Shown here piece by piece: positions 1 through 64,000 of a stretch of 64,000 nt of DNA. The translations under genes were made by a program, and so were the position numbers. The stretch covers positions 1 through 64,000 of the forward strand of contig UCLB01000006.1 in the NCBI GenBank assembly GCA_900473205.1, given 5' to 3'. The stretch is from Hyphomicrobiales bacterium. GTDB taxonomy: Bacteria; Pseudomonadota; Alphaproteobacteria; Rhizobiales; Rhizobiaceae. The notes beneath the pieces were generated by a model. That model was not told the DNA's origin. It did no database searches and saw only the letters and a program-made list of their open reading frames with translations. The number at the start of each line of letters is the position of its first letter. Within the stretch, counting starts at the first letter, position 1.

Positions 1-24
1 GACAGAGGGGGGTAAGCCAAACCC
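1..24. repeat. possible edge of an intergenic repeat
   Basis: The first 56 bases contain no gene. On the minus strand this end reads as a C-rich stretch (TTACCCCCCTCTGTC), which from memory resembles the start of a common Agrobacterium/Rhizobium intergenic repeat. The window cuts it off, so it cannot be confirmed here. Confidence 0.25.
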
Positions 25-56
25 GCCACCGCCTGAAACGATTCACAAACCAGTCG

Positions 57-653
57 TCAGCTCGGATAGACGCCCAGAAAGCGTTGCAGCACTTCCGACA
101 GTATCATACCGGGAATGAGCAGCGTCATGACGAGTGCGGCGACCAGCAGCGGCTGTTCCCGCACAAAGAATTTCACGATACGGGAAAAGCTGAAGACCAG
201 CGTCAGCAACAGCGAAAACCACAGGATTGCGACCAGACCCTGCAGGGAGGGCACAAGAAGCGCGATCAGGATCAGCGTTGCATAGGCATAGGAAAACGGC
301 AGCGACAACCAGTTGGCGACGACGACGAGGGCGGAAAACTTCTGCTTGGCACCGAATGCCACCAGCAAGAGCCCGATGAGGATCAGCGGCACCATCCAGC
401 AGATGGCCTCGACCATGGCGAGCCGCAAAAAGAAGATGGCGCCGGTACCGACACCCTTCGGCAAGACGGAAAGATAGGCCTCATGCCACCAGTACCATGA
501 CAGCGCCATGGAGGGCAGGCACCACAAGGCCGCGTAGAAGGACCGGGCCATGCCGCGATCCGTCAAATCCAGCAAACGCCCACCGGCCGGATCGCCCAGA
601 AACAGCAGCCACAGGCCTCTAACGTATAAGGTTATTTCGTTATACGAAGGCAT
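57..653 (-). CDS. uncharacterised multi-span membrane protein (paralogue A)
   Basis: Unrecognised integral membrane protein of 198 residues. Hydrophobic stretches at roughly residues 27-47, 62-95, 98-122, 125-150 and 158-180 predict five or six membrane spans. I see no catalytic motif. It is a diverged tandem paralogue of the next gene: both begin MPS, carry a GLWxL segment followed by GD, and share RSF-x-A-x-x-W-x-LP near residue 40. The ATG at 653 was chosen because GGGG lies six bases before it; a TTG eight codons further upstream lacks such a site. It is the last visible gene of the dapD-dapE run, 26 bases after its paralogue. No function can be assigned. Confidence 0.7.
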   Translation of the reverse strand: MPSYNEITLYVRGLWLLFLGDPAGGRLLDLTDRGMARSFYAALWCLPSMALSWYWWHEAYLSVLPKGVGTGAIFFLRLAMVEAICWMVPLILIGLLLVAFGAKQKFSALVVVANWLSLPFSYAYATLILIALLVPSLQGLVAILWFSLLLTLVFSFSRIVKFFVREQPLLVAALVMTLLIPGMILSEVLQRFLGVYPS

Positions 654-679
654 GATATCCCCGTGGGCTGTGAGCAAAT

Positions 680-1294
680 CTATTCATAGGCAGGGGATAT
701 CCCTAGAAAGCTTGCCAGAGCCGTGCTGATCAAAGACTGCGGTGCGATTGTGAGAACGAGCAGACAAAAGATTTTCCACACATGCGCGCCACTTGCGGTT
801 CTTAGCACAGTCCAGAACCATGCGGCGAGCAGCAGAAATCCTCCAGCAAGCACCACAAGGGAGATTATCGAACTCAAATTACCGGCCCGATCCAAGATAG
901 ATGCCAGATAAATGAGCGCGACTGATACGTAGCTTGATGGCACCAGAAACCAGTTCGTGAGAACAATCAGTGCGCTTGCCGATATGTTCATTCTCAACAG
1001 CGGAACGAACAGGCAAATCAGAAGCGGCGTTAAGATCAGGGCAACGGCTTCGATTGCACCGACTTTGGCGTAGAAATCGACGCTGCCTTGATCGGCGTCC
1101 GGCATGTCGGTGAGAAATTCCAGCCTTAGAAATATGAAATAGGCGATGATAGCCGGTAGTGACCAGACGATCGCAAGAAACGACCGCCCCACGCCCGCAA
1201 TCGATATATCAAAAGCCTGCATGCCGTCTTGGTCGCCCGCTCCCAGCACCCAAAGGCCCTTTAAACTGCGCGCAACCTCGCTACGCGACGGCAT
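680..1294 (-). CDS. uncharacterised multi-span membrane protein (paralogue B)
   Basis: Unrecognised integral membrane protein of 204 residues with about five hydrophobic spans (near residues 35-55, 75-100, 107-132, 140-162 and 172-195). It is the tandem paralogue of the gene at 57-653 and shares the MPS start, the GLW segment and RSF-x-A-x-x-W-x-LP. Its ATG at 1294 lies inside the 3' end of dapE, a 14-base overlap, so translation is probably coupled to dapE. A TTG two codons earlier is possible but less likely. The operon position is the only functional hint: co-expression with lysine/diaminopimelate synthesis genes might mean a cell-envelope role, but that is inference. Confidence 0.7.
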
Positions 1295-2474
1295 GGTCAA
1301 ACCAGCGTTCGATGAAGGTCTCGTAGATGCGGGTCAGGGTTTCCAGATCTGCGACGGCCACGCGCTCATCCACCATGTGCATGGTCTGGCCAACGAGGCC
1401 GAATTCCACCACCGGGCAGTAATCCTTGATGAAACGGGCATCCGACGTGCCGCCGGTGGTCGACAGCTTGGGTTCGTTGCCGGTGACGTCTGCCACGGCA
1501 CCCGACAGCGATGAAATCAGCGCATTGTTGCGCGTCAGGAAGACGTGCGAGGGGCGGTCGGCCCAGATGATGTCGTATGTGACCGGCGAACGATCCGGTC
1601 GCAGCACGCCATCGGCAGCGGCCTCATCCAGACGGCGGATGATCTCGGCGCGCAGCGTCTCAGCCGTCCACGTATCGTTGAAACGGATATTGAAGGCAGC
1701 CGTCGCCTTGGACGGAATGACATTGGTCGCCGCATTGCCCGTGTCGATGGTCGTGACTTCGAGGTTGGATGGTTGGAAATTATCCGTGCCGTGGTCGAAG
1801 GGTGGGTCCATCAGTGCGTGGGTCAGTTGCAGCAGACCGCGAATGGGATTGTCGGCCAGATGCGGATAGGCGGCGTGGCCCTGCACGCCATGGACGACGA
1901 TGCGGCCCGATAGCGAGCCGCGGCGACCGATCTTGATCATGTCGCCCAGCTGGTCCGGGTTGGTGGGTTCGCCCACCACGCAGGCATCCCAGGTCTCGCC
2001 CTTGGCGGCGGCCCATCCCAGAAGCTTGGAGGTGCCGTTGATGGATGGTCCCTCTTCATCGCCGGTGATGAGAAAGGAGACAGAGCCTTTGGGCGTTCCA
2101 TTTTTTTCGATATGGCGGGCGATGGCTGCGACGAAACAGGCGATGCCGCCCTTCATATCGACAGCACCGCGCCCGAACATCTCACCACCTGCAATTTCAG
2201 CGGCAAAGGGCGGGTGGCTCCAGGCGGTCTCGTCACCCACGGGCACGACATCGGTGTGGCCCGCAAACATCAGATGCGGGCCTTGATCGCCAAGCCGGGC
2301 ATAGAGATTTTCGACGTCAGGCGTTCCCTCTTCCGTCGCCGTGACACGCTCCACCGCAAAGCCGAGCGGGCTCAGCAGGCTGTCGAGCAGCGTCAGCGCT
2401 CCACCTTCTTTGGGTGTCACCGATGGGCAACGGATGAGGGCGGCGAGATTGGCGACGGGATCGGTGGCGTGCAT
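1281..2474 (-). CDS. dapE: succinyl-diaminopimelate desuccinylase
   Basis: Zinc-dependent M20-family hydrolase of 397 residues that removes succinate from N-succinyl-LL-diaminopimelate in lysine and peptidoglycan precursor synthesis. Visible metal and catalytic motifs are HTDVVP (His73, Asp75), the bridging Asp106 in [10 protein letters not shown], the Glu140-Glu141 pair in TGDEEG, GEPTN near residue 165, and a C-terminal GQTMHMVDE with the last metal-binding His. The GGTSDARF segment is typical of DapE. Length matches the family. It starts 17 bases after the dapD stop, so the two genes form an operon, and its 3' end overlaps the start of a membrane protein gene. The assignment is secure because dapD is adjacent. 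Confidence 0.96.
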
Positions 2475-2491
2475 GGGTCAGTCTACTTCTA

Positions 2492-3346
2492 TCAGTCGCG
2501 CAGCAACTCGTTGATGCCGGTCTTGGAACGGGTCTTCTCGTCGACGGTCTTGACGATGACGGCGCAATAGAGGCTTGGACCCATCTCTCCATTCGGGAAG
2601 GGCTTGCCTGGCATGGTGCCAGCAACGACGACCGAATAGGGCGGCACTTCGCCATAGGTGATGGAGCCGGTGGCGCGATCCACGATCTTGGTGGACTTGC
2701 CGATGAACACGCCCATGCCGAGAACGGCACCTTCGCGAATAATGCATCCCTCAACGACTTCGGAGCGTGCACCGATGAAGCAATTGTCTTCGATGATGGT
2801 CGGGCCAGCCTGAAGCGGCTCAAGCACGCCACCGATGCCGACGCCGCCGGACAGGTGGACGTTCTTGCCGATCTGTGCGCAGGAACCGACGGTCGCCCAT
2901 GTATCGACCATCGTGCCTTCATCGACATAAGCGCCGAGATTGACGAAGGACGGCATCAACACGACGTTCTTGGCAACGTAAGCGGAACGGCGCACGACGG
3001 CATTCGGCACGGCGCGGAAACCTGCAGCGCGGAACTGGTTTTCGCCCCAGTTTTCGAATTTGGAGGGCACCTTGTCCCACCATGTGGATTCGCCTGAGCC
3101 GCCGGTGACGATCTCCATATCGTTGAGGCGGAAGGAGAGTAGCACGGCCTTTTTCAGCCACTGGTTCACGGTCCAGTTGCCATCAGCCTGCTTTTCGGCA
3201 ACGCGTACTTGGCCTGCGTCAAGCAGGTTCAGCGAGGTTTCGACGGCATCGCGAACTTCGCCCTTGGTCGATATATTGACGCTGTCGCGATTATCGAATG
3301 CGGTTTCGATGATTGTTTCAAGGGAGCCAAGATCCGAGATGCTCAT
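2492..3346 (-). CDS. dapD: 2,3,4,5-tetrahydropyridine-2,6-dicarboxylate N-succinyltransferase
   Basis: Cytosolic acyltransferase of 284 residues that moves succinyl from succinyl-CoA to tetrahydrodipicolinate, the committed step of the succinylase branch to diaminopimelate and lysine. An N-terminal helical domain (about 1-100) is followed by a left-handed beta-helix of hexapeptide repeats (about 125-230), visible as [20 protein letters not shown] and later IGA/VLG/IGK repeats. This is the usual DapD length and order. The ATG at 3346 follows AAGGA at a normal distance. It is first in the run dapD-dapE-membrane protein-membrane protein and is divergent from the LOG-family gene at 3484. Confidence 0.97.
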
Positions 3347-3483
3347 GAGAATTCCTTAAACTTCGCTGACTATCGTCACATACAGGGAAACATCCGCGCG
3401 CTGGCCGGACATGGTCAATTGCTCTAAGCGAGTGTTTCAAGGGCGTCAATGTGATTTGGCGCGGCTATACGAAAGGCATGGAC

Positions 3484-4344
3484 ATGGCAAAACTGAAAAA
3501 TGGCAAGTTGCGTCGCAAGGATGGCGTCTGGGACCCGTTGAAATCCAGCTCCGATGACAAGCAGCAGGCAGAAGGCCTGCCCAAAACCCTGCAATCGGCC
3601 TCGCCATCCTATCGTCTGGCCTATACCGACACCGATTTTCTGTGCCGCGAAGAACTGCGCCCCATCCGGTTACAGCTGGAACTGATGAAGCCGGAAATGA
3701 TCCTGACCGAGCGCGGCATCAAATCCACCGTCGTGCTGTTTGGCGGCGCGCGCATTCCGGAACCGGGCGGCGAAGCCTGGGCGGCGCGCAACGAAACGCA
3801 GAGAAAGAATCTCGAGGCGGCCTCGGTTTATTATGATGAGGCCCGCAAGTTCGCAAAACTCTGCGCCGGTGAATCCGAAAAGCATGACCATCGCGAATAT
3901 GTCGTGATGACGGGCGGCGGACCGGGCGTGATGGAGGCGGGCAATCGTGGGGCGTCAGAAGCCGGAGCGCCGTCAATCGGCCTCAACATTCTTTTGCCGC
4001 ACGAGCAGGCACCCAACCCGCATGTGACGCCGGACCTCAGCTTCAATTTCCACTATTTCGCCATCCGCAAGATGCATTTCCTGATGCGTGCCAAGGCGGT
4101 CGTGGTGTTCCCCGGTGGTTTCGGCACGATGGATGAGCTGTTTGAAACGCTGACGCTGATCCAGACCAAGCGCATGGCGCCGATCCCGCTCATCCTGTTC
4201 GGTGAAGCTTTCTGGCGCTCCATTATCAATTTCGAAGCGCTGGCCGATTTCGGCACCATTGCGCCTGACGATATGGAGCTGCTGCATTTTGCCGAAACGG
4301 CTGAGGACGCATGGAAGGTCGTTGCGGATTTTTATGAGCTTTGA
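3484..4344 (+). CDS. LOG-family protein (TIGR00730-type nucleotide phosphoribohydrolase)
   Basis: A Rossmann-like protein of 286 residues with both signature motifs of the LOG/lysine-decarboxylase-like family: GGGPGVMEAGNRGA near residue 145 and PGGFGTMDE near residue 215. Family members cleave nucleoside 5'-monophosphates to the free base and ribose 5-phosphate, and some release cytokinins. Lysine decarboxylase activity is a historical misannotation. This member has about 90 residues before the core, as in the longer bacterial type II group. The ATG at 3484 is preceded by AAGG eight bases upstream; an ATG at 3478 and a GTG at 3451 in the same frame have poorer sites. Substrate cannot be read from the sequence. 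Confidence 0.85.
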   Translation: MAKLKNGKLRRKDGVWDPLKSSSDDKQQAEGLPKTLQSASPSYRLAYTDTDFLCREELRPIRLQLELMKPEMILTERGIKSTVVLFGGARIPEPGGEAWAARNETQRKNLEAASVYYDEARKFAKLCAGESEKHDHREYVVMTGGGPGVMEAGNRGASEAGAPSIGLNILLPHEQAPNPHVTPDLSFNFHYFAIRKMHFLMRAKAVVVFPGGFGTMDELFETLTLIQTKRMAPIPLILFGEAFWRSIINFEALADFGTIAPDDMELLHFAETAEDAWKVVADFYEL

Positions 4345-4375
4345 GTGCTTGACCGGCAGCACCGCGCCCACCACT

Positions 4376-4459
4376 CGTCATCCTCGGCCTTGTGCCGAGG
4401 ATCTAACGAACCACAAGATCAAACGTGGTTAGACCCTCGGGACAAGCCCGAGGGTGACG
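4376..4459. repeat. RIME-like palindromic intergenic element
   Basis: An 84-base element made of two arms (4376-4405 and about 4430-4459) that are imperfect inverted copies of each other. Each arm is itself a small palindrome: CCTCGGCCTTGTGCCGAGG in the first and CCCTCGGGACAAGCCCGAGGG (split by the loop) in the second. This nested double-hairpin layout is that of rhizobial intergenic mosaic elements (RIME). It lies between convergent genes and may also terminate transcription. Confidence 0.7.
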
Positions 4460-4492
4460 AAGGAGAGGGGAGAACCCGCCCTCAACTTCTTT

Positions 4493-5437
4493 TCAAATCC
4501 GCGCAAACCGCTCCGTCAGAAGCGCGAAGAAACCATCCGCATCCACATCGCGCATGACGCGGGCATTCGGTTCGCGGCCTGTGACTTTCCACCAGTCGAC
4601 AACCGTCATGCCGATGGTGAGTTCGGAATTCACTTCGATCTCGACATTGCAATCGCGACCGTCAAACAGGTCCGGCTTGATGAGATAGGCGATCACGGTC
4701 GGGTCATGCAGCGGCCCGCCGTCGGAGCCGTATTTCTCCACGTCGAAGCGTTCGAAGAATTCCAGCATTTCGGCCATGGCAATCGCCGGGCGGGTGCCGA
4801 TATCGCGGATGGCGGCGACGCGGGCCTTGGTGGTCAGCAGCTTGTGCGTCACATCAAGCGGCATCATGACGAGCGGAATGCCGGACCGGAAGACGATATC
4901 GGCGGCCTGCGGATCGACATAGATGTTGAATTCGGCAGCGGGCGTGATGTTGCCGCCCTCGAAGAAGCCGCCGCCCATCAGCACCAGTTCCTTCACGCGC
5001 GGCGCAATATCGGGCGCCTTCTGCAAGGCGGTGGCGATGTTGGTGAGCGCACCCAGTGTGCAAAGCGTGATGGTGCCTTCCGGCTCGCGGCGGATCGTCT
5101 CGATGATGAAGTCGATGGCGTTTTGCGATTGCGCTTCGAGAACCGGCTCCGGCAGGGTTGGGCCGTCCAGCCCGGTGCTGCCGTGAACGTGCTCGGCAGT
5201 AATCGGTGCGCGGACCAGCGGGCGTTCGCAGCCTTCATAGACAGGGATTTCCGTGCGGTTGCACAGTTCCAGCATGATGCGAATGTTGCGGCTGGTCAGC
5301 TTCAGCGGCACGTTGCCTGCAACGGCGCAAAGACCGAGGATTTCGATTTCCTCCGGGCTTGCCAATGCCAGCATGATGGCGGCTGCGTCGTCCTGCCCCG
5401 GATCGGTGTCGATAATGATTTTTCTGCGCTCGGCCAT
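4493..5437 (-). CDS. inosine-uridine preferring nucleoside hydrolase
   Basis: Nucleoside N-ribohydrolase of 314 residues (IunH/RihA-C family) that splits nucleosides into base and ribose. The N-terminal calcium-binding motif DTDPGQDD is at residues 10-17. Further family blocks are HGSTGLDG near 85, MGGGFFEGGN near 150 with AEFNIYVDPQAA after it, PLDVTHK near 195, and the metal-binding HDPTVIA near 240. The start at 5437 has AGGAC upstream; 35 codons of open frame before it look non-coding. Substrate preference cannot be told from these motifs. It is divergent from the Hsp20 gene and convergent with the LOG gene. Confidence 0.92.
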   Translation of the reverse strand: MAERRKIIIDTDPGQDDAAAIMLALASPEEIEILGLCAVAGNVPLKLTSRNIRIMLELCNRTEIPVYEGCERPLVRAPITAEHVHGSTGLDGPTLPEPVLEAQSQNAIDFIIETIRREPEGTITLCTLGALTNIATALQKAPDIAPRVKELVLMGGGFFEGGNITPAAEFNIYVDPQAADIVFRSGIPLVMMPLDVTHKLLTTKARVAAIRDIGTRPAIAMAEMLEFFERFDVEKYGSDGGPLHDPTVIAYLIKPDLFDGRDCNVEIEVNSELTIGMTVVDWWKVTGREPNARVMRDVDADGFFALLTERFARI

Positions 5438-5530
5438 GATTGTCCTGTTCTTTCTATGACACGCCTTTTCAGGCCTGTTTCGAAAGCTTGTCAAGCACGC
5501 GCCAGTGCAGAGTTTTAGCAGCGCGGCATT

Positions 5531-5559
5531 CTTGCGTTGCAAACACTATATTACCATAT
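5531..5559 (+). promoter_or_regulatory. predicted RpoH (sigma-32) promoter of the Hsp20 gene
   Basis: CTTGCG at 5531-5536 and CCATAT at 5554-5559 are separated by 17 bases, close to the alphaproteobacterial heat-shock promoter pattern (CTTGAC, 16-18 bases, CYTATNT). Transcription would start near 5566 and leave a leader of about 54 bases before the Hsp20 ATG. Confidence 0.55.
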
Positions 5560-5565
5560 GCAGGA

Positions 5566-5619
5566 AAGCTGCCGTAAACGGGGCTGATGATCGTCGCTTG
5601 GGTACAAGGACTGAAACAG
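5566..5619 (+). promoter_or_regulatory. ROSE-like RNA thermometer in the hsp20 leader
   Basis: The leader can form two hairpins: 5567-5585 and 5593-5611. In the second, UCGCU (5594-5598) pairs with the AGGA of the Shine-Dalgarno site (5607-5610), leaving G5596 bulged; GGUA is the loop and GUC/GAC closes the stem. UYGCU with a bulged G against the Shine-Dalgarno is the defining feature of ROSE elements, which open on heating and allow translation of small heat-shock genes in rhizobia. Structure was worked out by eye. Confidence 0.6.
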
Positions 5620-6045
5620 ATGAGTCGCATGACACCTTTCACGCACCCGCTGATGCTGGGTTTCGATGCCATGGAAAAAACGCTGGAGCGCATGGCAAAG
5701 GCGAATGATGGTTATCCGCCCTACAATATCGAACGCCTAGCCGCCGAGGGAAACAGCCCCGAGCGCCTGCGAATCACCATTGCGGTGGCCGGATTTTCCG
5801 AAGACGATCTGGAAGTGACGACGGCTGACAATCAGCTCGTCATCCGTGGACGCCAGCAGGAACAGGATGCGAAAGACTATCTCTATCGCGGCATTGCTGC
5901 GCGCCAATTCCAGCGGGTTTTCGTTCTGGCGGATGGGATGCAGGTCAATGACGCGCGCCTGCGCAACGGGCTGCTCTCCATCGATCTGACGCGACCGGAA
6001 ATCTCCAACGTGGTGAAGAAAATTAACATTTCCGTCTCACAGTAG
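5620..6045 (+). CDS. small heat-shock protein, Hsp20 family
   Basis: ATP-independent holdase chaperone of 141 residues that binds unfolding proteins during heat stress. The alpha-crystallin domain runs from about residue 40 to 130, with ERLRITIAVAGFSEDDLEV as the opening strands, LVIRGRQ, and a C-terminal block containing LRNGLLSIDLTRPE. It belongs to the IbpA-like class found in rhizobia; the position beside DUF1150 resembles Agrobacterium HspC, from memory. The ATG at 5620 is nine bases after AGGA. An in-frame ATG at 5587 would lie inside the thermometer hairpin and is rejected. Regulation appears double: an RpoH-type promoter and a ROSE-type leader. Confidence 0.93.
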   Translation: MSRMTPFTHPLMLGFDAMEKTLERMAKANDGYPPYNIERLAAEGNSPERLRITIAVAGFSEDDLEVTTADNQLVIRGRQQEQDAKDYLYRGIAARQFQRVFVLADGMQVNDARLRNGLLSIDLTRPEISNVVKKINISVSQ

Positions 6046-6102
6046 GATTCTGCACGCCACCGATTCTCACGTCGCGGCGTCTTAGAATGTGGAGACTGAA
6101 AT

Positions 6103-6360
6103 ATGCTCTTGAAAGAAGCGCATGCGCGTTTGACCAAGTCCCAGCTCGCTCATATCGGAGCAGGCGAAGTCGGATATATCCGCAAAATTCGCGCCGAAGA
6201 CGTGAACCGTTGTTTTCCAGAAGCACCCAGTATCGATCCCGGCCTTGATCTGTGGGCCCTGTTTGGTGCGGATGGCACGCCGATCCTGCTGACCGACAAC
6301 CGTTCCAGCACCTTTTTCAAGGCAGCGGAAGACGAGCTTCGCACCATCAGCGTGCACTGA
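6103..6360 (+). CDS. DUF1150 family protein
   Basis: Small soluble protein of 85 residues with no membrane segment or signal peptide. The sequence ending in DLWALFGADGTPILLTD is characteristic of DUF1150, a family often found right after Hsp20 genes in Rhizobiales. It lies 57 bases after the Hsp20 gene in the same direction, and a terminator follows at 6391, so it is probably heat-induced with its neighbour. The biochemical role is unknown. The ATG at 6103 is preceded by GGAGACTGAAAT, a good ribosome-binding site. Confidence 0.85.
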   Translation: MLLKEAHARLTKSQLAHIGAGEVGYIRKIRAEDVNRCFPEAPSIDPGLDLWALFGADGTPILLTDNRSSTFFKAAEDELRTISVH

Positions 6361-6390
6361 GACGAACCAGTTGCTCTGTTGAATATGATC

Positions 6391-6413
6391 AAGGCGCCCC
6401 CGGGCGCTTTTTG
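6391..6413 (+). terminator. rho-independent terminator after hsp20-DUF1150
   Basis: GCGCCC/GGGCGC stem with a short C loop, followed by TTTTTG. It sits 30 bases after the DUF1150 stop. Confidence 0.8.
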
Positions 6414-6421
6414 TCTTTGTC

Positions 6422-7057
6422 TTACATCACGTCTTCCGGCGGTCTGCCGGGACGGGGATGGTAGCGCGGAAAAGTCCAGCCGAAGATCAGCGCGCCGCTT
6501 CGGATCGCAAAGGCGGTGAGAACGCCAGCGGCGGATGCAACGAGAAGCGGCAGACCGATGGCATGGGCAGCGGTAAAGACGCAGGCTCCCATCAGGGCGC
6601 AGCTGATATAGACCTCGGGCCGCAGCAAGACGGATGGCTCGCCCGCCAGAATATCGCGAAGCACGCCACCGAATGTGGCCGTCATGGTGCCGGTGACGAT
6701 GGCGACGGTGGGAGAGCCGCTGACGGCCAGACCCTTGGCTGCGCCCATGACGCAATAGGCCGAGAGACCGATGGCATCGAGCCAGATCAGCAGCCGGTAT
6801 CGGGATTCCAGCAGATGCGCCGTGAGATAGACGAGTGCGGCGACGACCACGCAGACGAGAATATAGGTCGGGTTGACAACCCAGAAGACGGGTGCGCGGC
6901 CCAGCACCAGATCACGCAAGGTACCCCCACCAATGCCGGTAACGGCTGCGAAAAACAGAAAGCCGATGAGATCCAGCTGTTTGCGCGAGGCGGCAAGCGC
7001 ACCGGTGGCGGCAAAGACGGCGACGCCCGCATAATCGAGAAAGGCCAGAAGGGTCAT
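6422..7057 (-). CDS. trimeric intracellular cation (TRIC/UPF0126) channel family protein
   Basis: Inner-membrane protein of 211 residues with seven predicted spans and an internal duplication. Each half carries the family signature: GIGGGTLRDLVLGR near residue 45 and ATFGGVLRDILAGE near residue 130. Prokaryotic TRIC homologues (YicG-like) form trimeric cation channels; physiological ions here are unknown. The start at 7057 (MTLLAFLDYAG) is chosen because the first span begins there and AGGAG lies ten bases upstream; an open frame 69 codons longer is basic and non-hydrophobic and looks non-coding. It is divergent from the secreted protein gene at 7195. Confidence 0.87.
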   Translation of the reverse strand: MTLLAFLDYAGVAVFAATGALAASRKQLDLIGFLFFAAVTGIGGGTLRDLVLGRAPVFWVVNPTYILVCVVVAALVYLTAHLLESRYRLLIWLDAIGLSAYCVMGAAKGLAVSGSPTVAIVTGTMTATFGGVLRDILAGEPSVLLRPEVYISCALMGACVFTAAHAIGLPLLVASAAGVLTAFAIRSGALIFGWTFPRYHPRPGRPPEDVM

Positions 7058-7194
7058 GGGCAGGCGCTCCTCAGATAATGCGCGCAGGGTCAGTGTCACG
7101 CAAGGGACAGGACCTATCCTCCGTCGCCGGATCGACAAAGCGACAGTCCCATGCTGCCGCATCCATAGCCGAAACAGACCCAAAGGAAAATGCC

Positions 7195-7668
7195 GTGAAA
7201 CGCCTTCTCTTCGTAACGCTTCAAGCGCTGGTATTTCTGGCCGTTCCGGTGGTGGCGCTGGCACAGCAGGAACTCGTCAGCGATCCGGAAATTTACGAGA
7301 AGGACCATTTTCGCCAGGAATGCAAAGTGGCCGAGTTCGGCCCGGGTTTCGTGACACGGCTCGATATCAACAATGACGGGCTGGTAGATGCCGTCACCAA
7401 TCGCGGCGAACTGACCTGCGATGGCGAGAAGGCACGGGCCTGCAATGATGATGGCTGCCCCTATAATTTCTATGTGCAGGTCAAGGAAGGCGGCTATCTG
7501 ATGATCGCCACCGCCACGATCTACAGCTATGATTTCGTCCAGCGCTTTGGAAACATGGTCTTCGTGCTGAAAATGCACCCGCGCTTCTGCGACCGCACGG
7601 ATAGCGAATCCTGTGAGATGACCGTGCGCGTGCGTGGCACGAAATTCGTGACGATCTCTCGGAAATAA
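7195..7668 (+). CDS. uncharacterised secreted Cys-rich protein
   Basis: A protein of 157 residues, not recognised. It starts at a GTG (7195) with AAGGA seven bases upstream and begins with a clear signal peptide (basic start, hydrophobic run LLFVTLQALVFLAVPVVALA, cleavage near AQQ). The mature part has six cysteines (in RQEC, LTC, RAC, DGC, RFC and SC), suggesting three disulfides in the periplasm, and a DINNDGLVDAV stretch that resembles a calcium-binding EF-hand/dockerin loop. The C-terminal half is rich in beta-type residues. Genes on either side are unrelated membrane proteins on the other strand, so there is no operon clue. Confidence 0.7.
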   Translation: MKRLLFVTLQALVFLAVPVVALAQQELVSDPEIYEKDHFRQECKVAEFGPGFVTRLDINNDGLVDAVTNRGELTCDGEKARACNDDGCPYNFYVQVKEGGYLMIATATIYSYDFVQRFGNMVFVLKMHPRFCDRTDSESCEMTVRVRGTKFVTISRK

Positions 7669-7677
7669 GCTGCGAAC

Positions 7678-8385
7678 CTATTTGCTGGTCCTGATCGCGA
7701 CGCCCTGATTGTAGCGGCGGCGCAGCGAAGGCGGCATGAACATGCTGGCAATGGCGACGACGAAGACCAGCAGGCTGACGCAAGCAAGGGCGATTGCGGA
7801 ATAGGCCGTCGCCAGAACAGCGCCGCAGATCGCACCCGCGACCATACCGATCCACGGCACCATCTGGATTGTCCAGTCCAGCTTTCGCTCGCCCAGAATG
7901 AACCGTCCGATGCCGCGCCCGAAACGCGAGAGTGCGCCGGTGACATAGGTGAGGCCAATCGGCAGGCCCTCGATATGTTCGACAGCGGCATTGATCATGC
8001 CCATGGCAAAGACGACCAGATAGAACTGGGTGAGCTTCATTTCCTGCATTTGCAAAAGAGCGGCGGCGAAAAGCAGCAGGCCGACGCAGCACAGAACGGT
8101 GAAAACGCGCCTTTGGGTTCGATAGGCAATGACGATGCCGCCCGCATTACCAGCAACGAAGGTGAGAATGGCCAGCAGCAGAATGCCCGCATGGGCATAA
8201 TCACCGGCTTGTAGCGACAGGGCCGCGCGGGTGGTGTTGCCGGTCATGAAGGATACGAAATCGCCGGACATTGTGAGCCCGATGGCATCGGTCATTCCGG
8301 CAATGAAGGACAGCGCAGCCACCAGCGCAATGCCGGTTGCCGTGCGTCTTGCGCGGATGATCTTTCGCCGTCTCTGTCTGGTCAT
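7678..8385 (-). CDS. DUF1275 (YoaK-like) membrane protein
   Basis: Integral membrane protein of 235 residues with about six spans. The segment GMTDAIGLTMSGDFVSFMTGNTTR near residues 30-53 and the later EGLPIGLTYVTGALSRFG near 140 are the two conserved blocks of the DUF1275 family, which is widespread and has no established function. The N-terminus is strongly basic (MTRQRRRKIIRARR), consistent with a cytoplasmic start. It is convergent with the preceding secreted protein gene, with only nine bases between stops, and divergent from exbB. Confidence 0.85.
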   Translation of the reverse strand: MTRQRRRKIIRARRTATGIALVAALSFIAGMTDAIGLTMSGDFVSFMTGNTTRAALSLQAGDYAHAGILLLAILTFVAGNAGGIVIAYRTQRRVFTVLCCVGLLLFAAALLQMQEMKLTQFYLVVFAMGMINAAVEHIEGLPIGLTYVTGALSRFGRGIGRFILGERKLDWTIQMVPWIGMVAGAICGAVLATAYSAIALACVSLLVFVVAIASMFMPPSLRRRYNQGVAIRTSK

Positions 8386-8688
8386 GGACGTCTCGCACTA
8401 CGGGTTCGATGCGGAGTTTAGGTGGCCAAGATTTCCACCCCGTTAAACCGGGTTGGTGTCCTCAATTGCGCGCAAACTCCCGCCCTAGCTTGCCGCATCA
8501 CGACCAGCCTGGCCGAATCAGAAGGCCGTTTTCGTAAAAGAGGAGTTTACAGGACAGGTTTCAGCAAGGTATTAGTTGTCAATCCTACTCAACTTTGTTA
8601 GCGGAATGCGCAGAACGCTTGCAAGGTTTGAGAATGCAGGCTCTGGCTGCAGAAGATCGGCGCATTGTTACGGAACTCCGGGAATATC
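8386..8688. other. 303-base gap upstream of exbB
   Basis: No gene seen. It should hold the promoters of DUF1275 (minus) and exbB-exbD-tonB (plus). An inverted repeat AGTTG (8574-8578) / CAACT (8590-8594) lies about 95 bases before exbB and could be an operator. I looked for a RirA-type TGA-N9-TCA box and an Irr-type box and found neither in good form. Confidence 0.5.
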
Positions 8689-9804
<1,116 letters not shown>

Positions 9805-9806
9805 TC

Positions 9807-10295
9807 ATGGCTGGTGGTATTCGTGAAAGCGGAGGGGACGAACTCTCCGAAAACCATGAGATCAACGTCACGCCTTTCATCGACGTGATGCTGGTGCTGC
9901 TCATCATCTTCATGGTGGCAGCGCCGCTTGCGACTGTCGATGTGAATGTCGATCTTCCCGCGTCTTCGGCCAAGCCCGCCGAGCGCCCGGATGAGCCGCT
10001 CTACCTCACGGTCAAGAACGACCTGTCGCTCAATCTCGGCAACGACGCTGTGGCGCGTGAAGCGCTGGCGGCGAGCCTCGATGCGCGCACCGGCGGCAAC
10101 AAGGATACGCGCATTTTCCTGCGGGCAGACAAGGCCGTGGATTACGGGCACTTCATGGAAATCATGAACATGCTGCGAGACAGCGGCTACCTGAAGATCG
10201 CGCTGGTGGGCCTTGAGAATGCTGCGGCTGCAGCGCAGCCTGCCGCCGCTGCCCCCGGCACACCTGCACCCGCGCCTGCTGGAGCGACGCCATGA
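9807..10295 (+). CDS. exbD: TonB-system subunit ExbD
   Basis: Inner-membrane protein of 162 residues with one N-terminal span (about 20-42) and a periplasmic domain. The block EINVTPFIDVMLVLLIIFMV contains the essential membrane Asp that carries protons in ExbD/TolR proteins. The C-terminus ends in an Ala/Pro-rich tail. Its ATG follows the exbB stop by two bases, and its stop overlaps the tonB ATG (ATGA), so the three proteins are made from one message in coupled fashion. Confidence 0.94.
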   Translation: MAGGIRESGGDELSENHEINVTPFIDVMLVLLIIFMVAAPLATVDVNVDLPASSAKPAERPDEPLYLTVKNDLSLNLGNDAVAREALAASLDARTGGNKDTRIFLRADKAVDYGHFMEIMNMLRDSGYLKIALVGLENAAAAAQPAAAAPGTPAPAPAGATP

Positions 10296-11233
10296 GTGCC
10301 ACGTCTTTTCCCCGTTCCGGACGCTCCCGGCTGGGAGAAGTGGCGCTATGGTCAGTTGCTGGCCTCTTGACGCTCTCCGTTCATGCGGGGGCGGCCTATT
10401 ATCTGATGCAGGACCAGCCGGAACCCGACGCCGATGGTGGACCGCCTGCGGCCATCATGATCGAGCTTGCCGCCCTTCCCGAAGCTGTCGAAACCGAAGA
10501 AACGGTGGAGGCAAATGATGTGGAAGACGTGCAGGAGGTAAAGAGCGAGATTCCTGAAAAGATCGAGGAAGTTCCGCCAGAGGAAGCACCTCAGCCCCAG
10601 CCTGAACCGCAGCCAGAGCCCGTTGTCGAGCAAACGCCGCCCGAGTCTGAGCAGATGCCGGAGCCGCCACAGGAAGTGACGGAGCCTCTGCCGGAAGAAG
10701 TGCCCGAGCCGGTGGAAGAAATCGACCCCATTCAGCAGGAACAGATGGCCGCCCTCGAAAATGTCGAGGTACCATTGCCCGTCATGCGTCCGCCACCTCC
10801 TGTCGAGAAGAAGGTGGAAAAGAAGGAAGAGCCCGAAAAGAAGAAGGTCGAGCGCAAGCAGACAGCCGCGCCGCCACCTTCCGTTGCCAAGGAAACCGCC
10901 AAGGTCGAGACGACACAGTCCAACCGCACGGCGGCATCCCGCAACAGTTCGGGTCTGTTTTCGTCTGCCATGACGCCTGCAAAATGGCAGTCACGCATCC
11001 GCTCGCAGATTTCGCGCAAAAAGCCTTCGTCACTCAGTGCTGGTGGCAAGGTCGTGACGGTGACGTTCCGGGTCAATGACAATGGCGCCTTGAGCTCGAT
11101 CCGATTGCAGGGATCGACAGGCGATGCCTCCATCGATCAACAGGTGCTGGCCTGGATCGAAAGAGCCTCTCCCGTGGCAGAGCCACCACCGGATGCAAAC
11201 CGGACTGTCACACTGCCGATCAAGATTCAGTAG
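10292..11233 (+). CDS. tonB: energy transducer TonB
   Basis: Protein of 313 residues anchored by one N-terminal span (about 18-38), followed by a long Pro/Glu/Lys-rich region (about 60-195) that crosses the periplasm, with EPQPEP-type repeats and a PPPPVEKKVEKKEEPEKKK stretch. The C-terminal TonB domain is about 225-313 (RSQISRKKPSS to the final TLPIKIQ) and contacts TonB boxes of outer-membrane receptors. It is last in exbB-exbD-tonB and overlaps exbD by four bases. No receptor gene lies nearby, so the cargo cannot be inferred. Confidence 0.92.
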   Translation: MSATSFPRSGRSRLGEVALWSVAGLLTLSVHAGAAYYLMQDQPEPDADGGPPAAIMIELAALPEAVETEETVEANDVEDVQEVKSEIPEKIEEVPPEEAPQPQPEPQPEPVVEQTPPESEQMPEPPQEVTEPLPEEVPEPVEEIDPIQQEQMAALENVEVPLPVMRPPPPVEKKVEKKEEPEKKKVERKQTAAPPPSVAKETAKVETTQSNRTAASRNSSGLFSSAMTPAKWQSRIRSQISRKKPSSLSAGGKVVTVTFRVNDNGALSSIRLQGSTGDASIDQQVLAWIERASPVAEPPPDANRTVTLPIKIQ

Positions 11234-11319
11234 CCCGGGGCGGAGCAGACCGAAAAGCGTTTCGCTCCGCTGCCGCTTGCGCTATGGCTGGCTTTTACCC
11301 ACCGCAGGTCAAGCCAGTC

Positions 11320-12309
11320 ATGAAATTCAGCATAGAGCAGGCGGAAGAGTTCGTTTCTTCCATCTTTGAAAACAACGGTGTTCTGCCGGATAATGCGCGC
11401 TCCGTTGCGCGCGCACTGGTGGCGGCGGAAGCTGCGGGGCAGGGTGGTCACGGGGTGCGCCGCATACCCGCCTATATCGGCCAGTTGCGTGTCGGGAAAA
11501 TCGACGGCAAGGCCCGGCCTGTCGCCACGCAGATGCGCCCCGCCGTGCTATCCGTCGATGCCGGTCACGGCTATGCTTATCCGGCTATTGATCTCGTCGT
11601 TGAAAAGCTTCCAGATATTGCCCGCTCGCAGGGCATTGCTCTTGGTCTCATCGGTCGGTCGCACCATGCCGGTGTGATGGCGCTGACGGTGGAGCGTTTT
11701 GCGGAACAGGGCCTCGTCGCCTTCATGGTCGCCAATGCACCCGCATCCATGGCGCCCTGGGGTGGCATCAAGCCGCTTTACGGCACCAACCCCATCGCCT
11801 TTGCCGCCCCGGTTGACGATGCCGATCCGCTGGTCATCGACCTTGCTCTGTCCAAGGTGGCGCGAGGCAAGATCATGGCGGCGCGCCAGAAGGGTGTCGA
11901 GATTCCCAATGACTGGGCGCTGGATGCTTCGGGACAACCGACGACCGATCCCAACGAGGCGATCAACGGAACCATGGTGCCTGCGGGTGAGGCAAAGGGT
12001 GCCGCGCTGGCGCTGATGGTGGAGGTCATGGCTGCAGGTCTGACCGGTGGCCATTTCGGTTTTCAGGCCTCATCGCTGCTGGATGACACGGGAACCGCAC
12101 CTTCGCTGGGCCACACCATCATCGCCATCGATCCGCTGATTGCAGGAGACGACGTCTTCGCCAAGCGGCTTGCTCTCATGGCAAGTGAAATCGAGGGGCA
12201 GGAAAATGCGCGTTTGCCGGGACGCCGCAGTCAGGGCATTCGCAAGCAGTCGCTGGAAAACGGCATCGTCATCGAAGACGATATTCTGGCTCAGATCAAA
12301 GCCCTGTAA
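11320..12309 (+). CDS. Ldh-family NAD(P)-dependent oxidoreductase (malate/L-lactate dehydrogenase type)
   Basis: Soluble oxidoreductase of 329 residues in the LDH_2/MDH type 2 family, which reduces 2-oxo or cyclic imino acids (malate, lactate, ureidoglycolate, delta-1-piperideine-2-carboxylate). Recognisable blocks are GQGGHGVRRIPAYI near residue 45, GRSHHAGVMALTVERFAEQGLVAF near 115 with the catalytic His, and GIKPLYGTNPIAFAAP near 150. The ATG at 11320 (MKFSIEQAEEF) matches the family N-terminus; an ATG at 11284 would add 12 unconserved residues. It is 86 bases downstream of tonB and is probably a separate unit. Substrate not determinable. Confidence 0.85.
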   Translation: MKFSIEQAEEFVSSIFENNGVLPDNARSVARALVAAEAAGQGGHGVRRIPAYIGQLRVGKIDGKARPVATQMRPAVLSVDAGHGYAYPAIDLVVEKLPDIARSQGIALGLIGRSHHAGVMALTVERFAEQGLVAFMVANAPASMAPWGGIKPLYGTNPIAFAAPVDDADPLVIDLALSKVARGKIMAARQKGVEIPNDWALDASGQPTTDPNEAINGTMVPAGEAKGAALALMVEVMAAGLTGGHFGFQASSLLDDTGTAPSLGHTIIAIDPLIAGDDVFAKRLALMASEIEGQENARLPGRRSQGIRKQSLENGIVIEDDILAQIKAL

Positions 12310-12912
12310 TCATATGCAACGGCTGAGCTGTTCTTCGAGCAGCTCAGCAAAAGCTGCGCCTGAAACCTCCAGCGCGCCGCTATTGTCTATCGTCGTCACG
12401 TCGAAGTCGCCGCAGACTTCCAGTGAGCTGCGCTGGAGCCTGCGGAGGATTTCCTCCCGGCTTTCGCGGCCACGGCTTTCCAGCCGCGCGGCCAGAACAT
12501 CCAGCGTGGCGACGATGTTGACGACTTTCAGCGTCGGGAAGGCCGTCTTGAAATGGCTGAGCGCGGACCGCGAGCCATTGGCGATGACGATCTTGCCTTG
12601 CGCCAACTGGTCCCGAACCGAGGTCGGAATGCCGTAGCTGAGGCCATGCGCCTGCCAGGACACGCAAAAGTCGCCATTATCGAAGCGGCGCGCAAACTCT
12701 TCCCGCGTCACCGCATCATGGTTCTCACCGCCCGCATCCCTGCTGCGGGTAATGGTGCGCTGGGCAAAGTGAATATCCTCCCGTTGGCCGAGCCGCCGTG
12801 CCGCAAATTCCATCAGCGTGTCCTTGCCGGCACCGCTTGGGCCGACGACGACGATCATCACGCCGTGACGGTTCGCAGCCGGGTTGGAAAGATGCGGCGC
12901 GCGCTCGTTCAT
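12310..12912 (-). CDS. phnN: ribose 1,5-bisphosphate phosphokinase PhnN
   Basis: Guanylate-kinase-like P-loop enzyme of 200 residues that phosphorylates ribose 1,5-bisphosphate to PRPP, the last step of phosphonate ribose recycling in the C-P lyase pathway. The Walker A motif GPSGAGKDT is at residues 24-32; TITRSRDAGGENHDAV follows near residue 53, and the GLSYGIPTSV block near 90 is typical of PhnN. Its ATG overlaps the phnM stop by four bases, so it is the third gene of a DUF1045-phnM-phnN operon. Confidence 0.93.
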   Translation of the reverse strand: MNERAPHLSNPAANRHGVMIVVVGPSGAGKDTLMEFAARRLGQREDIHFAQRTITRSRDAGGENHDAVTREEFARRFDNGDFCVSWQAHGLSYGIPTSVRDQLAQGKIVIANGSRSALSHFKTAFPTLKVVNIVATLDVLAARLESRGRESREEILRRLQRSSLEVCGDFDVTTIDNSGALEVSGAAFAELLEEQLSRCI

Positions 12913-14045
12913 GCCACGCGCCTGCCTTGCCGCCAGACGGAGCGGACGATGGGAACATCCTTGTCCCTGTGAACACGCAGCATGTCTGCGCGAAGGCCGG
13001 TAGCAATACGGCCGCGGTCGCTGAGACCCACGGTGCGTGCTGGTGTTGCGGTGACCATTGACAGCGCCTTGGGCAGCGTCATGCCTTCGACCTGATCGGC
13101 CAGCAGAAACGGCGCATAGAGCAGGCTGAAGGGGACGTAGTCGGACGACAGGACATCGAGCACGCCGAGTTCGGCAAGATCGCGCGCTGCGATATTGCCG
13201 GAATGGGATTTGCCACGAACGATGTTGGGCGCACCCATCAACACACTCATGCCCGCGCTGTGCGATGCCTGCGCCGCCTCGACGCTGGTGGGAAACTCGG
13301 CCAGCTTGACGCCGTGGCCGATGGCCTCCTCGACATGCGCATGGGTGGCATCGTCATGGCTGGCAATGGTGATGCCCCTCTCAAGGCAACGGGCGGACAG
13401 ATAATCGCGGTTCGGGGCGGAATATTTGGCCGATGCAGCGACACGCCGTTCCATGAAAGCCTTGAAGACCTCGTCGCTGAGCCCGCGCTTCTTTTGATAG
13501 AAGACGATATATTGATCCATGGTCTGGAACTGGCGCTGCCCCGGGGAATGGTCCATCAACGAAATCAGCTTCACATGCGGGTCGTTTTCGAAGTCCTCGA
13601 AATGATCCAGCACGTCGCCAGCCGCAACCTCGCAGCGCAGATGCAGCAGATGGTCGGCGCGCAGGCGGTTTTCGTTCTGCGCCTGCTCGATGGCGTCGGC
13701 CATGTCGCGCATTTCACCCTTGGCAAAACCGCCATCTTCATCCGAGCCGAGGCGAAGACAATCGAACACCGTCGTGATGCCTGATGAGGCGACCTGCGCA
13801 TCATGCGCCTGAATGGCAGCAATCTTGTTCCAGGTCACGCCCGGGCGCGGCGAGTAATGCTGCTCCAGATGGTCCGTGTGCAGTTCCACGAGGCCCGGGA
13901 TCAGATAGTCACCCTCGAAATCCTCGCCAATGCGGGATGTGCCTTCGCTGACATCGGCGATCAGCCCATCGCGAACCAAGACAGAGCCTTCGATGATCTC
14001 GTCTTCGAGAACGATGCGGGCGTTGGAGAATATCTGTTCCGTCAT
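12909..14045 (-). CDS. phnM: alpha-D-ribose 1-methylphosphonate 5-triphosphate diphosphatase PhnM
   Basis: Amidohydrolase-superfamily enzyme of 378 residues that removes pyrophosphate from ribose 1-methylphosphonate 5-triphosphate, giving the substrate of the C-P lyase. The metal-binding HTDHLEQHYSPRPGVTW block is near residue 57 and SHDDATHAHVEEA near 232; GKSHSGNIAARDLAELGVLDVLSSDYVP near 290 is typical of PhnM. It overlaps both neighbours by four bases. The C-P lyase core genes (phnGHIJKL) are not in this window, so this part of the pathway is encoded apart from the core or the core lies elsewhere. Confidence 0.93.
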   Translation of the reverse strand: MTEQIFSNARIVLEDEIIEGSVLVRDGLIADVSEGTSRIGEDFEGDYLIPGLVELHTDHLEQHYSPRPGVTWNKIAAIQAHDAQVASSGITTVFDCLRLGSDEDGGFAKGEMRDMADAIEQAQNENRLRADHLLHLRCEVAAGDVLDHFEDFENDPHVKLISLMDHSPGQRQFQTMDQYIVFYQKKRGLSDEVFKAFMERRVAASAKYSAPNRDYLSARCLERGITIASHDDATHAHVEEAIGHGVKLAEFPTSVEAAQASHSAGMSVLMGAPNIVRGKSHSGNIAARDLAELGVLDVLSSDYVPFSLLYAPFLLADQVEGMTLPKALSMVTATPARTVGLSDRGRIATGLRADMLRVHRDKDVPIVRSVWRQGRRVA

Positions 14046-14731
14046 GCTATTGCTTCTTTCATATCAGGTGCGGCAAGCGGCAGCCATGTGTGAATGGTGA
14101 AGGCCTCGCCGCGCGCCTTCTCAACGAAGAGGCCAAGTCCCGAAATGGACAGTGGCCGATCCGTGAAGTTGGAAAACTCTGACGCCAGCACGCCGGATAT
14201 GTGCGCAGTGTCTGCCTCATCCACGGGTCCGGTGAGTGTCATGTGAAAGCGAAAATCGTCCATGACATGCGGGTAGCCCCAGAGCGACAGATTATGCCGC
14301 TGGCTTTCCGTGAGGTTCTGCGGCCTGCGGCGGGCGATGTCACTGTCGGACAAGGGTGCACGGAAGGGCTCGAAATAATCGACCACGTCTGCTGCAAAAT
14401 CCTGAAGTGGTTGATACGGCGCGTGCGGCACCAGCGCAAAGAAGGGTCCGAGAGATCCGACCACCAGTTTGGGGATGTAAAAAGCCTGCCGCGAGGCGGC
14501 AAACGCCTGCAAAGCGGCCAGAAGATCGGTTTCGCTACGCTTCTCGGACAGCTCGAAGGGCGCTTTTAACGTGGCGTGAAAACCATATCGACGTGGTTCG
14601 GCGGTGATCTCCGCATAGGCCTCATGGTCATCATGAGCAATACCGGAAAACGCATTACGCCCCAGCCATCGCGATGCCTTTTCGGTCAGGGCATCGTTTT
14701 CGGCGGGTGTAAAATAGATGGCGTAGCGCAC
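14042..14731 (-). CDS. DUF1045 two-histidine phosphoesterase-like protein of the phn cluster
   Basis: Soluble protein of 229 residues belonging to the DUF1045 family that accompanies phosphonate genes. Two HxT motifs, HATLKAPFEL near residue 53 and HMTLTGP near 163, are the paired catalytic signatures of the 2H phosphoesterase superfamily, so it probably acts on a cyclic phosphate or 2'-5' type substrate. Its stop overlaps the phnM ATG by four bases and it heads the operon. It starts at GTG (14731); no strong ribosome-binding site is visible, so the exact start is less certain than the product. Confidence 0.85.
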   Translation of the reverse strand: MRYAIYFTPAENDALTEKASRWLGRNAFSGIAHDDHEAYAEITAEPRRYGFHATLKAPFELSEKRSETDLLAALQAFAASRQAFYIPKLVVGSLGPFFALVPHAPYQPLQDFAADVVDYFEPFRAPLSDSDIARRRPQNLTESQRHNLSLWGYPHVMDDFRFHMTLTGPVDEADTAHISGVLASEFSNFTDRPLSISGLGLFVEKARGEAFTIHTWLPLAAPDMKEAIA

Positions 14732-14983
14732 GTCGGTCGCACTTTCAGTATCAGGGATCAGAGCGGTATTTGGAATGACTCGCCTTGGCGAAGCAAGGCC
14801 GCAGAAGCGAATTAGAACCTCTACGTGACGGAATGATGATAGCGGCGAAAAACTCTGCCCGAGAGATGCATTTTAGGGGTGAGATCGCTGCTCGCTTCTC
14901 CACGCCCGAAATCCATGATGAAACTTCTTCAACCATTCTGCGTTAGTCTTGCAAGTATTCACGGATGCAAGGAGCACAGGCTC
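14732..14983. other. 252-base gap between DUF1045 and a small ORF
   Basis: No gene recognised. A short inverted repeat CTTGCA (14949-14954 region) / TGCAAG (14966-14971) ends in the ribosome-binding site of the small ORF at 14984, so pairing would partly cover that site. Confidence 0.4.
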
Positions 14984-15079
14984 ATGGAAATCGGAATTCT
15001 CGTCGCACTGTTCTTTACAGTATTTGCCGCTTCCAGCGTATGTTGCGCCTATTGGTTCGGCGAACATCGCAATTTCTGA
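14984..15079 (+). CDS. putative 31-residue membrane peptide
   Basis: Short open frame encoding a hydrophobic peptide: residues 3-24 form one membrane span, with a Cys-Cys pair near residue 20 and a charged C-terminus (GEHRNF). Support for its being real: GGAG nine bases before the ATG, a compact complete frame, and a terminator at 15143 that suits a transcript from this side. Such single-span small proteins are often missed in annotation. I recognise no family. Lacking comparative data, this stays a candidate. Confidence 0.5.
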   Translation: MEIGILVALFFTVFAASSVCCAYWFGEHRNF

Positions 15080-15142
15080 CGTTAGCTCAGGCGCAATATT
15101 TTCCTTGTGCTGGAACGCTCGAGTAAGAAGAAGATAAAATAC

Positions 15143-15179
15143 AAAAAGCGCCGCTAGCTTTACGCAGCGGCGCTTTTTT
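15143..15179. terminator. bidirectional rho-independent terminator
   Basis: AAAAAGCGCCGCT and AGCGGCGCTTTTTT form a long GC stem flanked by A and T runs, ending both the small ORF (plus) and gpmA (minus). Confidence 0.85.
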
Positions 15180-15193
15180 GATTCTGCGCACTA

Positions 15194-15829
15194 TTAATGC
15201 GCGGCGGACATATCGCCCAGCACTTCCTTGGAAGCGACGGTGGAATCTGCGTTCAGCTTGTAGACCATGGGAACACCGGTCGCGAGGTTGAGCTTGAGGA
15301 TTTCTTCCTTGCTCAACTTGTCCAGCACCATGACCAGCGAGCGCAGCGAATTGCCGTGCGCCGCAACCAGTACCTTTTCGCCCCGCAGAACGCGCGGCAG
15401 GATTTCCGTCAGGTAATAGGGCCAGACGCGGGCGCCGGTGTCGCGCAGGCTTTCACCGCCTGGAGGTGGAATATCGTAGGAACGGCGCCAGATATGCACC
15501 TGTTCTTCACCCCATTTTTCGCGGGCATCATCCTTGTTGAGACCGGAGAGATCGCCATAGTCGCGCTCGTTCAGCGCCTCATCCCGGATGGTCTCAAGGT
15601 CGGGCTGGCCGACATTGTCGAGCACCATCTGGCATGTTCTCTGGGCGCGGATCAGCGACGAGGTATAGGCGATATCGAATTTGATGCCGTAATCGGCAAG
15701 CGCCTTGCCGCCCGCATTGGCTTCCTGCACGCCGAGTTCGGTGAGGTCAGGGTCGCGCCAGCCGGTGAAGAGGTTCTTGAGGTTCCAGTCACTTTGGCCG
15801 TGACGAACGAGGACGAGGGTTCCGCTCAT
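15194..15829 (-). CDS. gpmA: 2,3-bisphosphoglycerate-dependent phosphoglycerate mutase
   Basis: Glycolytic enzyme of 211 residues that interconverts 3- and 2-phosphoglycerate. The histidine phosphatase signature VRHGQSDWN at residues 8-16 holds the phosphorylated His10. [11 protein letters not shown] follows, [13 protein letters not shown] near 88 gives the acid catalyst Glu, and [11 protein letters not shown] near 157 provides the second His. The length is that of the short alphaproteobacterial form, about 35 residues less than the E. coli enzyme. It lies 21 bases after dapB and is probably co-transcribed with it. Confidence 0.94.
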
Positions 15830-15850
15830 ATCAATTGCTCTCCGAGTTGA

Positions 15851-16678
15851 TTATTGGTCTTTCGCCAGACCGAGAACGTCCAGCATGGAATAAAGGCCGG
15901 GCTTCTGCCCATGCGCCCAGACGGCAGCAGCGATGGCGCCACGCCCGAAAATCGTGCGGTCTGCCGCATGGTGGGACAGCGTGACCTGCTCACCCTCTGC
16001 AGCAAAAATAACCGAATGGTCGCCGACGACGGAGCCGCCGCGCAATGTGGCAAAACCAATCGTGCCACCTTCACGAGGGCCGGTATGGCCATCGCGCACG
16101 CGCACGGATTTGGATGTAAGGTCGATACCCCGGCCCTTGGCCGCAGCCTCACCGAGAAGCAGGGCGGTGCCCGAGGGCGCATCGACCTTGTGCTTGTGGT
16201 GCATTTCGAGAATTTCGATATCCCAGCCGCTGCCATCCAGTGCCTTTGCCGCCTGCCGCGTGAGAACGCTGAGCAGATTGACGCCAAGGCTCATATTGCC
16301 GGATTTCACGACACGGGCATGGCGAGCCGCAGCCTCGAATTTTTCCTCATCCGCCACCGAGCAACCCGTTGTGCCGATGACATGGACGATGCGGGCCTGT
16401 GCGGCAAGACCGGCAAAGGCGACGCTGCCAGCGGGTGAGGTGAAATCGATGACACCTTCGGCATGGACGAAAGCTTCGAGCGCATCGCTGGTGATCGCTA
16501 CGCCGATGGGACCAAGGCCGGAAATTTCGCCTGCATCACGACCGATAAAGGGGGAGCCTTCACGCTCCACGGCGGCATGCAGTTGGACACCCGGTGTTTC
16601 GTGGATCAGGCGGATCAGCGTTTGCCCCATCCGTCCAGCTGCACCGACCACCACCAGTTTCATGCCATTGCCGCTCAT
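15851..16678 (-). CDS. dapB: 4-hydroxy-tetrahydrodipicolinate reductase
   Basis: NAD(P)H-dependent enzyme of 275 residues that makes tetrahydrodipicolinate, the substrate of DapD, in lysine/diaminopimelate synthesis. The nucleotide-binding GAAGRMGQ is at residues 13-20. The GTTGCS block is near 110, and the catalytic [15 protein letters not shown] near 160 holds the general acid/base His and Lys. The ATG at 16678 has GGGG five bases upstream; MKLVVVG five codons later is an alternative. It lies 23 bases after the ABC exporter gene and before gpmA. The third dap gene in the window, it sits about 12 kb from dapDE. Confidence 0.95.
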
Positions 16679-16701
16679 GCTGCCCCACTCAATGCTTTCG
16701 T

Positions 16702-18486
16702 TTAAAGACCGCGAACGCCCGTCGCCTGAAGATTGTTGAGGCGAGCGTAAAGACCATCTTCCTGACGCGCAAGCGTCTCGTGGACGCCTTCTTCCACGAC
16801 GAGGCCTTCATTCATCACCACGATCTTGTCTGCCTTGACCACGGTCGAAAGACGGTGGGCGATGACGATGACGGTGCGCCCGGTCATGGCCGTATCGAGC
16901 GCCATCTGCACGACGGCTTCCGATTCCGTATCGAGCGCGGAGGTCGCTTCGTCCAGCAGCAGGATGGGGGCATTGCGCACCAGCGCACGGGCAATCGACA
17001 GGCGCTGGCGCTGACCGCCGGAAAGCGTCATGCCATTTTCGCCGACCGGCGTCTCGTAGCCCTGCGGCTGCGCGAGGATAAAGTCATGCGCGAAAGCCAG
17101 CCGTGCTGCTTCTTCGATTTCGGCATCCGTCGCTTCCGGGCGACCGTAACGGATATTGTCGCGGATGGTGCCTTCGAAGAGATAGGGCTGCTGGGAGACG
17201 TAAGCGAGGTTCTGGCGAACGGACATGGTCGTGACATCGGCGATATTTTGACCATCGATCAGGATCGCGCCGCCGCTTGGATCGTAAAAGCGCGGTATGA
17301 GATTGATGATGGTCGATTTGCCCGCACCAGAGGGGCCGACCAGAGCGGTCGTCTTGCCACCTTCGGCAACGAAGCTGACGCCCTTCAGAATCGGGCCGCC
17401 ATCCTTGTAGGAAAACACTACGTCGCGCAGTTCAACCGTCGCGTTGGAAACGTTCAACGGCTTCGCATCCGGCTTCTGGCGCTGGACAGGCTCCATGTCC
17501 AGAATGTCGTAGATCATCTGCGCATTGACGACAGCGCGCTCCAGCGAAATCTGAACACGCGCGAGACGGCGTGCGGGATCATAGGCCAGGAGAAGCGCTG
17601 TCACGAAGGCAAAGAATGCACCTGGAGGAACATTGTTGTAAATAGCGCGATAGGCGGCGTAGGCCAGAACGCCAGAGACGGCGAGGCCTGCTATGGTTTC
17701 CGTTAGAGGCGCACTTTTTTCCGTCAGACGAGCAATACGGTTCGCGCGCCATTCGGCGGAATCGATAACCCGGTCGACACGGGTTTCCAGCTGCTTTTCC
17801 ATCGTAAATGCTTTGACGATGGCAATGCCCTGCAATGTCTCCTGCATGGCGCCCAGCACGCGGCTGTTGAGAATGACCGCGTCGCGCGTGGCGCTGCGCA
17901 GCCGCTTGGAAATGTAGCGGAGACCGAGGACCAGAGGCGGCACGATGAAGACGATGACGATGGAAAGCACCGGGTCCTTGAAGATCATCACAGCAACCAG
18001 TGCGATGAAGGTCAGGAGATCGCGGGCAACCGTCGTTACGGTCAGGTTCATGACATCGCGGATGCCGCCGATATTCTGGCTGACCTGCGCTGCAAGATGC
18101 GCGGAGCGGGATTCGCTGAGATACCCAACCGATAGGGTCATGAGATGCGAATACAAACGCTTCTGATAGCGCGCGACGATATTGTTGCCGATTTTCGACA
18201 GCGCCACCGACTGACCATAGGTTGCCAGTCCACGGATGAAAAAGGCTGCGAAAATGGAGAAGCAGATGATCCAGACGAGATCGGCCCGTCGGTTGACGAA
18301 TGCTTCGTTGATGATGGAGTCCATGATCCAGGCCGTAAACGCCGTGGTACCGGCAACGGTCAGCAGGCAGAAAATCGCAAATGCGTAGCCGGAAATATGA
18401 TCACGGGCGTTTTCTGCAAAAATGCGTTTCAGGACAGATGTAATTGTGTCGGTATCCAGCGGATGCCGTGTCTTGGCGGTCTTCAA
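16702..18486 (-). CDS. ABC exporter, fused permease and ATPase (MsbA-like type)
   Basis: Half-transporter of 594 residues: six membrane spans in about 1-320 (ABC_membrane domain), then an ATP-binding domain with Walker [10 protein letters not shown] near residue 384, signature LSGGQRQR near 485 and Walker [13 protein letters not shown] near 506. It would act as a homodimer exporting a lipid or drug-like compound across the inner membrane. Similar rhizobial genes are annotated as multidrug or lipid A exporters, but the substrate cannot be read from the sequence. Downstream dapB begins 23 bases later, so the exporter may be co-transcribed with dapB-gpmA. Confidence 0.88.
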
Positions 18487-18581
18487 GCTTTATCCACCTT
18501 GTGCGGTTCTGGCGGGCAAGCCGCCTTATTTACCGGCGTCTATAGCCATTCGGGCAGGTTTTGACCAGTGCCGAGTGCGCT

Positions 18582-19598
18582 CTAAGCCTGCCAGCGCCGA
18601 CCGTCCAGCGCCAGGCCGAAGTCTTCGGGTCTGCGGGCATAGGTCGAAAGTCCGGCTAGGGCAGCTTGCGGATGGGTGACGACATGGGTTGGAATACTGC
18701 GCATCAAGGCGCTGTGCGGAGCCTTGTCTTCAAAGGCTGCGCGGAACTCCGGCAGTTTCAAAGCGGGGATGATTTTCTGGGATATCCCGCCAGCGAGATA
18801 GACCCCGCCTCGCGCCATGAAGATCAGTGCCAGATCGCCTGCGATGCGACCGAGATAGGTGCTGAACAGAGACAGGGTTTCTTTCGCCTCGCGGTTTTCG
18901 CCGCTGAGGCCCGTCGCGGTGATTTCGGCTGGGTCCGAGAAGGAAGGTGTGATGCCATCCGTCTTGCAGATAGCCCGGTAGAGATTGACGAGGCCGCGTC
19001 CGCACAGGATTTGCTCACCGGCAATACGGCCTTCAATGGTTTCGAGATGCGGGAAGACCTGATAATCGCGCGCACTGCGCGGTCCGATATCGATATGGCC
19101 GCCTTCGCCAGGCACCGGAAACCACATGTGGCGGGCATAGACCAGCCCGGCGACACCCAGACCCGTGCCCGGTCCAAGCACCACGCGTGACGCCATCATG
19201 TCGGGGCGCTGCGGGCCAATCGTGTCCCTGTTGTCGTCACCAAGGGTGGCAATGGCGAGTGCCTGCGCTTCGAAATCATTGATGACGATGACATCTTTCA
19301 AGCCGAGATTGACGAGCATCTCCTTCGGCTTGACCACCCAATGGCAGTTTGTCAGCGGAATCTCATCCGTCTCAATGGGGCCTGCAACGGCAAGAATGGT
19401 CGAAACCGGCTGCAACGATGTCTTGTCGAGAATGGCGATCCTGATCGCATCATCGATGGTCTTGAAATCCGCCGTCTTGACGCTTGTCAGTTGCACCGGC
19501 TCGGCATCGGCATCCTGCAAAATACAGAAACGGGCATTGGTACCGCCGATATCTCCAATGAGAATGGGAAAGGAAAGACTATCGTTCTGCTTGGGCAT
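18582..19598 (-). CDS. glk: glucokinase
   Basis: ATP-dependent hexokinase of 338 residues in the bacterial Glk family, phosphorylating glucose to glucose 6-phosphate. The N-terminal phosphate-binding [10 protein letters not shown] is at residues 14-23, and [14 protein letters not shown] near 135 and [11 protein letters not shown] near 155 are the other family blocks. [16 protein letters not shown] near 262 closes the ATP site. The ATG at 19598 follows AGGAG; nine upstream codons in frame are not needed. It lies 31 bases after mgsA, so the pair form an operon likely controlled by the palindrome at 20041-20056. Confidence 0.95.
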
Positions 19599-19629
19599 TG
19601 CTGCTCCTGGATCGCCGGATATCAATGTT

Positions 19630-20004
19630 TCAATTAAAGTCTGTCAGCATTTCCGCTGTGGCGCGGTTCAGCGCCATGGGAATGTCGTAAACCGTTGCAA
19701 GTCGCGTCAAAGCCTTCACGTCAACATCATGCGGCAAGGCTGTGAGGGGATCGACAAAAAAGATCAGCATATCCACTTCGCCCGTCGCAATCATCGCGCC
19801 GATCTGCTGGTCACCGCCAAGCGGGCCGCTTTTCAAGCGGATGACATTAAGGCCGGGGCAAGCATCCTGCACGCGTCCGCCTGTGGTGCCAGTGGCAACG
19901 ATGCGAAATTGCGATAGCGCCGCCTGATGCTCGCGGGCGAAATCCGCCATATCGTCTTTTTTCAGGTCATGTGCGATCAGTGCGATACAGCGTTGCCCGG
20001 TCAT
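19630..20004 (-). CDS. mgsA: methylglyoxal synthase
   Basis: Enzyme of 124 residues that converts dihydroxyacetone phosphate to methylglyoxal and phosphate, a glycolytic bypass used when sugar phosphates build up. [12 protein letters not shown] at residues 8-19, ATGTTGG near 37, the phosphate-binding [13 protein letters not shown] near 57 and [14 protein letters not shown] near 82 are the MgsA signatures, with catalytic Asp residues in GGDQQ and FVDP. Placement ahead of glk links a glycolytic overflow valve with glucose phosphorylation. Confidence 0.95.
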
Positions 20005-20040
20005 CTCATGTCCTGCGCCAGCGTTATTTGCGTTGCGATG

Positions 20041-20056
20041 TTTAAATCGATTTGAA
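20041..20056. promoter_or_regulatory. palindromic operator upstream of mgsA-glk
   Basis: TTTAAATCGATTTGAA is an inverted repeat with a perfect AAATCGATTT core and one mismatched pair further out. Its position about 37 bases before the mgsA start and its central CG resemble LacI-family operators. The regulator is not encoded here. Confidence 0.5.
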
Positions 20057-20104
20057 GCCTTCTATAGCAACTCGGCACCTTTTGAAAAGCGTTGTTGGGT
20101 CACA

Positions 20105-21166
20105 TCAGTTCAGCGATGGGCGCGATGAGGGGCGTGGAACGTCTGCGGGTGGTATGGGAACACCGGAGCCGCCGGACTGCGACCGTGCCGGGGCAGGCGC
20201 CTGAGGTGCTGCTGCCGCTGGCGCGTAGGTTTCCCGAACAGCCATGCTGGCTCCGTTTGCAGCGGGCGCAGCTGCGACGGCGGCGCAGGCCTTTGGCAGA
20301 TCGGACACCATCATCGGGCGCGGCGGCTTTGGTGGCTTGGCGTTGGGGTCTTTTTTTGGTGTGGCCCAAGGCTCCTTTGTGAACCACCATGCCAGAGACT
20401 TGTCGCAGCCATCGCCTGCTGCAACGGGTGCCTGCGGCTTGCAATTGGTCGCGCCGGGCGGGCATTCCAGACGAACGTGGAAATGTTCGTCATGCCCATA
20501 GATCGGCCTGATCTTGCCCATGAAGGTGCGGTCGCCGGTCCATGACTGGCACAGCTTCTGCTTGATGGCCGGATTGACGAAGATACGCTCCACCTGCGGA
20601 TAGCTCGCCGCCATCATCACGAGTTTCGCATTGAGCGGCGACCATTTGCGGTCATCCACCGTCAGGAATTTGCTCTTGTCGAGCATGGAAATGAACGGTG
20701 TGCTTTCCCGCTGTTCGGCGCTCATGACCTGATTGGGCATCTGTCGCCACCAGATATCGACGTCGAGGCCTATCTGGTGCGAGGCATGGCCGGTTAGCAT
20801 CGGCCCGCCACGCGGCTGCGAGATATCGCCGATCAACAGGCCCGGCCAGCCGATCTTTTGGGCATCCTGAGCAAAGCGTTCGATAAAGGAAATCAGTTGC
20901 GGCTGGCCCCAACGACGATTGCGCGACAGCCGCATGGCCTGAAAGCCCTGACCTTCCGTGGGCAGCGCCACCGCTCCGGACTGGCAGCCCTTGGCATAGG
21001 ACCCGTAGGAAATGGAAGGACCGGCAGATGGAAGGGCAATATTGCCGAACACCTGTTTGGCCGGGCCGTCCTGCGCGAAAGCGGTCCCGATATCCACAGA
21101 CATCATTGATATGACCGAGAGGGCCAGAAGGGATGCCTTGCGCAGGCCCGTTGCCTGTTTTTCCAT
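20105..21166 (-). CDS. mepA: penicillin-insensitive murein endopeptidase
   Basis: Periplasmic zinc peptidase of 353 residues (family M74) that cuts D-alanyl-meso-diaminopimelyl cross-links in peptidoglycan. An N-terminal signal peptide (residues 1-31, ending TAFAQ) is followed by the catalytic domain, with HASHQIGLDVDIWW near residue 132 and HDEHFHVRLECP near 225 supplying the metal ligands. About 80 Pro/Ala-rich residues extend past the domain, longer than in E. coli MepA. The ATG at 21166 (MEKQATGLRK) gives the proper signal peptide; an open frame reaching to 21457 overlaps the yejA start and is not needed. Confidence 0.92.
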   Translation of the reverse strand: MEKQATGLRKASLLALSVISMMSVDIGTAFAQDGPAKQVFGNIALPSAGPSISYGSYAKGCQSGAVALPTEGQGFQAMRLSRNRRWGQPQLISFIERFAQDAQKIGWPGLLIGDISQPRGGPMLTGHASHQIGLDVDIWWRQMPNQVMSAEQRESTPFISMLDKSKFLTVDDRKWSPLNAKLVMMAASYPQVERIFVNPAIKQKLCQSWTGDRTFMGKIRPIYGHDEHFHVRLECPPGATNCKPQAPVAAGDGCDKSLAWWFTKEPWATPKKDPNAKPPKPPRPMMVSDLPKACAAVAAAPAANGASMAVRETYAPAAAAPQAPAPARSQSGGSGVPIPPADVPRPSSRPSLN

Positions 21167-21339
21167 ATCGTCCGCCGCCTGCAATGCTTGAGCTGATTCT
21201 CTTTTGAATATTACGCTGGAACGGGAATTTGGTGAAAGCATGTTTGCGGGCTCTCGAAGGATTGAGGCAGGCCCCCTATTTTTTGCCCATGTTTGTCTTA
21301 TGCTGCACGGCAATGAAAACCAAAAAGGACTGTCGCCCC

Positions 21340-23184
21340 ATGGCATTGGCAATGTTGAAATCCGGCTTGTTCGCTCTCGCCACCCTGTCTCTTGCGGTCG
21401 CGCCCATGGGAGCATCGGCTGCGGATGGCGATGTCTGGCGCAGTGGGATTTCGACAATCGGTGAGCTGAAGCACCCCAACGGTTTCGAGCGCTTCGATTA
21501 TGTCAACCCGGATGCGCCGAAGGGTGGCGCGCTGCGCATGTCGACCGCTGGCACTTTCGATACGGTCAATCCGCTTCTGGCCAAGGGCGAGCTTGCGACC
21601 GGACTGAGCCTCGTTTTCGATACGCTGATGAAATCTTCGGAGGAGGAGCTGTCTTCATCCTACGGTCTTCTTGCCGAGGCGGTCAGCTATCCCGACGATA
21701 TCGCCAAGGCCAGTTTCCGCCTGCGAAAGGAAGCGAAATGGGCCGATGGCCAGCCGGTGACGCCGGAAGATGTGGTTTTCAGTTTCGAAAAAGCGAAGGA
21801 TTTAAGCCCGCAACTGGCCACCTATTACACCCACGTTACAAAGGCCGAAAAGACCGGCGAGCGTGAGATCACCTTCACCTTCGATGAGAAAAACAACAAG
21901 GAACTGCCGCAGATCGTCGGCCAGCTTCTCGTTGTGCCCAAACACTGGTGGGAGGCCAATGGCGCTGACGGCAAACCGCGCGACATTTCCCGTGGCACGC
22001 TGGAGCCCGTCATGGGGTCCGGCCCATACAAGATCGCGTCCATCGCACCAGGCTCCACCATTACCTATGAGCGGCGCGACGATTATTGGGGCAAGGACGT
22101 CAACGTCAATGTCGGGCTGAACAACTTCAAGACAATCACTTACACTTTCTATACAGACCGCGATGTCGAGTTTCAGGCTTTCAAGGCCGGGAATACGGAT
22201 TTCTGGCAGGAGAATTCGGCAGGGCGCTGGGCAACTGGTTATGATTTTCCAGCCGTGAAAGACGGTCGAATCAAGAAGGAAGAGCTGCCCAATATCTACC
22301 GCTCTGTCGGTATCATGCAGGCGCTGGTTCCGAATGGGCGGCGGGACAAGTTCAAAGACCCGAAAGTCCGTCTGGCTTTGAACTATGCGTTCGATTTCGA
22401 AGACATGAACCGCACGCTGTTTTACAATCAGTACCAACGGATCAACAGCTTCTTCATGGGCAGCGACCTGGCGTCATCCGGTCTGCCGCAAGGCAAAGAA
22501 CTGGACGTCCTCAATGAAATCAAAGATCAGATCCCGCCTGAAGTCTTTACCAAGGAATATCATAATCCGGTTGGTGGCGATCCGGCCAAGCAGCGTGACA
22601 ATCTCCGCGAGGCCGTCAAACTCATGAAGGACGCCGGATATGAGCTGCGCGGCAACCGCATGGTGAATGCGTCCACCGGTCAGCCTTTCGATTTCGAAAT
22701 TCTCGTTGATTCCGCTGCGATGGAGCGCGTCGTCGTTTCCTACACGCAGAATCTTAAGAAGATCGGCATCAACGCGACAGTGCGACTTGTCGATACGTCG
22801 CAATACACGAACCGCACCCGCTCCTTCGATTTCGATATGATCGTCAATCTCTGGGCTCAGAGCGCCAACCCCGGAAACGAACAGTCCGATTACTGGGGAT
22901 CCAAGGCTGTGGACCGTCAGGGCTCGAAGAACTTCGCAGGTATCAGCAATCCTGCTGTGGATATGCTTATTCGCAAAATCATTTTTGCAGCAAACCGGGA
23001 CGATCAGGTTGCTGCCGTAAAAGCTTTGGACCGCGTGCTTCTGGCCGGAAACTACGTCATTCCGCAATTCTATCGCGGCGAGATGACGCTCGCCTACTGG
23101 AAGACGCTGGTGCAGCCGCAAAACCTTCCGCGATACGGCATCGGCTTTCCCGACGCATGGTGGTCCGCAAACGCCGGGAAATGA
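21340..23184 (+). CDS. yejA: peptide ABC transporter substrate-binding protein YejA
   Basis: Periplasmic binding protein of 614 residues (SBP family 5) for the YejABEF transporter, which imports oligopeptides and in rhizobia and enterics also peptide antibiotics such as microcin C. A signal peptide spans residues 1-28 (ending ASAADG). The following GISTIGELKHPNGFERFDYVNPDAPKGG, read in two parts, is typical of YejA, and ADGQPVTPEDVVFSFEK near 130 is the general family-5 block. The ATG at 21340 is chosen for the signal peptide and AAGGA about 11 bases upstream; an ATG at 21313 is possible. It heads yejABEF. Confidence 0.92.
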   Translation: MALAMLKSGLFALATLSLAVAPMGASAADGDVWRSGISTIGELKHPNGFERFDYVNPDAPKGGALRMSTAGTFDTVNPLLAKGELATGLSLVFDTLMKSSEEELSSSYGLLAEAVSYPDDIAKASFRLRKEAKWADGQPVTPEDVVFSFEKAKDLSPQLATYYTHVTKAEKTGEREITFTFDEKNNKELPQIVGQLLVVPKHWWEANGADGKPRDISRGTLEPVMGSGPYKIASIAPGSTITYERRDDYWGKDVNVNVGLNNFKTITYTFYTDRDVEFQAFKAGNTDFWQENSAGRWATGYDFPAVKDGRIKKEELPNIYRSVGIMQALVPNGRRDKFKDPKVRLALNYAFDFEDMNRTLFYNQYQRINSFFMGSDLASSGLPQGKELDVLNEIKDQIPPEVFTKEYHNPVGGDPAKQRDNLREAVKLMKDAGYELRGNRMVNASTGQPFDFEILVDSAAMERVVVSYTQNLKKIGINATVRLVDTSQYTNRTRSFDFDMIVNLWAQSANPGNEQSDYWGSKAVDRQGSKNFAGISNPAVDMLIRKIIFAANRDDQVAAVKALDRVLLAGNYVIPQFYRGEMTLAYWKTLVQPQNLPRYGIGFPDAWWSANAGK

Positions 23185-23329
23185 TGCGGGACTTGCTTTA
23201 TAAGCCAAGCCTTGATTCACATGGACCATTACGAATCACGACGCCTGCGGCATAGTCCACAGGCCCGAAAGGAAACGGTTTGACGAAACCGATGATGACC
23301 GAACCTCTTGCCATGCAGGGACGCGCCTG

Positions 23330-24421
23330 ATGGGAGCTTATATTCTGCGGCGTTTGGCCCTGATGATACCGACCATTATCGGCATCATGGGCATTTCCTT
23401 CCTCGTCATTCAGTTTGCTCCGGGCGGGCCTGTGGAGCAGGTCATCGCCCAGCTTTCCGGCTCCGGCGACAGCGCTTCCGACCGACTTTCCGGCGGTGGC
23501 GACCTCATGGGGCAGGGCGGTCTAGACGAGAGCGGTTCGAAATATCGCGGCGCGCAGGGTCTCGACCCGGATTTGATCGCGAAGCTGGAAAAACAGTTCG
23601 GTTTCGACAAGCCGCCGCTGACCCGCTTTATGGACATGATGTGGAACTACATCCGCTTTGATTTCGGCGACAGTTTCTTCCGCAATTCCTCGGTCATTGA
23701 TCTCATTATCGATAAATTGCCGGTGTCGATTTCGCTTGGCTTCTGGATATTGATCATTTCCTACGCCATCTCCATTCCGCTCGGTATCAAGAAAGCGGTT
23801 TCGGACGGATCGCGATTCGACGTCTGGACCTCCGGCATCATCATCGTCGGTTATGCGGTGCCGAGCTTCCTGTTCGGGATTCTGCTGATCGTGGTTTTTG
23901 CCGGTGGCTCGTTCTTCGACTGGTTCCCGCTACGCGGGCTGACCTCGGACAATTTCGCGGAACTGACATGGTGGCAGAAGATCATCGACTATTTCTGGCA
24001 CTTAGCGCTGCCGCTTACAGCACTTGTTCTCTCAGCTTTTGCCACCACGACGCTCCTGACCAAGAATTCCTTCATCGATGAAATCAAGAAGCAATATGTG
24101 GTCACGGCCCGCGCCAAGGGGCTTTCGGAGCGCAAGGTTCTCTATGGCCACGTCTTTCGCAATGCCATGCTGATTGTCATTGCCGGTTTCCCCGGCGCCT
24201 TCATCTCGGCCTTCTTCACCGGTTCGCTGTTGATCGAAAACATCTTCTCGCTGGATGGCCTCGGGCGGCTGGGTTATCTCTCGGTCGTCAACCGCGATTA
24301 CCCCATCGTGTTCGGCACGCTGTTCATCTTCTCGCTGATGGGCCTTGTCGTCAGCCTCATATCCGACCTCATCTATACATGGATCGATCCGCGCATCGAT
24401 TTCGAGCGGAGGGATGTGTAA
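23330..24421 (+). CDS. yejB: peptide ABC transporter permease YejB
   Basis: Inner-membrane permease of 363 residues with six predicted spans. It opens with [20 protein letters not shown], typical of DppB/OppB-type permeases, and has a long periplasmic insertion (about 40-90) with Gly/Ser-rich sequence characteristic of YejB. The ATPase-contact loop [21 protein letters not shown] is near residue 260. Its stop shares one base with the next ATG (TAATG). A 145-base gap separates it from yejA, a usual place for differential expression of binding protein and permease. Confidence 0.93.
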
Positions 24422-25566
24422 TGACGCTTGTTTCACCCGCCGCCACCGATGCAGCGACACCGCAAAAACGCCCCTACTTCTCGCCCACCAGCGTGCGGCG
24501 CTGGCAGAACTTCAAGGCCAACCGCCGCGGTTACTGGTCGTTCTGGCTTTTCCTGCTTCTGTTCGGGCTCAGCCTGTGTGCGGAATTCATCGCCAACGAT
24601 AAGCCCATTTTCGCCTCATACAAGGGCGAGCTTCTGGTGCCGGTCATGGTCGATTACCCGGAAGAGAAATTCGGCGGCTTTCTGGCCCAGACGGATTACA
24701 AATCCTCGTTCATTCAGGATGAGATAAAAGCCAATGGCTGGATGATCTGGCCACCGATCCGCTACTCCTATCAGACAGTCAATTCGAACATTCCGCATTC
24801 CGCACCCACGGCACCCTTCTGGCTTATGGATGCACAGGAGCGTTGCTCCGGTTACCCGCAAGGGGCCGCAGATCCCGGCTGTACCATTGGCAATCTCAAT
24901 TGGCTGGGAACGGACAATCAGGCGCGCGATGTCGCCGCCCGTGTCATTTACGGCTTCCGTATTTCGGTCCTGTTCGGCCTTGCGCTCACCATCGCATCGG
25001 CCATCGTCGGCGTAACCGCCGGTGCGGTGCAGGGTTATTTCGGCGGCTGGACCGACCTTCTGATGCAGCGTTTCATTGAGATCTGGTCGTCCATGCCGGT
25101 GCTCTACATCCTGCTGATCATCGCCGCCATTCTGCCGCCCGGCTTCTTCGTGCTACTGGGCATCATGCTGCTGTTTTCATGGGTGGGCTTCGTCGGTGTC
25201 GTGCGCGCGGAATTCCTGCGGGCGCGAAACTTCGAATATGTGAATGCCGCCCGGGCGCTGGGTGTCGGCAACGGCACGATCATGTTCCGCCATCTGCTGC
25301 CCAATGCCATGGTGGCAACGCTGACCTTCCTGCCCTTCATTCTCTCGGGTTCGATCACCACGCTGACGTCGCTCGATTTCCTCGGCTTCGGCATGCCACC
25401 GGGTTCGCCTTCGCTGGGAGAACTGATCGCGCAGGGCAAGAACAACCTTCAGGCACCCTGGTTGGGGCTGACGGCCTTCTTCACCATGTCGATCATGCTA
25501 TCGCTGCTGATCTTTGTCGGTGAAGCCGTGCGCGATGCCTTCGACCCGAGAAAGACCTTCCGATGA
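24421..25566 (+). CDS. yejE: peptide ABC transporter permease YejE
   Basis: Second permease of the Yej system, 381 residues. The N-terminal FSPTSVRRWQNFKANRRGYWSFW (read in two parts) is the typical OppC-like start, followed by one span, a periplasmic region to about 165 and five further spans. The EAA loop, with ARALGVGNGTIMFRHLLPNA, is near residue 280. The ATG at 24421 overlaps the yejB stop by one base and its own stop overlaps yejF by four bases, so the proteins are made in coordinated amounts. Confidence 0.93.
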   Translation: MTLVSPAATDAATPQKRPYFSPTSVRRWQNFKANRRGYWSFWLFLLLFGLSLCAEFIANDKPIFASYKGELLVPVMVDYPEEKFGGFLAQTDYKSSFIQDEIKANGWMIWPPIRYSYQTVNSNIPHSAPTAPFWLMDAQERCSGYPQGAADPGCTIGNLNWLGTDNQARDVAARVIYGFRISVLFGLALTIASAIVGVTAGAVQGYFGGWTDLLMQRFIEIWSSMPVLYILLIIAAILPPGFFVLLGIMLLFSWVGFVGVVRAEFLRARNFEYVNAARALGVGNGTIMFRHLLPNAMVATLTFLPFILSGSITTLTSLDFLGFGMPPGSPSLGELIAQGKNNLQAPWLGLTAFFTMSIMLSLLIFVGEAVRDAFDPRKTFR

Positions 25567-27212
25567 GTGCCACGAAGGATATGATGACCACTCCGCTTCT
25601 TTCCGTCCGCGATCTCTCCGTTGCCTTCCATCAGGGTGGCAAGGAGAGTGTGGCTGTCGATCAGGTGTCGTTCGATATCATGCCGGGTGAGGTCGTGGCG
25701 CTGGTGGGGGAGTCGGGTTCCGGCAAGTCGGTGACCGCGAATTCCATTTTGAAGCTCTTGCCCTATCCGGCGGCGAGCCATCCCTCGGGGCAAATCCTGT
25801 TCGAAGGCAAGGATTTGCTGAGTGCGTCGCTGCGCGATCTTCGCAGTGTGCGTGGCAACGATATCACCATGATCTTTCAGGAGCCGATGACCTCGCTCAA
25901 CCCGCTGCACAGCATCGAGCGGCAGATTGGCGAAATCCTCGAGCTTCATCAGGCCATCACCGGTATCGAAGCGCGCAAGCGGACGCTGGAACTGCTTTTG
26001 CAGGTCGGCATTCGCGAGCCGGAAAAGCGGCTGAAAGCCTATCCGCATGAACTCTCCGGTGGCCAGCGCCAGCGTGTGATGATTGCCATGGCGCTTGCCA
26101 ACCGGCCGAAGCTGCTGATCGCCGACGAACCGACGACGGCGCTGGATGTGACGGTACAGGCGCAAATTCTGGAGCTTCTGGGCGATTTGAAGAACCAGCA
26201 TGATATGTCCATGCTGTTCATCACCCATGATCTCGGCATCGTGCGCAAATTCGCAGACCGCGTCTGCGTCATGACCACGGGCAAGATCGTGGAGACCGGC
26301 ACGGTGGAGCAGGTCTTCAACAGCCCGCAGCATGCCTATACCCGTCATCTTCTGGCTGCAGAACCCAAGGGCGAGCCGCCGCTGTCCGATAGCAGCAAGC
26401 CTGTCGTCATGCAGGGGGACGAGATCAAGGTCTGGTTCCCGATCAAAGCCGGGCTGATGCGCAAGGTCGTGGATCACGTCAAGGCTGTGGATGGCATCGA
26501 TATTACCCTGCGCGCCGGGCAGACGGTGGGTGTCGTGGGTGAATCCGGTTCGGGTAAGACGACGCTGGGTTTGGCGCTGTCGCGGCTGATATCCTCCAAG
26601 GGGCGGATCAGCTTTATCGGCCAGCCCATCGATGGTTATTCCTATTCCATGATGAAGCCACTCAGAAACCGGCTTCAGGTGGTGTTTCAGGACCCCTATG
26701 GATCGCTCAGCCCGCGCATGTCGGTGGGTGAGATCATTGCCGAAGGTCTGCGGGTGCATGAGAAATCCCTGTCTGCCGATGAGCGGGACCGGCGTGTTGC
26801 GCAGGCGCTGGATGAGGTGGGGCTCGACCCCGCCACGCGCTGGCGTTACCCGCATGAATTCTCCGGTGGCCAGAGACAGCGCATCGCCATTGCCCGCGCC
26901 ATGGTGCTGAAACCCCGCTTCGTGATGCTGGATGAGCCGACATCGGCGCTGGATATGAGCGTGCAGGCGCAGGTGGTCGATCTGCTGCGGGATTTGCAGG
27001 CCAAGCACGATCTCGCCTATCTCTTCATCAGCCATGACCTCAAGGTTGTGAAAGCGCTTGCCAATGATGTCATCGTCATGCGTCACGGCAAGGTGGTGGA
27101 AAGCGGACCGGCAAAGTCCATCTTCGAGGCGCCGAAGGAAGACTACACACGCGCGCTTATGGCGGCTGCCTTCAACATCGAGGCAGTCAAGACGGCGGCG
27201 GTGAGCGAGTAG
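25563..27212 (+). CDS. yejF: peptide ABC transporter ATPase YejF (two ATP-binding domains)
   Basis: Cytoplasmic ATPase of 549 residues with two complete ABC domains, the fused equivalent of OppD and OppF. The first has Walker [10 protein letters not shown] near residue 49 and signature LSGGQRQR near 165; the second has Walker [10 protein letters not shown] near 327 and signature FSGGQRQR near 435. Each is followed by a DEPT(T/S)ALD Walker B. It completes yejABEF, giving a full importer of one binding protein, two permeases and two ATP sites. No obvious terminator follows. Confidence 0.94.
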
Positions 27213-27406
27213 GCGCGCTCAAGCGCCTGCTTTCGCTGAAAAACACGCTGGCCTTATGCGTCTTGCCCACGTAACATAAGTGGGGACATTGGGAACTGCG
27301 GGGCATGATGTCATCATGACAGCGCGATATCTGATCTATCAGCAGCAGGATGCTTTTCGTTAGCAGCACTTGTGCCGCACCCAAAAACGAAACAACCTTC
27401 TGGTGA

Positions 27407-28768
27407 ATGATGGCCGATATTGAATACGCAAAGACCTTTTTCGAACAAAACCCCGATATTGAAATTCTTGAAGCCTTTGTCATCGATGTGAATGGCGTGC
27501 CGCGCGGCAAATGGATACCGCGCGAACGGGCCATCGATGTGCTGGAAAAAGGCATGGCTCTGCCTCGCTCCGTTTACGCGCTGGACATCTGGGGCCGCGA
27601 CGTCAATGCTGCTGGCCTTGCAGAAGGCACGGGCGATCCGGATGGTCTGTGTTTCCCTGTGCCGGGCACGCTCTCGCGCGTCACGTGGCTGGGGCGCCCC
27701 ACCGCGCAGGTGCTGCTGGCCATGCAGGACCCGGATGGCAGCGGTTTTTATGGCGATCCGCGCAATGTTCTGGCGCGGGTCATGAATGGCTTTACCAAGC
27801 GCGGCCTGACACCTGTTGTGGCCACGGAGCTGGAATTCTATCTGATCGACCCTGTGCGCTCGGCGCTTGATCCGGTGCGCCCGCCGCGCAGCCGTGAAGG
27901 GCGCTGGCACACCGGCCAGACGCAGGTTCTGTCGATTTCCGAATTGCAGGATTTCGAAGAGGTCTTCCACGATATCGCCACCGCCTGCCGCGCGCAGGAT
28001 GTGGGGGCTGATACGACCCTTCGCGAAAACGGCCCCGGTCAATACGAAATCAATCTCAACCATGTGCCGGATGCGCTCAAAGCTGCGGATTTCGCGGTGT
28101 TTCTGAAGCGTATCGTCAAGGGCGTGGCGCGCAAGCACGATCTCGATGCCACCTTCATGGCCAAGCCCTATGGGATGCAGGCGGGCAATGGCATGCATGT
28201 CCATTTTTCCATGCTGGACAGGGACGGCAACAATATCTATGCGGGCGAAAACGGCGCATCCGAAGCGCTGATGCACTCCGTTGGTGGTCTGTTGGAAAAC
28301 ATGGGGGAGAGCATGGCGGTGTTTGCGCCGCATGCGAATTCCTACCGCCGCCTGCGCCCCAGCGAACACGCCCCGACCTACGCCTCGTGGGGCATCGATA
28401 ACCGGTCGGCTGCCGTGCGCGTGATCACCGCCAGCAAGCCTGCAACCCGTATCGAACACCGCGTGGCGGGTGCCGATACCAACCCTTATCTGGTGCTGGC
28501 CATGATCCTCAGTGCCGCCCTTGCCGGCATGAAGGAAAAGCGCCAGCCGGGTGGGGCTATCTCGGGTGACAGCCACGCCATCAATCACGAGCCGCTGCCG
28601 ACCAACTGGGACTATGCGCTGCAGCGTTTCACGCGCTCCAGCTTTGCCTATGCGACCTTCGGGCAGAAATATCGTACGCTCTATTCCGCCTGCAAACAGC
28701 AGGAGCTTTCCGAGTTTTCGCTTCGCGTGACCGACGTCGAGTATGACGCATATATCAGGACGGTGTGA
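27407..28768 (+). CDS. glutamine synthetase family protein, probable gamma-glutamylpolyamine synthetase (PuuA-like)
   Basis: ATP-dependent ligase of 453 residues in the glutamine synthetase superfamily. The beta-grasp domain (about 15-110) precedes the catalytic barrel, whose motifs are all present: ATELEFYLID near 143, ENGPGQYEINL near 208, AGNGMHVHFSM near 262, RLRPSEHAPTYASWG near 315 and RIEHRVAGADTNPYL near 350. The next gene encodes a PuuB-like oxidase one base downstream, which favours gamma-glutamylputrescine or a related amine as product rather than glutamine. Two adjacent ATGs (27407, 27410) are possible starts. The amine used cannot be decided here. Confidence 0.85.
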   Translation: MMADIEYAKTFFEQNPDIEILEAFVIDVNGVPRGKWIPRERAIDVLEKGMALPRSVYALDIWGRDVNAAGLAEGTGDPDGLCFPVPGTLSRVTWLGRPTAQVLLAMQDPDGSGFYGDPRNVLARVMNGFTKRGLTPVVATELEFYLIDPVRSALDPVRPPRSREGRWHTGQTQVLSISELQDFEEVFHDIATACRAQDVGADTTLRENGPGQYEINLNHVPDALKAADFAVFLKRIVKGVARKHDLDATFMAKPYGMQAGNGMHVHFSMLDRDGNNIYAGENGASEALMHSVGGLLENMGESMAVFAPHANSYRRLRPSEHAPTYASWGIDNRSAAVRVITASKPATRIEHRVAGADTNPYLVLAMILSAALAGMKEKRQPGGAISGDSHAINHEPLPTNWDYALQRFTRSSFAYATFGQKYRTLYSACKQQELSEFSLRVTDVEYDAYIRTV

Positions 28769-28769
28769 G

Positions 28770-30071
28770 ATGGCTAAAGTGACCGCTACCCCCAATCCCG
28801 GCCATACGACCTCATGGTACGCGGCGTCCGCCAACAACAAGACGTTGCGCACCACGCTGCAAGGCGATCAGGATGCGGATATCTGCGTCATCGGCGCGGG
28901 CTTCACCGGTCTTTCGGCGGCGCTGGAACTGGCGGAAAAAGGCTTTTCCGTCATCGTTCTGGAAGGCGAGCGGATCGGCTTTGGCGCATCCGGACGCAAT
29001 GGCGGCCAGATCGTCAATGGCTACAGCCGCGACCTCGAAACCATCTCGGGGCGTTATGGCCGGGAAAAGGCAGCGCAGCTGGGCGCGATGTCGCTCGAGG
29101 GCGGGCAGATCATTCGTGACCGGGTTGCGAAATACAATATCGATTGCGATCTGGTCGATGGCGGTTTCTTTGCAGCTTTTACGCCCAAGCAGATCAAGGA
29201 AATGGCTGAAAACAAGGCCAATTGGGAAAAGCACGGCCACACCGGACTTGAGATGGTCTCCAAGGCTGAGGTCGGCAAATATGTGAAATCGGACCGCTAT
29301 TCGGGCGGCATGATCGACCGTTTCGGCGGGCATATCCATCCGCTGAATTATGTTCTGGGCGAAGCGGCAGCGATTGAGAGCCTCGGCGGGCGCATTTTCG
29401 AAAACTCGCGCGTCATTGCCGTCGAGCAGGGCTCAAACCCTGTGGTGCGGACGGCGCAGGGCAAGGTGGCAGCCAAATATGTGCTGGTCTGTGGTAATGC
29501 CTATCTCGGTGGTCTGCTGCCGGAAATCGGCGAGCGGATGATGCCGGTGTCCAGCCAGGTCATGGCTACGGAGGCGCTGGATGCGGCGCTGATCGAAGAG
29601 CTTTTACCGGCCAATTATTGCGTCGAAGATGCCAATTATATCCTGGATTACTACCGCCGTACCTCCGACAACCGCCTGCTCTATGGCGGCGGCATCGGTT
29701 ATGGAGGCAGCGATCCCGCGGACCTGACCAGCGTTATCCGTCCCAATATGTTGAAGACCTTTCCGCAATTGCAGAATACCAAGATCGATTTTGCCTGGAG
29801 CGGCAATTTCGCGCTGACGCTAACCCGCATCCCGCATATCGGACGTCTGTCACCCAACGTCTATTTCTCGCACGGCGATAGCGGCCATGGGGTTACGACG
29901 ACGCAGCTTCTGGGCAAGATATTGGGAGAGGCGGTCGCAGGACATGCGGAACGCTTCGATGTCTGGTCGTCGCTGCCGAACTATCCATTCCCGGGCGGCA
30001 AGACGTTCCGTGTGCCGCTGACCATGCTCGGCGCGTGGTGGTACGGCTTGCGCGACAGGCTGGGGATTTAG
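28770..30071 (+). CDS. FAD-dependent oxidoreductase, PuuB-like
   Basis: DAO-family flavoenzyme of 433 residues. The dinucleotide-binding GAGFTGLSAALELAEKG is near residue 44, and IGFGASGRNGGQIVNGYSRD near 70 is the conserved FAD-contact block of gamma-glutamylputrescine oxidase (PuuB) and related enzymes. GHIHPLNYVLG near 190 and SHGDSGHGVTTTQLLG near 370 match the family. The ATG at 28770 begins one base after the preceding stop. It probably oxidises the gamma-glutamyl amine made by its partner. No puuC or puuD homologue is adjacent, so the route is incomplete at this locus. Confidence 0.85.
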   Translation: MAKVTATPNPGHTTSWYAASANNKTLRTTLQGDQDADICVIGAGFTGLSAALELAEKGFSVIVLEGERIGFGASGRNGGQIVNGYSRDLETISGRYGREKAAQLGAMSLEGGQIIRDRVAKYNIDCDLVDGGFFAAFTPKQIKEMAENKANWEKHGHTGLEMVSKAEVGKYVKSDRYSGGMIDRFGGHIHPLNYVLGEAAAIESLGGRIFENSRVIAVEQGSNPVVRTAQGKVAAKYVLVCGNAYLGGLLPEIGERMMPVSSQVMATEALDAALIEELLPANYCVEDANYILDYYRRTSDNRLLYGGGIGYGGSDPADLTSVIRPNMLKTFPQLQNTKIDFAWSGNFALTLTRIPHIGRLSPNVYFSHGDSGHGVTTTQLLGKILGEAVAGHAERFDVWSSLPNYPFPGGKTFRVPLTMLGAWWYGLRDRLGI

Positions 30072-30120
30072 AGCAATTCCAGCAAAAGTGTGAAGCGGTT
30101 TTGCGTCCGGAATTGCGTGA
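30071..30120. repeat. short palindromic intergenic repeat
   Basis: GCAATTCC (30073-30080) and GGAATTGC (30109-30116) bound an imperfect palindrome containing AGCAAAAGTGTGAAGCGG and TTTTGCGTCC. From memory this is a frequent dispersed repeat of Rhizobiaceae intergenic regions. It sits exactly between the PuuB-like gene and gntK, which converge, and could act as a terminator or mRNA end. Confidence 0.6.
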
Positions 30121-30124
30121 AAAC

Positions 30125-30628
30125 CTATAGCGCCGACAGACCCTTCAAGGCGTTCTCGGTGATTTCGTCTGGCGTGGCGTCGATGCTGACTGTGACGACG
30201 CCGGGTTCGCCGGTTGGGACTTCCAGCGTGGCGAGCTGTGTCTTCAAGAGCGAGAGCGGCATGAAGTGGCCGGTGCGTGCGCCCATGCGCTTGGTCAGCA
30301 GCGCTTCGCTGCCTTCCAGATAGACGAAGGCCAATGGGCCGCCGCAGGCTTTGCGCAGTCGATCACGATAGGTCTTCTTCAGTGCGGAGCAGGAAATGAC
30401 GATGCCGCCCGCCTCATAGCCCTTGTGCAGCTCCGCGCCAACGAGATCGAGCCACGGCCAGCGGTCGTCATCGTCGAGTGGCGTTCCAGCAGCCATTTTT
30501 TCCACATTGGAAGCCGGGTGCAGCTTGTCGCCTTCCATGAAGGGAATGCCGAGCTTTTCGGCCAGTTCTTCGCCCACGGTGGATTTGCCGCAGCCGCTGA
30601 CGCCCATGACGATGATTGCCTGTTTCAC
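30125..30628 (-). CDS. gntK: gluconokinase
   Basis: P-loop kinase of 167 residues that phosphorylates D-gluconate to 6-phosphogluconate, feeding the Entner-Doudoroff and pentose phosphate routes. The Walker A VSGCGKSTVG is at residues 10-19. FMEGDKLHPASNVEKM near 30 and GTPLDDDDRWPWL near 48 are the GntK substrate-binding blocks, and CSALKKTYRDRLR near 80 follows. The length is usual. No gluconate permease or dehydratase is adjacent. Confidence 0.94.
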   Translation of the reverse strand: MKQAIIVMGVSGCGKSTVGEELAEKLGIPFMEGDKLHPASNVEKMAAGTPLDDDDRWPWLDLVGAELHKGYEAGGIVISCSALKKTYRDRLRKACGGPLAFVYLEGSEALLTKRMGARTGHFMPLSLLKTQLATLEVPTGEPGVVTVSIDATPDEITENALKGLSAL

Positions 30629-30709
30629 GAAAACCTCTGCATCTTCTCATTCGATCTTCATCCGCCTACAGCATGACACTACCGGGCGGAAATCTTTTCT
30701 GCGCGCAAT

Positions 30710-31450
30710 TCAGTAGCCCGCACGCCGGGCAGCCTTTGCTTCCAGCATGGATAGCCCGCTATGGATCAACACGGCAAGGGCTGCAACGATGAGACCGCCC
30801 TGAAGAATGAAAGCAAGATTGTTGGATTGCAGCCCGGCAATGATGACTTCGCCCAGCGTTCGTGCCGCCACCGTCGAGCCGATGGTGGCGGTGGACAGGC
30901 TGATGACGGCAGACAGCCGGATACCTGCAAGAATGGCAGGCAGCGCAAGCGGCAGTTCGATGCGCCACAGACGCTGGAAGCCAGTCATGCCAGACCCGCG
31001 CGCCGCTTCGACAATAGCGGGCGGAAGGGTGGTAAGGCCGGTGATGGTATTTTCGAAGATGGGCAGCAGGGCATAGAGAAACAGCGCAATCAACGTCGGT
31101 TTCTCGCCAAAACCCATGATCGGCACGGCAAGCGCCAGCACCGCAACAGGCGGAAAGGTCTGGCCGATATTGACGATGCTGCGCGACAGCGGCAGGAATT
31201 CCCGCCCGAAAGGCCGGGTGACGAGAATGGCCAGCGTCCCGGCAATCACGATGGCAGCGCCCGTGGCGATCGCGACCGTCGCCAGATGAGACAGGGTCAA
31301 CGACAGAAGATTGGCCTGTATGTAGATGGCCGGGGCATTGGTCTGAACGAGAGGCTTGAACACGGGTTCGAACAGCTCTGGCTTCACAAGGAAGGTGATG
31401 AGCAGGAGGCTGAGTGCGGCCAGCAGAAAAGAACCGAGCCGCTTCGTCAT
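30710..31450 (-). CDS. osmoprotectant-type ABC transporter permease (YehW/OpuCD-like)
   Basis: Inner-membrane permease of 246 residues with about six spans. The binding-protein-dependent transport signature, AARGSGMTGFQRLWRIELPLALP, is near residue 147 (shown as two parts in the protein). It overlaps the preceding ATPase gene by four bases and is the last gene of a four-gene minus-strand operon with a periplasmic binding protein, a larger permease and an ATPase. This is the layout of the OsmF/YehZYXW importer for glycine betaine-like solutes. Substrate affinity is not inferable. Confidence 0.88.
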   Translation of the reverse strand: MTKRLGSFLLAALSLLLITFLVKPELFEPVFKPLVQTNAPAIYIQANLLSLTLSHLATVAIATGAAIVIAGTLAILVTRPFGREFLPLSRSIVNIGQTFPPVAVLALAVPIMGFGEKPTLIALFLYALLPIFENTITGLTTLPPAIVEAARGSGMTGFQRLWRIELPLALPAILAGIRLSAVISLSTATIGSTVAARTLGEVIIAGLQSNNLAFILQGGLIVAALAVLIHSGLSMLEAKAARRAGY

Positions 31451-32385
31451 ACAGACCCCGCCGCATTGTGCAGCAAGACCTCACGGCGAATGCGTCCGGC
31501 CGCCTGTCCGTCCGGCCCGGTCACGGGCAATGTGTCACGCCCGGTCCAGAGCATAGCGGAGAGAGCATCGCGCTGGCTGGTCGCGGCGGGCAAAGGCTCG
31601 CCCTCGGCCTCTCCCGGCTCCACGATCTCGCCGACGGTTGCGACGGAGAGCAGCCGGAGCGGTCTTTCTCGCTCACCGATCATGGTGCGAACGAAATCCG
31701 TTGCCGGTTTGCGCACCAGTTCGGCGGGTTTGCCATATTGAACGATTTTGCCCTTGTCCATTACGGCGATGCGGTCTGCCAGATGAAAGGCCTCATCCAT
31801 GTCGTGGGTGACGAGAACGATGGTGACGCCCAGTTTTTTCTGGATCGCCAGCAAATCTTCCTGAGCTTTGGCGCGAATGATCGGGTCCAGTGCGCCGAAG
31901 GGCTCGTCCATCAGGAGAATATTCGGCTCCGCCGCCAGCGCGCGGGCCACGCCCACACGCTGCTGCTGGCCGCCCGAGAGTTCGTTGGGAAAACGGTTTG
32001 CATAAAGGGTGGGGTCGAGCTGGAAAAGCTCCAGAAGTTCGGTCACTTTGGCGTCGATTCGGGCGCGGTCCCAGCCGATCAGTTCGGGCACAGTCGCAAT
32101 GTTCTGCGCCACGGTGCGGTGTGGAAAAAGTCCATGGCCCTGAATGGCATAGCCGATACTGCGACGAAGCTGGTAGCCGGGCATATCCAGAATATTCTGC
32201 CCGTCGATGCGGATGATGCCGGATGTCGGTTCGACCAGACGGTTGATCATGCGCAGAAGCGTTGTCTTGCCGGAGCCCGAAGTGCCGACGATGACGGTGA
32301 TGCTGCGGGCTTCCATCGTCAGCGATACATTGTCGACGACGGTCGCGCCGTCATAGTCCTTGGTCAGATTTTCGACCTCGATCAT
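31447..32385 (-). CDS. osmoprotectant-type ABC transporter ATPase (YehX/OpuCA-like)
   Basis: ATP-binding protein of 312 residues. Walker A GTSGSGKTT is near residue 35, the signature LSGGQQQRVGVARAL near 135 and Walker B ILLMDEPFGALDP near 156, followed by an EDLLAIQKKLG segment typical of OpuA/ProV-type ATPases. After residue 235 there is a C-terminal extension of about 75 residues that looks like a single CBS-type regulatory module. An open frame extends upstream to 33078 but is only the shadow of the permease gene; the ATG at 32385 (MIEVENLTKDY) overlaps that gene's stop by four bases. Confidence 0.9.
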   Translation of the reverse strand: MIEVENLTKDYDGATVVDNVSLTMEARSITVIVGTSGSGKTTLLRMINRLVEPTSGIIRIDGQNILDMPGYQLRRSIGYAIQGHGLFPHRTVAQNIATVPELIGWDRARIDAKVTELLELFQLDPTLYANRFPNELSGGQQQRVGVARALAAEPNILLMDEPFGALDPIIRAKAQEDLLAIQKKLGVTIVLVTHDMDEAFHLADRIAVMDKGKIVQYGKPAELVRKPATDFVRTMIGERERPLRLLSVATVGEIVEPGEAEGEPLPAATSQRDALSAMLWTGRDTLPVTGPDGQAAGRIRREVLLHNAAGSV

Positions 32386-33572
32386 GCGTTGCTCCCGCGT
32401 TTGAATAGATTGCTGTCGATCAGCGCATCCAAAAGAATGGCAGCTGTAAATCCGAGAATGACGGTTGGAATCGTGCCCAGCAGAACGAGATCCATTGCCG
32501 TCTGGCCGATGCCCTGAAACACGAAGACACCAAACCCGCCGCCGCCGATGAGGGCTGCTATGGTGGCAAGGCCGATATTCTGGACGAGAACGATGCGAAT
32601 GCCGGTAAGGATGATGGGCAGCGCCAGCGGGAAATCCACTTTGATCAACCGCTGCCAGCCTGTCATGCCGAGGCCGCGTGCCGCCTCCCGCACCGAGTTC
32701 GAAACGCCGTCCAGCCCGACGACCGTGTTGGAGACGACCGGCAGCAGCGAATAAAGAAACAGGGCGACGAAGGCGGGGGCCATGCCAATCCCGCGAATGC
32801 CGAGATCCGATGCGCCGGGAACATTGGCGGCAATCCATCCCAGCGGGGCAATCAGCAGGCCAAACAGCGCGATGGAGGGAATGGTCTGAACGATGTTGAG
32901 ACTGTTCAGCACGCCAGCGCGCAGCTTCTGCACCTTGTAGCAGAGAACGCCGAGCGGAATGCCAACCAGAACGGCTGAAAACAGCGAGCCGACGGCGAGC
33001 TGGATGTGCCGAAAGGCTTCCGTCCAGAAAATATCGGCGCGGCTTTGATACTCTTTCAACAGGGAAAGATCGTCCCACTGCCCGGAGGCAAGCATGGTGC
33101 CGACAAGGGCGAGCGCCACGACAAGCAGCAGCACGCGAATGGCGGGTTTGGGATCGAGCCGCGCAATCGCATCCGTCGCCATCACGGTCAAACCCGCCAT
33201 CAAAAGCCAGAAGCCGCTGGCTGGGGAAACGCGGGCATAGGTGTTTTCAGCGGGGGTGAGATGGGAGGCGGAAAGGCCAATCATGAAGGCAAGAACGGCA
33301 AGACCAATCAGTGCCGAAACAAGCCGGACCTTCGTTTCGCTGCGAAAAAACGCCACCGCCGCTGCGGCGATGACGATTGCGATGAGGACATATCCTGCAA
33401 GAGGCGGCAGGGCATCGAGGATGCCGCGCGTCTCGCCCTGGATGATGCGGTTGGCGCGAAACGTCGCGAAGGGCAGAGCGGCGAGGGCATAGACCAGCAA
33501 GGCAGCGATCAGCACGCCCACCTTGTCGGGCATAAACGTCAGACGTTGAGGGGCAGAGAGGGCACGCTGCAA
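32382..33572 (-). CDS. osmoprotectant-type ABC transporter permease (YehY-like, long form)
   Basis: Permease of 396 residues, longer than its partner because about 170 residues with four extra hydrophobic spans precede the transport domain, as in YehY. The contact loop EAARGLGMTGWQRLIKVDFPLALP (in two parts) is near residue 305. It begins nine bases after the binding protein stop and overlaps the ATPase gene by four bases, so it is co-translated with the rest of the transporter. The N-terminal spans may be regulatory or structural; their role is not known. Confidence 0.88.
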   Translation of the reverse strand: MQRALSAPQRLTFMPDKVGVLIAALLVYALAALPFATFRANRIIQGETRGILDALPPLAGYVLIAIVIAAAAVAFFRSETKVRLVSALIGLAVLAFMIGLSASHLTPAENTYARVSPASGFWLLMAGLTVMATDAIARLDPKPAIRVLLLVVALALVGTMLASGQWDDLSLLKEYQSRADIFWTEAFRHIQLAVGSLFSAVLVGIPLGVLCYKVQKLRAGVLNSLNIVQTIPSIALFGLLIAPLGWIAANVPGASDLGIRGIGMAPAFVALFLYSLLPVVSNTVVGLDGVSNSVREAARGLGMTGWQRLIKVDFPLALPIILTGIRIVLVQNIGLATIAALIGGGGFGVFVFQGIGQTAMDLVLLGTIPTVILGFTAAILLDALIDSNLFKRGSNA

Positions 33573-33581
33573 AGTCGCCTC

Positions 33582-34493
33582 TTATTGTATGAGGCCGTTC
33601 TTCGTCAGAAAGTCCAGCGCCACGTTTTTCGCCTGTTCGCCACCCACCTGTACTCGACCGTTCAGCTCCTGAAGGGTCTTGAGATCGAGTTTTTCGAAGA
33701 CGGGCTTCAGCAGTTGCTCGATATTGGGATGTTCTTTGAGGACGGCTTCGCGGATGATTGGTGCAGGCTGGTAGACCGGCTGCACATTCTTGTCGTCTTC
33801 CAGCACCACGAGACCGGACGGGGCGATGCCGCCATCCGTGCCGTAGACCATAGCCGCATTGGCATTGTTGGTCTGGTTGGCCGCGGCAGCGATTGTTGCT
33901 GCCGTATCACCGCCCGAGAGGGTGATGAGCTGATCGGACTTCAGGGTGAAGCCATAGGTTTTCTGGAAGGCGGGAAGGGCGGCTGCGGAATTGACGAATT
34001 CCGACGATGCGGCAAGAACCATCTGGCCACCACCGGAAACGTATTTGCCGAGATCGCTGAGCGTCTTCAGATTGTTCTTGTCGGCAATATCCTTGCGGAT
34101 AGCGATGCCCCAGGTGTTGTTGGCAGGCGAAGGTGTCAGCCAGACGATCTTGTTGGCGTCATAATCCAGCGTCTTGGCTTCTTCATAGGCTTTGGCCGCA
34201 TCCTTCCAGAGAGGGTCGTCGGCCTTTTCGAAGAAGAAGGCGGCATTGCCGGTATATTCGGGATAGATATCGATCTCACCCGCTGTGATCGCCTTGCGCA
34301 CGACCGGTGTCGCGCCCAGCTGGATGCGGTCGGTCGTCTCAATATTGTTCTTGTTGAGAACGGTCAGAATGATGTTGCCGAGGACGCTGCCTTCGGTGTC
34401 GATCTTGGACGACACAACCACCTGTGCCTGCGCAATCGATGCGTAAAGAGCGAGCGCCAGTCCTGCGCCGGTCAGCTTCATCAAACGCTTCAT
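33582..34493 (-). CDS. osmoprotectant-type periplasmic binding protein (OsmF/YehZ-like)
   Basis: Secreted solute-binding protein of 303 residues (OpuAC family). A signal peptide of about 23 residues ends ASIAQA. The mature protein opens with VVVSSKIDTEGSVLGNIIL, typical of OsmF, and continues with an EIDIYPEYTGNAAFF block near residue 72 that lines the ligand cleft in this family. The ATG at 34493 has GGAG seven bases upstream; two TTG codons just before it are discounted. It is first in the four-gene operon and probably binds a quaternary amine or a related compatible solute. Confidence 0.9.
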   Translation of the reverse strand: MKRLMKLTGAGLALALYASIAQAQVVVSSKIDTEGSVLGNIILTVLNKNNIETTDRIQLGATPVVRKAITAGEIDIYPEYTGNAAFFFEKADDPLWKDAAKAYEEAKTLDYDANKIVWLTPSPANNTWGIAIRKDIADKNNLKTLSDLGKYVSGGGQMVLAASSEFVNSAAALPAFQKTYGFTLKSDQLITLSGGDTAATIAAAANQTNNANAAMVYGTDGGIAPSGLVVLEDDKNVQPVYQPAPIIREAVLKEHPNIEQLLKPVFEKLDLKTLQELNGRVQVGGEQAKNVALDFLTKNGLIQ

Positions 34494-34641
34494 CAACAAT
34501 CTCCATGGGAACGGGTGCGGGCCAGAGGGAACGCGTGATGTCGATGAAATCGATGGTTCCCCGATTCAGTAGGCGGTAACGAAACCGAGAGCCAAATGGT
34601 TGCATCCGAATTTGAATTTATACGCAGCGACTAAAATGAAT

Positions 34642-35679
34642 TCAGTCGGTTTTCCGGCGCGCATCCTTGCCCATGACCAGCGGCATCAGCACGGAGAGGA
34701 AGAGCAGGCGTAAGACGTGGTGGGAACCGACATAGGCGGTGTCTGCGTGCATCATGACTGCCATGGCGGCCATGGTTTCCAGCCCGCCCGGTGAAAACGC
34801 GATCATGACGGCGTTGAGCGGCACGCCGGTCAATCTGGAGACGAAGACGGCAATGACGGAGGCGAGCAGCATGACGACGACCGTCACCACACCGCCAGCG
34901 ACGAAGGCCTTTCTCATGTCGCGCAGCGATGCGCGGGAAAAGCGGGTGCCGATGAGGCTGCCGAGAATGATATAGGTGGGTTGGCTGAGCCAGTTTGGCA
35001 CGCCGCCACTGGTAAGGCCGGTAATGTGGATGCCGATGGAAACGGCCACGCCACCCAGCAGAAGTGCTGCGGGAAAGCGCCAACGCATGAACAGCCAGCC
35101 GACAACCAGCGACGCCAGAATGGTCAGGCCCAGCACGACTGGATGCATGGGCAGAGGCAGGATCGGCGGCTCGATGCTGATGAGATCGAGGTATTCGACA
35201 ATGAAAGGCACGGCGAGCGTCAGTGCCAGCACGCGCACGCTCTGGATGACGCTGACGGTTGCCAGATCGCTCTTCGTTTCCGCCGTCAGGCTGATGATGT
35301 AACTGAGATGGCCGGGCGAGGCGCCCAGCATGGCCGTGGTGCGGTCATAACCGAAGCCACGTAAAATCCAATAGGCGACATAAAGAAGAATGACGACGGT
35401 GGCGAGAACGGCAAGGAAGCTCAGCGGCCATGTCTTCGCAGCGCCAATCACCTCCGGCGTTACACTGGTTCCCATGGAAATGCCGACGATGACGAATGTG
35501 GCATTGCGCAGCAGATTGGGAACCGAAAGCCGCAGACCGGCAAGCCCGGCAAGCGTGACGGCAAGGGCCGGGCCGCAGAGGAAGGGTGCCGGAAAGTCGA
35601 GCATGAACGCAACCAGAGCGCCGATGCTGCCAATAATGGCAGTGAGAATGAAACTCTGGAGGTCTGGCTTGATGATCAT
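34642..35679 (-). CDS. AbrB-family membrane protein (duplicated-domain type)
   Basis: Integral membrane protein of 345 residues with about ten spans built from two repeats. The matching segments MLGASPGHLSYIISL near residue 115 and IAFSPGGLETMAAMA near 290 show the duplication. The family (COG3180, sometimes labelled ammonia monooxygenase or AbrB regulator) has no proven biochemical role and is not a DNA-binding regulator; a transport function is often supposed. It is a single gene between the osmoprotectant operon and rirA, starting at ATG 35679. Confidence 0.82.
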   Translation of the reverse strand: MIIKPDLQSFILTAIIGSIGALVAFMLDFPAPFLCGPALAVTLAGLAGLRLSVPNLLRNATFVIVGISMGTSVTPEVIGAAKTWPLSFLAVLATVVILLYVAYWILRGFGYDRTTAMLGASPGHLSYIISLTAETKSDLATVSVIQSVRVLALTLAVPFIVEYLDLISIEPPILPLPMHPVVLGLTILASLVVGWLFMRWRFPAALLLGGVAVSIGIHITGLTSGGVPNWLSQPTYIILGSLIGTRFSRASLRDMRKAFVAGGVVTVVVMLLASVIAVFVSRLTGVPLNAVMIAFSPGGLETMAAMAVMMHADTAYVGSHHVLRLLFLSVLMPLVMGKDARRKTD

Positions 35680-35762
35680 TGCAAATACTAAGGGAATCGA
35701 AGAGGCGGATTTCGGTTTCCAGTTGCGCCCTTTCAGCCGCCGCCGTCAACCATGAAGCCTTT

Positions 35763-35796
35763 AAAAAACAAAACCCGCGAACGAGGTCCGCGGGTT
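35763..35796 (-). terminator. rho-independent terminator of rirA
   Basis: On the minus strand AACCCGCG and CGCGGGTT form a stem followed by TTGTTTTTT, 20-odd bases after the rirA stop. Confidence 0.8.
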
Positions 35797-35818
35797 AAAA
35801 ATCGTCATGCCGTCATAC

Positions 35819-36304
35819 TCAGGCGGCAGGTGCGGCCACGGCTGCAACAGGGCGGCGCTTTGCCATCGTGTCTTCCAGACCCAGCAGGAAGCTGATCTGC
35901 GGGCGCGCCTTGACGAGGTCGTCGATGGAATATTGCGTCAGCACGTCGAAAAATGCGTTGAGCGCCTTGCGAAGGGCTGAGTTGAGACCGCAGCTATCGA
36001 CCAGTGGACACTCCACGGCACCGTCTTCGAAGCATTCCGCCATGGCGAAGCTGTCTTCGGTGACCTTCACCACGTCGAACAGGCTGATCTTGTCCGCAGG
36101 CTTGCCGAGCTTCACGCCGCCATTGCGACCGCGCACGGTTTCGACCAGACCAGCCTTGTTGAGCGGCTGGAGAATTTTGAAGAGGAACAGTTCCGAAACG
36201 CCATAGGCTTTCGCGATTTCTGGAATTCGGCTGAGGTGGCCGTCGTTGGCAGCGCAATACATCAACATGCGGACGGCATAGTTGGTCTGTTTGGTCAAAC
36301 GCAT
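35819..36304 (-). CDS. rirA: iron-responsive Rrf2-family regulator RirA
   Basis: DNA-binding regulator of 161 residues that represses iron uptake genes when iron is plentiful, replacing Fur in rhizobia. The winged helix-turn-helix occupies about 1-65 (LTKQTNYAVRMLMY to VRGRNGG). The three iron-sulfur cluster ligands are Cys91, Cys99 and Cys105 in a C-x7-C-x5-C pattern, as expected for RirA. The C-terminal tail is Ala/Pro-rich. AGGAG lies seven bases before the ATG. The promoter appears to be TTGTTC-17-TATATA, with the first box inside an Irr-type motif, which suggests repression by Irr. Confidence 0.94.
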   Translation of the reverse strand: MRLTKQTNYAVRMLMYCAANDGHLSRIPEIAKAYGVSELFLFKILQPLNKAGLVETVRGRNGGVKLGKPADKISLFDVVKVTEDSFAMAECFEDGAVECPLVDSCGLNSALRKALNAFFDVLTQYSIDDLVKARPQISFLLGLEDTMAKRRPVAAVAAPAA

Positions 36305-36335
36305 GCTGATCTCCTAACTCCGGTAATTGTGGAGT

Positions 36336-36364
36336 TATATAGTTGCTTTTTCAGTTTAGAACAA
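36336..36364 (-). promoter_or_regulatory. predicted rirA promoter
   Basis: On the minus strand, TTGTTC (36359-36364) and TATATA (36336-36341) are exactly 17 bases apart, upstream of the rirA ribosome-binding site. The -35 element lies within the Irr-type box. Confidence 0.6.
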
Positions 36365-36371
36365 TTCCAGA
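36355..36371. promoter_or_regulatory. Irr-type (ICE) box over the rirA promoter
   Basis: TTTAGAACAATTCCAGA matches the published rhizobial iron-control element TTTAGAANNNTTCTAAA with a perfect left half and two mismatches in the right half. It covers the -35 of rirA. Confidence 0.6.
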
Positions 36372-36436
36372 AATGAAAAATTCTTTAATGGATTTTTCCA
36401 TCTCACATTTGCCCTGTTGACCGCTCATTCGATTCA

Positions 36437-36451
36437 TGAACAAACAACTCA
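36437..36451. promoter_or_regulatory. RirA-type (IRO) box upstream of the iron-binding protein gene
   Basis: TGAACAAACAACTCA fits TGA-N9-TCA, the core of the iron-responsive operator recognised by RirA. It ends 28 bases before the ATG at 36480, a place suited to repression. Confidence 0.5.
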
Positions 36452-36479
36452 AGAATCCAACTTATCGGAGGCATTCCCC

Positions 36480-37529
36480 ATGGCAAGCATGAAATCCGTG
36501 ATTTGTGCGATTGCGGCTGCGACATCGGTTGCCAGTGGCGGAATGTCCACAGCTTTTGCGGGTGGTGAGGTCAATGTCTACTCCTACCGTCAGCCGGAAC
36601 TGATCCAGCCATTGCTGGACGCCTTCACCAAGGAGACCGGCATAGAGACCAATGTGCTGTTTCTGGACAAGGGTCTGGTGGAACGTATTCAGGCCGAAGG
36701 CGTCAATTCCCCCGCCGATATTCTGCTGACCGTCGATATTGCCCGGCTGGTCGAAGCCAAGGAAGGCAAGGTCACCCAGCCGGTCCTGAACGATCCGGTG
36801 ATCGAAAAGGACATTCCGGCCAATTTGCGTGATCCCGAAGGCGAGTGGTTTGGTCTGACGACGCGCGGACGCGTGGTCTATGCGTCCAAGGATCGTGTCA
36901 GCCAGAACGACATCACCTATGAGGAGCTTGCCGACCCGAAGTGGAAGGGCAAGATCTGCATTCGTGATGGCCAGCACTCCTATAATATTGCGCTGTTCGC
37001 CTCGATGATCGCTCATCATGGTGTGGATTACACCCGCACATGGCTGACCGCGCTGAAGAACAATCTGGCCCGCAAGCCCGATGGCACCGACCGCAGCCAG
37101 GCCAAATCCATCTATTCCGGAGAATGCGATATCGCGCTCGGCAACACCTATTATGTCGGCCTGATGCTGACCAATGAGCAGGAACCGGAAGAGAAGGTCT
37201 GGGGCAGTTCCGTGCGGGTCATCTTCCCCAACGCCAATGACCGCGGCACGCACGTCAATATTTCCGGCGTGGCGATGACCAAATATGCGCCCAATAAGGA
37301 CAACGCCCTGAAGCTCATGGAATTCCTGGCGTCCGGCGAGGCGCAGGAAATCTATGCCAAGCAGGTTTTCGAATATCCGGTTCTTCCCGGCGCGCAGCCA
37401 TCTGACGTGGTGAAGAATTTCGGGCCGATCAAGCCTGACGCGCTGTCGCTGACAGAGATTGCTGCCCACCGCAGGCAAGCGTCCGAACTGGTGGACGAGG
37501 TTGGCTTCAACGACGGTCCGTCGAACTGA
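36480..37529 (+). CDS. periplasmic iron(III)-binding protein of an ABC importer (FbpA/FutA-like)
   Basis: Secreted solute-binding protein of 349 residues. After a signal peptide (residues 1-29, ending STAFAGG) comes EVNVYSYRQPELIQPLLDAFTKETG (in two parts), the usual start of ferric-ion binding proteins. Later NTYYVGLM near residue 224 includes the tyrosine pair that coordinates iron in this family. GGAGG lies nine bases before the ATG. It is divergent from rirA, with a RirA-type box in between, and no permease or ATPase gene follows, so it must work with components encoded elsewhere. Confidence 0.9.
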   Translation: MASMKSVICAIAAATSVASGGMSTAFAGGEVNVYSYRQPELIQPLLDAFTKETGIETNVLFLDKGLVERIQAEGVNSPADILLTVDIARLVEAKEGKVTQPVLNDPVIEKDIPANLRDPEGEWFGLTTRGRVVYASKDRVSQNDITYEELADPKWKGKICIRDGQHSYNIALFASMIAHHGVDYTRTWLTALKNNLARKPDGTDRSQAKSIYSGECDIALGNTYYVGLMLTNEQEPEEKVWGSSVRVIFPNANDRGTHVNISGVAMTKYAPNKDNALKLMEFLASGEAQEIYAKQVFEYPVLPGAQPSDVVKNFGPIKPDALSLTEIAAHRRQASELVDEVGFNDGPSN

Positions 37530-37555
37530 TATCGGCTAAGCTAGAAGGATAATGT

Positions 37556-37580
37556 GAGTGCCGTCTTCGAAGCGGCACTC
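37556..37580. terminator. hairpin between the convergent iron-binding protein and irr genes
   Basis: GAGTGCCG and CGGCACTC form a perfect eight-base stem around TCTTCGAAG. There is no T run on either side, so termination activity is uncertain. Confidence 0.4.
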
Positions 37581-37589
37581 GGCGCGGGA

Positions 37590-38015
37590 TCAACCGCGCT
37601 TGCGGCGCAGGCGGATGACCACGTCCACATGGGCAATTTCCATGCCCTCGGGTGGTTCCGGCAGGTTGTCGATCTGCAGATTGTTGACCGGAATATCCAG
37701 AACCTCGTTCTCACCCTCGACAAAGAAGTGATGGTGATCCGACACGTTGGTGTCGAAATAGGTCTTGGCACCTTCGACGGCCAGAACGCGAATAAGCCCG
37801 GCTTCGGTAAACTGGTGCAGAGTGTTGTAAACGGTTGCCAGCGAAATCGGCACGCCGGCGTTCACGGCTTCGTCATGCAGCTCTTCCACCGTCAGATGCC
37901 GGTCACCCTTGGCGAACAGAAGGTCGCCCAGTGCCACGCGCTGACGTGTTGGCCGCAGGCCAAAGCGGCGCAACCGTGTTCCGATATCCAGTGTGGCGTC
38001 AAATGCCATGCTCAT
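37590..38015 (-). CDS. irr: iron response regulator Irr (Fur superfamily)
   Basis: Transcription regulator of 141 residues that accumulates when heme/iron is low, represses iron-consuming functions and relieves uptake. The Fur-type winged helix (GLRPTRQRVALGDLLF at about 20-35, then LATVYNTLHQFTEAGLI) is followed by the metal/heme-binding DHHHFF near residue 95. The N-terminal heme regulatory motif GCPWHD of Bradyrhizobium Irr is absent, as in Agrobacterium and Rhizobium versions. The start at 38015 or 38009 is chosen by family length; 35 upstream codons in frame look non-coding. It lies divergent from fabA. Confidence 0.92.
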   Translation of the reverse strand: MSMAFDATLDIGTRLRRFGLRPTRQRVALGDLLFAKGDRHLTVEELHDEAVNAGVPISLATVYNTLHQFTEAGLIRVLAVEGAKTYFDTNVSDHHHFFVEGENEVLDIPVNNLQIDNLPEPPEGMEIAHVDVVIRLRRKRG

Positions 38016-38313
38016 TCGGCCCCAAAAACCGGTGAAATAAACCCAATTTAGAAAGCATATAACTTTTACGAGCAGTGCTTTCAATAGTTTCCGCCAGCCA
38101 AGCGCGGCAATTGGCTGCAAAGCGGCGGTTTTTGCAAATTTCCTCTGGTTCCGGCCTTTCGCTTCCTGTATGCGGGCGCCATGTTTAGACGAGGCCTCTG
38201 AAAAGAGCGAGACGTGGCCGGATATGCAAGCTGCCCTTGTGGCGCTTCATTTTGAACCTAACTTGCTCTACAGAAGTCGTTCAACAACTGGTCAACGGGG
38301 AAACGGAAGCAAT
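38016..38313. other. 298-base gap between irr and fabA
   Basis: Divergent promoter region. No gene is seen. There is a lone Irr-type half-site (TTTAGAA near 38048) but no complete Irr or RirA box that I can defend. Confidence 0.45.
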
Positions 38314-38829
38314 ATGGCAACGAGGCAATCGAGCTACAATTACGAGGAAATTCTGGCATGTGGACGTGGCGAACTCTTTGGCCCCGGCAATGCGCAGCTT
38401 CCTCTGCCTCCTATGCTCATGGTTCACCGCATCACTGAAATCTCCGAAACCGGCGGCGCCCACGACAAGGGTTTCATCCGCGCGGAATATGATGTGTCTC
38501 CGGACGACTGGTATTTCCCATGCCATTTTCAGGGCAATCCCATCATGCCCGGCTGCCTCGGTCTCGATGGCATGTGGCAGCTGACCGGCTTTTTCCTCGG
38601 CTGGCTGGGTGAGCCCGGTCGTGGCATGGCGCTCTCTACGGGCGAAGTCAAATTCAAGGGCATGGTTCGCCCGGAAACAAAGCTTCTTCAATACGGCATC
38701 GATTTCAAGCGCGTCATGCGCGGTCGCCTCGTTCTCGGCACCGCCGACGGCTGGCTGAAGGCCGATGGCGAAACCATTTATCAAGCGTCGGACCTGCGTG
38801 TCGGCCTGTCGAAAGAAAAGACCGCCTGA
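38314..38829 (+). CDS. fabA: 3-hydroxydecanoyl-ACP dehydratase/isomerase FabA
   Basis: Bifunctional enzyme of 171 residues that dehydrates 3-hydroxydecanoyl-ACP and isomerises trans-2 to cis-3-decenoyl-ACP, the branch point for unsaturated fatty acids. Catalytic His71 lies in [15 protein letters not shown] and Asp85 in [15 protein letters not shown], one position from the E. coli residues. GEVKFKGMV near 108 is also family-specific. The ATG at 38314 is preceded by GGAAG. It heads fabA-fabB-fabI, all spaced for co-transcription. Confidence 0.96.
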
Positions 38830-38904
38830 CCCCTGACGTTTGTGCGTGGCGGTTTTCGCCCAGAACAGACACGTCAGTCGGCAAACAAAGAAAAGGTCAA
38901 CTTT

Positions 38905-40128
38905 ATGAGAAGAGTTGTAGTCACCGGCCTCGGTATTGTTTCATCGATCGGCAGCGATGCCGCAGAGGTTACGGCGTCCTTAAGAGATGCGAAGTCGGGA
39001 ATCTCGTTCTCACCGGATTTTGCCGAACATGGCTTCAAGTGCCAGGTCTGGGGCAAGCCATCGCTCGACCCTACCGATCTGGTCGATCGTCGCGCCATGC
39101 GGTTCCTGTCCCAGGGTGGCGCGTGGAACCACGTTGCCATGAAGCAGGCGATTGCCGATTCCGGTCTGGAAGAAAGCGTCATCAGCGGCAATGAGCGCAC
39201 CGGCATCATCATGGGTTCGGGTGGTCCGTCCACCCGCACCATCGTTGAGGCATCGGATATCACGCTGAAGAACAACAGCCCCAAGCGCATTGGCCCGTTC
39301 GCCGTGCCGAAGGCCATGTCTTCGACCGCATCCGCCACGCTTGCCACATGGTTCAAAATCCACGGCGTCAACTACTCCATCTCGTCTGCCTGCTCGACCT
39401 CCGCGCATTGCATCGGCAACGCGGCGGAAATGATCCAGTGGGGCAAGCAGGATGTGATGTTTGCGGGCGGCCATGAAGATCTCGACTGGTCCATGTCGAA
39501 CCTGTTCGACGCCATGGGTGCCATGTCGTCCAAATATAACGACACACCATCGGTCGCTTCGCGCGCCTATGACGCCAACCGCGACGGCTTCGTCATCGCT
39601 GGCGGTGCCGGCGTTCTGGTTCTGGAAGAGCTGGAACATGCCAAGGCACGCGGCGCGAAGATTTACGCCGAAATCGTCGGTTACGGCGCAACATCTGACG
39701 GTTACGACATGGTCGCGCCATCGGGTGAGGGCGCCATCCGCTGCATGCGTCAGGCCTTAGCGACCGTGAAGGGTGACGTCGATTACATCAACACCCACGG
39801 CACCTCCACACCTGTTGGCGACAGCAAGGAAATCGGCGCTATCCGCGAAGTGTTCGGCGCCAACATTCCGCATGTCCAGTCCACCAAGTCGCTGACGGGC
39901 CACTCGCTCGGCGCTGCCGGTGTGCAGGAATCCATCTATGGCCTGTTGATGATGCAGGAACGTTTCATCGGCGAAAGCGCGCATATCGAAACGCTCGATC
40001 CTGAATTCGAAGGCGTGAACATCGTTCGCAAGCGCATCGACAATGCCAAGATCGATACGGTTCTGTCCAATTCCTTCGGCTTCGGCGGCACCAATGCCAC
40101 GCTCGTCTTCCAGCGCTACAACGGATAA
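38905..40128 (+). CDS. fabB: 3-oxoacyl-ACP synthase I FabB
   Basis: Condensing enzyme of 407 residues that elongates the cis-3-decenoyl product of FabA. The active-site Cys163 lies in [13 protein letters not shown], the same number as in E. coli FabB. The two His residues are in [13 protein letters not shown] near 298 and [11 protein letters not shown] near 333, and the final [11 protein letters not shown] is typical. The start at 38905 ([12 protein letters not shown]) is the conserved N-terminus; 21 codons upstream in frame are discounted. It lies 75 bases after fabA and six before fabI. Confidence 0.96.
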
Positions 40129-40134
40129 TTGCCC

Positions 40135-40941
40135 ATGAATGGCATCATGCAGGGAAAACGCGGCCTCATCATGGGTGTCGCAAACAACCACTCCATCGCC
40201 TGGGGCATCTCCAAGGCGCTGGCCGCCCAGGGCGCGGAGCTTGCCTTTACCTATCAGGGTGAGGCTCTGGGCAAGCGTGTGAAGCCGCTGGCCGGAGAAC
40301 TTGGCTCGGATTTCATCGTTCCCTGCGACGTCGAGGATATCGCCTCGGTGGATGCCCTGTTTGATGCCGTGCGTGAGCGCTGGGGTTCGCTGGATTTCGT
40401 CGTCCACGCCATCGGCTTTTCCGACAAGAACGAGCTGAAGGGTCTCTACGCGGATACGACGCGCGCAAACTTCAGCCGCACCATGGTCATTTCCTGCTTC
40501 TCCTTTACGGAAATCGCCAAGCGGGCTGCCGAACTGATGACCAATGGTGGCTCCATGCTGACGCTGACCTATAATGGCTCCCAGCGCGTCATTCCCAACT
40601 ACAACGTGATGGGCGTGGCCAAGGCGGCTCTCGAAGCCTCCGTGCGCTACCTCGCTGCCGATTACGGCCCGAAGGGCATTCGCGTCAACGCCATTTCCGC
40701 CGGTCCGGTGCGTACACTGGCAGGCGCTGGCATCTCGGATGCGCGCGCGATTTTCTCCTGGAACCAGAAGAATGCACCGATGCGCCGCACGCCTGACATC
40801 GAGGATATCGGTGGCTCCGCGCTATACCTGCTGTCCAACCTGTCGCGTGGCGTGACAGGCGAATGTCATTACGTTGATGGCGGCTTCAACATCACGTCGA
40901 TTCCGACGCTGGAAGTACTTTACAACGCCGACAGCGAGTAA
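40135..40941 (+). CDS. fabI: enoyl-ACP reductase FabI
   Basis: NADH-dependent reductase of 268 residues completing each cycle of fatty acid elongation. LIMGVANNHSIAWGIS at residues 11-26 is the FabI nucleotide-binding start, and the YNVMGVAK block holds the Tyr-x6-Lys catalytic pair. The sequence around IGFSDKNEL near 98 matches the family. The ATG at 40135 was chosen over a TTG two codons earlier. The genome may carry other enoyl reductases. The operon ends at the terminator at 40962. Confidence 0.95.
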   Translation: MNGIMQGKRGLIMGVANNHSIAWGISKALAAQGAELAFTYQGEALGKRVKPLAGELGSDFIVPCDVEDIASVDALFDAVRERWGSLDFVVHAIGFSDKNELKGLYADTTRANFSRTMVISCFSFTEIAKRAAELMTNGGSMLTLTYNGSQRVIPNYNVMGVAKAALEASVRYLAADYGPKGIRVNAISAGPVRTLAGAGISDARAIFSWNQKNAPMRRTPDIEDIGGSALYLLSNLSRGVTGECHYVDGGFNITSIPTLEVLYNADSE

Positions 40942-40961
40942 GGCGAAGCGCTGACACAATG

Positions 40962-40992
40962 AAAAAAGCCCGGTCATGCCGGGCTTTTTGTT
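40962..40992. terminator. bidirectional terminator after fabI
   Basis: AAAAAAGCCCGG and CCGGGCTTTTTG form a strong stem with a TCATG loop, flanked by A and T runs. It serves fabI (plus) and the amidohydrolase gene (minus). Confidence 0.88.
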
Positions 40993-41005
40993 ATCTGCTT
41001 TCCAC

Positions 41006-41872
41006 TCAGACCGGGTCGAAACCGAAGAGTTCTTCCGGGTTTGTCACCAACGCCTTGTGGCGGGCTTCCTCCGATGGCAGCCATGACAGGACCGTGTCCA
41101 GCAGGTCGGCATCGTCAGGATATTCCGCGGTGGTCTTTGCATTGTTGTGTGGCCAGTTGGTGCCCCAGATGATGCGGTCCGGGGCGTATTCGGCAATCAC
41201 GCGGGCGATGGCGGCGATGTCTTCGAAATCGGGTCCGCCGGAACGGCTGGATTCGTAACAGCCTGCAAATTTGAACCAGCAATTGCCCTTGTCGATCAAC
41301 CGCTTCAACGCTGCGATCTGTGGGCTATCCGGCGTCACGCCTGCGAAGAACTTGCCGTGATGGTCGAAGATCCAGCGGCTCTTGATGGCCGACAGGCGCT
41401 CCTCGTGATCGAGAATGTGGGAGCCATCGAACTGGACGGCAATGCACCAGCCGAGTTCCTGGGCAATGCTGTCGACCTCTTCCAGATGCGTCAGATCGAC
41501 CGCGCCGCCGGGTAGGTCCATGATGCGTGCGCCGACGACACCGACCTCGATCAGTTCCTGCAATTCATCGAGTGGTGTCTCGCGGGTGACGACTGCGACA
41601 CCCTTAGCAACGCGGCCCATGGCACGCAGGCAGGCGATGAGATTGCCATTGTCGCGCTGGTGGGCATTGCCCTGGGTGATGACGACGCGGTCGATGCCGA
41701 TCCAAGTCATCAGGCGACGATATTCGTCCGGTCCCGGCGTGCCCTCGGGCGCGGGTGGGCCACCGGCCAGCCCCGGAAAGTCGGGCAGATACATGTGCAT
41801 TTGCGTGTCGATGGCGCCTTTGGGCATGGCGATGCGTGGCTGTCTGCCCTCGAACGTTCGTGTCAGTGTCAT
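41006..41872 (-). CDS. amidohydrolase-2 family protein (lactonase/decarboxylase-like)
   Basis: TIM-barrel metal enzyme of 288 residues in the amidohydrolase-2 (PF04909) family. The opening IDTQMHMYLPDFPG is a variant of the usual DxHxH motif in which the first His is replaced by Gln. IFDHHGKFF near 170 and IIWGTNWPHNN near 238 supply later metal or substrate contacts. Relatives include galactarolactone isomerase and 2-pyrone-4,6-dicarboxylate lactonase of proteobacteria. The start at 41872 is supported by GGAGG seven bases upstream. The adjacent GntR regulator is probably its controller. The substrate, perhaps a sugar acid lactone, is a guess. Confidence 0.78.
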   Translation of the reverse strand: MTLTRTFEGRQPRIAMPKGAIDTQMHMYLPDFPGLAGGPPAPEGTPGPDEYRRLMTWIGIDRVVITQGNAHQRDNGNLIACLRAMGRVAKGVAVVTRETPLDELQELIEVGVVGARIMDLPGGAVDLTHLEEVDSIAQELGWCIAVQFDGSHILDHEERLSAIKSRWIFDHHGKFFAGVTPDSPQIAALKRLIDKGNCWFKFAGCYESSRSGGPDFEDIAAIARVIAEYAPDRIIWGTNWPHNNAKTTAEYPDDADLLDTVLSWLPSEEARHKALVTNPEELFGFDPV

Positions 41873-41964
41873 GAGGTTCCTCCGGGCATCATGGCCCTGC
41901 TTGATACGGAAAGCGCCATGCGTCCTCCTGCGACGCATCGACGTGCTTTCGCGGGTATAAGGCC

Positions 41965-42726
41965 TTAGCGTTCCACCTGACGCAGCATGGCGCGGTAACG
42001 CTGCTGGCTTCCCTTCAGATGCTGGCGCATGGCTTCGCGGGCGGCAGCGGCATCGCCGTCTGAAATGGCATGGGCAATGGCGTCATGCTCTTTTTGAAGC
42101 TGCTGCAGATAAGAGGCTGCGGCTTTTTCGGATTGCGACGAGCGAAGGGCTGCGCGCGGAATGACATTCTGGCCCATCACTTCCAGAAACTCGCGGAAAC
42201 GCGGATTGTTGGTCGCATCGGCAATGGCAAGGTGAAGCTTGAAATCGGCTTCGGCGGTCGGCTTGCCGTTTTCGATGCAGTCCTGAACGGCGGACAGGCA
42301 ACGGATGATCGCCTCTTCCTGTGCCGGAGACCTGCGCACGGCGGCAAGTTCCGCGGCTTCGGTTTCCACGGCAGCACGCAGTTCCAGAAGTTCGATGATG
42401 GACGAGATACGGTCGTGGTCCACATCCTGAAACGGCTGTGGCTGCTGTGTGGGCAGGGTCAGCACGAAGATACCGGCGCCATGGCGCGCTTCGACCAGCT
42501 TGTCGGCACGCAAGGCGGCGACTGCCTCGCGCACAACGGTACGGCTGACCTTGTAAAGCTCCGTCAGGCCCGCTTCGCTGGGCAGCTTGTCGCCGGGCTT
42601 GTAGACACCAGACAGAATGGCCTGACGCAGGGCATCGGCCGTCTGGCTGACAAGCGAGCCGCCAGCGCGACCGATAGAGGAACTTTCTTTCGCGCCGCCT
42701 TCGACGGTTTCATTGAAGCTGGCCAA
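41965..42726 (-). CDS. GntR-family (FadR subfamily) transcription regulator
   Basis: Regulator of 253 residues. The winged helix-turn-helix is at about 25-95 (LRQAILSGVYKPGDKLPSE to HGAGIFV), and an all-helical FCD ligand-binding domain occupies about 115-245. It starts with TTG at 42726: GGAG lies six bases upstream and there is no ATG before the DNA-binding domain. FCD regulators usually respond to carboxylic or sugar acids, in line with the amidohydrolase gene just downstream on the same strand, 92 bases away. Confidence 0.88.
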   Translation of the reverse strand: MASFNETVEGGAKESSSIGRAGGSLVSQTADALRQAILSGVYKPGDKLPSEAGLTELYKVSRTVVREAVAALRADKLVEARHGAGIFVLTLPTQQPQPFQDVDHDRISSIIELLELRAAVETEAAELAAVRRSPAQEEAIIRCLSAVQDCIENGKPTAEADFKLHLAIADATNNPRFREFLEVMGQNVIPRAALRSSQSEKAAASYLQQLQKEHDAIAHAISDGDAAAAREAMRQHLKGSQQRYRAMLRQVER

Positions 42727-43010
42727 TATTCACTCCAGGCAATTTGAGACATCGCTGATGCGGGCTGTCTTCGTTATCGTTTATATTCTGCAAATATCCA
42801 GTAATTCAGCAAAATAGGCAATATTTATATTATTTCCGGCATTCACTGATATGATCTCCGGTAATTTGGCCGGGAATGCAAGGAATCGTTCCAATACAGG
42901 AAATGCGATATTTTCACGAAAGAAAATGTAAACGAAGCCGCCATATAATTGTATCGCATAAAAGCTTTCGGGCAGACATGCTTTCCCGTCATGAAGATTG
43001 AAAAAGCTCG
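42727..43010. other. 284-base AT-rich gap upstream of the pseudopilin pair
   Basis: Noticeably more AT-rich than its surroundings (around 42780-42970). An open frame on the minus strand here has no family resemblance or ribosome-binding site and is probably chance. The region presumably holds divergent promoters. Confidence 0.4.
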
Positions 43011-43595
43011 ATGCGATCACTGGTTTCCAAATTCCCACTGGCCCGGCGGTTTGCGCGCTCGCGTGATGGCACGGCAGCCATAGAATTCGCCATTCTGGCC
43101 ATTCCCTACTTCGTCGTCGTTTTCGCCATCATCGAAACCTTTCTGGCAATGATGGCCGAGCAACTGGTGACGAATGCGACAGACACCATGGCGCGCAAGC
43201 TGCGTACGGGGCAAATCGCCAGCACAATCACGCAGGAAGAGTTCAGAAAGCAGTTCTGTGCCGAGGTCTCTATCCTGATCACCTGCTCGGCAGAAGAGAT
43301 CAAGACGCCCAAACAGCTCTATATCGATCTTCGGCAATTCAGCACCTTCGCCGCCATTCCCAAAACCATACCGCTGGTGCCGAACGGCCAATATTACGAT
43401 CTGGATTCCTCGGCCTTCGGATTTTCACCGGGCGGTCCGGTCTCCATCAATATGCTGCGGGTCTATTATCGCTGGCCGGTCATAACAGATCTGGTCCGGC
43501 CATATCTGACCAACATCCGTCCGAGGGATGGCTCCATGCCCTCCCATTTTCTGATCGTTGCGACGGACGCCTTCCGCAATGAGGCCTATCAGTGA
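43011..43595 (+). CDS. TadE/TadG-type pseudopilin
   Basis: Membrane-anchored protein of 194 residues. A basic start (MRSLVSKFPLARRFARSRDG) leads to TAAIEFAILAIPYFVVVFAIIETF, the TadE-like N-terminal span with the conserved Glu after the processing site. The rest is probably periplasmic, with two cysteines near 85-93. TadE/F proteins are minor pilins of Flp/Tad pili processed by a prepilin peptidase. It is translationally coupled to a second pseudopilin gene by a four-base overlap. No tad assembly genes are nearby. Confidence 0.8.
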   Translation: MRSLVSKFPLARRFARSRDGTAAIEFAILAIPYFVVVFAIIETFLAMMAEQLVTNATDTMARKLRTGQIASTITQEEFRKQFCAEVSILITCSAEEIKTPKQLYIDLRQFSTFAAIPKTIPLVPNGQYYDLDSSAFGFSPGGPVSINMLRVYYRWPVITDLVRPYLTNIRPRDGSMPSHFLIVATDAFRNEAYQ

Positions 43596-44185
43596 GCGTG
43601 CCGATGATGACACAGTCAAAACGCGCCCTGCGCGCATTGGGGCAGACCTTCAAACGGCTGAAGCAGGACAAGCAGGGCGTTGGCGCTGTCGAGTTCGCCA
43701 TCATCTTTCCGCTGCTGCTGGCGCTCTACATCACCGCTTTCGAGCTGACGATCGGTTTTAGCGTCTATAAGCGCGCGACCCGTGCAGCGGGCGCCATCGC
43801 CGATCTGGCCTCGCAGCCGCAGACCGTCAACAAGGCCTATCTCAACACGATGGAAGATGTTGCCGCGGGGATTTTTGTGCCCTACGCCACCACCGGCCTG
43901 ACATTGAAGATCAGCGGTATTCAGGTGGATGCCAACAAGATCGCGAAGATCAGCTGGTCCTGGGATCAGGACGACAAGCGGCCTTATGCGGTCAACTCCA
44001 TCGTCAATATTCCCGATAATCTGCGCCAGCCCAACGCGTTTCTGGTGCATGCGGAGCTGACGATACCGCACACGCTGTTGATGTTCATGTCATCGGTATC
44101 AACATCGATCAGGCCCATCACCATCGGTCGCGACTATTACTTCGCCAAGCGTGAAGCCGACCCGATCACCTGCGGCGATTGCTGA
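43592..44185 (+). CDS. TadE-type pseudopilin
   Basis: Second pseudopilin-like protein, 197 residues. GVGAVEFAIIFPLLLALYITAFELT near residue 29 is the TadE transmembrane/processing segment, again with Glu at the key place. The remainder is predicted periplasmic and ends in a Cys pair (TCGDC). It starts at GTG 43592 overlapping the preceding stop (GTGA); an ATG at 43604 is an alternative. A strong terminator follows 25 bases later, so the two genes are a complete transcription unit on their own. Confidence 0.8.
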   Translation: MSVPMMTQSKRALRALGQTFKRLKQDKQGVGAVEFAIIFPLLLALYITAFELTIGFSVYKRATRAAGAIADLASQPQTVNKAYLNTMEDVAAGIFVPYATTGLTLKISGIQVDANKIAKISWSWDQDDKRPYAVNSIVNIPDNLRQPNAFLVHAELTIPHTLLMFMSSVSTSIRPITIGRDYYFAKREADPITCGDC

Positions 44186-44209
44186 GCCGCCACGGACATC
44201 CAGACATGA

Positions 44210-44246
44210 CAACGCCGCGGGATCGATCTGATCCCGCGGCGTTTTT
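44210..44246. terminator. bidirectional terminator
   Basis: AACGCCGCGGGATC and GATCCCGCGGCGTT form a 14-base perfect stem with a five-base loop, followed on the plus strand by a T run. It separates the convergent pseudopilin and transporter genes. Confidence 0.88.
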
Positions 44247-44260
44247 GGTTTCGACATGTC

Positions 44261-45586
44261 TTATTCGGACGGCATATCCAGCGTCCGGCTGAAATATAGC
44301 GCGACGATGGTGCAGAGTGCGCCGGAGAGAAGATAAATCCCCACCGCAAACAGGCCGAATTTCGACGAGAAGCCGAGAGCGACCAGCGGCGCAAAACCCG
44401 CACCGATCAGCCATGATATATCCGACGTCAAAGACGCACCAGTATAGCGATATTCACGGCTGAAGCGGGACGCGAGCGCACCACCGGACTGGCCGAAGGA
44501 GAGGCCAAGTAGAGCGAACCCGATCAGGACGAAGAGGTAGCGACCGATATCGCCCGATGCCAGAAGAATCGGGGCAATGAAGCTGAAGATCGCGATCAGG
44601 GCAGCCGCAATGCCGATCAGCTTGCGACGACCGATCTTGTCCGACAGCACACCCGAAACGACGATCATGCCGCCGGCGATAATGGCGCTGACGAACTGCA
44701 CGAACAGGAAGTCGGACACTCGCTGATTGGTATTGAGCGATACCCAGCTGAGCGGAAACACAGTGACGAGGTGGAAGAGCGCAAAACTTGCCAGCGGCAC
44801 GAAGGCACCGGTCACAACGACGCGGGACTGGTTGCGCAGCATCTGGAACATCGGCTTGGGTTCCAGCTCATGCTGTTGCAGCATGGTCTGGAATTCGGGC
44901 GTCACGATCATGCGAAGGCGGGCAAACAGCGCCAGAACATTGAGCGCCAGTGCCACGAAGAACGGGAAGCGCCAGCCCCAGGCCAGGAATTCCGGGTTGG
45001 ACAGCTGCGTGGTGAAGATGATGAAGAAGGCGCTGGCCAGACCAAAGCCCATGGCAGCACCCAGTTGCGGCATCATCGCGTACCAGCCGCGCTGTCTTTC
45101 CGGCGCATTCATGGCCAGAAGCGAAACGAGACCATCCCATGCACCGCCAAGGCCAACGCCCTGTCCAATGCGGAACACGGCGAGCAGGATCGGCGCGAGC
45201 ATGCCAGCGTCGTCATAGGACGGCAGGAAACTGATCGCCATGGTCGATCCACAGAGGGTGAACAGCGCTGCGGTCAATTTGACGGCGCGTCCGAACTTGC
45301 GGTCGATCTGCAAAAACAGGAGAGAGCCAATCGGGCGGGCGATGAAGGCGAGCGAGAAAACGGCGAAGGAATAGAGCGTTGCCGTGAGAGGGTCGACAAA
45401 CGAGAAGAAGACGTGAGGGAAGACCAGCGCCGATGCGATGGCATAAACGAAGAAGTCGAAAAATTCCGTCATTCTGGCCAGGATGACCGCGATCGTAATG
45501 CGATCGGGATCGACAGCGACAGGCGTCGTCGGTTGGCCGTTCGTTCCTTTATGATCTTTATAAGTGGCCGTATCCGTGTAGCTCAT
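44261..45586 (-). CDS. MFS transporter, metabolite:proton symporter (MHS) type
   Basis: Inner-membrane permease of 441 residues with 12 predicted spans. The MHS-type opening ARMTEFFDFFVYAIASALVF near residue 40, RPIGSLLFLQIDRKFGR near 88 (the loop 2-3 signature) and FRIGQGVGLGGAWDGL near 142 match the family that imports dicarboxylates, betaines or aromatic acids with protons. The ATG at 45586 follows a near-perfect GGAGG; 15 codons upstream in frame are discounted. Gene neighbours give no substrate clue. Confidence 0.85.
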   Translation of the reverse strand: MSYTDTATYKDHKGTNGQPTTPVAVDPDRITIAVILARMTEFFDFFVYAIASALVFPHVFFSFVDPLTATLYSFAVFSLAFIARPIGSLLFLQIDRKFGRAVKLTAALFTLCGSTMAISFLPSYDDAGMLAPILLAVFRIGQGVGLGGAWDGLVSLLAMNAPERQRGWYAMMPQLGAAMGFGLASAFFIIFTTQLSNPEFLAWGWRFPFFVALALNVLALFARLRMIVTPEFQTMLQQHELEPKPMFQMLRNQSRVVVTGAFVPLASFALFHLVTVFPLSWVSLNTNQRVSDFLFVQFVSAIIAGGMIVVSGVLSDKIGRRKLIGIAAALIAIFSFIAPILLASGDIGRYLFVLIGFALLGLSFGQSGGALASRFSREYRYTGASLTSDISWLIGAGFAPLVALGFSSKFGLFAVGIYLLSGALCTIVALYFSRTLDMPSE

Positions 45587-45901
45587 AAAATTCCCTCCTG
45601 AATATGGGCACGCCATGTGTGTAACGCTCACGGCTCCTCATCCGTTCACATCACATGCGGCGGATTGTCACACAGGGGTTCAAGGCCGTCAAATGAAGAT
45701 TGCTTGTAAGGGGTTGCCCATGCGGCATCCTATGAGATAATGCGTCACTTTCTACATTCAGATGTCTTTTCATGCGCCGCGATGATTGCGGTCTGAAAGT
45801 TATGTTGCACCGCGACAAACTACCTCATGTCATTTATGACGTTTGATAAGTATACGCCACAATACCCAAAACAGTACGAGTCCCAAAACGTGCGCACGCT
45901 T
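45587..45901. other. 315-base region upstream of cyoABCD
   Basis: No gene seen. It holds the divergent MFS and cyo promoters. A small palindrome GTCATTTATGAC (45829-45840, arms GTCAT/ATGAC) lies about 60 bases before cyoA and might be an operator. I could not assign it to a known oxygen or redox regulator. Confidence 0.45.
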
Positions 45902-46990
45902 ATGAAAATACCCTCCGCCCTCCTGGCCATTTCGTCGCTGCTGCTTTTGAGCGGCTGTGATCTCGTCGTGATGAATCCTTCGGGTGATATCGCCGTCCAG
46001 CAGCGCGATCTCATCATCACTTCCACGGTCTTGATGCTCCTCATCATCGTTCCGGTTCTGGCTCTCACGCTGTTCTTTGCGTGGAAGTACAGAGAATCCG
46101 CCAAGGCGGAGGATTACGATCCTGAATGGCACCATTCCACGCGCCTCGAAATGGTCATCTGGTCCGCGCCTGTTGCGATCATCCTGATGCTCGGCACCGT
46201 GACATGGATTTCGACGCACCGTCTGGATCCATACCGTCCAATCGAGCGGATCGACCATGAACGCCAGGTGACGGCAGATATGAAGCCGATCACTGTCGAA
46301 GTCGTATCGATGGACTGGAAGTGGCTGTTCTTCTACCCGGAACTGGGCATTGGCAGCGTCAATGAGTTCGCAGCGCCGGTCGATGTACCGATCAACTTCA
46401 AGATCACCGGCACCACGGCCATGAACTCGTTCTTTGTTCCGGCACTCGCTGGACAGATTTATTCCATGGGCGGCATGCAGACCAAGCTGCACGCAGTCAT
46501 CAACAAGGAAGGCGTCTATGACGGCTTCTCGGCCAACTTCTCCGGCCCCGGCTTCTCGCATATGCGTTTCAAATTCCACGGTATGAGCCAGGAAGGTTTT
46601 GACCAGTGGGTTGCCAAGGCGAAGGAGGGCGGCAAGGGTTTTGGCCGTATGGAATATCTCGAACTCGCAAAACCAAGCGAGCGTGAACCCGTACAGTATT
46701 TCGCCAATGTCGATCCAGAGCTTTACGACGCGATCCTCAACCGTTGCGTAGAGCCAAACAAGCTTTGCATGCGTGACATGATGCACATCGACGCCAATGG
46801 CGGCGGCGGCAAGGAAGGCATCGATATCGCAAAGGCACTGAACTCGGTGGTTTGCACCCCGCTTTCGCCTTACGGCATGGCATCCGGCCCACAGTCGATG
46901 CCCGCCACAATCGAAGGCCAGACATTCGAACCGGCTGCTCTTCCGCAGACGAAGGCAGAACTGCCTTTGACGCCGGCGAGCGCAGGCTGA
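45902..46990 (+). CDS. cyoA: cytochrome bo3 ubiquinol oxidase subunit II
   Basis: Membrane-bound lipoprotein subunit of 362 residues of the terminal quinol oxidase. The signal ends in LLLLSGC, a lipobox, so the mature Cys is lipid-modified. Two further spans (about 40-65 and 85-107) precede a periplasmic cupredoxin-like domain at about 120-285. The CuA-binding His/Cys set of cytochrome c oxidases is missing, which identifies a quinol oxidase. The start at 45902 gives the correct lipoprotein signal, though no good ribosome-binding site precedes it; an upstream ATG at 45827 is possible. Confidence 0.93.
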   Translation: MKIPSALLAISSLLLLSGCDLVVMNPSGDIAVQQRDLIITSTVLMLLIIVPVLALTLFFAWKYRESAKAEDYDPEWHHSTRLEMVIWSAPVAIILMLGTVTWISTHRLDPYRPIERIDHERQVTADMKPITVEVVSMDWKWLFFYPELGIGSVNEFAAPVDVPINFKITGTTAMNSFFVPALAGQIYSMGGMQTKLHAVINKEGVYDGFSANFSGPGFSHMRFKFHGMSQEGFDQWVAKAKEGGKGFGRMEYLELAKPSEREPVQYFANVDPELYDAILNRCVEPNKLCMRDMMHIDANGGGGKEGIDIAKALNSVVCTPLSPYGMASGPQSMPATIEGQTFEPAALPQTKAELPLTPASAG

Positions 46991-47044
46991 ACGTCGTGAA
47001 GCGCATCTAAAGAACGGTGCGTCATTTAATTAGGTTGGAGCGTC

Positions 47045-47068
47045 CCTTGCTTTCACATGGAAGCAAGG
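47045..47068 (+). other. hairpin between cyoA and cyoB
   Basis: CCTTGCTT and AAGCAAGG form a perfect eight-base stem with an eight-base loop, 30 bases before cyoB and with no T run after it. It could be a processing or stability element within the cyo message. Confidence 0.45.
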
Positions 47069-47096
47069 CACTCTAAGTCAATCGCAAGAGGCTAAA

Positions 47097-49100
47097 ATGG
47101 TCGTCAACACCGATCAAACGTCGTTTCTCTTCGGGAAGCTGACGTGGGAATCCATCCCCCTCCATGAGCCAATTCTGATCGTGACTTTCGCGGTCGTGGC
47201 TCTTGGTGGCGCAGCCCTTCTGGGTCTGCTCACCTATTTCAAGCTCTGGGGGTATCTCTGGAAGGAATGGTTCACCAGTATCGATCACAAGAAGATCGGT
47301 ATCATGTACATCATTCTGGCACTCGTCATGCTGTTGCGCGGCTTTGCCGACGCTGTCATGATGCGTCTCCAGCAGGCCATTTCCTCTGGCGGTTCGGAAG
47401 GTTATCTTAACCCGCATCACTATGACCAGATCTTCACCGCCCACGGCGTGATCATGATCCTGTTCGTGGCGATGCCGATGATCACGGGTTTGATGAACTT
47501 CGTCATTCCCCTGCAAATCGGCGCGCGTGACGTTTCCTTCCCGTTCCTCAACAACTTCTCGTTCTGGATGACCACGGCTGGCGCCGTCATCACCATGGTC
47601 TCACTGTTCATCGGTGAATATGCCCAGACGGGCTGGCTTGCCTATCCACCTCTCTCCGGTATCGAGGGAAGTCCAAGTGTCGGTGTGGATTATTACATCT
47701 GGGGTGTCCAGATCGCCGGTGTGGGAACGACGTTATCGGGCATCAACCTGATCGTGACGATCATCAAGATGCGCGCACCTGGTATGACCATGATGCGCCT
47801 GCCGATTTTCGTCTGGACATCGCTGTGTTCCAACATCCTGATCGTGGCCTCGTTCCCGATCCTGACTGGAACACTCGCCCTGCTCACGCTTGACCGTTAT
47901 GTTGGTACGAATTTCTTCACCAACGATCTCGGCGGCAACCCGATGATGTATGTCAACCTCATCTGGATCTGGGGCCACCCGGAAGTCTACATTCTCATTC
48001 TGCCTGCGTTCGGCGTGTTCTCCGAAATCGTATCGACCTTCTCCAACAAGCGTCTCTTTGGTTACGCTTCGATGGTCTATGCGACTGTGGTCATCACCAT
48101 CCTCGCTTACGTCGTGTGGCTGCACCACTTCTTCACCATGGGTTCGGGTGCCAGCGTCAATGCCTTCTTCGGCATCACGACCATGATCATCTCCATCCCC
48201 ACGGGTGCGAAGATCTTCAACTGGCTATTCACCATGTATAAGGGCCGCATCAAGTTCGATGTCCCAATGCTGTGGACGATTGGTTTCATGATCACCTTCG
48301 TCATCGGTGGCATGACGGGTGTTCTGCTCGCTGTTCCCCCGGCAGACTTCGTGCTGCACAACTCGCTGTTCCTGGTCGCCCACTTCCATAATGTGATCAT
48401 TGGTGGCGTGCTGTTCGGCGTTCTTGCCGGCATCGTCTACTGGTTCCCGAAGGCTTTCGGTTACCGTCTCGATCCGTTCTGGGGCAAGCTCTCCTTCTGG
48501 TTCTGGTTCATCGGCTTCTACTTCGCCTTCATGCCGCTCTACGTCCTCGGCCTGATGGGTGTTACACGCCGTCTCAGCCAGTTCGAAGACACCTCGCTTC
48601 AAATCTGGTTCATCATTGCGGCATTCGGTGCATTCCTCATCGCACTTGGCATTGCCTGCTTCCTGATCCAGCTCTTCGTCAGCTATCTGAAGCGTGAGCA
48701 GTTGCGTGATGTGACGGGCGACCCCTTCAACGGTCGTACGCTGGAATGGTCCACCTCTTCTCCGCCGCCTGCCTACAACTTCGCTTTCACGCCTGTTGTG
48801 CATGAGATCGATGCATGGGCGCACATGAAGAGGCACGGTGCGGAACGTCCCCTCGATGGCTTCATCCCCATCCATATGCCGAAAAATACCGGCACGGGCG
48901 TCATTCTCAGCGCCATCAGTGTGGTGCTTGGCTTCGCTCTGGTGTGGCACATCTGGTGGCTGGCAATCGTAACTCTGCTTGCCATCATCGGGGTCTCCAT
49001 TGCCCACACCTTCAACTACAATCGCGACTATTACATTCCGGCATCGGATGTAACGGAAGTCGAAGCAGCTCGTACGAAGCTGCTGGCAAATCAGGCGTAA
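47097..49100 (+). CDS. cyoB: cytochrome bo3 ubiquinol oxidase subunit I
   Basis: Catalytic subunit of 667 residues carrying low-spin heme, the heme-copper centre and proton channels, with about 15 spans. Ligand-bearing segments visible are [17 protein letters not shown] near 120, [14 protein letters not shown] near 292 (first CuB His, with the cross-linked Tyr), [10 protein letters not shown] near 342 (two CuB His) and [11 protein letters not shown] near 430 (heme His residues). The cyoABCD order is standard. It lies 106 bases after cyoA. No cyoE heme O synthase gene follows in the window. Confidence 0.96.
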
Positions 49101-49104
49101 CAGA

Positions 49105-49731
49105 ATGTCTCAAGCACCTGCCATGAGCGCCGATGGCGCGGAAAAGCCGGTCTTCTATCTAAAGGAAGATCACCACCCGGAAAACGGCACTTCGCTGGGT
49201 TTCTGGCTGTACCTCATGAGCGACTGCCTTATCTTCGCAACGCTCTTTGCAACCTATGCCGTACTCGGCCGCAGCTATGCGGCCGGTCCTTCCGGCGCGG
49301 ATCTGTTCGATCTGAAGCTGGTGGCGATCAACACCGCCTTCCTGCTGTTCTCTTCCATCACATATGGCTTTGCCATGCTGGAAGCGCAGAAGAAGAACGT
49401 CAACACGACGCTGGTCTGGCTTGCCATCACCGGCCTGTTCGGTCTCGCCTTCCTCGGGCTGGAACTCTACGAATTCCATCACCTGATCGAAGAAGGGGCT
49501 GGTCCTCAGCGCTCGGCTTTCCTGTCGGCCTTCTTTGCGTTGGTTGGCACCCACGGTCTGCACGTCACCTTCGGCGTGATCTGGCTGGTGACGCTCATGG
49601 TTCAGGTCAAGAAGTTCGGCCTGCATGCTGAAAACATGCGCCGCCTGACGTGCCTCTCCATGTTCTGGCACTTCCTCGACGTGATCTGGATCGGCGTCTT
49701 TTCCTTTGTCTATCTGGTTGGAGTTCTGTGA
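49105..49731 (+). CDS. cyoC: cytochrome bo3 ubiquinol oxidase subunit III
   Basis: Five-span subunit of 208 residues, related to COX3. After a hydrophilic start (about 1-28), spans run from [20 protein letters not shown] onward. [12 protein letters not shown] near 77 and [17 protein letters not shown] near 150 are family blocks. It starts four bases after cyoB and its stop shares a base with the cyoD ATG (TGATG). A four-transcript coupling with cyoB and cyoD is likely. Confidence 0.94.
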
Positions 49732-50141
49732 TGAGTGCAAACACACACGACCATAATCACGGTCATGCACATGACCATGGTCACGATCACCACCACGATA
49801 GCGGCGAAGATCACGGCTCCTTCAAGAGCTACATGATCGGCTTCATCCTCTCGGTCATCCTGACGGCTATTCCGTTCTGGCTGGTCATGGGCGATGTCAT
49901 CGACAACCGCACCACCACCGTCATCGTCATCATGATCTTCGGTGTGATCCAGGTTTTCGTGCACATGATCTACTTCCTTCACATGAACACAAAGTCGCAG
50001 GGCGGCTGGACCTTCATGTCGCTGCTGTTCACGCTCGTCGTGGTCATGATCACGCTCGTCGGCTCGCTCTGGGTCATGTACAACATGAACAAGAACATGA
50101 TGCCGACCATGACTATGGAGCAAATGCGCAACATGCCGTAA
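49731..50141 (+). CDS. cyoD: cytochrome bo3 ubiquinol oxidase subunit IV with His-rich N-terminus
   Basis: Small three-span subunit of 136 residues that helps assemble the CuB centre. The span region (about 32-120: SYMIGFILSVILTAIPFWLVM onward) is typical CyoD, including FGVIQVFVHMIYFLHMN near 72. Unlike E. coli CyoD, residues 5-22 are a His/Asp/Gly array with about ten His in 18 positions, which could bind copper or zinc. The C-terminus is Met-rich (NKNMMPTMTMEQMRNM), another possible copper-binding feature. It overlaps cyoC by one base. Confidence 0.92.
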   Translation: MSANTHDHNHGHAHDHGHDHHHDSGEDHGSFKSYMIGFILSVILTAIPFWLVMGDVIDNRTTTVIVIMIFGVIQVFVHMIYFLHMNTKSQGGWTFMSLLFTLVVVMITLVGSLWVMYNMNKNMMPTMTMEQMRNMP

Positions 50142-50163
50142 CCGGCACCGTTGCAACGATATC

Positions 50164-50194
50164 GCGGCCCGCGCAATAAGCGGGCCGCTCTTCT
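50164..50194 (+). terminator. probable terminator after cyoD
   Basis: GCGGCCCGC (50164-50172) and GCGGGCCGC (50180-50188) form a perfect nine-base stem, followed by the pyrimidine-rich TCTTCTCC. The T run is weak, so termination is probably partial. Confidence 0.55.
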
Positions 50195-50202
50195 CCGAGA
50201 GA

Positions 50203-50246
50203 CAGAAAACCCCATGAATCGGAGAGCGGATTCGTGGGGTTTTCTG
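50203..50246 (+). other. long inverted repeat between cyoD and the SURF1 gene
   Basis: CAGAAAACCCCATGAATC and GATTCGTGGGGTTTTCTG are 18-base arms with one mismatch and an eight-base loop containing GGAG. It lies 18 bases before the SURF1 start and swallows an in-frame ATG at 50214, so it argues for the later start codon. Confidence 0.65.
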
Positions 50247-50264
50247 TTGAGCGGGAAAGCTCTG

Positions 50265-51056
50265 ATGACCATTCAAAATGAAACCAAGCCACGCAAGGGC
50301 ATCCGCCCTGCGGCCATCATCGTCATCTTCATGACTTTTGTGCTGACGGGCTGCCTGCTGGCGCTCGGCACTTGGCAGGTGCACCGCCTGGCGTGGAAGC
50401 GTGAACTGATTGCCAACGCCGAGGAGCGTGCCCACGCCGCTCCCGTGGACGCGCCAGTGGCCAGCGATTGGCCTAAGCTGACCGAGCCATCGCAATACGA
50501 ATATCGCCGCGTCCGCCTTTCCGGCACCTTCCGCCATCAGGATGAGGTTCAGGTTTACACCGTCTCCGATCTTGGCCCCGGCTACTGGGTGCTGACCCCG
50601 CTGCAACGGGATGACGGCTCCTCCGTCATCGTTAATCGCGGCTTCGTCCCCACCGACAAGCGCGAACCTTCCGCACGTCTGCAAGGTGAGGTCGAAGGCC
50701 GCATCGATGTCGTGGGCTTGATGCGTGCTCTGGAGACCGGCGGCCTTTTCCTGCGCACCAACGATCCGCAGAACAATCGCTGGTATTCACGCAATATCGC
50801 CCAGATTGCCGAGACCAAACAGATCGCAAATGCGGCGCCCTTTTACGTGGATGCCGATGCAACGCCCAATCCGGGCGGCCTCCCCATCGGCGGCAAGACC
50901 ATGCTGACCTTCCCCAACAACCACCTGTCCTACGCCGTCACATGGTACATTCTGGCGGGCATGGTGGTGGCTGCTGGCTGGTATGTCACCCGCGATCTCA
51001 ATGCGCCGAAGACAGCCGGCAAGGACGACCCCACAGGCGTTCAAGAGAATACTTAA
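50265..51056 (+). CDS. SURF1-family oxidase assembly protein
   Basis: Inner-membrane protein of 263 residues with one span at each end (about 14-35 and 228-248) and a periplasmic middle, the layout of SURF1/Shy1, which helps insert heme into subunit I of heme-copper oxidases. LALGTWQVHRLAWKRELI near residue 28 and VIVNRGFVPTDKRE near 125 are the conserved blocks, and the final YAVTWYILAG is typical. The ATG at 50265 is chosen because the earlier in-frame ATG at 50214 lies in a stable hairpin. It presumably serves the cyoABCD oxidase upstream. Confidence 0.9.
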   Translation: MTIQNETKPRKGIRPAAIIVIFMTFVLTGCLLALGTWQVHRLAWKRELIANAEERAHAAPVDAPVASDWPKLTEPSQYEYRRVRLSGTFRHQDEVQVYTVSDLGPGYWVLTPLQRDDGSSVIVNRGFVPTDKREPSARLQGEVEGRIDVVGLMRALETGGLFLRTNDPQNNRWYSRNIAQIAETKQIANAAPFYVDADATPNPGGLPIGGKTMLTFPNNHLSYAVTWYILAGMVVAAGWYVTRDLNAPKTAGKDDPTGVQENT

Positions 51057-51107
51057 AGAAAGCGTTTCACCTTTTCTCTCACGGTGATTATATCACTCGT
51101 TTGTTAT

Positions 51108-51131
51108 CGCGGCCTCTGCGCCGCGCTTTTT
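51108..51131 (+). terminator. terminator between the SURF1 gene and deoB
   Basis: CGCGGC and GCCGCG form a six-base stem with a six-base loop, followed by CTTTTTG. It ends ten bases before the deoB ATG, so the cyo unit and the nucleoside salvage genes are probably separate. Confidence 0.6.
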
Positions 51132-51141
51132 GTGGTGACGC

Positions 51142-52362
51142 ATGGCACGGGCCTTTCTTCTCGTTCTTGATTCCTTCGGCGTGGGTGGCGCGCCGGATGC
51201 CGAGCAATATGGCGATCTCGGCTCCAACACGCTTGGCCACATCGCCGAATTCTGTGCTGCCGGTGCTGCGGATCGCGCAGGCCTGCGCTCCGGGCCGCTG
51301 AAACTACCGAACATGTCGGCGCTTGGCCTGTTGAACATCGCCCATCTCTCGAGCGGCGAGGCGCCACCGGGCATGGAGCCACCGGAGCGCATCTATGGCA
51401 TCCACGGCTGCGCCAATGAGGTGTCGAAGGGCAAGGACACGCCTTCAGGCCATTGGGAAATTGCAGGTACGCCGGTCCGGTTCGACTGGGGTTATTTCCC
51501 GACCGAAGGCGATGCCTTCTCTCCTGAACTGGTCGAAGCCATTTGCGAGCAGGGCGAGGTTCCCGGCATTCTCGGCAATTGCCACGCATCCGGCACCGAG
51601 ATCATCGCACGCTTCGGTGCGGAACACATCCGCACCGGCAAACCCATCTGCTATACGTCCTCGGATTCGGTGTTCCAGATTGCGGCGCATGAAGAGCATT
51701 TCGGACTGGAGCGGCTGATCGCCTTTTGCCAGACGGTGCGCAAGCTGGTCGATCCGCTGAATATCGGCCGTGTCATCGCCCGTCCCTTCACCGGCGAAAC
51801 CGTCGCCACCTTTGAGCGAACCGGCAATCGCCGCGATTTTTCCGTGCTGCCGCCAGAGCCGACTTTGCTCGACCGTCTGGTGGAGATGGACCGCAAGGTG
51901 CTGGCCATCGGCAAGATCGGCGATATCTACGCGCATCAGGGCATTTCCCGCGTCATCAAGGCCAATGGCAATGACGCGCTGATGGACGCGACATTGCAGG
52001 CGATGGAAGAGGCCGAAAACGGCGATCTCGTCTTCACCAATTTCGTCGATTTCGACATGATGTACGGCCACCGCCGGGACGTGGCCGGCTATGCCGCAGC
52101 GCTCGAAGCCTTCGACGCGCGCCTGCCGGAAATTCACCGCAAGATGCAGCCTGGCGATATCGCCATTCTGACCGCCGACCATGGCTGCGACCCGACATGG
52201 CGCGGCACGGACCATACCCGCGAGCGCGTGCCGATCATGGCCTTCGGCCCCGGTATTCGTGAACGCAATATCGGCATTCGCTCATCCTATGCCGATATCG
52301 GCGAGAGCATCGCTTCCCATCTCAGCATACCAACCGGCCGCCACGGCAGGAGTTTCATGTGA
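51142..52362 (+). CDS. deoB: phosphopentomutase
   Basis: Alkaline-phosphatase-superfamily mutase of 406 residues that interconverts (deoxy)ribose 1- and 5-phosphate, linking nucleoside breakdown to sugar metabolism. The metal-binding [19 protein letters not shown] is at residues 7-25, the phospho-acceptor Thr is in [12 protein letters not shown] near 97, and [18 protein letters not shown] near 340 supplies further metal ligands. The length is usual. It is first of a deoB-add pair with a four-base overlap, upstream of upp. Confidence 0.95.
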
Positions 52363-53348
52363 CGTCGCATTTGTTGAAAGCAGAAATCCATTGCCATCTG
52401 GAAGGTGCTGCCCCGCCTGCATTGGTGGCACAACAGGCGCAGAACTACGGCATAGACAGCAGCAGCTTCCTGCGTGACGGCGCGTATATCTGGACGGATT
52501 TTGCCGAATTCATCCGCTGTTACGATGCCGTGGCCCAGGTCTTCAAGACCGAGGAAGACTACGCGCTTCTGGCCGAGACCTATCTGACCGAACTGGCCGG
52601 CGAAAACACCATCTACAGCGAACTTATCATTTCGCCCGATCACGGCGACCGTATCGGCTTAGGCGCGGATGCCTATCTCTCGGGGATAGCGGCAGGCATT
52701 GCGGCAGCCAAGGAGAAGACCGGCATCGAAGCGCGCATCATCGTTACCGGCGAGCGTCATTTCGGCCCCGAAAGCGTTATTGCTGCTGCGGAATATGCAG
52801 CACGCGTAAAGCATCCGCTGATCACGGGCTTCAACATGGCAGGTGAAGAGCGCATGGGCCGCGTGGCCGATTACGCCCGCGCCTTCGACATTGCCCGTGA
52901 TGCCGGGCTGGGACTGACCATCCATGCGGGCGAAGTCTGTGGCGCGTTCAGCGTGGCGGACGCGCTCGATCTCGTCAAACCGCAGCGTATCGGCCACGGC
53001 GTGCGATCCATCGAAGACGATGCACTTGTTGCGCGGCTGGTGGAACTCGGCACGGTGCTAGAAGTCTGCCCCGGCTCCAACATTGCGCTCAACGTTTACC
53101 CGGATTTCGAAAGCCACCCCCTGAAACGTCTTCGTGACGCGGGCGTGCGCGTCTGCATCAGCTCGGATGATCCACCCTTCTTCCACACCTCGCTGGCGCA
53201 GGAATACGAGATCGCCCGCCATGCCTTCGGCTTCAGCGATGCGGAGATCAATGCCATGACCCGCACATCGCTGGAGGCCGCATTTGTGGATGAGGACACA
53301 CGCGCGACGCTGCTTGCCAAGCTGGATGCGCAGTCTGCAGCGGTATAA
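52359..53348 (+). CDS. add: adenosine deaminase
   Basis: Zinc enzyme of 329 residues converting adenosine to inosine (or deoxyadenosine to deoxyinosine) in purine salvage. [11 protein letters not shown] at residues 8-18 gives the two metal His, IHAGEVCG near 188 the third His and catalytic Glu, GHGVRSIED near 210 another conserved His, and [12 protein letters not shown] near 268 the metal Asp. It starts at GTG 52359, overlapping the deoB stop (GTGA), which indicates coupled translation. Some members of the family act on adenine; the motifs here favour adenosine. Confidence 0.92.
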
Positions 53349-53372
53349 ATCGAGCAGGAACGGAGGTGCAAA

Positions 53373-53432
53373 ATGTGCTTCTGGTCTTGCGAAAGCCGCT
53401 CATTCGGTGAAATACAGAGACATCATAGATAA
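53373..53432 (+). CDS. candidate 19-residue leader peptide upstream of upp
   Basis: A short complete frame ([19 protein letters not shown]) with an unusually good ribosome-binding site: GGAGG six bases before the ATG. It lies wholly in the 101-base gap between add and upp. It might be a leader peptide that controls upp or simply a chance frame with a strong site. No family recognised. Confidence 0.3.
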
Positions 53433-53449
53433 AAGAAAAGGCCAGCTTC

Positions 53450-54079
53450 ATGGACGGCGTCACCGTTATCGCTCATCCCCTCGTGCAGCACAAACTCACC
53501 ATCATGCGCAAGAAGGAGACTTCCACTGCCGGTTTCCGCCGTCTGCTGCGGGAAATCTCGACGCTGCTGTGTTACGAGGTCACGCGCGATCTGGAAATGA
53601 CGATGGAAACCATCGAAACGCCGATGCAGACCATCGAAGCGCCGGTACTTGAAGGCAAGAAGCTGGTTTTCGCTTCCATCCTGCGCGCCGGTAACGGCCT
53701 GCTGGAAGGCATGCTCGAGCTCGTTCCCTCCGCCCGCGTCTCGCATATCGGCGTCTACCGCGATCACGACACGCTGGAAGCCGTCGAATATTTCTTCAAG
53801 GCACCGGACAATCTCGATGCCCGCCTGATCATCGTTGTCGATCCGATGCTGGCCACCGGCAATTCATCCATCGCCGCGGTCGACAAATTGAAGGAACGCG
53901 GCGCGAAGAACATGCGCTTCCTCTGCCTGCTGGCCGCCCCTGAAGGCATCAAGAACTTCCGCGAAGCGCATCCTGATGTGCCGATCTTCACCGCCTCTAT
54001 CGACAGCCACCTGAACGAACAGGGCTATATCATGCCCGGTCTGGGTGACGCGGGCGACCGCATGTACGGAACGAAATAA
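53450..54079 (+). CDS. upp: uracil phosphoribosyltransferase
   Basis: Cytosolic enzyme of 209 residues that makes UMP from uracil and PRPP. The PRPP-binding loop [21 protein letters not shown] (in two parts) is near residue 128, [16 protein letters not shown] near 72 is the dimer/phosphate block, and the end, [16 protein letters not shown], binds uracil through backbone atoms as in all Upp proteins. AAAGG lies nine bases before the ATG. It closes the deoB-add-upp salvage group and is followed by a terminator. Confidence 0.96.
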
Positions 54080-54084
54080 ACAAT

Positions 54085-54116
54085 AAAAAAGCGCCCTCAA
54101 CGAGTTGAGGGCGCTT
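54085..54116 (-). terminator. terminator shared by upp and mmsA
   Basis: GCGCCCTCAA and TTGAGGGCGC form a ten-base stem with loop CGAG. On the minus strand it is followed by TTTTTTATTG, a strong signal for mmsA; on the plus strand the T run is poor but the stem may still end upp. Confidence 0.85.
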
Positions 54117-54132
54117 GGTATCTTAGTCGGCG

Positions 54133-55629
54133 TTACTTCATCGTCGGCATGACGAATTCAGCACCGCTCTTGATGCCGGATGGCCAGCGGGCCGTGACCG
54201 TCTTGGTCTTCGTCCAGAACTTGATCGAATCGGTTCCGTGCTGGTTGAGATCACCGAAGCTCGAAGCCTTCCAGCCGCCGAAGGAATGGTAGGCCAAGGG
54301 AACCGGGATCGGAACATTGATACCGATCATACCGATATTGATGCGGCTGGCAAAATCACGGGCTGCATCACCATCGCGGGTGAAGATCGCAACGCCATTG
54401 CCATATTCATGCTTCATCGGCAGTTCCAGCGCATCCTCATAGTTCTTGGCGCGCACGACAGACAGAACCGGTCCAAAGATTTCCTGCTTGTAGATATCCA
54501 TGTCAGTCGTGACATGGTCGAACAGGCATCCGCCGACGAAATAACCGTCTTCATAACCCTGAAGCTTGAAATTGCGGCCATCGACCAGAAGCTTCGCGCC
54601 CTGTTCCACACCGCTGTCGATCAGTCCCGTAACGCGGGTCTGGGCTTCCTTGGTGACCAGCGGGCCCATATCGGCCTTGTCATCGGTGTAGGGGCCGATC
54701 TTCAGCGCTTCGATCTGTGGAATGAGCTTTTCGATGAGACGGTTTGCGGTCTCTTCGCCCACGGGAACGGCCACAGATACTGCCATGCAGCGTTCGCCAG
54801 CCGAACCGTAGCCGGCACCCATCAACGCGCTGACGGCCTGATCGAGGTCGGCATCCGGCATGATGATCATGTGGTTCTTTGCGCCGCCGAAGCACTGCGC
54901 GCGCTTGCCGTTTGCGGCGGCTGTGCCGTAAACATAGCGTGCGATGGGCGTGGAGCCGACAAAGGAGATGGCACCGATATCCGGGTTGGTCAGAATGCCG
55001 TCAACCGCGCTCTTGTCACCATTGATGACGTTGAGAATACCGGCGGGTAGACCGGCCTCGATCATCAGTTCGGCAAGACGGATCGGTAGCGATGGATCGC
55101 GCTCGGATGGCTTCAGGATGAAAGCATTGCCGCAGGCAATGGCCGGCGCAAACATCCACATGGGGATCATGCCGGGGAAGTTGAACGGCGTGATACCAGC
55201 GCCGATGCCGACCGGCTGGCGGATGGAATACATGTCGATGGCCGGGCCAGCACCTTCGGTAAACTCACCCTTGGCCAGATGTGGAATGCCGCAGACGAAT
55301 TCGCAGACTTCAAGACCGCGAATGATATCGCCCTTGGAATCTTCCACCGTCTTGCCGTGTTCGCTGGAGAGCAGTGTCGCCAGCTCATCCATGTTCTGGT
55401 TCAGCAAATCAACGAATTTGAAGAAGACGCGGGCGCGGCGCTGTGGGTTGGTCGCAGCCCATTTCGGCTGCGCAGCCTTTGCGCTTTCAACGGCGGCCAG
55501 AATTTCCGCATCGCTGGCCAGGGAAAGTGTCGCCTGCACTTCGCCGGTTGCCGGATTGTAGACATTGGATGTGCGACCGCTAGTGCCCGCAACGTGCTTG
55601 CCGTCGATGAAATGACCGATTTGCTTCAT
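54133..55629 (-). CDS. mmsA: methylmalonate-semialdehyde dehydrogenase (CoA-acylating)
   Basis: NAD-dependent aldehyde dehydrogenase of 498 residues that converts methylmalonate or malonate semialdehyde to propionyl- or acetyl-CoA in valine, inositol or beta-alanine catabolism. FIDGKHVAGTSGRTSNVYNPATGE (in two parts) is the MmsA-type start. ITPFNFPGMIPMWMFAPAIACGN near 145 and GERCMAVSVAVPVGE near 283 are characteristic; the Cys in GERCMA is catalytic. AGGAGG lies before the ATG at 55629. A LysR-controlled unit is divergent, with an inverted repeat between. Confidence 0.94.
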   Translation of the reverse strand: MKQIGHFIDGKHVAGTSGRTSNVYNPATGEVQATLSLASDAEILAAVESAKAAQPKWAATNPQRRARVFFKFVDLLNQNMDELATLLSSEHGKTVEDSKGDIIRGLEVCEFVCGIPHLAKGEFTEGAGPAIDMYSIRQPVGIGAGITPFNFPGMIPMWMFAPAIACGNAFILKPSERDPSLPIRLAELMIEAGLPAGILNVINGDKSAVDGILTNPDIGAISFVGSTPIARYVYGTAAANGKRAQCFGGAKNHMIIMPDADLDQAVSALMGAGYGSAGERCMAVSVAVPVGEETANRLIEKLIPQIEALKIGPYTDDKADMGPLVTKEAQTRVTGLIDSGVEQGAKLLVDGRNFKLQGYEDGYFVGGCLFDHVTTDMDIYKQEIFGPVLSVVRAKNYEDALELPMKHEYGNGVAIFTRDGDAARDFASRINIGMIGINVPIPVPLAYHSFGGWKASSFGDLNQHGTDSIKFWTKTKTVTARWPSGIKSGAEFVMPTMK

Positions 55630-55667
55630 GAATGTTCCTCCTGATTTTTTGATAGCGAACCATCGCA

Positions 55668-55724
55668 CTTCAATTTATACAAATCAATGAGCTGATATAA
55701 GAAGCGGTTGTGCGTAAATTGAAG
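55668..55724. promoter_or_regulatory. inverted repeat between mmsA and the ABM/LysR genes
   Basis: CTTCAATTTA (55668-55677) and TAAATTGAAG (55715-55724) are perfect ten-base arms 37 bases apart in the 129-base divergent region. The arrangement suits a LysR-family regulator bound at two half-sites, and such a gene is adjacent. Confidence 0.55.
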
Positions 55725-55758
55725 CCCAAAACTGGACGGCCAAACGGCGAGCAAATCG

Positions 55759-56073
55759 ATGGATCAAGACCTTGTCGTCAGAATGGCAGACATCGAAATC
55801 GATCCGGTTCATCGGGATGCCTACCGCCATTTGCTGGCCGAAGAGATCGAGGCTTCGGTCACTATGGAAGCGGGCGTGATCTCGTTGAATGCGGTGGCGA
55901 TAAAGGATTGCCCGGAGAAAATTCGTATCCTCGAGATTTATGCCAACTCTGCGGCATATGAGGCCCATTTACAGACGCCGCATTTTCTCAAATACAAGGC
56001 AGCCACGGCGGTAATGGTGAGGTCGCTCACGCTGATTGATGTTGAACCCGTGATTTTGCGCAGCAAGCCATGA
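55759..56073 (+). CDS. ABM-family (antibiotic biosynthesis monooxygenase-like) protein
   Basis: Small ferredoxin-like-fold protein of 104 residues. The segment EAGVISLNAVAIKDCPEKIRILEIYANSAAYEAHLQTPHFLKY (in parts) shows the ABM domain pattern, ending in the usual AHLQTPHF motif. Such proteins dimerise and act as quinol monooxygenases, heme-degrading enzymes or autoinducer-modifying enzymes; none can be favoured here. Its stop overlaps the LysR gene ATG by four bases, so it is co-expressed with the regulator. Confidence 0.8.
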   Translation: MDQDLVVRMADIEIDPVHRDAYRHLLAEEIEASVTMEAGVISLNAVAIKDCPEKIRILEIYANSAAYEAHLQTPHFLKYKAATAVMVRSLTLIDVEPVILRSKP

Positions 56074-56951
56074 ACTGGGATGACGTCCGTATCTTCCTTG
56101 CTGTTGCACGCACGGGCCAAATCCTTGCGGCATCAAAACGTCTCGGCTTGAACCACGCCACATTGTCGCGACGGCTGACCTCCCTTGAAGAAGCGCTCAA
56201 GACCCGGCTTTTCACCCGCCGTACCAACGGCTGTGAGTTGACGGAAGATGGTGGCCGTTTTCTAATATCTGCCGAGCATATGGAAGCCGAAATGCTTTCG
56301 GTTCAGGCAAGTCTCGGACGCAGCGATGCCGCGATTAGCGGCACCGTTAGGATCGGTGCCCCGGACGGTTTTGGCGTTTCGTTTCTGGCACCGCGTCTTG
56401 GCGCATTGATGTCGCTACACCCGGAACTCAAGATCGAGCTCGTTCCGGTACCACGCTCTTTTTCGCTGTCGCAGCGCGAAGCAGATATTGCCATTACGAT
56501 TGAAAGGCCAGAGCAGGGCAGGCTGGTTTTCTCCAAACTCACCGATTATTCGCTCGGCCTCTACGCCTCCAAATCCTACCTGAAGGAAAGCGGCGTGCCC
56601 GAGACCATCGAGGCGCTGAAAAGCCATCGCCGGATCGGTTATGTTGAAGACCTGATCTTCTCGCCATCGCTGAACTACACCGGCGAAATCCTGCGTGATT
56701 GGGATGCGAGTTTCGAAATATCCAGCGCCATCGGCCAGACAGAGGCTGTGCGCTCCGGTGCAGGCATCGGCATTCTGCATGATTATATCGCTCGCAGCCA
56801 TCCGGAACTCGTGCGGGTTTTGCCCGAGGTTTCCATCTGCCGATCCTACTGGACGGCCTTTCACGAGAATGCACGGCAGTTGGCCCGCGTCAGAACCGTG
56901 GCGCAGTTTCTTCAGGATATCGTGTTCAGCGAACGGCAGATGTTTCTGTAG
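56070..56951 (+). CDS. LysR-family transcription regulator
   Basis: Regulator of 293 residues. The helix-turn-helix is at about 1-60 (DVRIFLAVARTGQILAASKRLGLNHATLSRRL, in parts) and a periplasmic-binding-like effector domain covers about 90-290. It overlaps the ABM gene by four bases. LysR proteins usually control the divergent gene, so mmsA and the ABM unit are likely targets through the inverted repeat at 55668-55724. The effector is unknown; a branched-chain intermediate is only a guess. Confidence 0.9.
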   Translation: MNWDDVRIFLAVARTGQILAASKRLGLNHATLSRRLTSLEEALKTRLFTRRTNGCELTEDGGRFLISAEHMEAEMLSVQASLGRSDAAISGTVRIGAPDGFGVSFLAPRLGALMSLHPELKIELVPVPRSFSLSQREADIAITIERPEQGRLVFSKLTDYSLGLYASKSYLKESGVPETIEALKSHRRIGYVEDLIFSPSLNYTGEILRDWDASFEISSAIGQTEAVRSGAGIGILHDYIARSHPELVRVLPEVSICRSYWTAFHENARQLARVRTVAQFLQDIVFSERQMFL

Positions 56952-57110
56952 TGCTGAAACTGGACAGCATACGATCTTTGATGGGTCCAGAAATTTCTGA
57001 CGGAATTTTTGCAGGTTAGGCATCGCGCATATACAGATCGAGGCGTCCTTGGGCTTGACTTGGAAATGGACCTCGCGGAGTCATGGGCTTCTAGGGAGTT
57101 CAAAAACAAA

Positions 57111-58040
57111 ATGCCCAATTTTATTCGCCAGCTTTCACCCACGGGTCTCGGGGTGGCTGTCATGCTGCTCGGCATGCTTCTCTTTGCGCTGAACGACGCC
57201 ATGGGCAAATGGCTGGTGTCGACCTACAGCCTTGGGCAAGTGGTTCTGGTGCGCAGTGTTGCGGCCATCATCGTGCTGACGCCCATTCTGTGGAGGGCAG
57301 GCTTGAGCAACGTCGTGCGTGTCGAGCGTCCGGGCTTGCAGGCAGCCCGCGTGTTTTTCTCCACCTCAGAGCTTTTCTGTTTCTATTTCGCGGTCAAGGC
57401 GCTGCCCTTGGCGGATGTCATGACCTACTGGCTGGCGGCCCCCATCTATGTCGCGGCGCTGTCGCCGTTTCTGCTGGGTGAAAAGGTCGGCTGGCGGCGC
57501 TGGACCGCGATTGCCATTGGTTTTGTCGGCGTATTGATCGCGCTGAAACCCAGCTCGGCATCGCTGACGTCAGCGGCGCTGTTTTCCATTCTCGGCAGTG
57601 CGGCTTTTGCTTTCATGATGCTGTCCGGGCGTCAGCTGCGGAACACGCCCGATACGGTTCTGGCCTTCTGGCAGATCGTCGGGGCAGCGCTTGCCGGTAT
57701 CGTCGCCATTGCCGTTACCCCTTCGGGCTGGGTGCCGCTGCAATCGGGCTTCGACCTTTCCCTGCTGGCGCTGCTGGGCATTGTCGCCATGACGGCGCAT
57801 GTGCTGGTCAACCGCGCGCTGAAGCTGGCCGATGCCGCAACGGTGGCGCCGTTGCAATATACGCTGCTGCTCTGGGCCGTGGTATTCGGATGGCTGATCT
57901 TCGGCGATGTGCCGCAGTCCAGCATCGTCATCGGTGCTGGCCTCATCGTGTTGGCGGGCCTCTATATCTTCTTTCGGGAAAATACGCTCAAGCGCAGGCA
58001 GGCGAAATCTGCCAATCCGCCGCTGGATGACCTTGTCTGA
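57111..58040 (+). CDS. EamA-family (DMT superfamily) transporter
   Basis: Inner-membrane protein of 309 residues with ten predicted spans in two EamA repeats (about 12-140 and 155-290). The start segment GLGVAVMLLGMLLFALNDAMGKWL and the later ALKPSSASL, LADAATVAPLQYTLLLWAVVFGWLIFGD (in parts) are typical of RhaT/EamA drug/metabolite transporters. The ATG at 57111 gives the usual short cytoplasmic start; 34 codons upstream in frame look non-coding. Substrate unknown. It is convergent with the KduD-like gene nine bases away. Confidence 0.85.
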   Translation: MPNFIRQLSPTGLGVAVMLLGMLLFALNDAMGKWLVSTYSLGQVVLVRSVAAIIVLTPILWRAGLSNVVRVERPGLQAARVFFSTSELFCFYFAVKALPLADVMTYWLAAPIYVAALSPFLLGEKVGWRRWTAIAIGFVGVLIALKPSSASLTSAALFSILGSAAFAFMMLSGRQLRNTPDTVLAFWQIVGAALAGIVAIAVTPSGWVPLQSGFDLSLLALLGIVAMTAHVLVNRALKLADAATVAPLQYTLLLWAVVFGWLIFGDVPQSSIVIGAGLIVLAGLYIFFRENTLKRRQAKSANPPLDDLV

Positions 58041-58049
58041 GCTTTCGGA

Positions 58050-58808
58050 TCAACGCGCCAGCCAACCGCCATCGACCGGAAGAACTGTGCCGTGAATATA
58101 ATCGGCAGCGCTGGAGGCCAGAAACACGGCCGCTCCGCCAAGCTCTTTCGGCTTGCCCCAATGGCCTGCGGGAATACGCGCCAGGATTGCCGCGTTGCGG
58201 TCCGGGTCGTTGCGCAGGGCTTCCGTGTTTTTGGTGTCGAAATAGCCCGGCGCGATGGCGTTGACGTTGATGCCCTTGGCAGCCCATTCGCAGGCCAGAA
58301 GTCGGGTCAGACCGGCAAGACCGCTTTTGGATGCTGTGTAGGACGGAATGCGAATGCCGCCCTGAAACGACAGAAGCGAGGCGATGTTGATGATCTTGCC
58401 CGGCTTGTTTTCCGCAACGAGATGACGGGCAAAAGCCTGGCTGAGAAAGAAGACCGTCTTCAGGTTCACATCCATCACCGCATCCCAATCGGCTTCGGTA
58501 AAATCCAGCGAATCGGCGCGCTTGATGATGCCTGCATTGTTGACGAGAATATCGGCGCTGCCAGCAAGGCGCACAGTCTCGCTGATGACCTCTGCCACCG
58601 GCGCGATGGAGGAGAGATCGGCCTTGATGCTGTGGCTCTTGCCGCCAATGGCCGCAATCGCCTCTTCCGTCTCTGTCATGGAAGACCGCCCGACCAGCGC
58701 GACCGTTGCACCCGCACCCGCCAGCGCTGTGGCGATGCCCTGTCCAAGGCCGGTATTGGCACCCGTGACAATCGCTGTCTTGCCGGTCAGGTCGAAGGAA
58801 ATCGTCAT
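58050..58808 (-). CDS. short-chain dehydrogenase, probable 2-deoxy-D-gluconate/2-dehydro-3-deoxy-D-gluconate dehydrogenase (KduD-like)
   Basis: NAD(P)-dependent SDR of 252 residues. The cofactor motif TGANTGLGQGIA is at residues 17-28, NNAG near 88, and catalytic Ser/Tyr/Lys lie in ASLLSFQGGIRIPSYTASKSG near 140-160, a block characteristic of KduD. The C-terminal HGTVLPVDGGWLAR is usual for the family. GGAG lies seven bases before the ATG at 58808; 22 codons upstream in frame are discounted. No uronate catabolism genes are adjacent, so the physiological sugar acid is uncertain. Confidence 0.82.
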   Translation of the reverse strand: MTISFDLTGKTAIVTGANTGLGQGIATALAGAGATVALVGRSSMTETEEAIAAIGGKSHSIKADLSSIAPVAEVISETVRLAGSADILVNNAGIIKRADSLDFTEADWDAVMDVNLKTVFFLSQAFARHLVAENKPGKIINIASLLSFQGGIRIPSYTASKSGLAGLTRLLACEWAAKGINVNAIAPGYFDTKNTEALRNDPDRNAAILARIPAGHWGKPKELGGAAVFLASSAADYIHGTVLPVDGGWLAR

Positions 58809-59244
58809 CGCGCTTCTCCATGCGTCGGAAACTTTTGTTCGTCCGTATCTATCGCAAGCGGATTGCAGGGGCAAGAAACAAATAGTATCTCTTTTGAAAA
58901 TGATATGACAACACTGCGCCTCGCAACTTTTGTTTGCAAATCGAACGGGAAAGCCGTTGAAACGCCGGGATTACGCCGAAAAAACAACTTTGATCTTGAC
59001 GAAATCACAAAGTTGCGAGACTACAAAGGCATTCCAGCCCCTGACATCGGGCTTGGAGATTGAACTTTGGTGCCGGGCCCCTCTGGCGAGAGTTTTACGG
59101 CGCTCTCGCGATGTCGGTACCGCCTGCTTATGACGCCGGCGGATTTAAACCCATGAAAAATCTGACCATGCATTCCATGCGTGCACTTTGCGCCATGCCT
59201 GCTCCACGTTTTCCCGTTCGCCCAACCCGCGCGGGAGCCCTGTG
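58809..59244. other. 436-base gap upstream of the DUF475 gene
   Basis: No gene seen. It contains two base-pairing features on the plus strand: CAACTTTG (58985-58992) / CAAAGTTG (59008-59015), and a compound hairpin with GCGAGAG (59086-59092) / CTCTCGC (59103-59109) nested inside GCCGG (about 59072) / CCGGC (about 59136). Together they suggest a long structured leader for the DUF475 gene. The core of the manganese riboswitch often found before TerC-like genes was not recognised. Confidence 0.45.
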
Positions 59245-60351
59245 ATGACACCGACAACAAAATCCTCACTCACCTATTTCAAATGGGCCTTCATCGTCAC
59301 CGTCGTCGGCCTGCTGCTGGGCGGCTGGCTCGGCTGGGAAATGACGGGCACCATCAGCGGAACGGCCACGATCTTCTTCATCTGCGCGGTTCTCGCGGTT
59401 CTGGAAATCTCGCTGTCCTTCGATAATGCCATCGTCAATGCCAACAAGCTGAAAGACATGACGCCGGAATGGCAGCATCGCTTTTTGACCTGGGGCATTC
59501 TCATCGCCGTTTTCGGCATGCGTATCGTCTTCCCGTTGCTCATCGTCGTCATCGCGGCCAATGTCGGCCCGTGGACGGCCATGGTCATGGCCGCGACGGA
59601 ACCAGAGCGTTATGCGCAGATCATGAAGGACGCACACCTGCCGATTGCGGCCTTTGGTGGCACCTTCCTGATGATGGTCGGTCTCAGCTTCTTCTTCGAT
59701 CATGAGAAGGACGTGCACTGGGTTCGCTGGTTCGAAGAGAAGATCGCGACCTATTCGTCGATCAAGGGCATCGAGATCGCTTTCGTGCTGATCGTCATGC
59801 TGGTCTTTTCGCGCATCATCGCCAACAGCGCTGATCCAGCGCTGGGTCCCGAAGCAGCTACTCTCTTCTTCAGTTCGGCGATCTGGGGTCTGTTGACCTT
59901 CCTTCTGGTCGAAGTTCTGGGCGGTATTCTGGACCGCAGCCAGCAGGTGCTGGAAGGTGCGGCAAAGGGCGGTTTCGGCGCGTTCCTTTACCTCGAAGTG
60001 CTGGATGCCAGCTTCTCCTTCGATGGCGTCATCGGCGCTTTCGCGCTGACATCCAACCTCTTCATCATCGCCATCGGTCTTGGCATCGGTGCCATGTATG
60101 TGCGCTCGATGACCATCATGCTGGTCGAAAAGGGAACGTTGGCGGAATACCGCTATCTCGAGCATGGCGCGTTTTATGCCATCCTCATCCTTTCGGTCAT
60201 CATGTATGTCCAGAGCCTTGTCCACATTCCGGAAGTGATCACCGGTCTGGGCGGCGCAACGCTCATCGGCATCTCGCTGTGGTCCTCCATTCGCTACAAC
60301 AGGCAGGAGAAGGCACGGGAAGTCGAAGGCGCGCAGGGCGCCGAGATTTAA
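59245..60351 (+). CDS. DUF475/TerC-superfamily membrane protein
   Basis: Integral membrane protein of 368 residues with about nine spans. The two repeats of the family signature are EISLSFDNAIVNANKLKDM near residue 70 and LDASFSFDGVIGAFALTSN near 255; in each, acidic and Asn residues within the membrane resemble the metal-binding sites of TerC/YceF-type transporters. Members are often linked with manganese export or tellurite tolerance; DUF475 itself lacks a proven substrate. The ATG at 59245 has GGAG eight bases upstream. A terminator follows at 60423. Confidence 0.85.
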   Translation: MTPTTKSSLTYFKWAFIVTVVGLLLGGWLGWEMTGTISGTATIFFICAVLAVLEISLSFDNAIVNANKLKDMTPEWQHRFLTWGILIAVFGMRIVFPLLIVVIAANVGPWTAMVMAATEPERYAQIMKDAHLPIAAFGGTFLMMVGLSFFFDHEKDVHWVRWFEEKIATYSSIKGIEIAFVLIVMLVFSRIIANSADPALGPEAATLFFSSAIWGLLTFLLVEVLGGILDRSQQVLEGAAKGGFGAFLYLEVLDASFSFDGVIGAFALTSNLFIIAIGLGIGAMYVRSMTIMLVEKGTLAEYRYLEHGAFYAILILSVIMYVQSLVHIPEVITGLGGATLIGISLWSSIRYNRQEKAREVEGAQGAEI

Positions 60352-60422
60352 AGCTTTTCAGGCTGTTCATCTCTAAGTGAACGGCGCGGAATTGTGCGAT
60401 GCTACAATATCGCTTAAAATAT

Positions 60423-60455
60423 AAGCTCCGGCGGCAACCCCGTCGGAGCTTTTTG
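60423..60455 (+). terminator. rho-independent terminator after the DUF475 gene
   Basis: AAGCTCCGGCGG and CCGTCGGAGCTT pair with one G-T wobble, followed by TTTTG. It lies about 70 bases after the stop codon. Confidence 0.8.
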
Positions 60456-60499
60456 TTTGCCTGAGGCGGGTTTGCGGGCTTTTCGCTGAAATTCGCAAC

Positions 60500-60516
60500 T
60501 GGCACGCTTGATGCAT
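60500..60516 (+). promoter_or_regulatory. predicted sigma-54 (RpoN) promoter
   Basis: TGGCACGCTTGATGCAT carries the invariant GG (60501-60502) and GC (60513-60514) ten bases apart and matches TGGCACG-N4-TTGCA with one mismatch. Transcription would begin near 60525. Confidence 0.65.
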
Positions 60517-60524
60517 GTCTCTCT

Positions 60525-60626
60525 TCAAGTCCAGAGGGGACGCAAAGCTCGAAAACGAGCGCAAGACCGCCGCCACATCAATGCGCACCAAGGTGCAGAC
60601 ATCATGGGCGGCGGTTTTGTTTTGTT
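60525..60626 (+). ncRNA. candidate sigma-54-dependent small RNA or regulatory leader
   Basis: Downstream of the sigma-54 promoter lies a compact structured sequence with no good open frame. GCTCG-AAAA-CGAGC (60547-60560) forms a tetraloop hairpin. Then CCGCCGCC (60567-60574) and GGCGGCGG (60607-60614) form a perfect stem enclosing a smaller hairpin around GCACC/GGTGC, followed by TTTTGTTTTGTT. This is the shape of a rho-independent terminator ending an RNA of about 100 bases. It could be a free small RNA or an attenuator before the MarR-type gene at 60691. Whether it belongs to a described rhizobial sRNA family cannot be decided here. Confidence 0.55.
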
Positions 60627-60690
60627 CATTGATTTGCGCCAAAATCATTCGGATGACCTTTGTGGATTGCAAACGAACGGAGCCGGGAAC

Positions 60691-61035
60691 GTGTCTGTCG
60701 AACTGTCGCCAAGCCAGGCGCTGAACCTCTGGCACCGCGTGGTGCTGGCGCAGGTCGAGGAAGATGCGCCGGATCTGACGGCCCGGCAGATGGCAATTCT
60801 GCTCCACATCTATCTCGTGCCGCCACCGCATACCGTTAGAGGGCTGGCTTCCGTGCTGGGCGTCACCAAACCCGTCATCACCCGGGCGCTGGACAGCATG
60901 GGCACTCTGGGGCTGGTGGACCGGGAGCGCGATGAGCGTGACCGCCGCAATGTCATCATCAAACGCACGGTGGCTGGCGCGCTTTATCTGGAAAAATTTG
61001 GCGATCTGATCATCGAGCACGCCCGCAGGGCTTAG
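60691..61035 (+). CDS. MarR-type winged-helix regulator (short)
   Basis: Protein of 114 residues, shorter than usual MarR proteins (about 140). The winged helix covers residues 25-95: LTARQMAILLHIYLVPPPHTVRGLASVLGVTKPVITRALDSM (in parts) includes the recognition helix, and RERDERDRRNVIIKRT is the wing. The N-terminal dimerisation helix is short. It starts at GTG 60691 with CGGAG nine bases before; open frame to 60508 overlaps the RNA candidate and is discounted. Targets are unknown; the NlpC/P60 gene follows 69 bases later on the same strand. Confidence 0.82.
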   Translation: MSVELSPSQALNLWHRVVLAQVEEDAPDLTARQMAILLHIYLVPPPHTVRGLASVLGVTKPVITRALDSMGTLGLVDRERDERDRRNVIIKRTVAGALYLEKFGDLIIEHARRA

Positions 61036-61104
61036 CCTCCCGCCTCAAAAAGGTGTATGCCGGTCATCGAATAAAGAAATGAAGGCGAGCAGGACGCAAG
61101 CAAT

Positions 61105-61965
61105 ATGACAACCACGGACACCACACTTGACCGCCGCCTGAACATCTTCCGCGCCGATCTCGCCGATGAGACACTCAAGGGCAAGGTCGAAGCCGAACGT
61201 TTCGTCAAGGGAACACCGGCGCAGGTCACAGTGCCGGTCATCGGACTGCGCCCGAAGCCGGATTTGACCGCCGGGGTCGACACGGAATTGTTGCTGGGCG
61301 AAACGATCAGGGTGTTTGAAAAGGTTAGCGGCTGGGCCTGGGTGCAGGCGGATGCGGATGGTTATGCCGGGTATCTGCCGGAGACGGCATTCGGTCAGAC
61401 CGTAGCATCTACCCACCGCATCATCGCGCCCCGCACATTTCTCTATCCTGCCGCCGAACTGAGAAAGCCACCAGTGGCGGCGCTGTCCATGGGCAGCCAG
61501 ATGCGTTTTGTCGGTGAAGCCGAAACGCGCGGCACACGATATCTGATGACCGAAAACGGCGAGGGCGTTATCGCCGCCCATTGCCTAAACGTGGAGCAGA
61601 GGTCAGCGGAGGACTATGTGTCCATCGCGCTTCGCTTTCTGGAAACGCCCTATCTCTGGGGCGGCCGGTCTGGGTTCGGCATCGATTGCTCCGGTCTGGT
61701 TCAGCTTTCCATGGCCATGGCGGGCACGTCGGTTCTGCGTGATACGGATATGCAGGTTCGCTCCCTCGGCACAGAGATCACCCGCGAAGAATTGCGCCGT
61801 GGCGATCTGGTGTTCTGGAAGGGCCATGTCGGTATCATGGAAGACGAAGAAACGCTTCTGCATGCCAACGGCCACACGATGAATGTCTCGCGGGAAAATC
61901 TCGATGAAGCGATCAAGCGCATCGGCTGGCTTTACGAGATGCCGACAGCCTACCGCCGCCCCTGA
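61105..61965 (+). CDS. NlpC/P60-family cysteine peptidase with SH3-type domains
   Basis: Protein of 286 residues. Two SH3-like modules cover about 30-160 (ETIRVFEKVSGWAWVQADADGYAGYLPE is the first), followed by the NlpC/P60 domain at about 170-280. The catalytic Cys is in GIDCSGLVQL near residue 195 and the His in KGHVGIMEDEE near 245, with HANGH after it. Such enzymes cut peptidoglycan stem peptides at the gamma-D-glutamyl-diaminopimelate bond. No signal peptide is visible, which suggests a cytoplasmic cell-wall recycling enzyme (dipeptidyl-peptidase VI-like) rather than a secreted one. Confidence 0.88.
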   Translation: MTTTDTTLDRRLNIFRADLADETLKGKVEAERFVKGTPAQVTVPVIGLRPKPDLTAGVDTELLLGETIRVFEKVSGWAWVQADADGYAGYLPETAFGQTVASTHRIIAPRTFLYPAAELRKPPVAALSMGSQMRFVGEAETRGTRYLMTENGEGVIAAHCLNVEQRSAEDYVSIALRFLETPYLWGGRSGFGIDCSGLVQLSMAMAGTSVLRDTDMQVRSLGTEITREELRRGDLVFWKGHVGIMEDEETLLHANGHTMNVSRENLDEAIKRIGWLYEMPTAYRRP

Positions 61966-62056
61966 AGTTTTCACGAAAACGTTTGCATCGCTCCGCTGTT
62001 TTGGCGCGATTGTCGTTCTATATAACAGGGATAGAACATTCGGCAGGACCACCTCA

Positions 62057-62416
62057 ATGGCACGACCAGCAATCAGCATCGCGGCTTTCCTTTTCGCCAG
62101 TCTCTCCTGTGCTGCGACCGGTCAGGCGCAGACCGTTTATGAAAACGGCTACCTGCCTGCCCCGGATGCTTATGCCAACCTGCCGGGTGTGAAAGACCCG
62201 AAGACGCTGCAGCAGAAAGAACGTTACACCTGCCATTCGGCCCCGGTGATTTCGAGCTACCCGGATGGTCCTTACCGCGACGTTTTTGGCAGTCGCGGGC
62301 TGGCCGTGCAGGGCTATCGCTGCACCGGGTCTGCCGGTGTGACGGCGACTGGCACGCGCGTGCCGACATCGAAGGACTGGTATCCCGGCATCAACCCGCC
62401 TGCGGTGGATTTCTAA
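62057..62416 (+). CDS. uncharacterised small secreted protein
   Basis: Protein of 119 residues, not recognised. The ATG at 62057 has AGGA about eight bases upstream and is followed by a signal peptide (residues 1-25, ending ATGQAQ). The mature chain is Pro/Tyr/Gly-rich with two Cys (in YTCHSAP and YRCTGS) that may form a disulfide. The NLPGVKDPKTLQQKERY stretch is the only distinctive segment. It lies 91 bases after the NlpC/P60 gene. A periplasmic or surface location is predicted; no function can be assigned. Confidence 0.65.
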   Translation: MARPAISIAAFLFASLSCAATGQAQTVYENGYLPAPDAYANLPGVKDPKTLQQKERYTCHSAPVISSYPDGPYRDVFGSRGLAVQGYRCTGSAGVTATGTRVPTSKDWYPGINPPAVDF

Positions 62417-62575
62417 CCGCCAGCCAGAACCGTCTTTGCTGAAACCGGTCTGGACTTGCCGCTGTTTTATCAGATAAGTCTTTGTCTCCGGAGCAGATCA
62501 GGCTCCTGAAGGCTCAACGCCTTTCGAAATGCGCGGCGACACCGGTTTTGTCCGGTGCGGGGGATAGCAGCAGCA

Positions 62576-63880
62576 ATGACGAAGACAGACATAGCGACCC
62601 GTGTTCACAACCACACCTGGAAGCTCGACCCCATCGTCCGCAGCCTTATCGATACGGACTTCTATAAGCTCCTGATGTTGCAGATGATCTGGAAGCTATA
62701 TCCAGAGGTGAATGCGACCTTCTCGCTGATCAACCGCACCAAAACCGTCAAGCTTGCCGATGAAATCGACGAGATGGAGCTGCGTGAACAACTGGATCAC
62801 GCCCGCAGCCTGCGACTTTCCAAAAAGGAGAGCATCTGGCTGGCGGGTAATACCTTCTACGGCCGTTCGCAGATTTTCGAGCCGGAATTTCTGTCTTGGC
62901 TGGATAGCTATCAGCTGCCGGAATATGAGCTGTTCAAACGTGACGGGCAGTATGAGCTGAATTTCCACGGTCGCTGGATGGATACCACGCTATGGGAAAT
63001 CCCGGCCCTCGCCATCATCAATGAGCTTCGTTCGCGCAGTGCCATGCGATCGCTCGGTTACTTCACGCTGGATGTTCTCTATGCCCGCGCAAAGGCCAAG
63101 ATGTGGGAAAAGGTGGAGCGCCTGCGCGAATTGCCGGGTCTGCGCATTTCCGATTTTGGCACCCGCCGCCGCCACAGTTTCCTCTGGCAGCGCTGGTGCG
63201 TGGAAGCGCTGAAAGAAGGCATCGGCCCGGCCTTTACCGGCACCAGCAATGTATTGCTGGCTATGGATTCCGATCTGGAAGCCGTCGGTACCAATGCGCA
63301 TGAGCTGCCGATGGTGGTTGCGGCACTCGCCCAGAACGACGAGGAACTGGCTGCAGCACCCTATCAGGTGATGAAGGACTGGAACCGGCTTTACGGCGGC
63401 AACCTGCTGATCGTCCTGCCGGACGCTTTCGGCACTGCCGCTTTTCTGCGTAACGCGCCCGAATGGGTGGCGGACTGGACCGGCTTCCGTCCCGACAGCG
63501 CTCCGCCTATCGAAGGTGGCGAAAAGATCATCGACTGGTGGCAGAAGATGAACCGCGACCCGAAGAAGAAGCTGCTGATTTTCTCCGATGGTCTGGATGT
63601 GGATGCCATCATCGACACCTACAAACACTTCGAAGGCCGCGTGCGCATGAGCTTCGGCTGGGGCACGAACCTGACGAACGACTTCGCTGGCTGCGCACCC
63701 AAGACTATCGAAAGCCTCAAGCCCATTTCGGTGGTGTGCAAGGTCATCGATGCCAACGGCCGCCCGGCCGTCAAGCTTTCCGACAATCCGCAAAAGGCCA
63801 CCGGCGAGCCGGAAGAAGTGCAACGATACCTGAAATTCTTCGGTCAAGAAGACCGCAAGGAACAGGACGTCGTCGTTTAA
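62576..63880 (+). CDS. pncB: nicotinate phosphoribosyltransferase
   Basis: ATP-dependent enzyme of 434 residues that converts nicotinate and PRPP to nicotinate mononucleotide for NAD salvage. [20 protein letters not shown] near 24 is the PncB start block, [18 protein letters not shown] near 205 contains the His that is phosphorylated during catalysis, and [12 protein letters not shown] near 227 and [12 protein letters not shown] near 360 complete the active site. The start at 62576 was chosen over a position seven codons upstream. A CACCGG/CCGGTG hairpin at 62540-62557 lies just before the ribosome-binding region. Confidence 0.94.
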
Positions 63881-63896
63881 AGATGCGACGTGCGTT

Positions 63897-64000
63897 TCAC
63901 ACGGACGCCGCCTCAGCCTGCTGTGATCTGAATTTCAGGCTCAGCACCAGCGGTATGCTGATGGCGTAAATGGTGACGACCGACAGCCAGATCGCACCCG
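63897..64000 (-). CDS. C-terminal end of a membrane protein (cut by window edge)
   Basis: The last 34 codons of a minus-strand gene are visible. They read as one hydrophobic span (GAIWLSVVTIYAISIPLVLSL) followed by a short charged tail ending QAEAASV and a TGA stop at 63897. The gene continues beyond the window, so the family cannot be named; a transporter is plausible. It is convergent with pncB, 16 bases away. Confidence 0.6.
   Translation of the reverse strand, partial: GAIWLSVVTIYAISIPLVLSLKFRSQQAEAASV

Follow-up and report, generated by a model that had tools for sequence, protein, structure and literature searches.

What is encoded between a terC-like gene and a MarR-family gene in a Rhizobiaceae genome of 5.0 Mb (55 contigs), and is it a regulator in its own right or the leader of the gene that follows? 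For the 64-kb stretch of this genome that was analysed (the window), a first-pass annotation had proposed a near-consensus -24/-12 promoter driving a compact structured RNA of about 100 nt with a GCTCG-AAAA-CGAGC hairpin and a perfect terminator stem with a T-rich end, and had left the choice between a free sRNA and an attenuator of the marR gene open. The promoter, the hairpin and the terminator stem are all present as proposed; overlooked was the hairpin P1 at 60529-60541, which is the most conserved part of the RNA. The locus is composed as follows.

59245..60351, + strand: terC-like gene, upstream (DUF475/TerC, from Pfam).
60500..60515, + strand: sigma-54 promoter TGGCACG-N5-TGCA (-24/-12), from sequence and conservation in relatives.
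60526..60626, + strand: small RNA gene of about 100 nt, with the start predicted from the -12 box and the end from the U tract.
60529..60541, + strand: hairpin P1, GTCC-AGAGG-GGAC, at the 5′ end of the RNA; identical in 34 of 34 distinct sequences of the genus.
60547..60560, + strand: hairpin P2, GCTCG-AAAA-CGAGC, from the fold and compensatory changes.
60567..60626, + strand: P3, terminator stem CCGCCGCC/GGCGGCGG enclosing an internal arm, then TTTTGTTTTGTT, from the fold and covariation.
60624..60642, no strand assigned: block conserved 3′ of the terminator (GTTCATTGATTTGCGCCAA), a candidate marR control element, from an alignment of 15 Agrobacterium-group loci.
60691..61035, + strand: MarR-family gene, downstream, 114 aa, GTG start (Pfam MarR_2/MarR; start region conserved).

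The promoter, TGGCACGCTTGATGCA at 60500-60515, sits between the terC-like and MarR-family genes. On both strands of the 64 kb, TGGCACGNNNNNTGCW has one exact match, at 60500-60515, where 0.20 are expected, and 18 of 100 shuffled windows contained at least one. The match by itself is mildly improbable, and it is conservation that makes the predicted promoter convincing. TGGC-N8-TGC stands 12-17 nt 5′ of GTCCAGAGGGGAC in 39 of 39 loci found with blastn in the genus, which were picked without a promoter criterion (36 genomes; three loci are double, and L014, L016 and L026 were removed as doubles in several counts). Of 178 distinct promoter-hairpin sequences, 147 carry TGGCAC as the -24 hexamer and 31 carry TGGCAT; in 176 of them 13-16 nt separate TGC from GTCC, in a set mostly fetched with a pattern that fixes TGGC and a gap of 12-17 nt. 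The conserved block therefore starts at the predicted +1, which the -12 box places at 60526. The GG-N10-GC promoter and its fixed distance to this predicted start are those of a sigma-54 (RpoN)-dependent gene. Among the 30 best covariance-model loci, found in a search that required no promoter with a model trained largely on loci fetched by the promoter pattern, the sigma-54 promoter is present in 28 and promoter plus hairpin pattern in 27. Within these 30 the spacer is longer at L231, which has the promoter; the -24 box is degraded at L227; and at L230 (genome G158, genus g121) the RNA stands without a sigma-54 promoter. P1 of L230 is closed by a G-U pair, and a change of sigma factor or decay is possible there.

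P1, GTCCAGAGGGGAC, begins at the predicted transcription start. The arms of the terminator stem, CCGCCGCC at 60567-60574 and GGCGGCGG at 60607-60614, surround a 32-nt internal arm and are followed by TTTTGTTTTGTT, with the U tract ending near 60626; P3 is missing from the list of a simple terminator scan. According to the predicted fold the RNA has a free energy of -48.6 kcal/mol, compared with a mean of -28.1 for shuffled sequences (z -6.06; reached by 0 of 200 shuffles). A comparison with Rfam, which the first-pass annotation had recommended, returned no family at or above its gathering threshold at the small RNA. Both rnk_pseudo (RF01772; 21.0 bits, E 0.1, gathering score 55) and BSnc120 (RF02621; 15.3 bits, E 0.65, gathering score 114) align over the whole model to the window RNA far under their gathering scores and were rejected. 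Across the window the terC RNA motif alone (RF03067; 64.7 bits, 59065-59126, upstream of the terC-like gene) reached its threshold.

Plain MAFFT with RNAalifold misaligned P2 and lost it, and covariance models were used instead. The first model (R1), run on 98 of roughly 204 sources, found the RNA in 72 of them with 73 matches, one of which, on the plus strand of L003, is probably an antisense echo; nearly all of the 26 sources that it missed contain the RNA by pattern. In an alignment of 72 distinct rows that was fitted to the structure by R1, 97.8% of cells are paired, compared with at most 63.0% in slid versions, changes on both sides occur at 11 of 16 pairs (117 cells), and 0 of 500 shuffles reach any of five covariation measures. 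P1 is uninformative on pairing in this alignment because it is invariant there, and most of the loci had been selected by the P1 pattern. In model-found genomes P1 does vary (L227 has GGGGGC, L230 has GGGGAT, and L285 carries an additional G), and one-letter variants occur in a few other genera.

How far does the RNA extend beyond this genome? With blastn the region was found in 36 of 101 genomes (own included), all of the same genus, where it is present in 36 of 39. The exact 15-mer AAGTCCAGAGGGGAC and the promoter occur at all 39 loci from these 36 genomes; it should be kept in mind that these loci (L001-L039) come from a search that itself needs a conserved stretch. Across the 34 distinct RNAs of the genus the 15-mer is unchanged while the mean column identity of the RNA is 68%; P1 is fixed in all of them, and P2 and P3 change with compensation. 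Poor conservation of the stems and promoter in relatives had been named as a reason to abandon the idea, and here promoter, spacing and stems are kept. In the family, the 15-mer with at most one mismatch occurs in 95 of 394 genomes, partly by chance, since a reversed control also matches in many; its repeated forms there are A[AGT]GTCCAGAGGGGAC. A promoter and hairpin scan of a public genome collection gave at least 119 loci. Among the matches listed (80 titles), 79 belong to the Rhizobiales by name, including Agrobacterium, Rhizobium, Neorhizobium, Sinorhizobium/Ensifer, Shinella, Ciceribacter, Xaviernesmea, Nitratireductor, Mycoplana and others; the remaining title is that of a metagenome bin labelled Arenimonas. 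The RNA on this ‘MAG: Arenimonas’ contig (L079) is close in form to that of Ciceribacter (L084), which probably reflects a binning error. The promoter-hairpin pattern is found in 16 of 16 genomes of one genus and 24 of 33 of another; the identity of P1 in L070-L188 and L234-L269 exists by construction, as these were obtained by pattern search.

At E<=0.001 a second model, R2, matches 100 of the 297 family genomes, which represent 43 of 109 genera. The covariance model match to the window RNA covers 60527-60626, the window sequence being also in the training set. Below about 30 bits the model matches include terminators of other genes: in ten matched regions that were read (nine at about 22-30 bits, and the stronger L287), L284, L285 and L287 resemble the RNA. 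The loci L204-L233 are the best-scoring model loci only. Taken at the level of sequence, the observation of a sigma-54 promoter and a structured small RNA at 60500-60626 is confirmed, and the conserved promoter, spacing and stems give computational support to a compact RNA of about 100 nt.

Which activator would a sigma-54 promoter of this kind depend on? Upstream of the RNA promoters we found an NtrC-type motif, GC-N-Y-AAAWTTT-R-N-GC, which in the window corresponds to the following sites.

60409..60429, no strand assigned: NtrC-type upstream activator site ATCGCTTAAAATATAAGCTCC, 14.4 bits with the learned motif, centred about 107 bp before +1.
60337..60357, no strand assigned: possible further NtrC-type site over the end of terC, 8.6 bits, at the 95% level of the background.
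60380..60400, no strand assigned: possible weak NtrC-type site, 5.2 bits, under the 95% level of the background.

Near-identical upstream regions were removed (152 to 84 in one analysis of the first motif described below, 151 to 114 in a second one and for the NtrC-type model). In the 114 regions that were left, the NtrC-type motif had 106 sites and reached a log-likelihood of 658; retrained on eight shuffled sets it gave 144-170 with 57.5-61 sites. The background consisted of 509 windows of 200 bp, mostly coding DNA, with a 95% level of 8.5 bits and a 99% level of 11.3 bits. The 95% level was exceeded by 108 of 114 upstream regions, on which the motif itself had been trained, and by 52 of 57 regions in a held-out half when the motif was trained on the other half. 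The nitrogen link suggested by the first-pass annotation is thereby strengthened, and NtrC-type sites lie upstream of the promoter as in members of the NtrC regulon. The motif was seeded with the enteric NtrC consensus. Independent positives come from the window genome itself, where the glnK-amtB promoter has two NtrC-type sites (15.0 and 15.4 bits) and the promoter of the nas operon three (13.1, 14.1 and 12.5 bits); the dctA promoter scores 5.3 bits. An earlier upstream motif, the inward palindrome TTTTGTGC-N3-GCACAAAA, was rejected, with a likelihood of 637 vs 658 for the NtrC-type model and 71 sites vs 106 in the 114 regions; in the own genome it gave 6 sites vs 2 for a control, none of them beside a sigma-54 box pattern. 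An arrangement of two abutting NtrC-type sites is weak as well (at least 12 of 16 letters in 9 of 114 regions vs 1.6% of shuffles).

The high motif score at the genome's own glnK-amtB promoter makes NtrC a likely activator of the small RNA. The sigma-54 activator domain has nine matches in the window genome, six of them strong, among them a TacA-like and an NtrX-like protein. The TacA-like activator was rejected because the genera g19, g121, g125 and g132 hold RNA hits and have no match to it at E<=1e-110. The GAFTGA motif is absent from the NtrX-like protein. With these two set aside NtrC becomes the best candidate, and DctD was rejected on account of the low NtrC-type motif score at the dctA promoter. 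In the available portions of the literature we noticed no report of an NtrC-controlled RNA of such kind in Rhizobiaceae.

The gene neighbourhood bears on whether the RNA is free. We compared 179 distinct loci, most of them fetched by motif. The order LuxR, RNA, Mrp is found at 107 and the window type, terC, RNA, marR, at 35; NasS, RNA, nitrate transporter occurs at six and NasS-like, RNA, Mrp at two, with NasS upstream at eight in all; a further 12 loci are followed by Mrp, and at the remaining 17 the neighbours are others or unread. LuxR and Mrp are named from similarity to genes read in genome G824. Since promoter and terminator are kept while the neighbours change, a free trans-acting sRNA fits better than a marR leader, and this reading is favoured by the comparison. 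A cis-acting leader, in which a regulated terminator downstream of the sigma-54 start at 60526 would decide marR expression, we regard as unlikely. It gains from the fact that marR lies downstream at all 35 distinct loci with terC upstream, on the strand of the RNA, with 65 bp from the terminator to the marR start. However, among the 144 distinct loci without terC, 143 are readable downstream and none has a marR match, so that the question left open by the first-pass annotation now leans to the free sRNA; the predicted fold of the RNA alone offers no alternative antiterminator, and a conserved block after the terminator may be part of marR's own control region. This block, GTTCAttGATTTGCGcCAA, is kept with changes 3′ of the terminator in the 15 Agrobacterium-group loci. 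The block contains a palindrome, TTG-CGC-CAA, at 60634-60642, a possible MarR operator.

Could the RNA instead be of the ANTAR type, bound as a decoy or leader by NasT, the antiterminator that responds to nitrate? NasT binds a nasA leader (PMC3795266), and targets of ANTAR proteins have two hexaloop hairpins whose loops carry A in the first and G in the fourth position (PMC3369931). In the window genome there is a single ANTAR match. Six distinct loci have the RNA between a NasS-like gene and a nitrate transporter gene; in these RNAs P2 is a stem of 6 or 7 bp with a hexaloop AACGAA, AACGAC or AATGAA, which carries the A1 and G4 signature of PMC3369931. A gene resembling the ANTAR protein of the window genome precedes nasS at L105. 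At L075 and L134 a NasS-like gene lies between a luxR-type gene and RNA plus Mrp, an order (LuxR, NasS-like, RNA, Mrp) found in one lineage, and at L151 NasS is upstream and Mrp downstream of the RNA. The NasS-like protein of L075 has 55.5% identity to NasS of L105, 39% to NasS of the window genome and 28-30% to NrtA. The RNA family shares with ANTAR targets two small hairpins before a terminator and, in the nas-locus relatives, the P2 hexaloop. Still, binding of NasT by the window RNA appears improbable, as ANTAR targets have two such hexaloop hairpins (PMC3369931), whereas P1 has a loop of five bases and P2 an AAAA loop. There is no A1/G4 hexaloop hairpin of at least 4 pairs in the window RNA and one in each of the six nas-locus RNAs, and with a crude hairpin finder the 14 commonest P2 classes of the Mrp-side group (66 of 117 distinct RNAs) do not fit. 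The nas operon of the window genome, moreover, has a leader of its own, different from the window RNA and bearing two A1/G4 hexaloop hairpins (0.8% of 500 shuffles contain two or more), and the window RNA is therefore not the nas leader.

The start of that operon (contig C22, L290, reverse strand) reads nasT-nasS-leader-nrtA, the leader being located between nasS and nrtA. This intergenic region contains a sigma-54 promoter together with three NtrC-type sites, two hairpins with A1/G4 hexaloops and a T-run after a GC-rich stem, and in sequence it looks like an ANTAR leader.

A short coding transcript in place of a non-coding RNA is very improbable, because although ORFs overlap the small-RNA interval, the example that begins with an ATG at 60515 precedes the predicted start at 60526, the P1-P2 gaps differ by 1-4 nt among relatives, and sequence changes in the RNA track base pairing.

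Is this RNA related to one already described? SmelC165 of S. meliloti is a single-copy trans-sRNA at 910182-910297 (+) with a predicted RpoN promoter, and in strain 1021 the SRP RNA at 259927 (+) lies 650.3 kb from it (PMC7143759). The corresponding family model, RFMSmelC165, is described with complete microsynteny and stems interrupted by internal loops, and with relatives in Sinorhizobium, Rhizobium and Agrobacterium and none in A. tumefaciens and A. radiobacter (PMC3927594). No function is given for SmelC165 in the available portions of PMC3927594 and PMC7143759. In genome G824 (3.77-Mb chromosome), whose genus group contains a promoter identical in sequence to that of Sinorhizobium kostiense L103, 654.7 kb separate the SRP RNA at 207300 (+) from the start of the small RNA at 862038 (+). 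In two other genomes of the Sinorhizobium group the corresponding distance is 630.3 kb (G822) and, measured across the origin, 676.9 kb (G829), and because of these deviations the match is suggestive, not exact. The promoter of G824 is TGGCATG-N5-TGCA and the predicted +1 is 121 nt from the end of TTTTC, in keeping with the RpoN-type promoter and 116-nt length of SmelC165.

The window RNA and the Sinorhizobium RNA can be placed in one family, as the pattern occurs in 24 of 33 genomes of the genus of G824; R2, the sources of which included Sinorhizobium/Ensifer loci, matches genus g85 at E 8.3e-6 to 4.1e-7. In the published descriptions SmelC165 resembles this family in being a single-copy, 116-nt, + strand RNA with a predicted RpoN promoter, stems with internal loops and a U tail, and possibly in its distance from the SRP RNA gene. 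It differs in the complete microsynteny reported for the members known in 2011, since the neighbours of the window RNA are terC and marR and 107 of 179 loci are of the LuxR and Mrp type, and in the absence of A. tumefaciens and A. radiobacter members from the published family. Map position, strand, size and the published RpoN prediction, in a comparison that did not extend to the sequences, suggest that the Sinorhizobium form is SmelC165. The window RNA very likely represents, in Agrobacterium, a family that is known but still unexplained. In members of the Ensifer/Sinorhizobium type (for example L090, L180 and L270) the P3 arm contains CCCGGATGTACGGACAC with a loop GGAUGUA, which equals the loop motif reported for another sRNA family, SmelB053, and for related 3′ UTRs of cold-shock genes (PMC3927594).

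Taken together, the locus probably encodes a real, conserved small RNA that is under sigma-54 and probably NtrC control. Our preferred explanation, which we hold with reasonable though not full confidence, is a stand-alone trans-acting sRNA, the probable Agrobacterium counterpart of SmelC165, made by sigma-54 with phosphorylated NtrC under nitrogen limitation. In such a scheme phosphorylated NtrC would bind the upstream site when nitrogen is limiting, and the sigma-54 RNA polymerase would transcribe the small RNA from the promoter at 60500-60515. The RNA would end at its own terminator and would presumably act in trans, with the 5′ hairpin GUCC-AGAGG-GGAC as its putative working part. Most likely P1 would pair, through its loop and its 3′ arm, with target mRNAs rich in C and U, and the next most likely mode would be protein binding; P2 would serve as a stabilising stem and P3 as the terminator. 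Counting against this explanation are the position of the RNA at six loci, where a nitrate-operon leader would be expected, the marR gene downstream of all 35 distinct loci with terC upstream, the majority of family genomes in which R2 has no hit at E<=0.001 (100 of 297 match), and the promoters of L230 (missing) and L227 (degraded -24 box).

NalA and NrsZ of Pseudomonas aeruginosa are nitrogen-controlled RNAs linked to sigma-54 and NtrC, and NalA is the leader of a nitrate operon. The window RNA resembles them in its predicted sigma-54 and nitrogen control and differs from NalA in not being a nitrate-operon leader. The NasS-side loci suggest descent from such a leader and not present-day binding of NasT. 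The LuxR, NasS-like, RNA, Mrp order would form the bridge between the nitrate-operon leader and the luxR-mrp locus. Tentatively, and as a history that we consider possible but doubtful, an NtrC/sigma-54-controlled leader of nitrate assimilation might have moved together with nasS to luxR-mrp; nasS would have been lost, the RNA would have become a free regulator with its 5′ hairpin frozen, and in Agrobacterium it would have moved on to terC.

What would the preferred explanation mean for the Rhizobiaceae? An orphan RNA (probably SmelC165) that occurs in symbionts and in plant-associated bacteria would become a testable part of the NtrC response, with a likely working element that can be named: a 13-nt hairpin, kept while the remainder of the RNA drifts. 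The family would extend to the A. tumefaciens group, where it had been reported missing. It may also be a case of a nitrate-operon leader turned free sRNA; if this is true, a cis-acting antitermination leader became a nitrogen-stress trans-sRNA.
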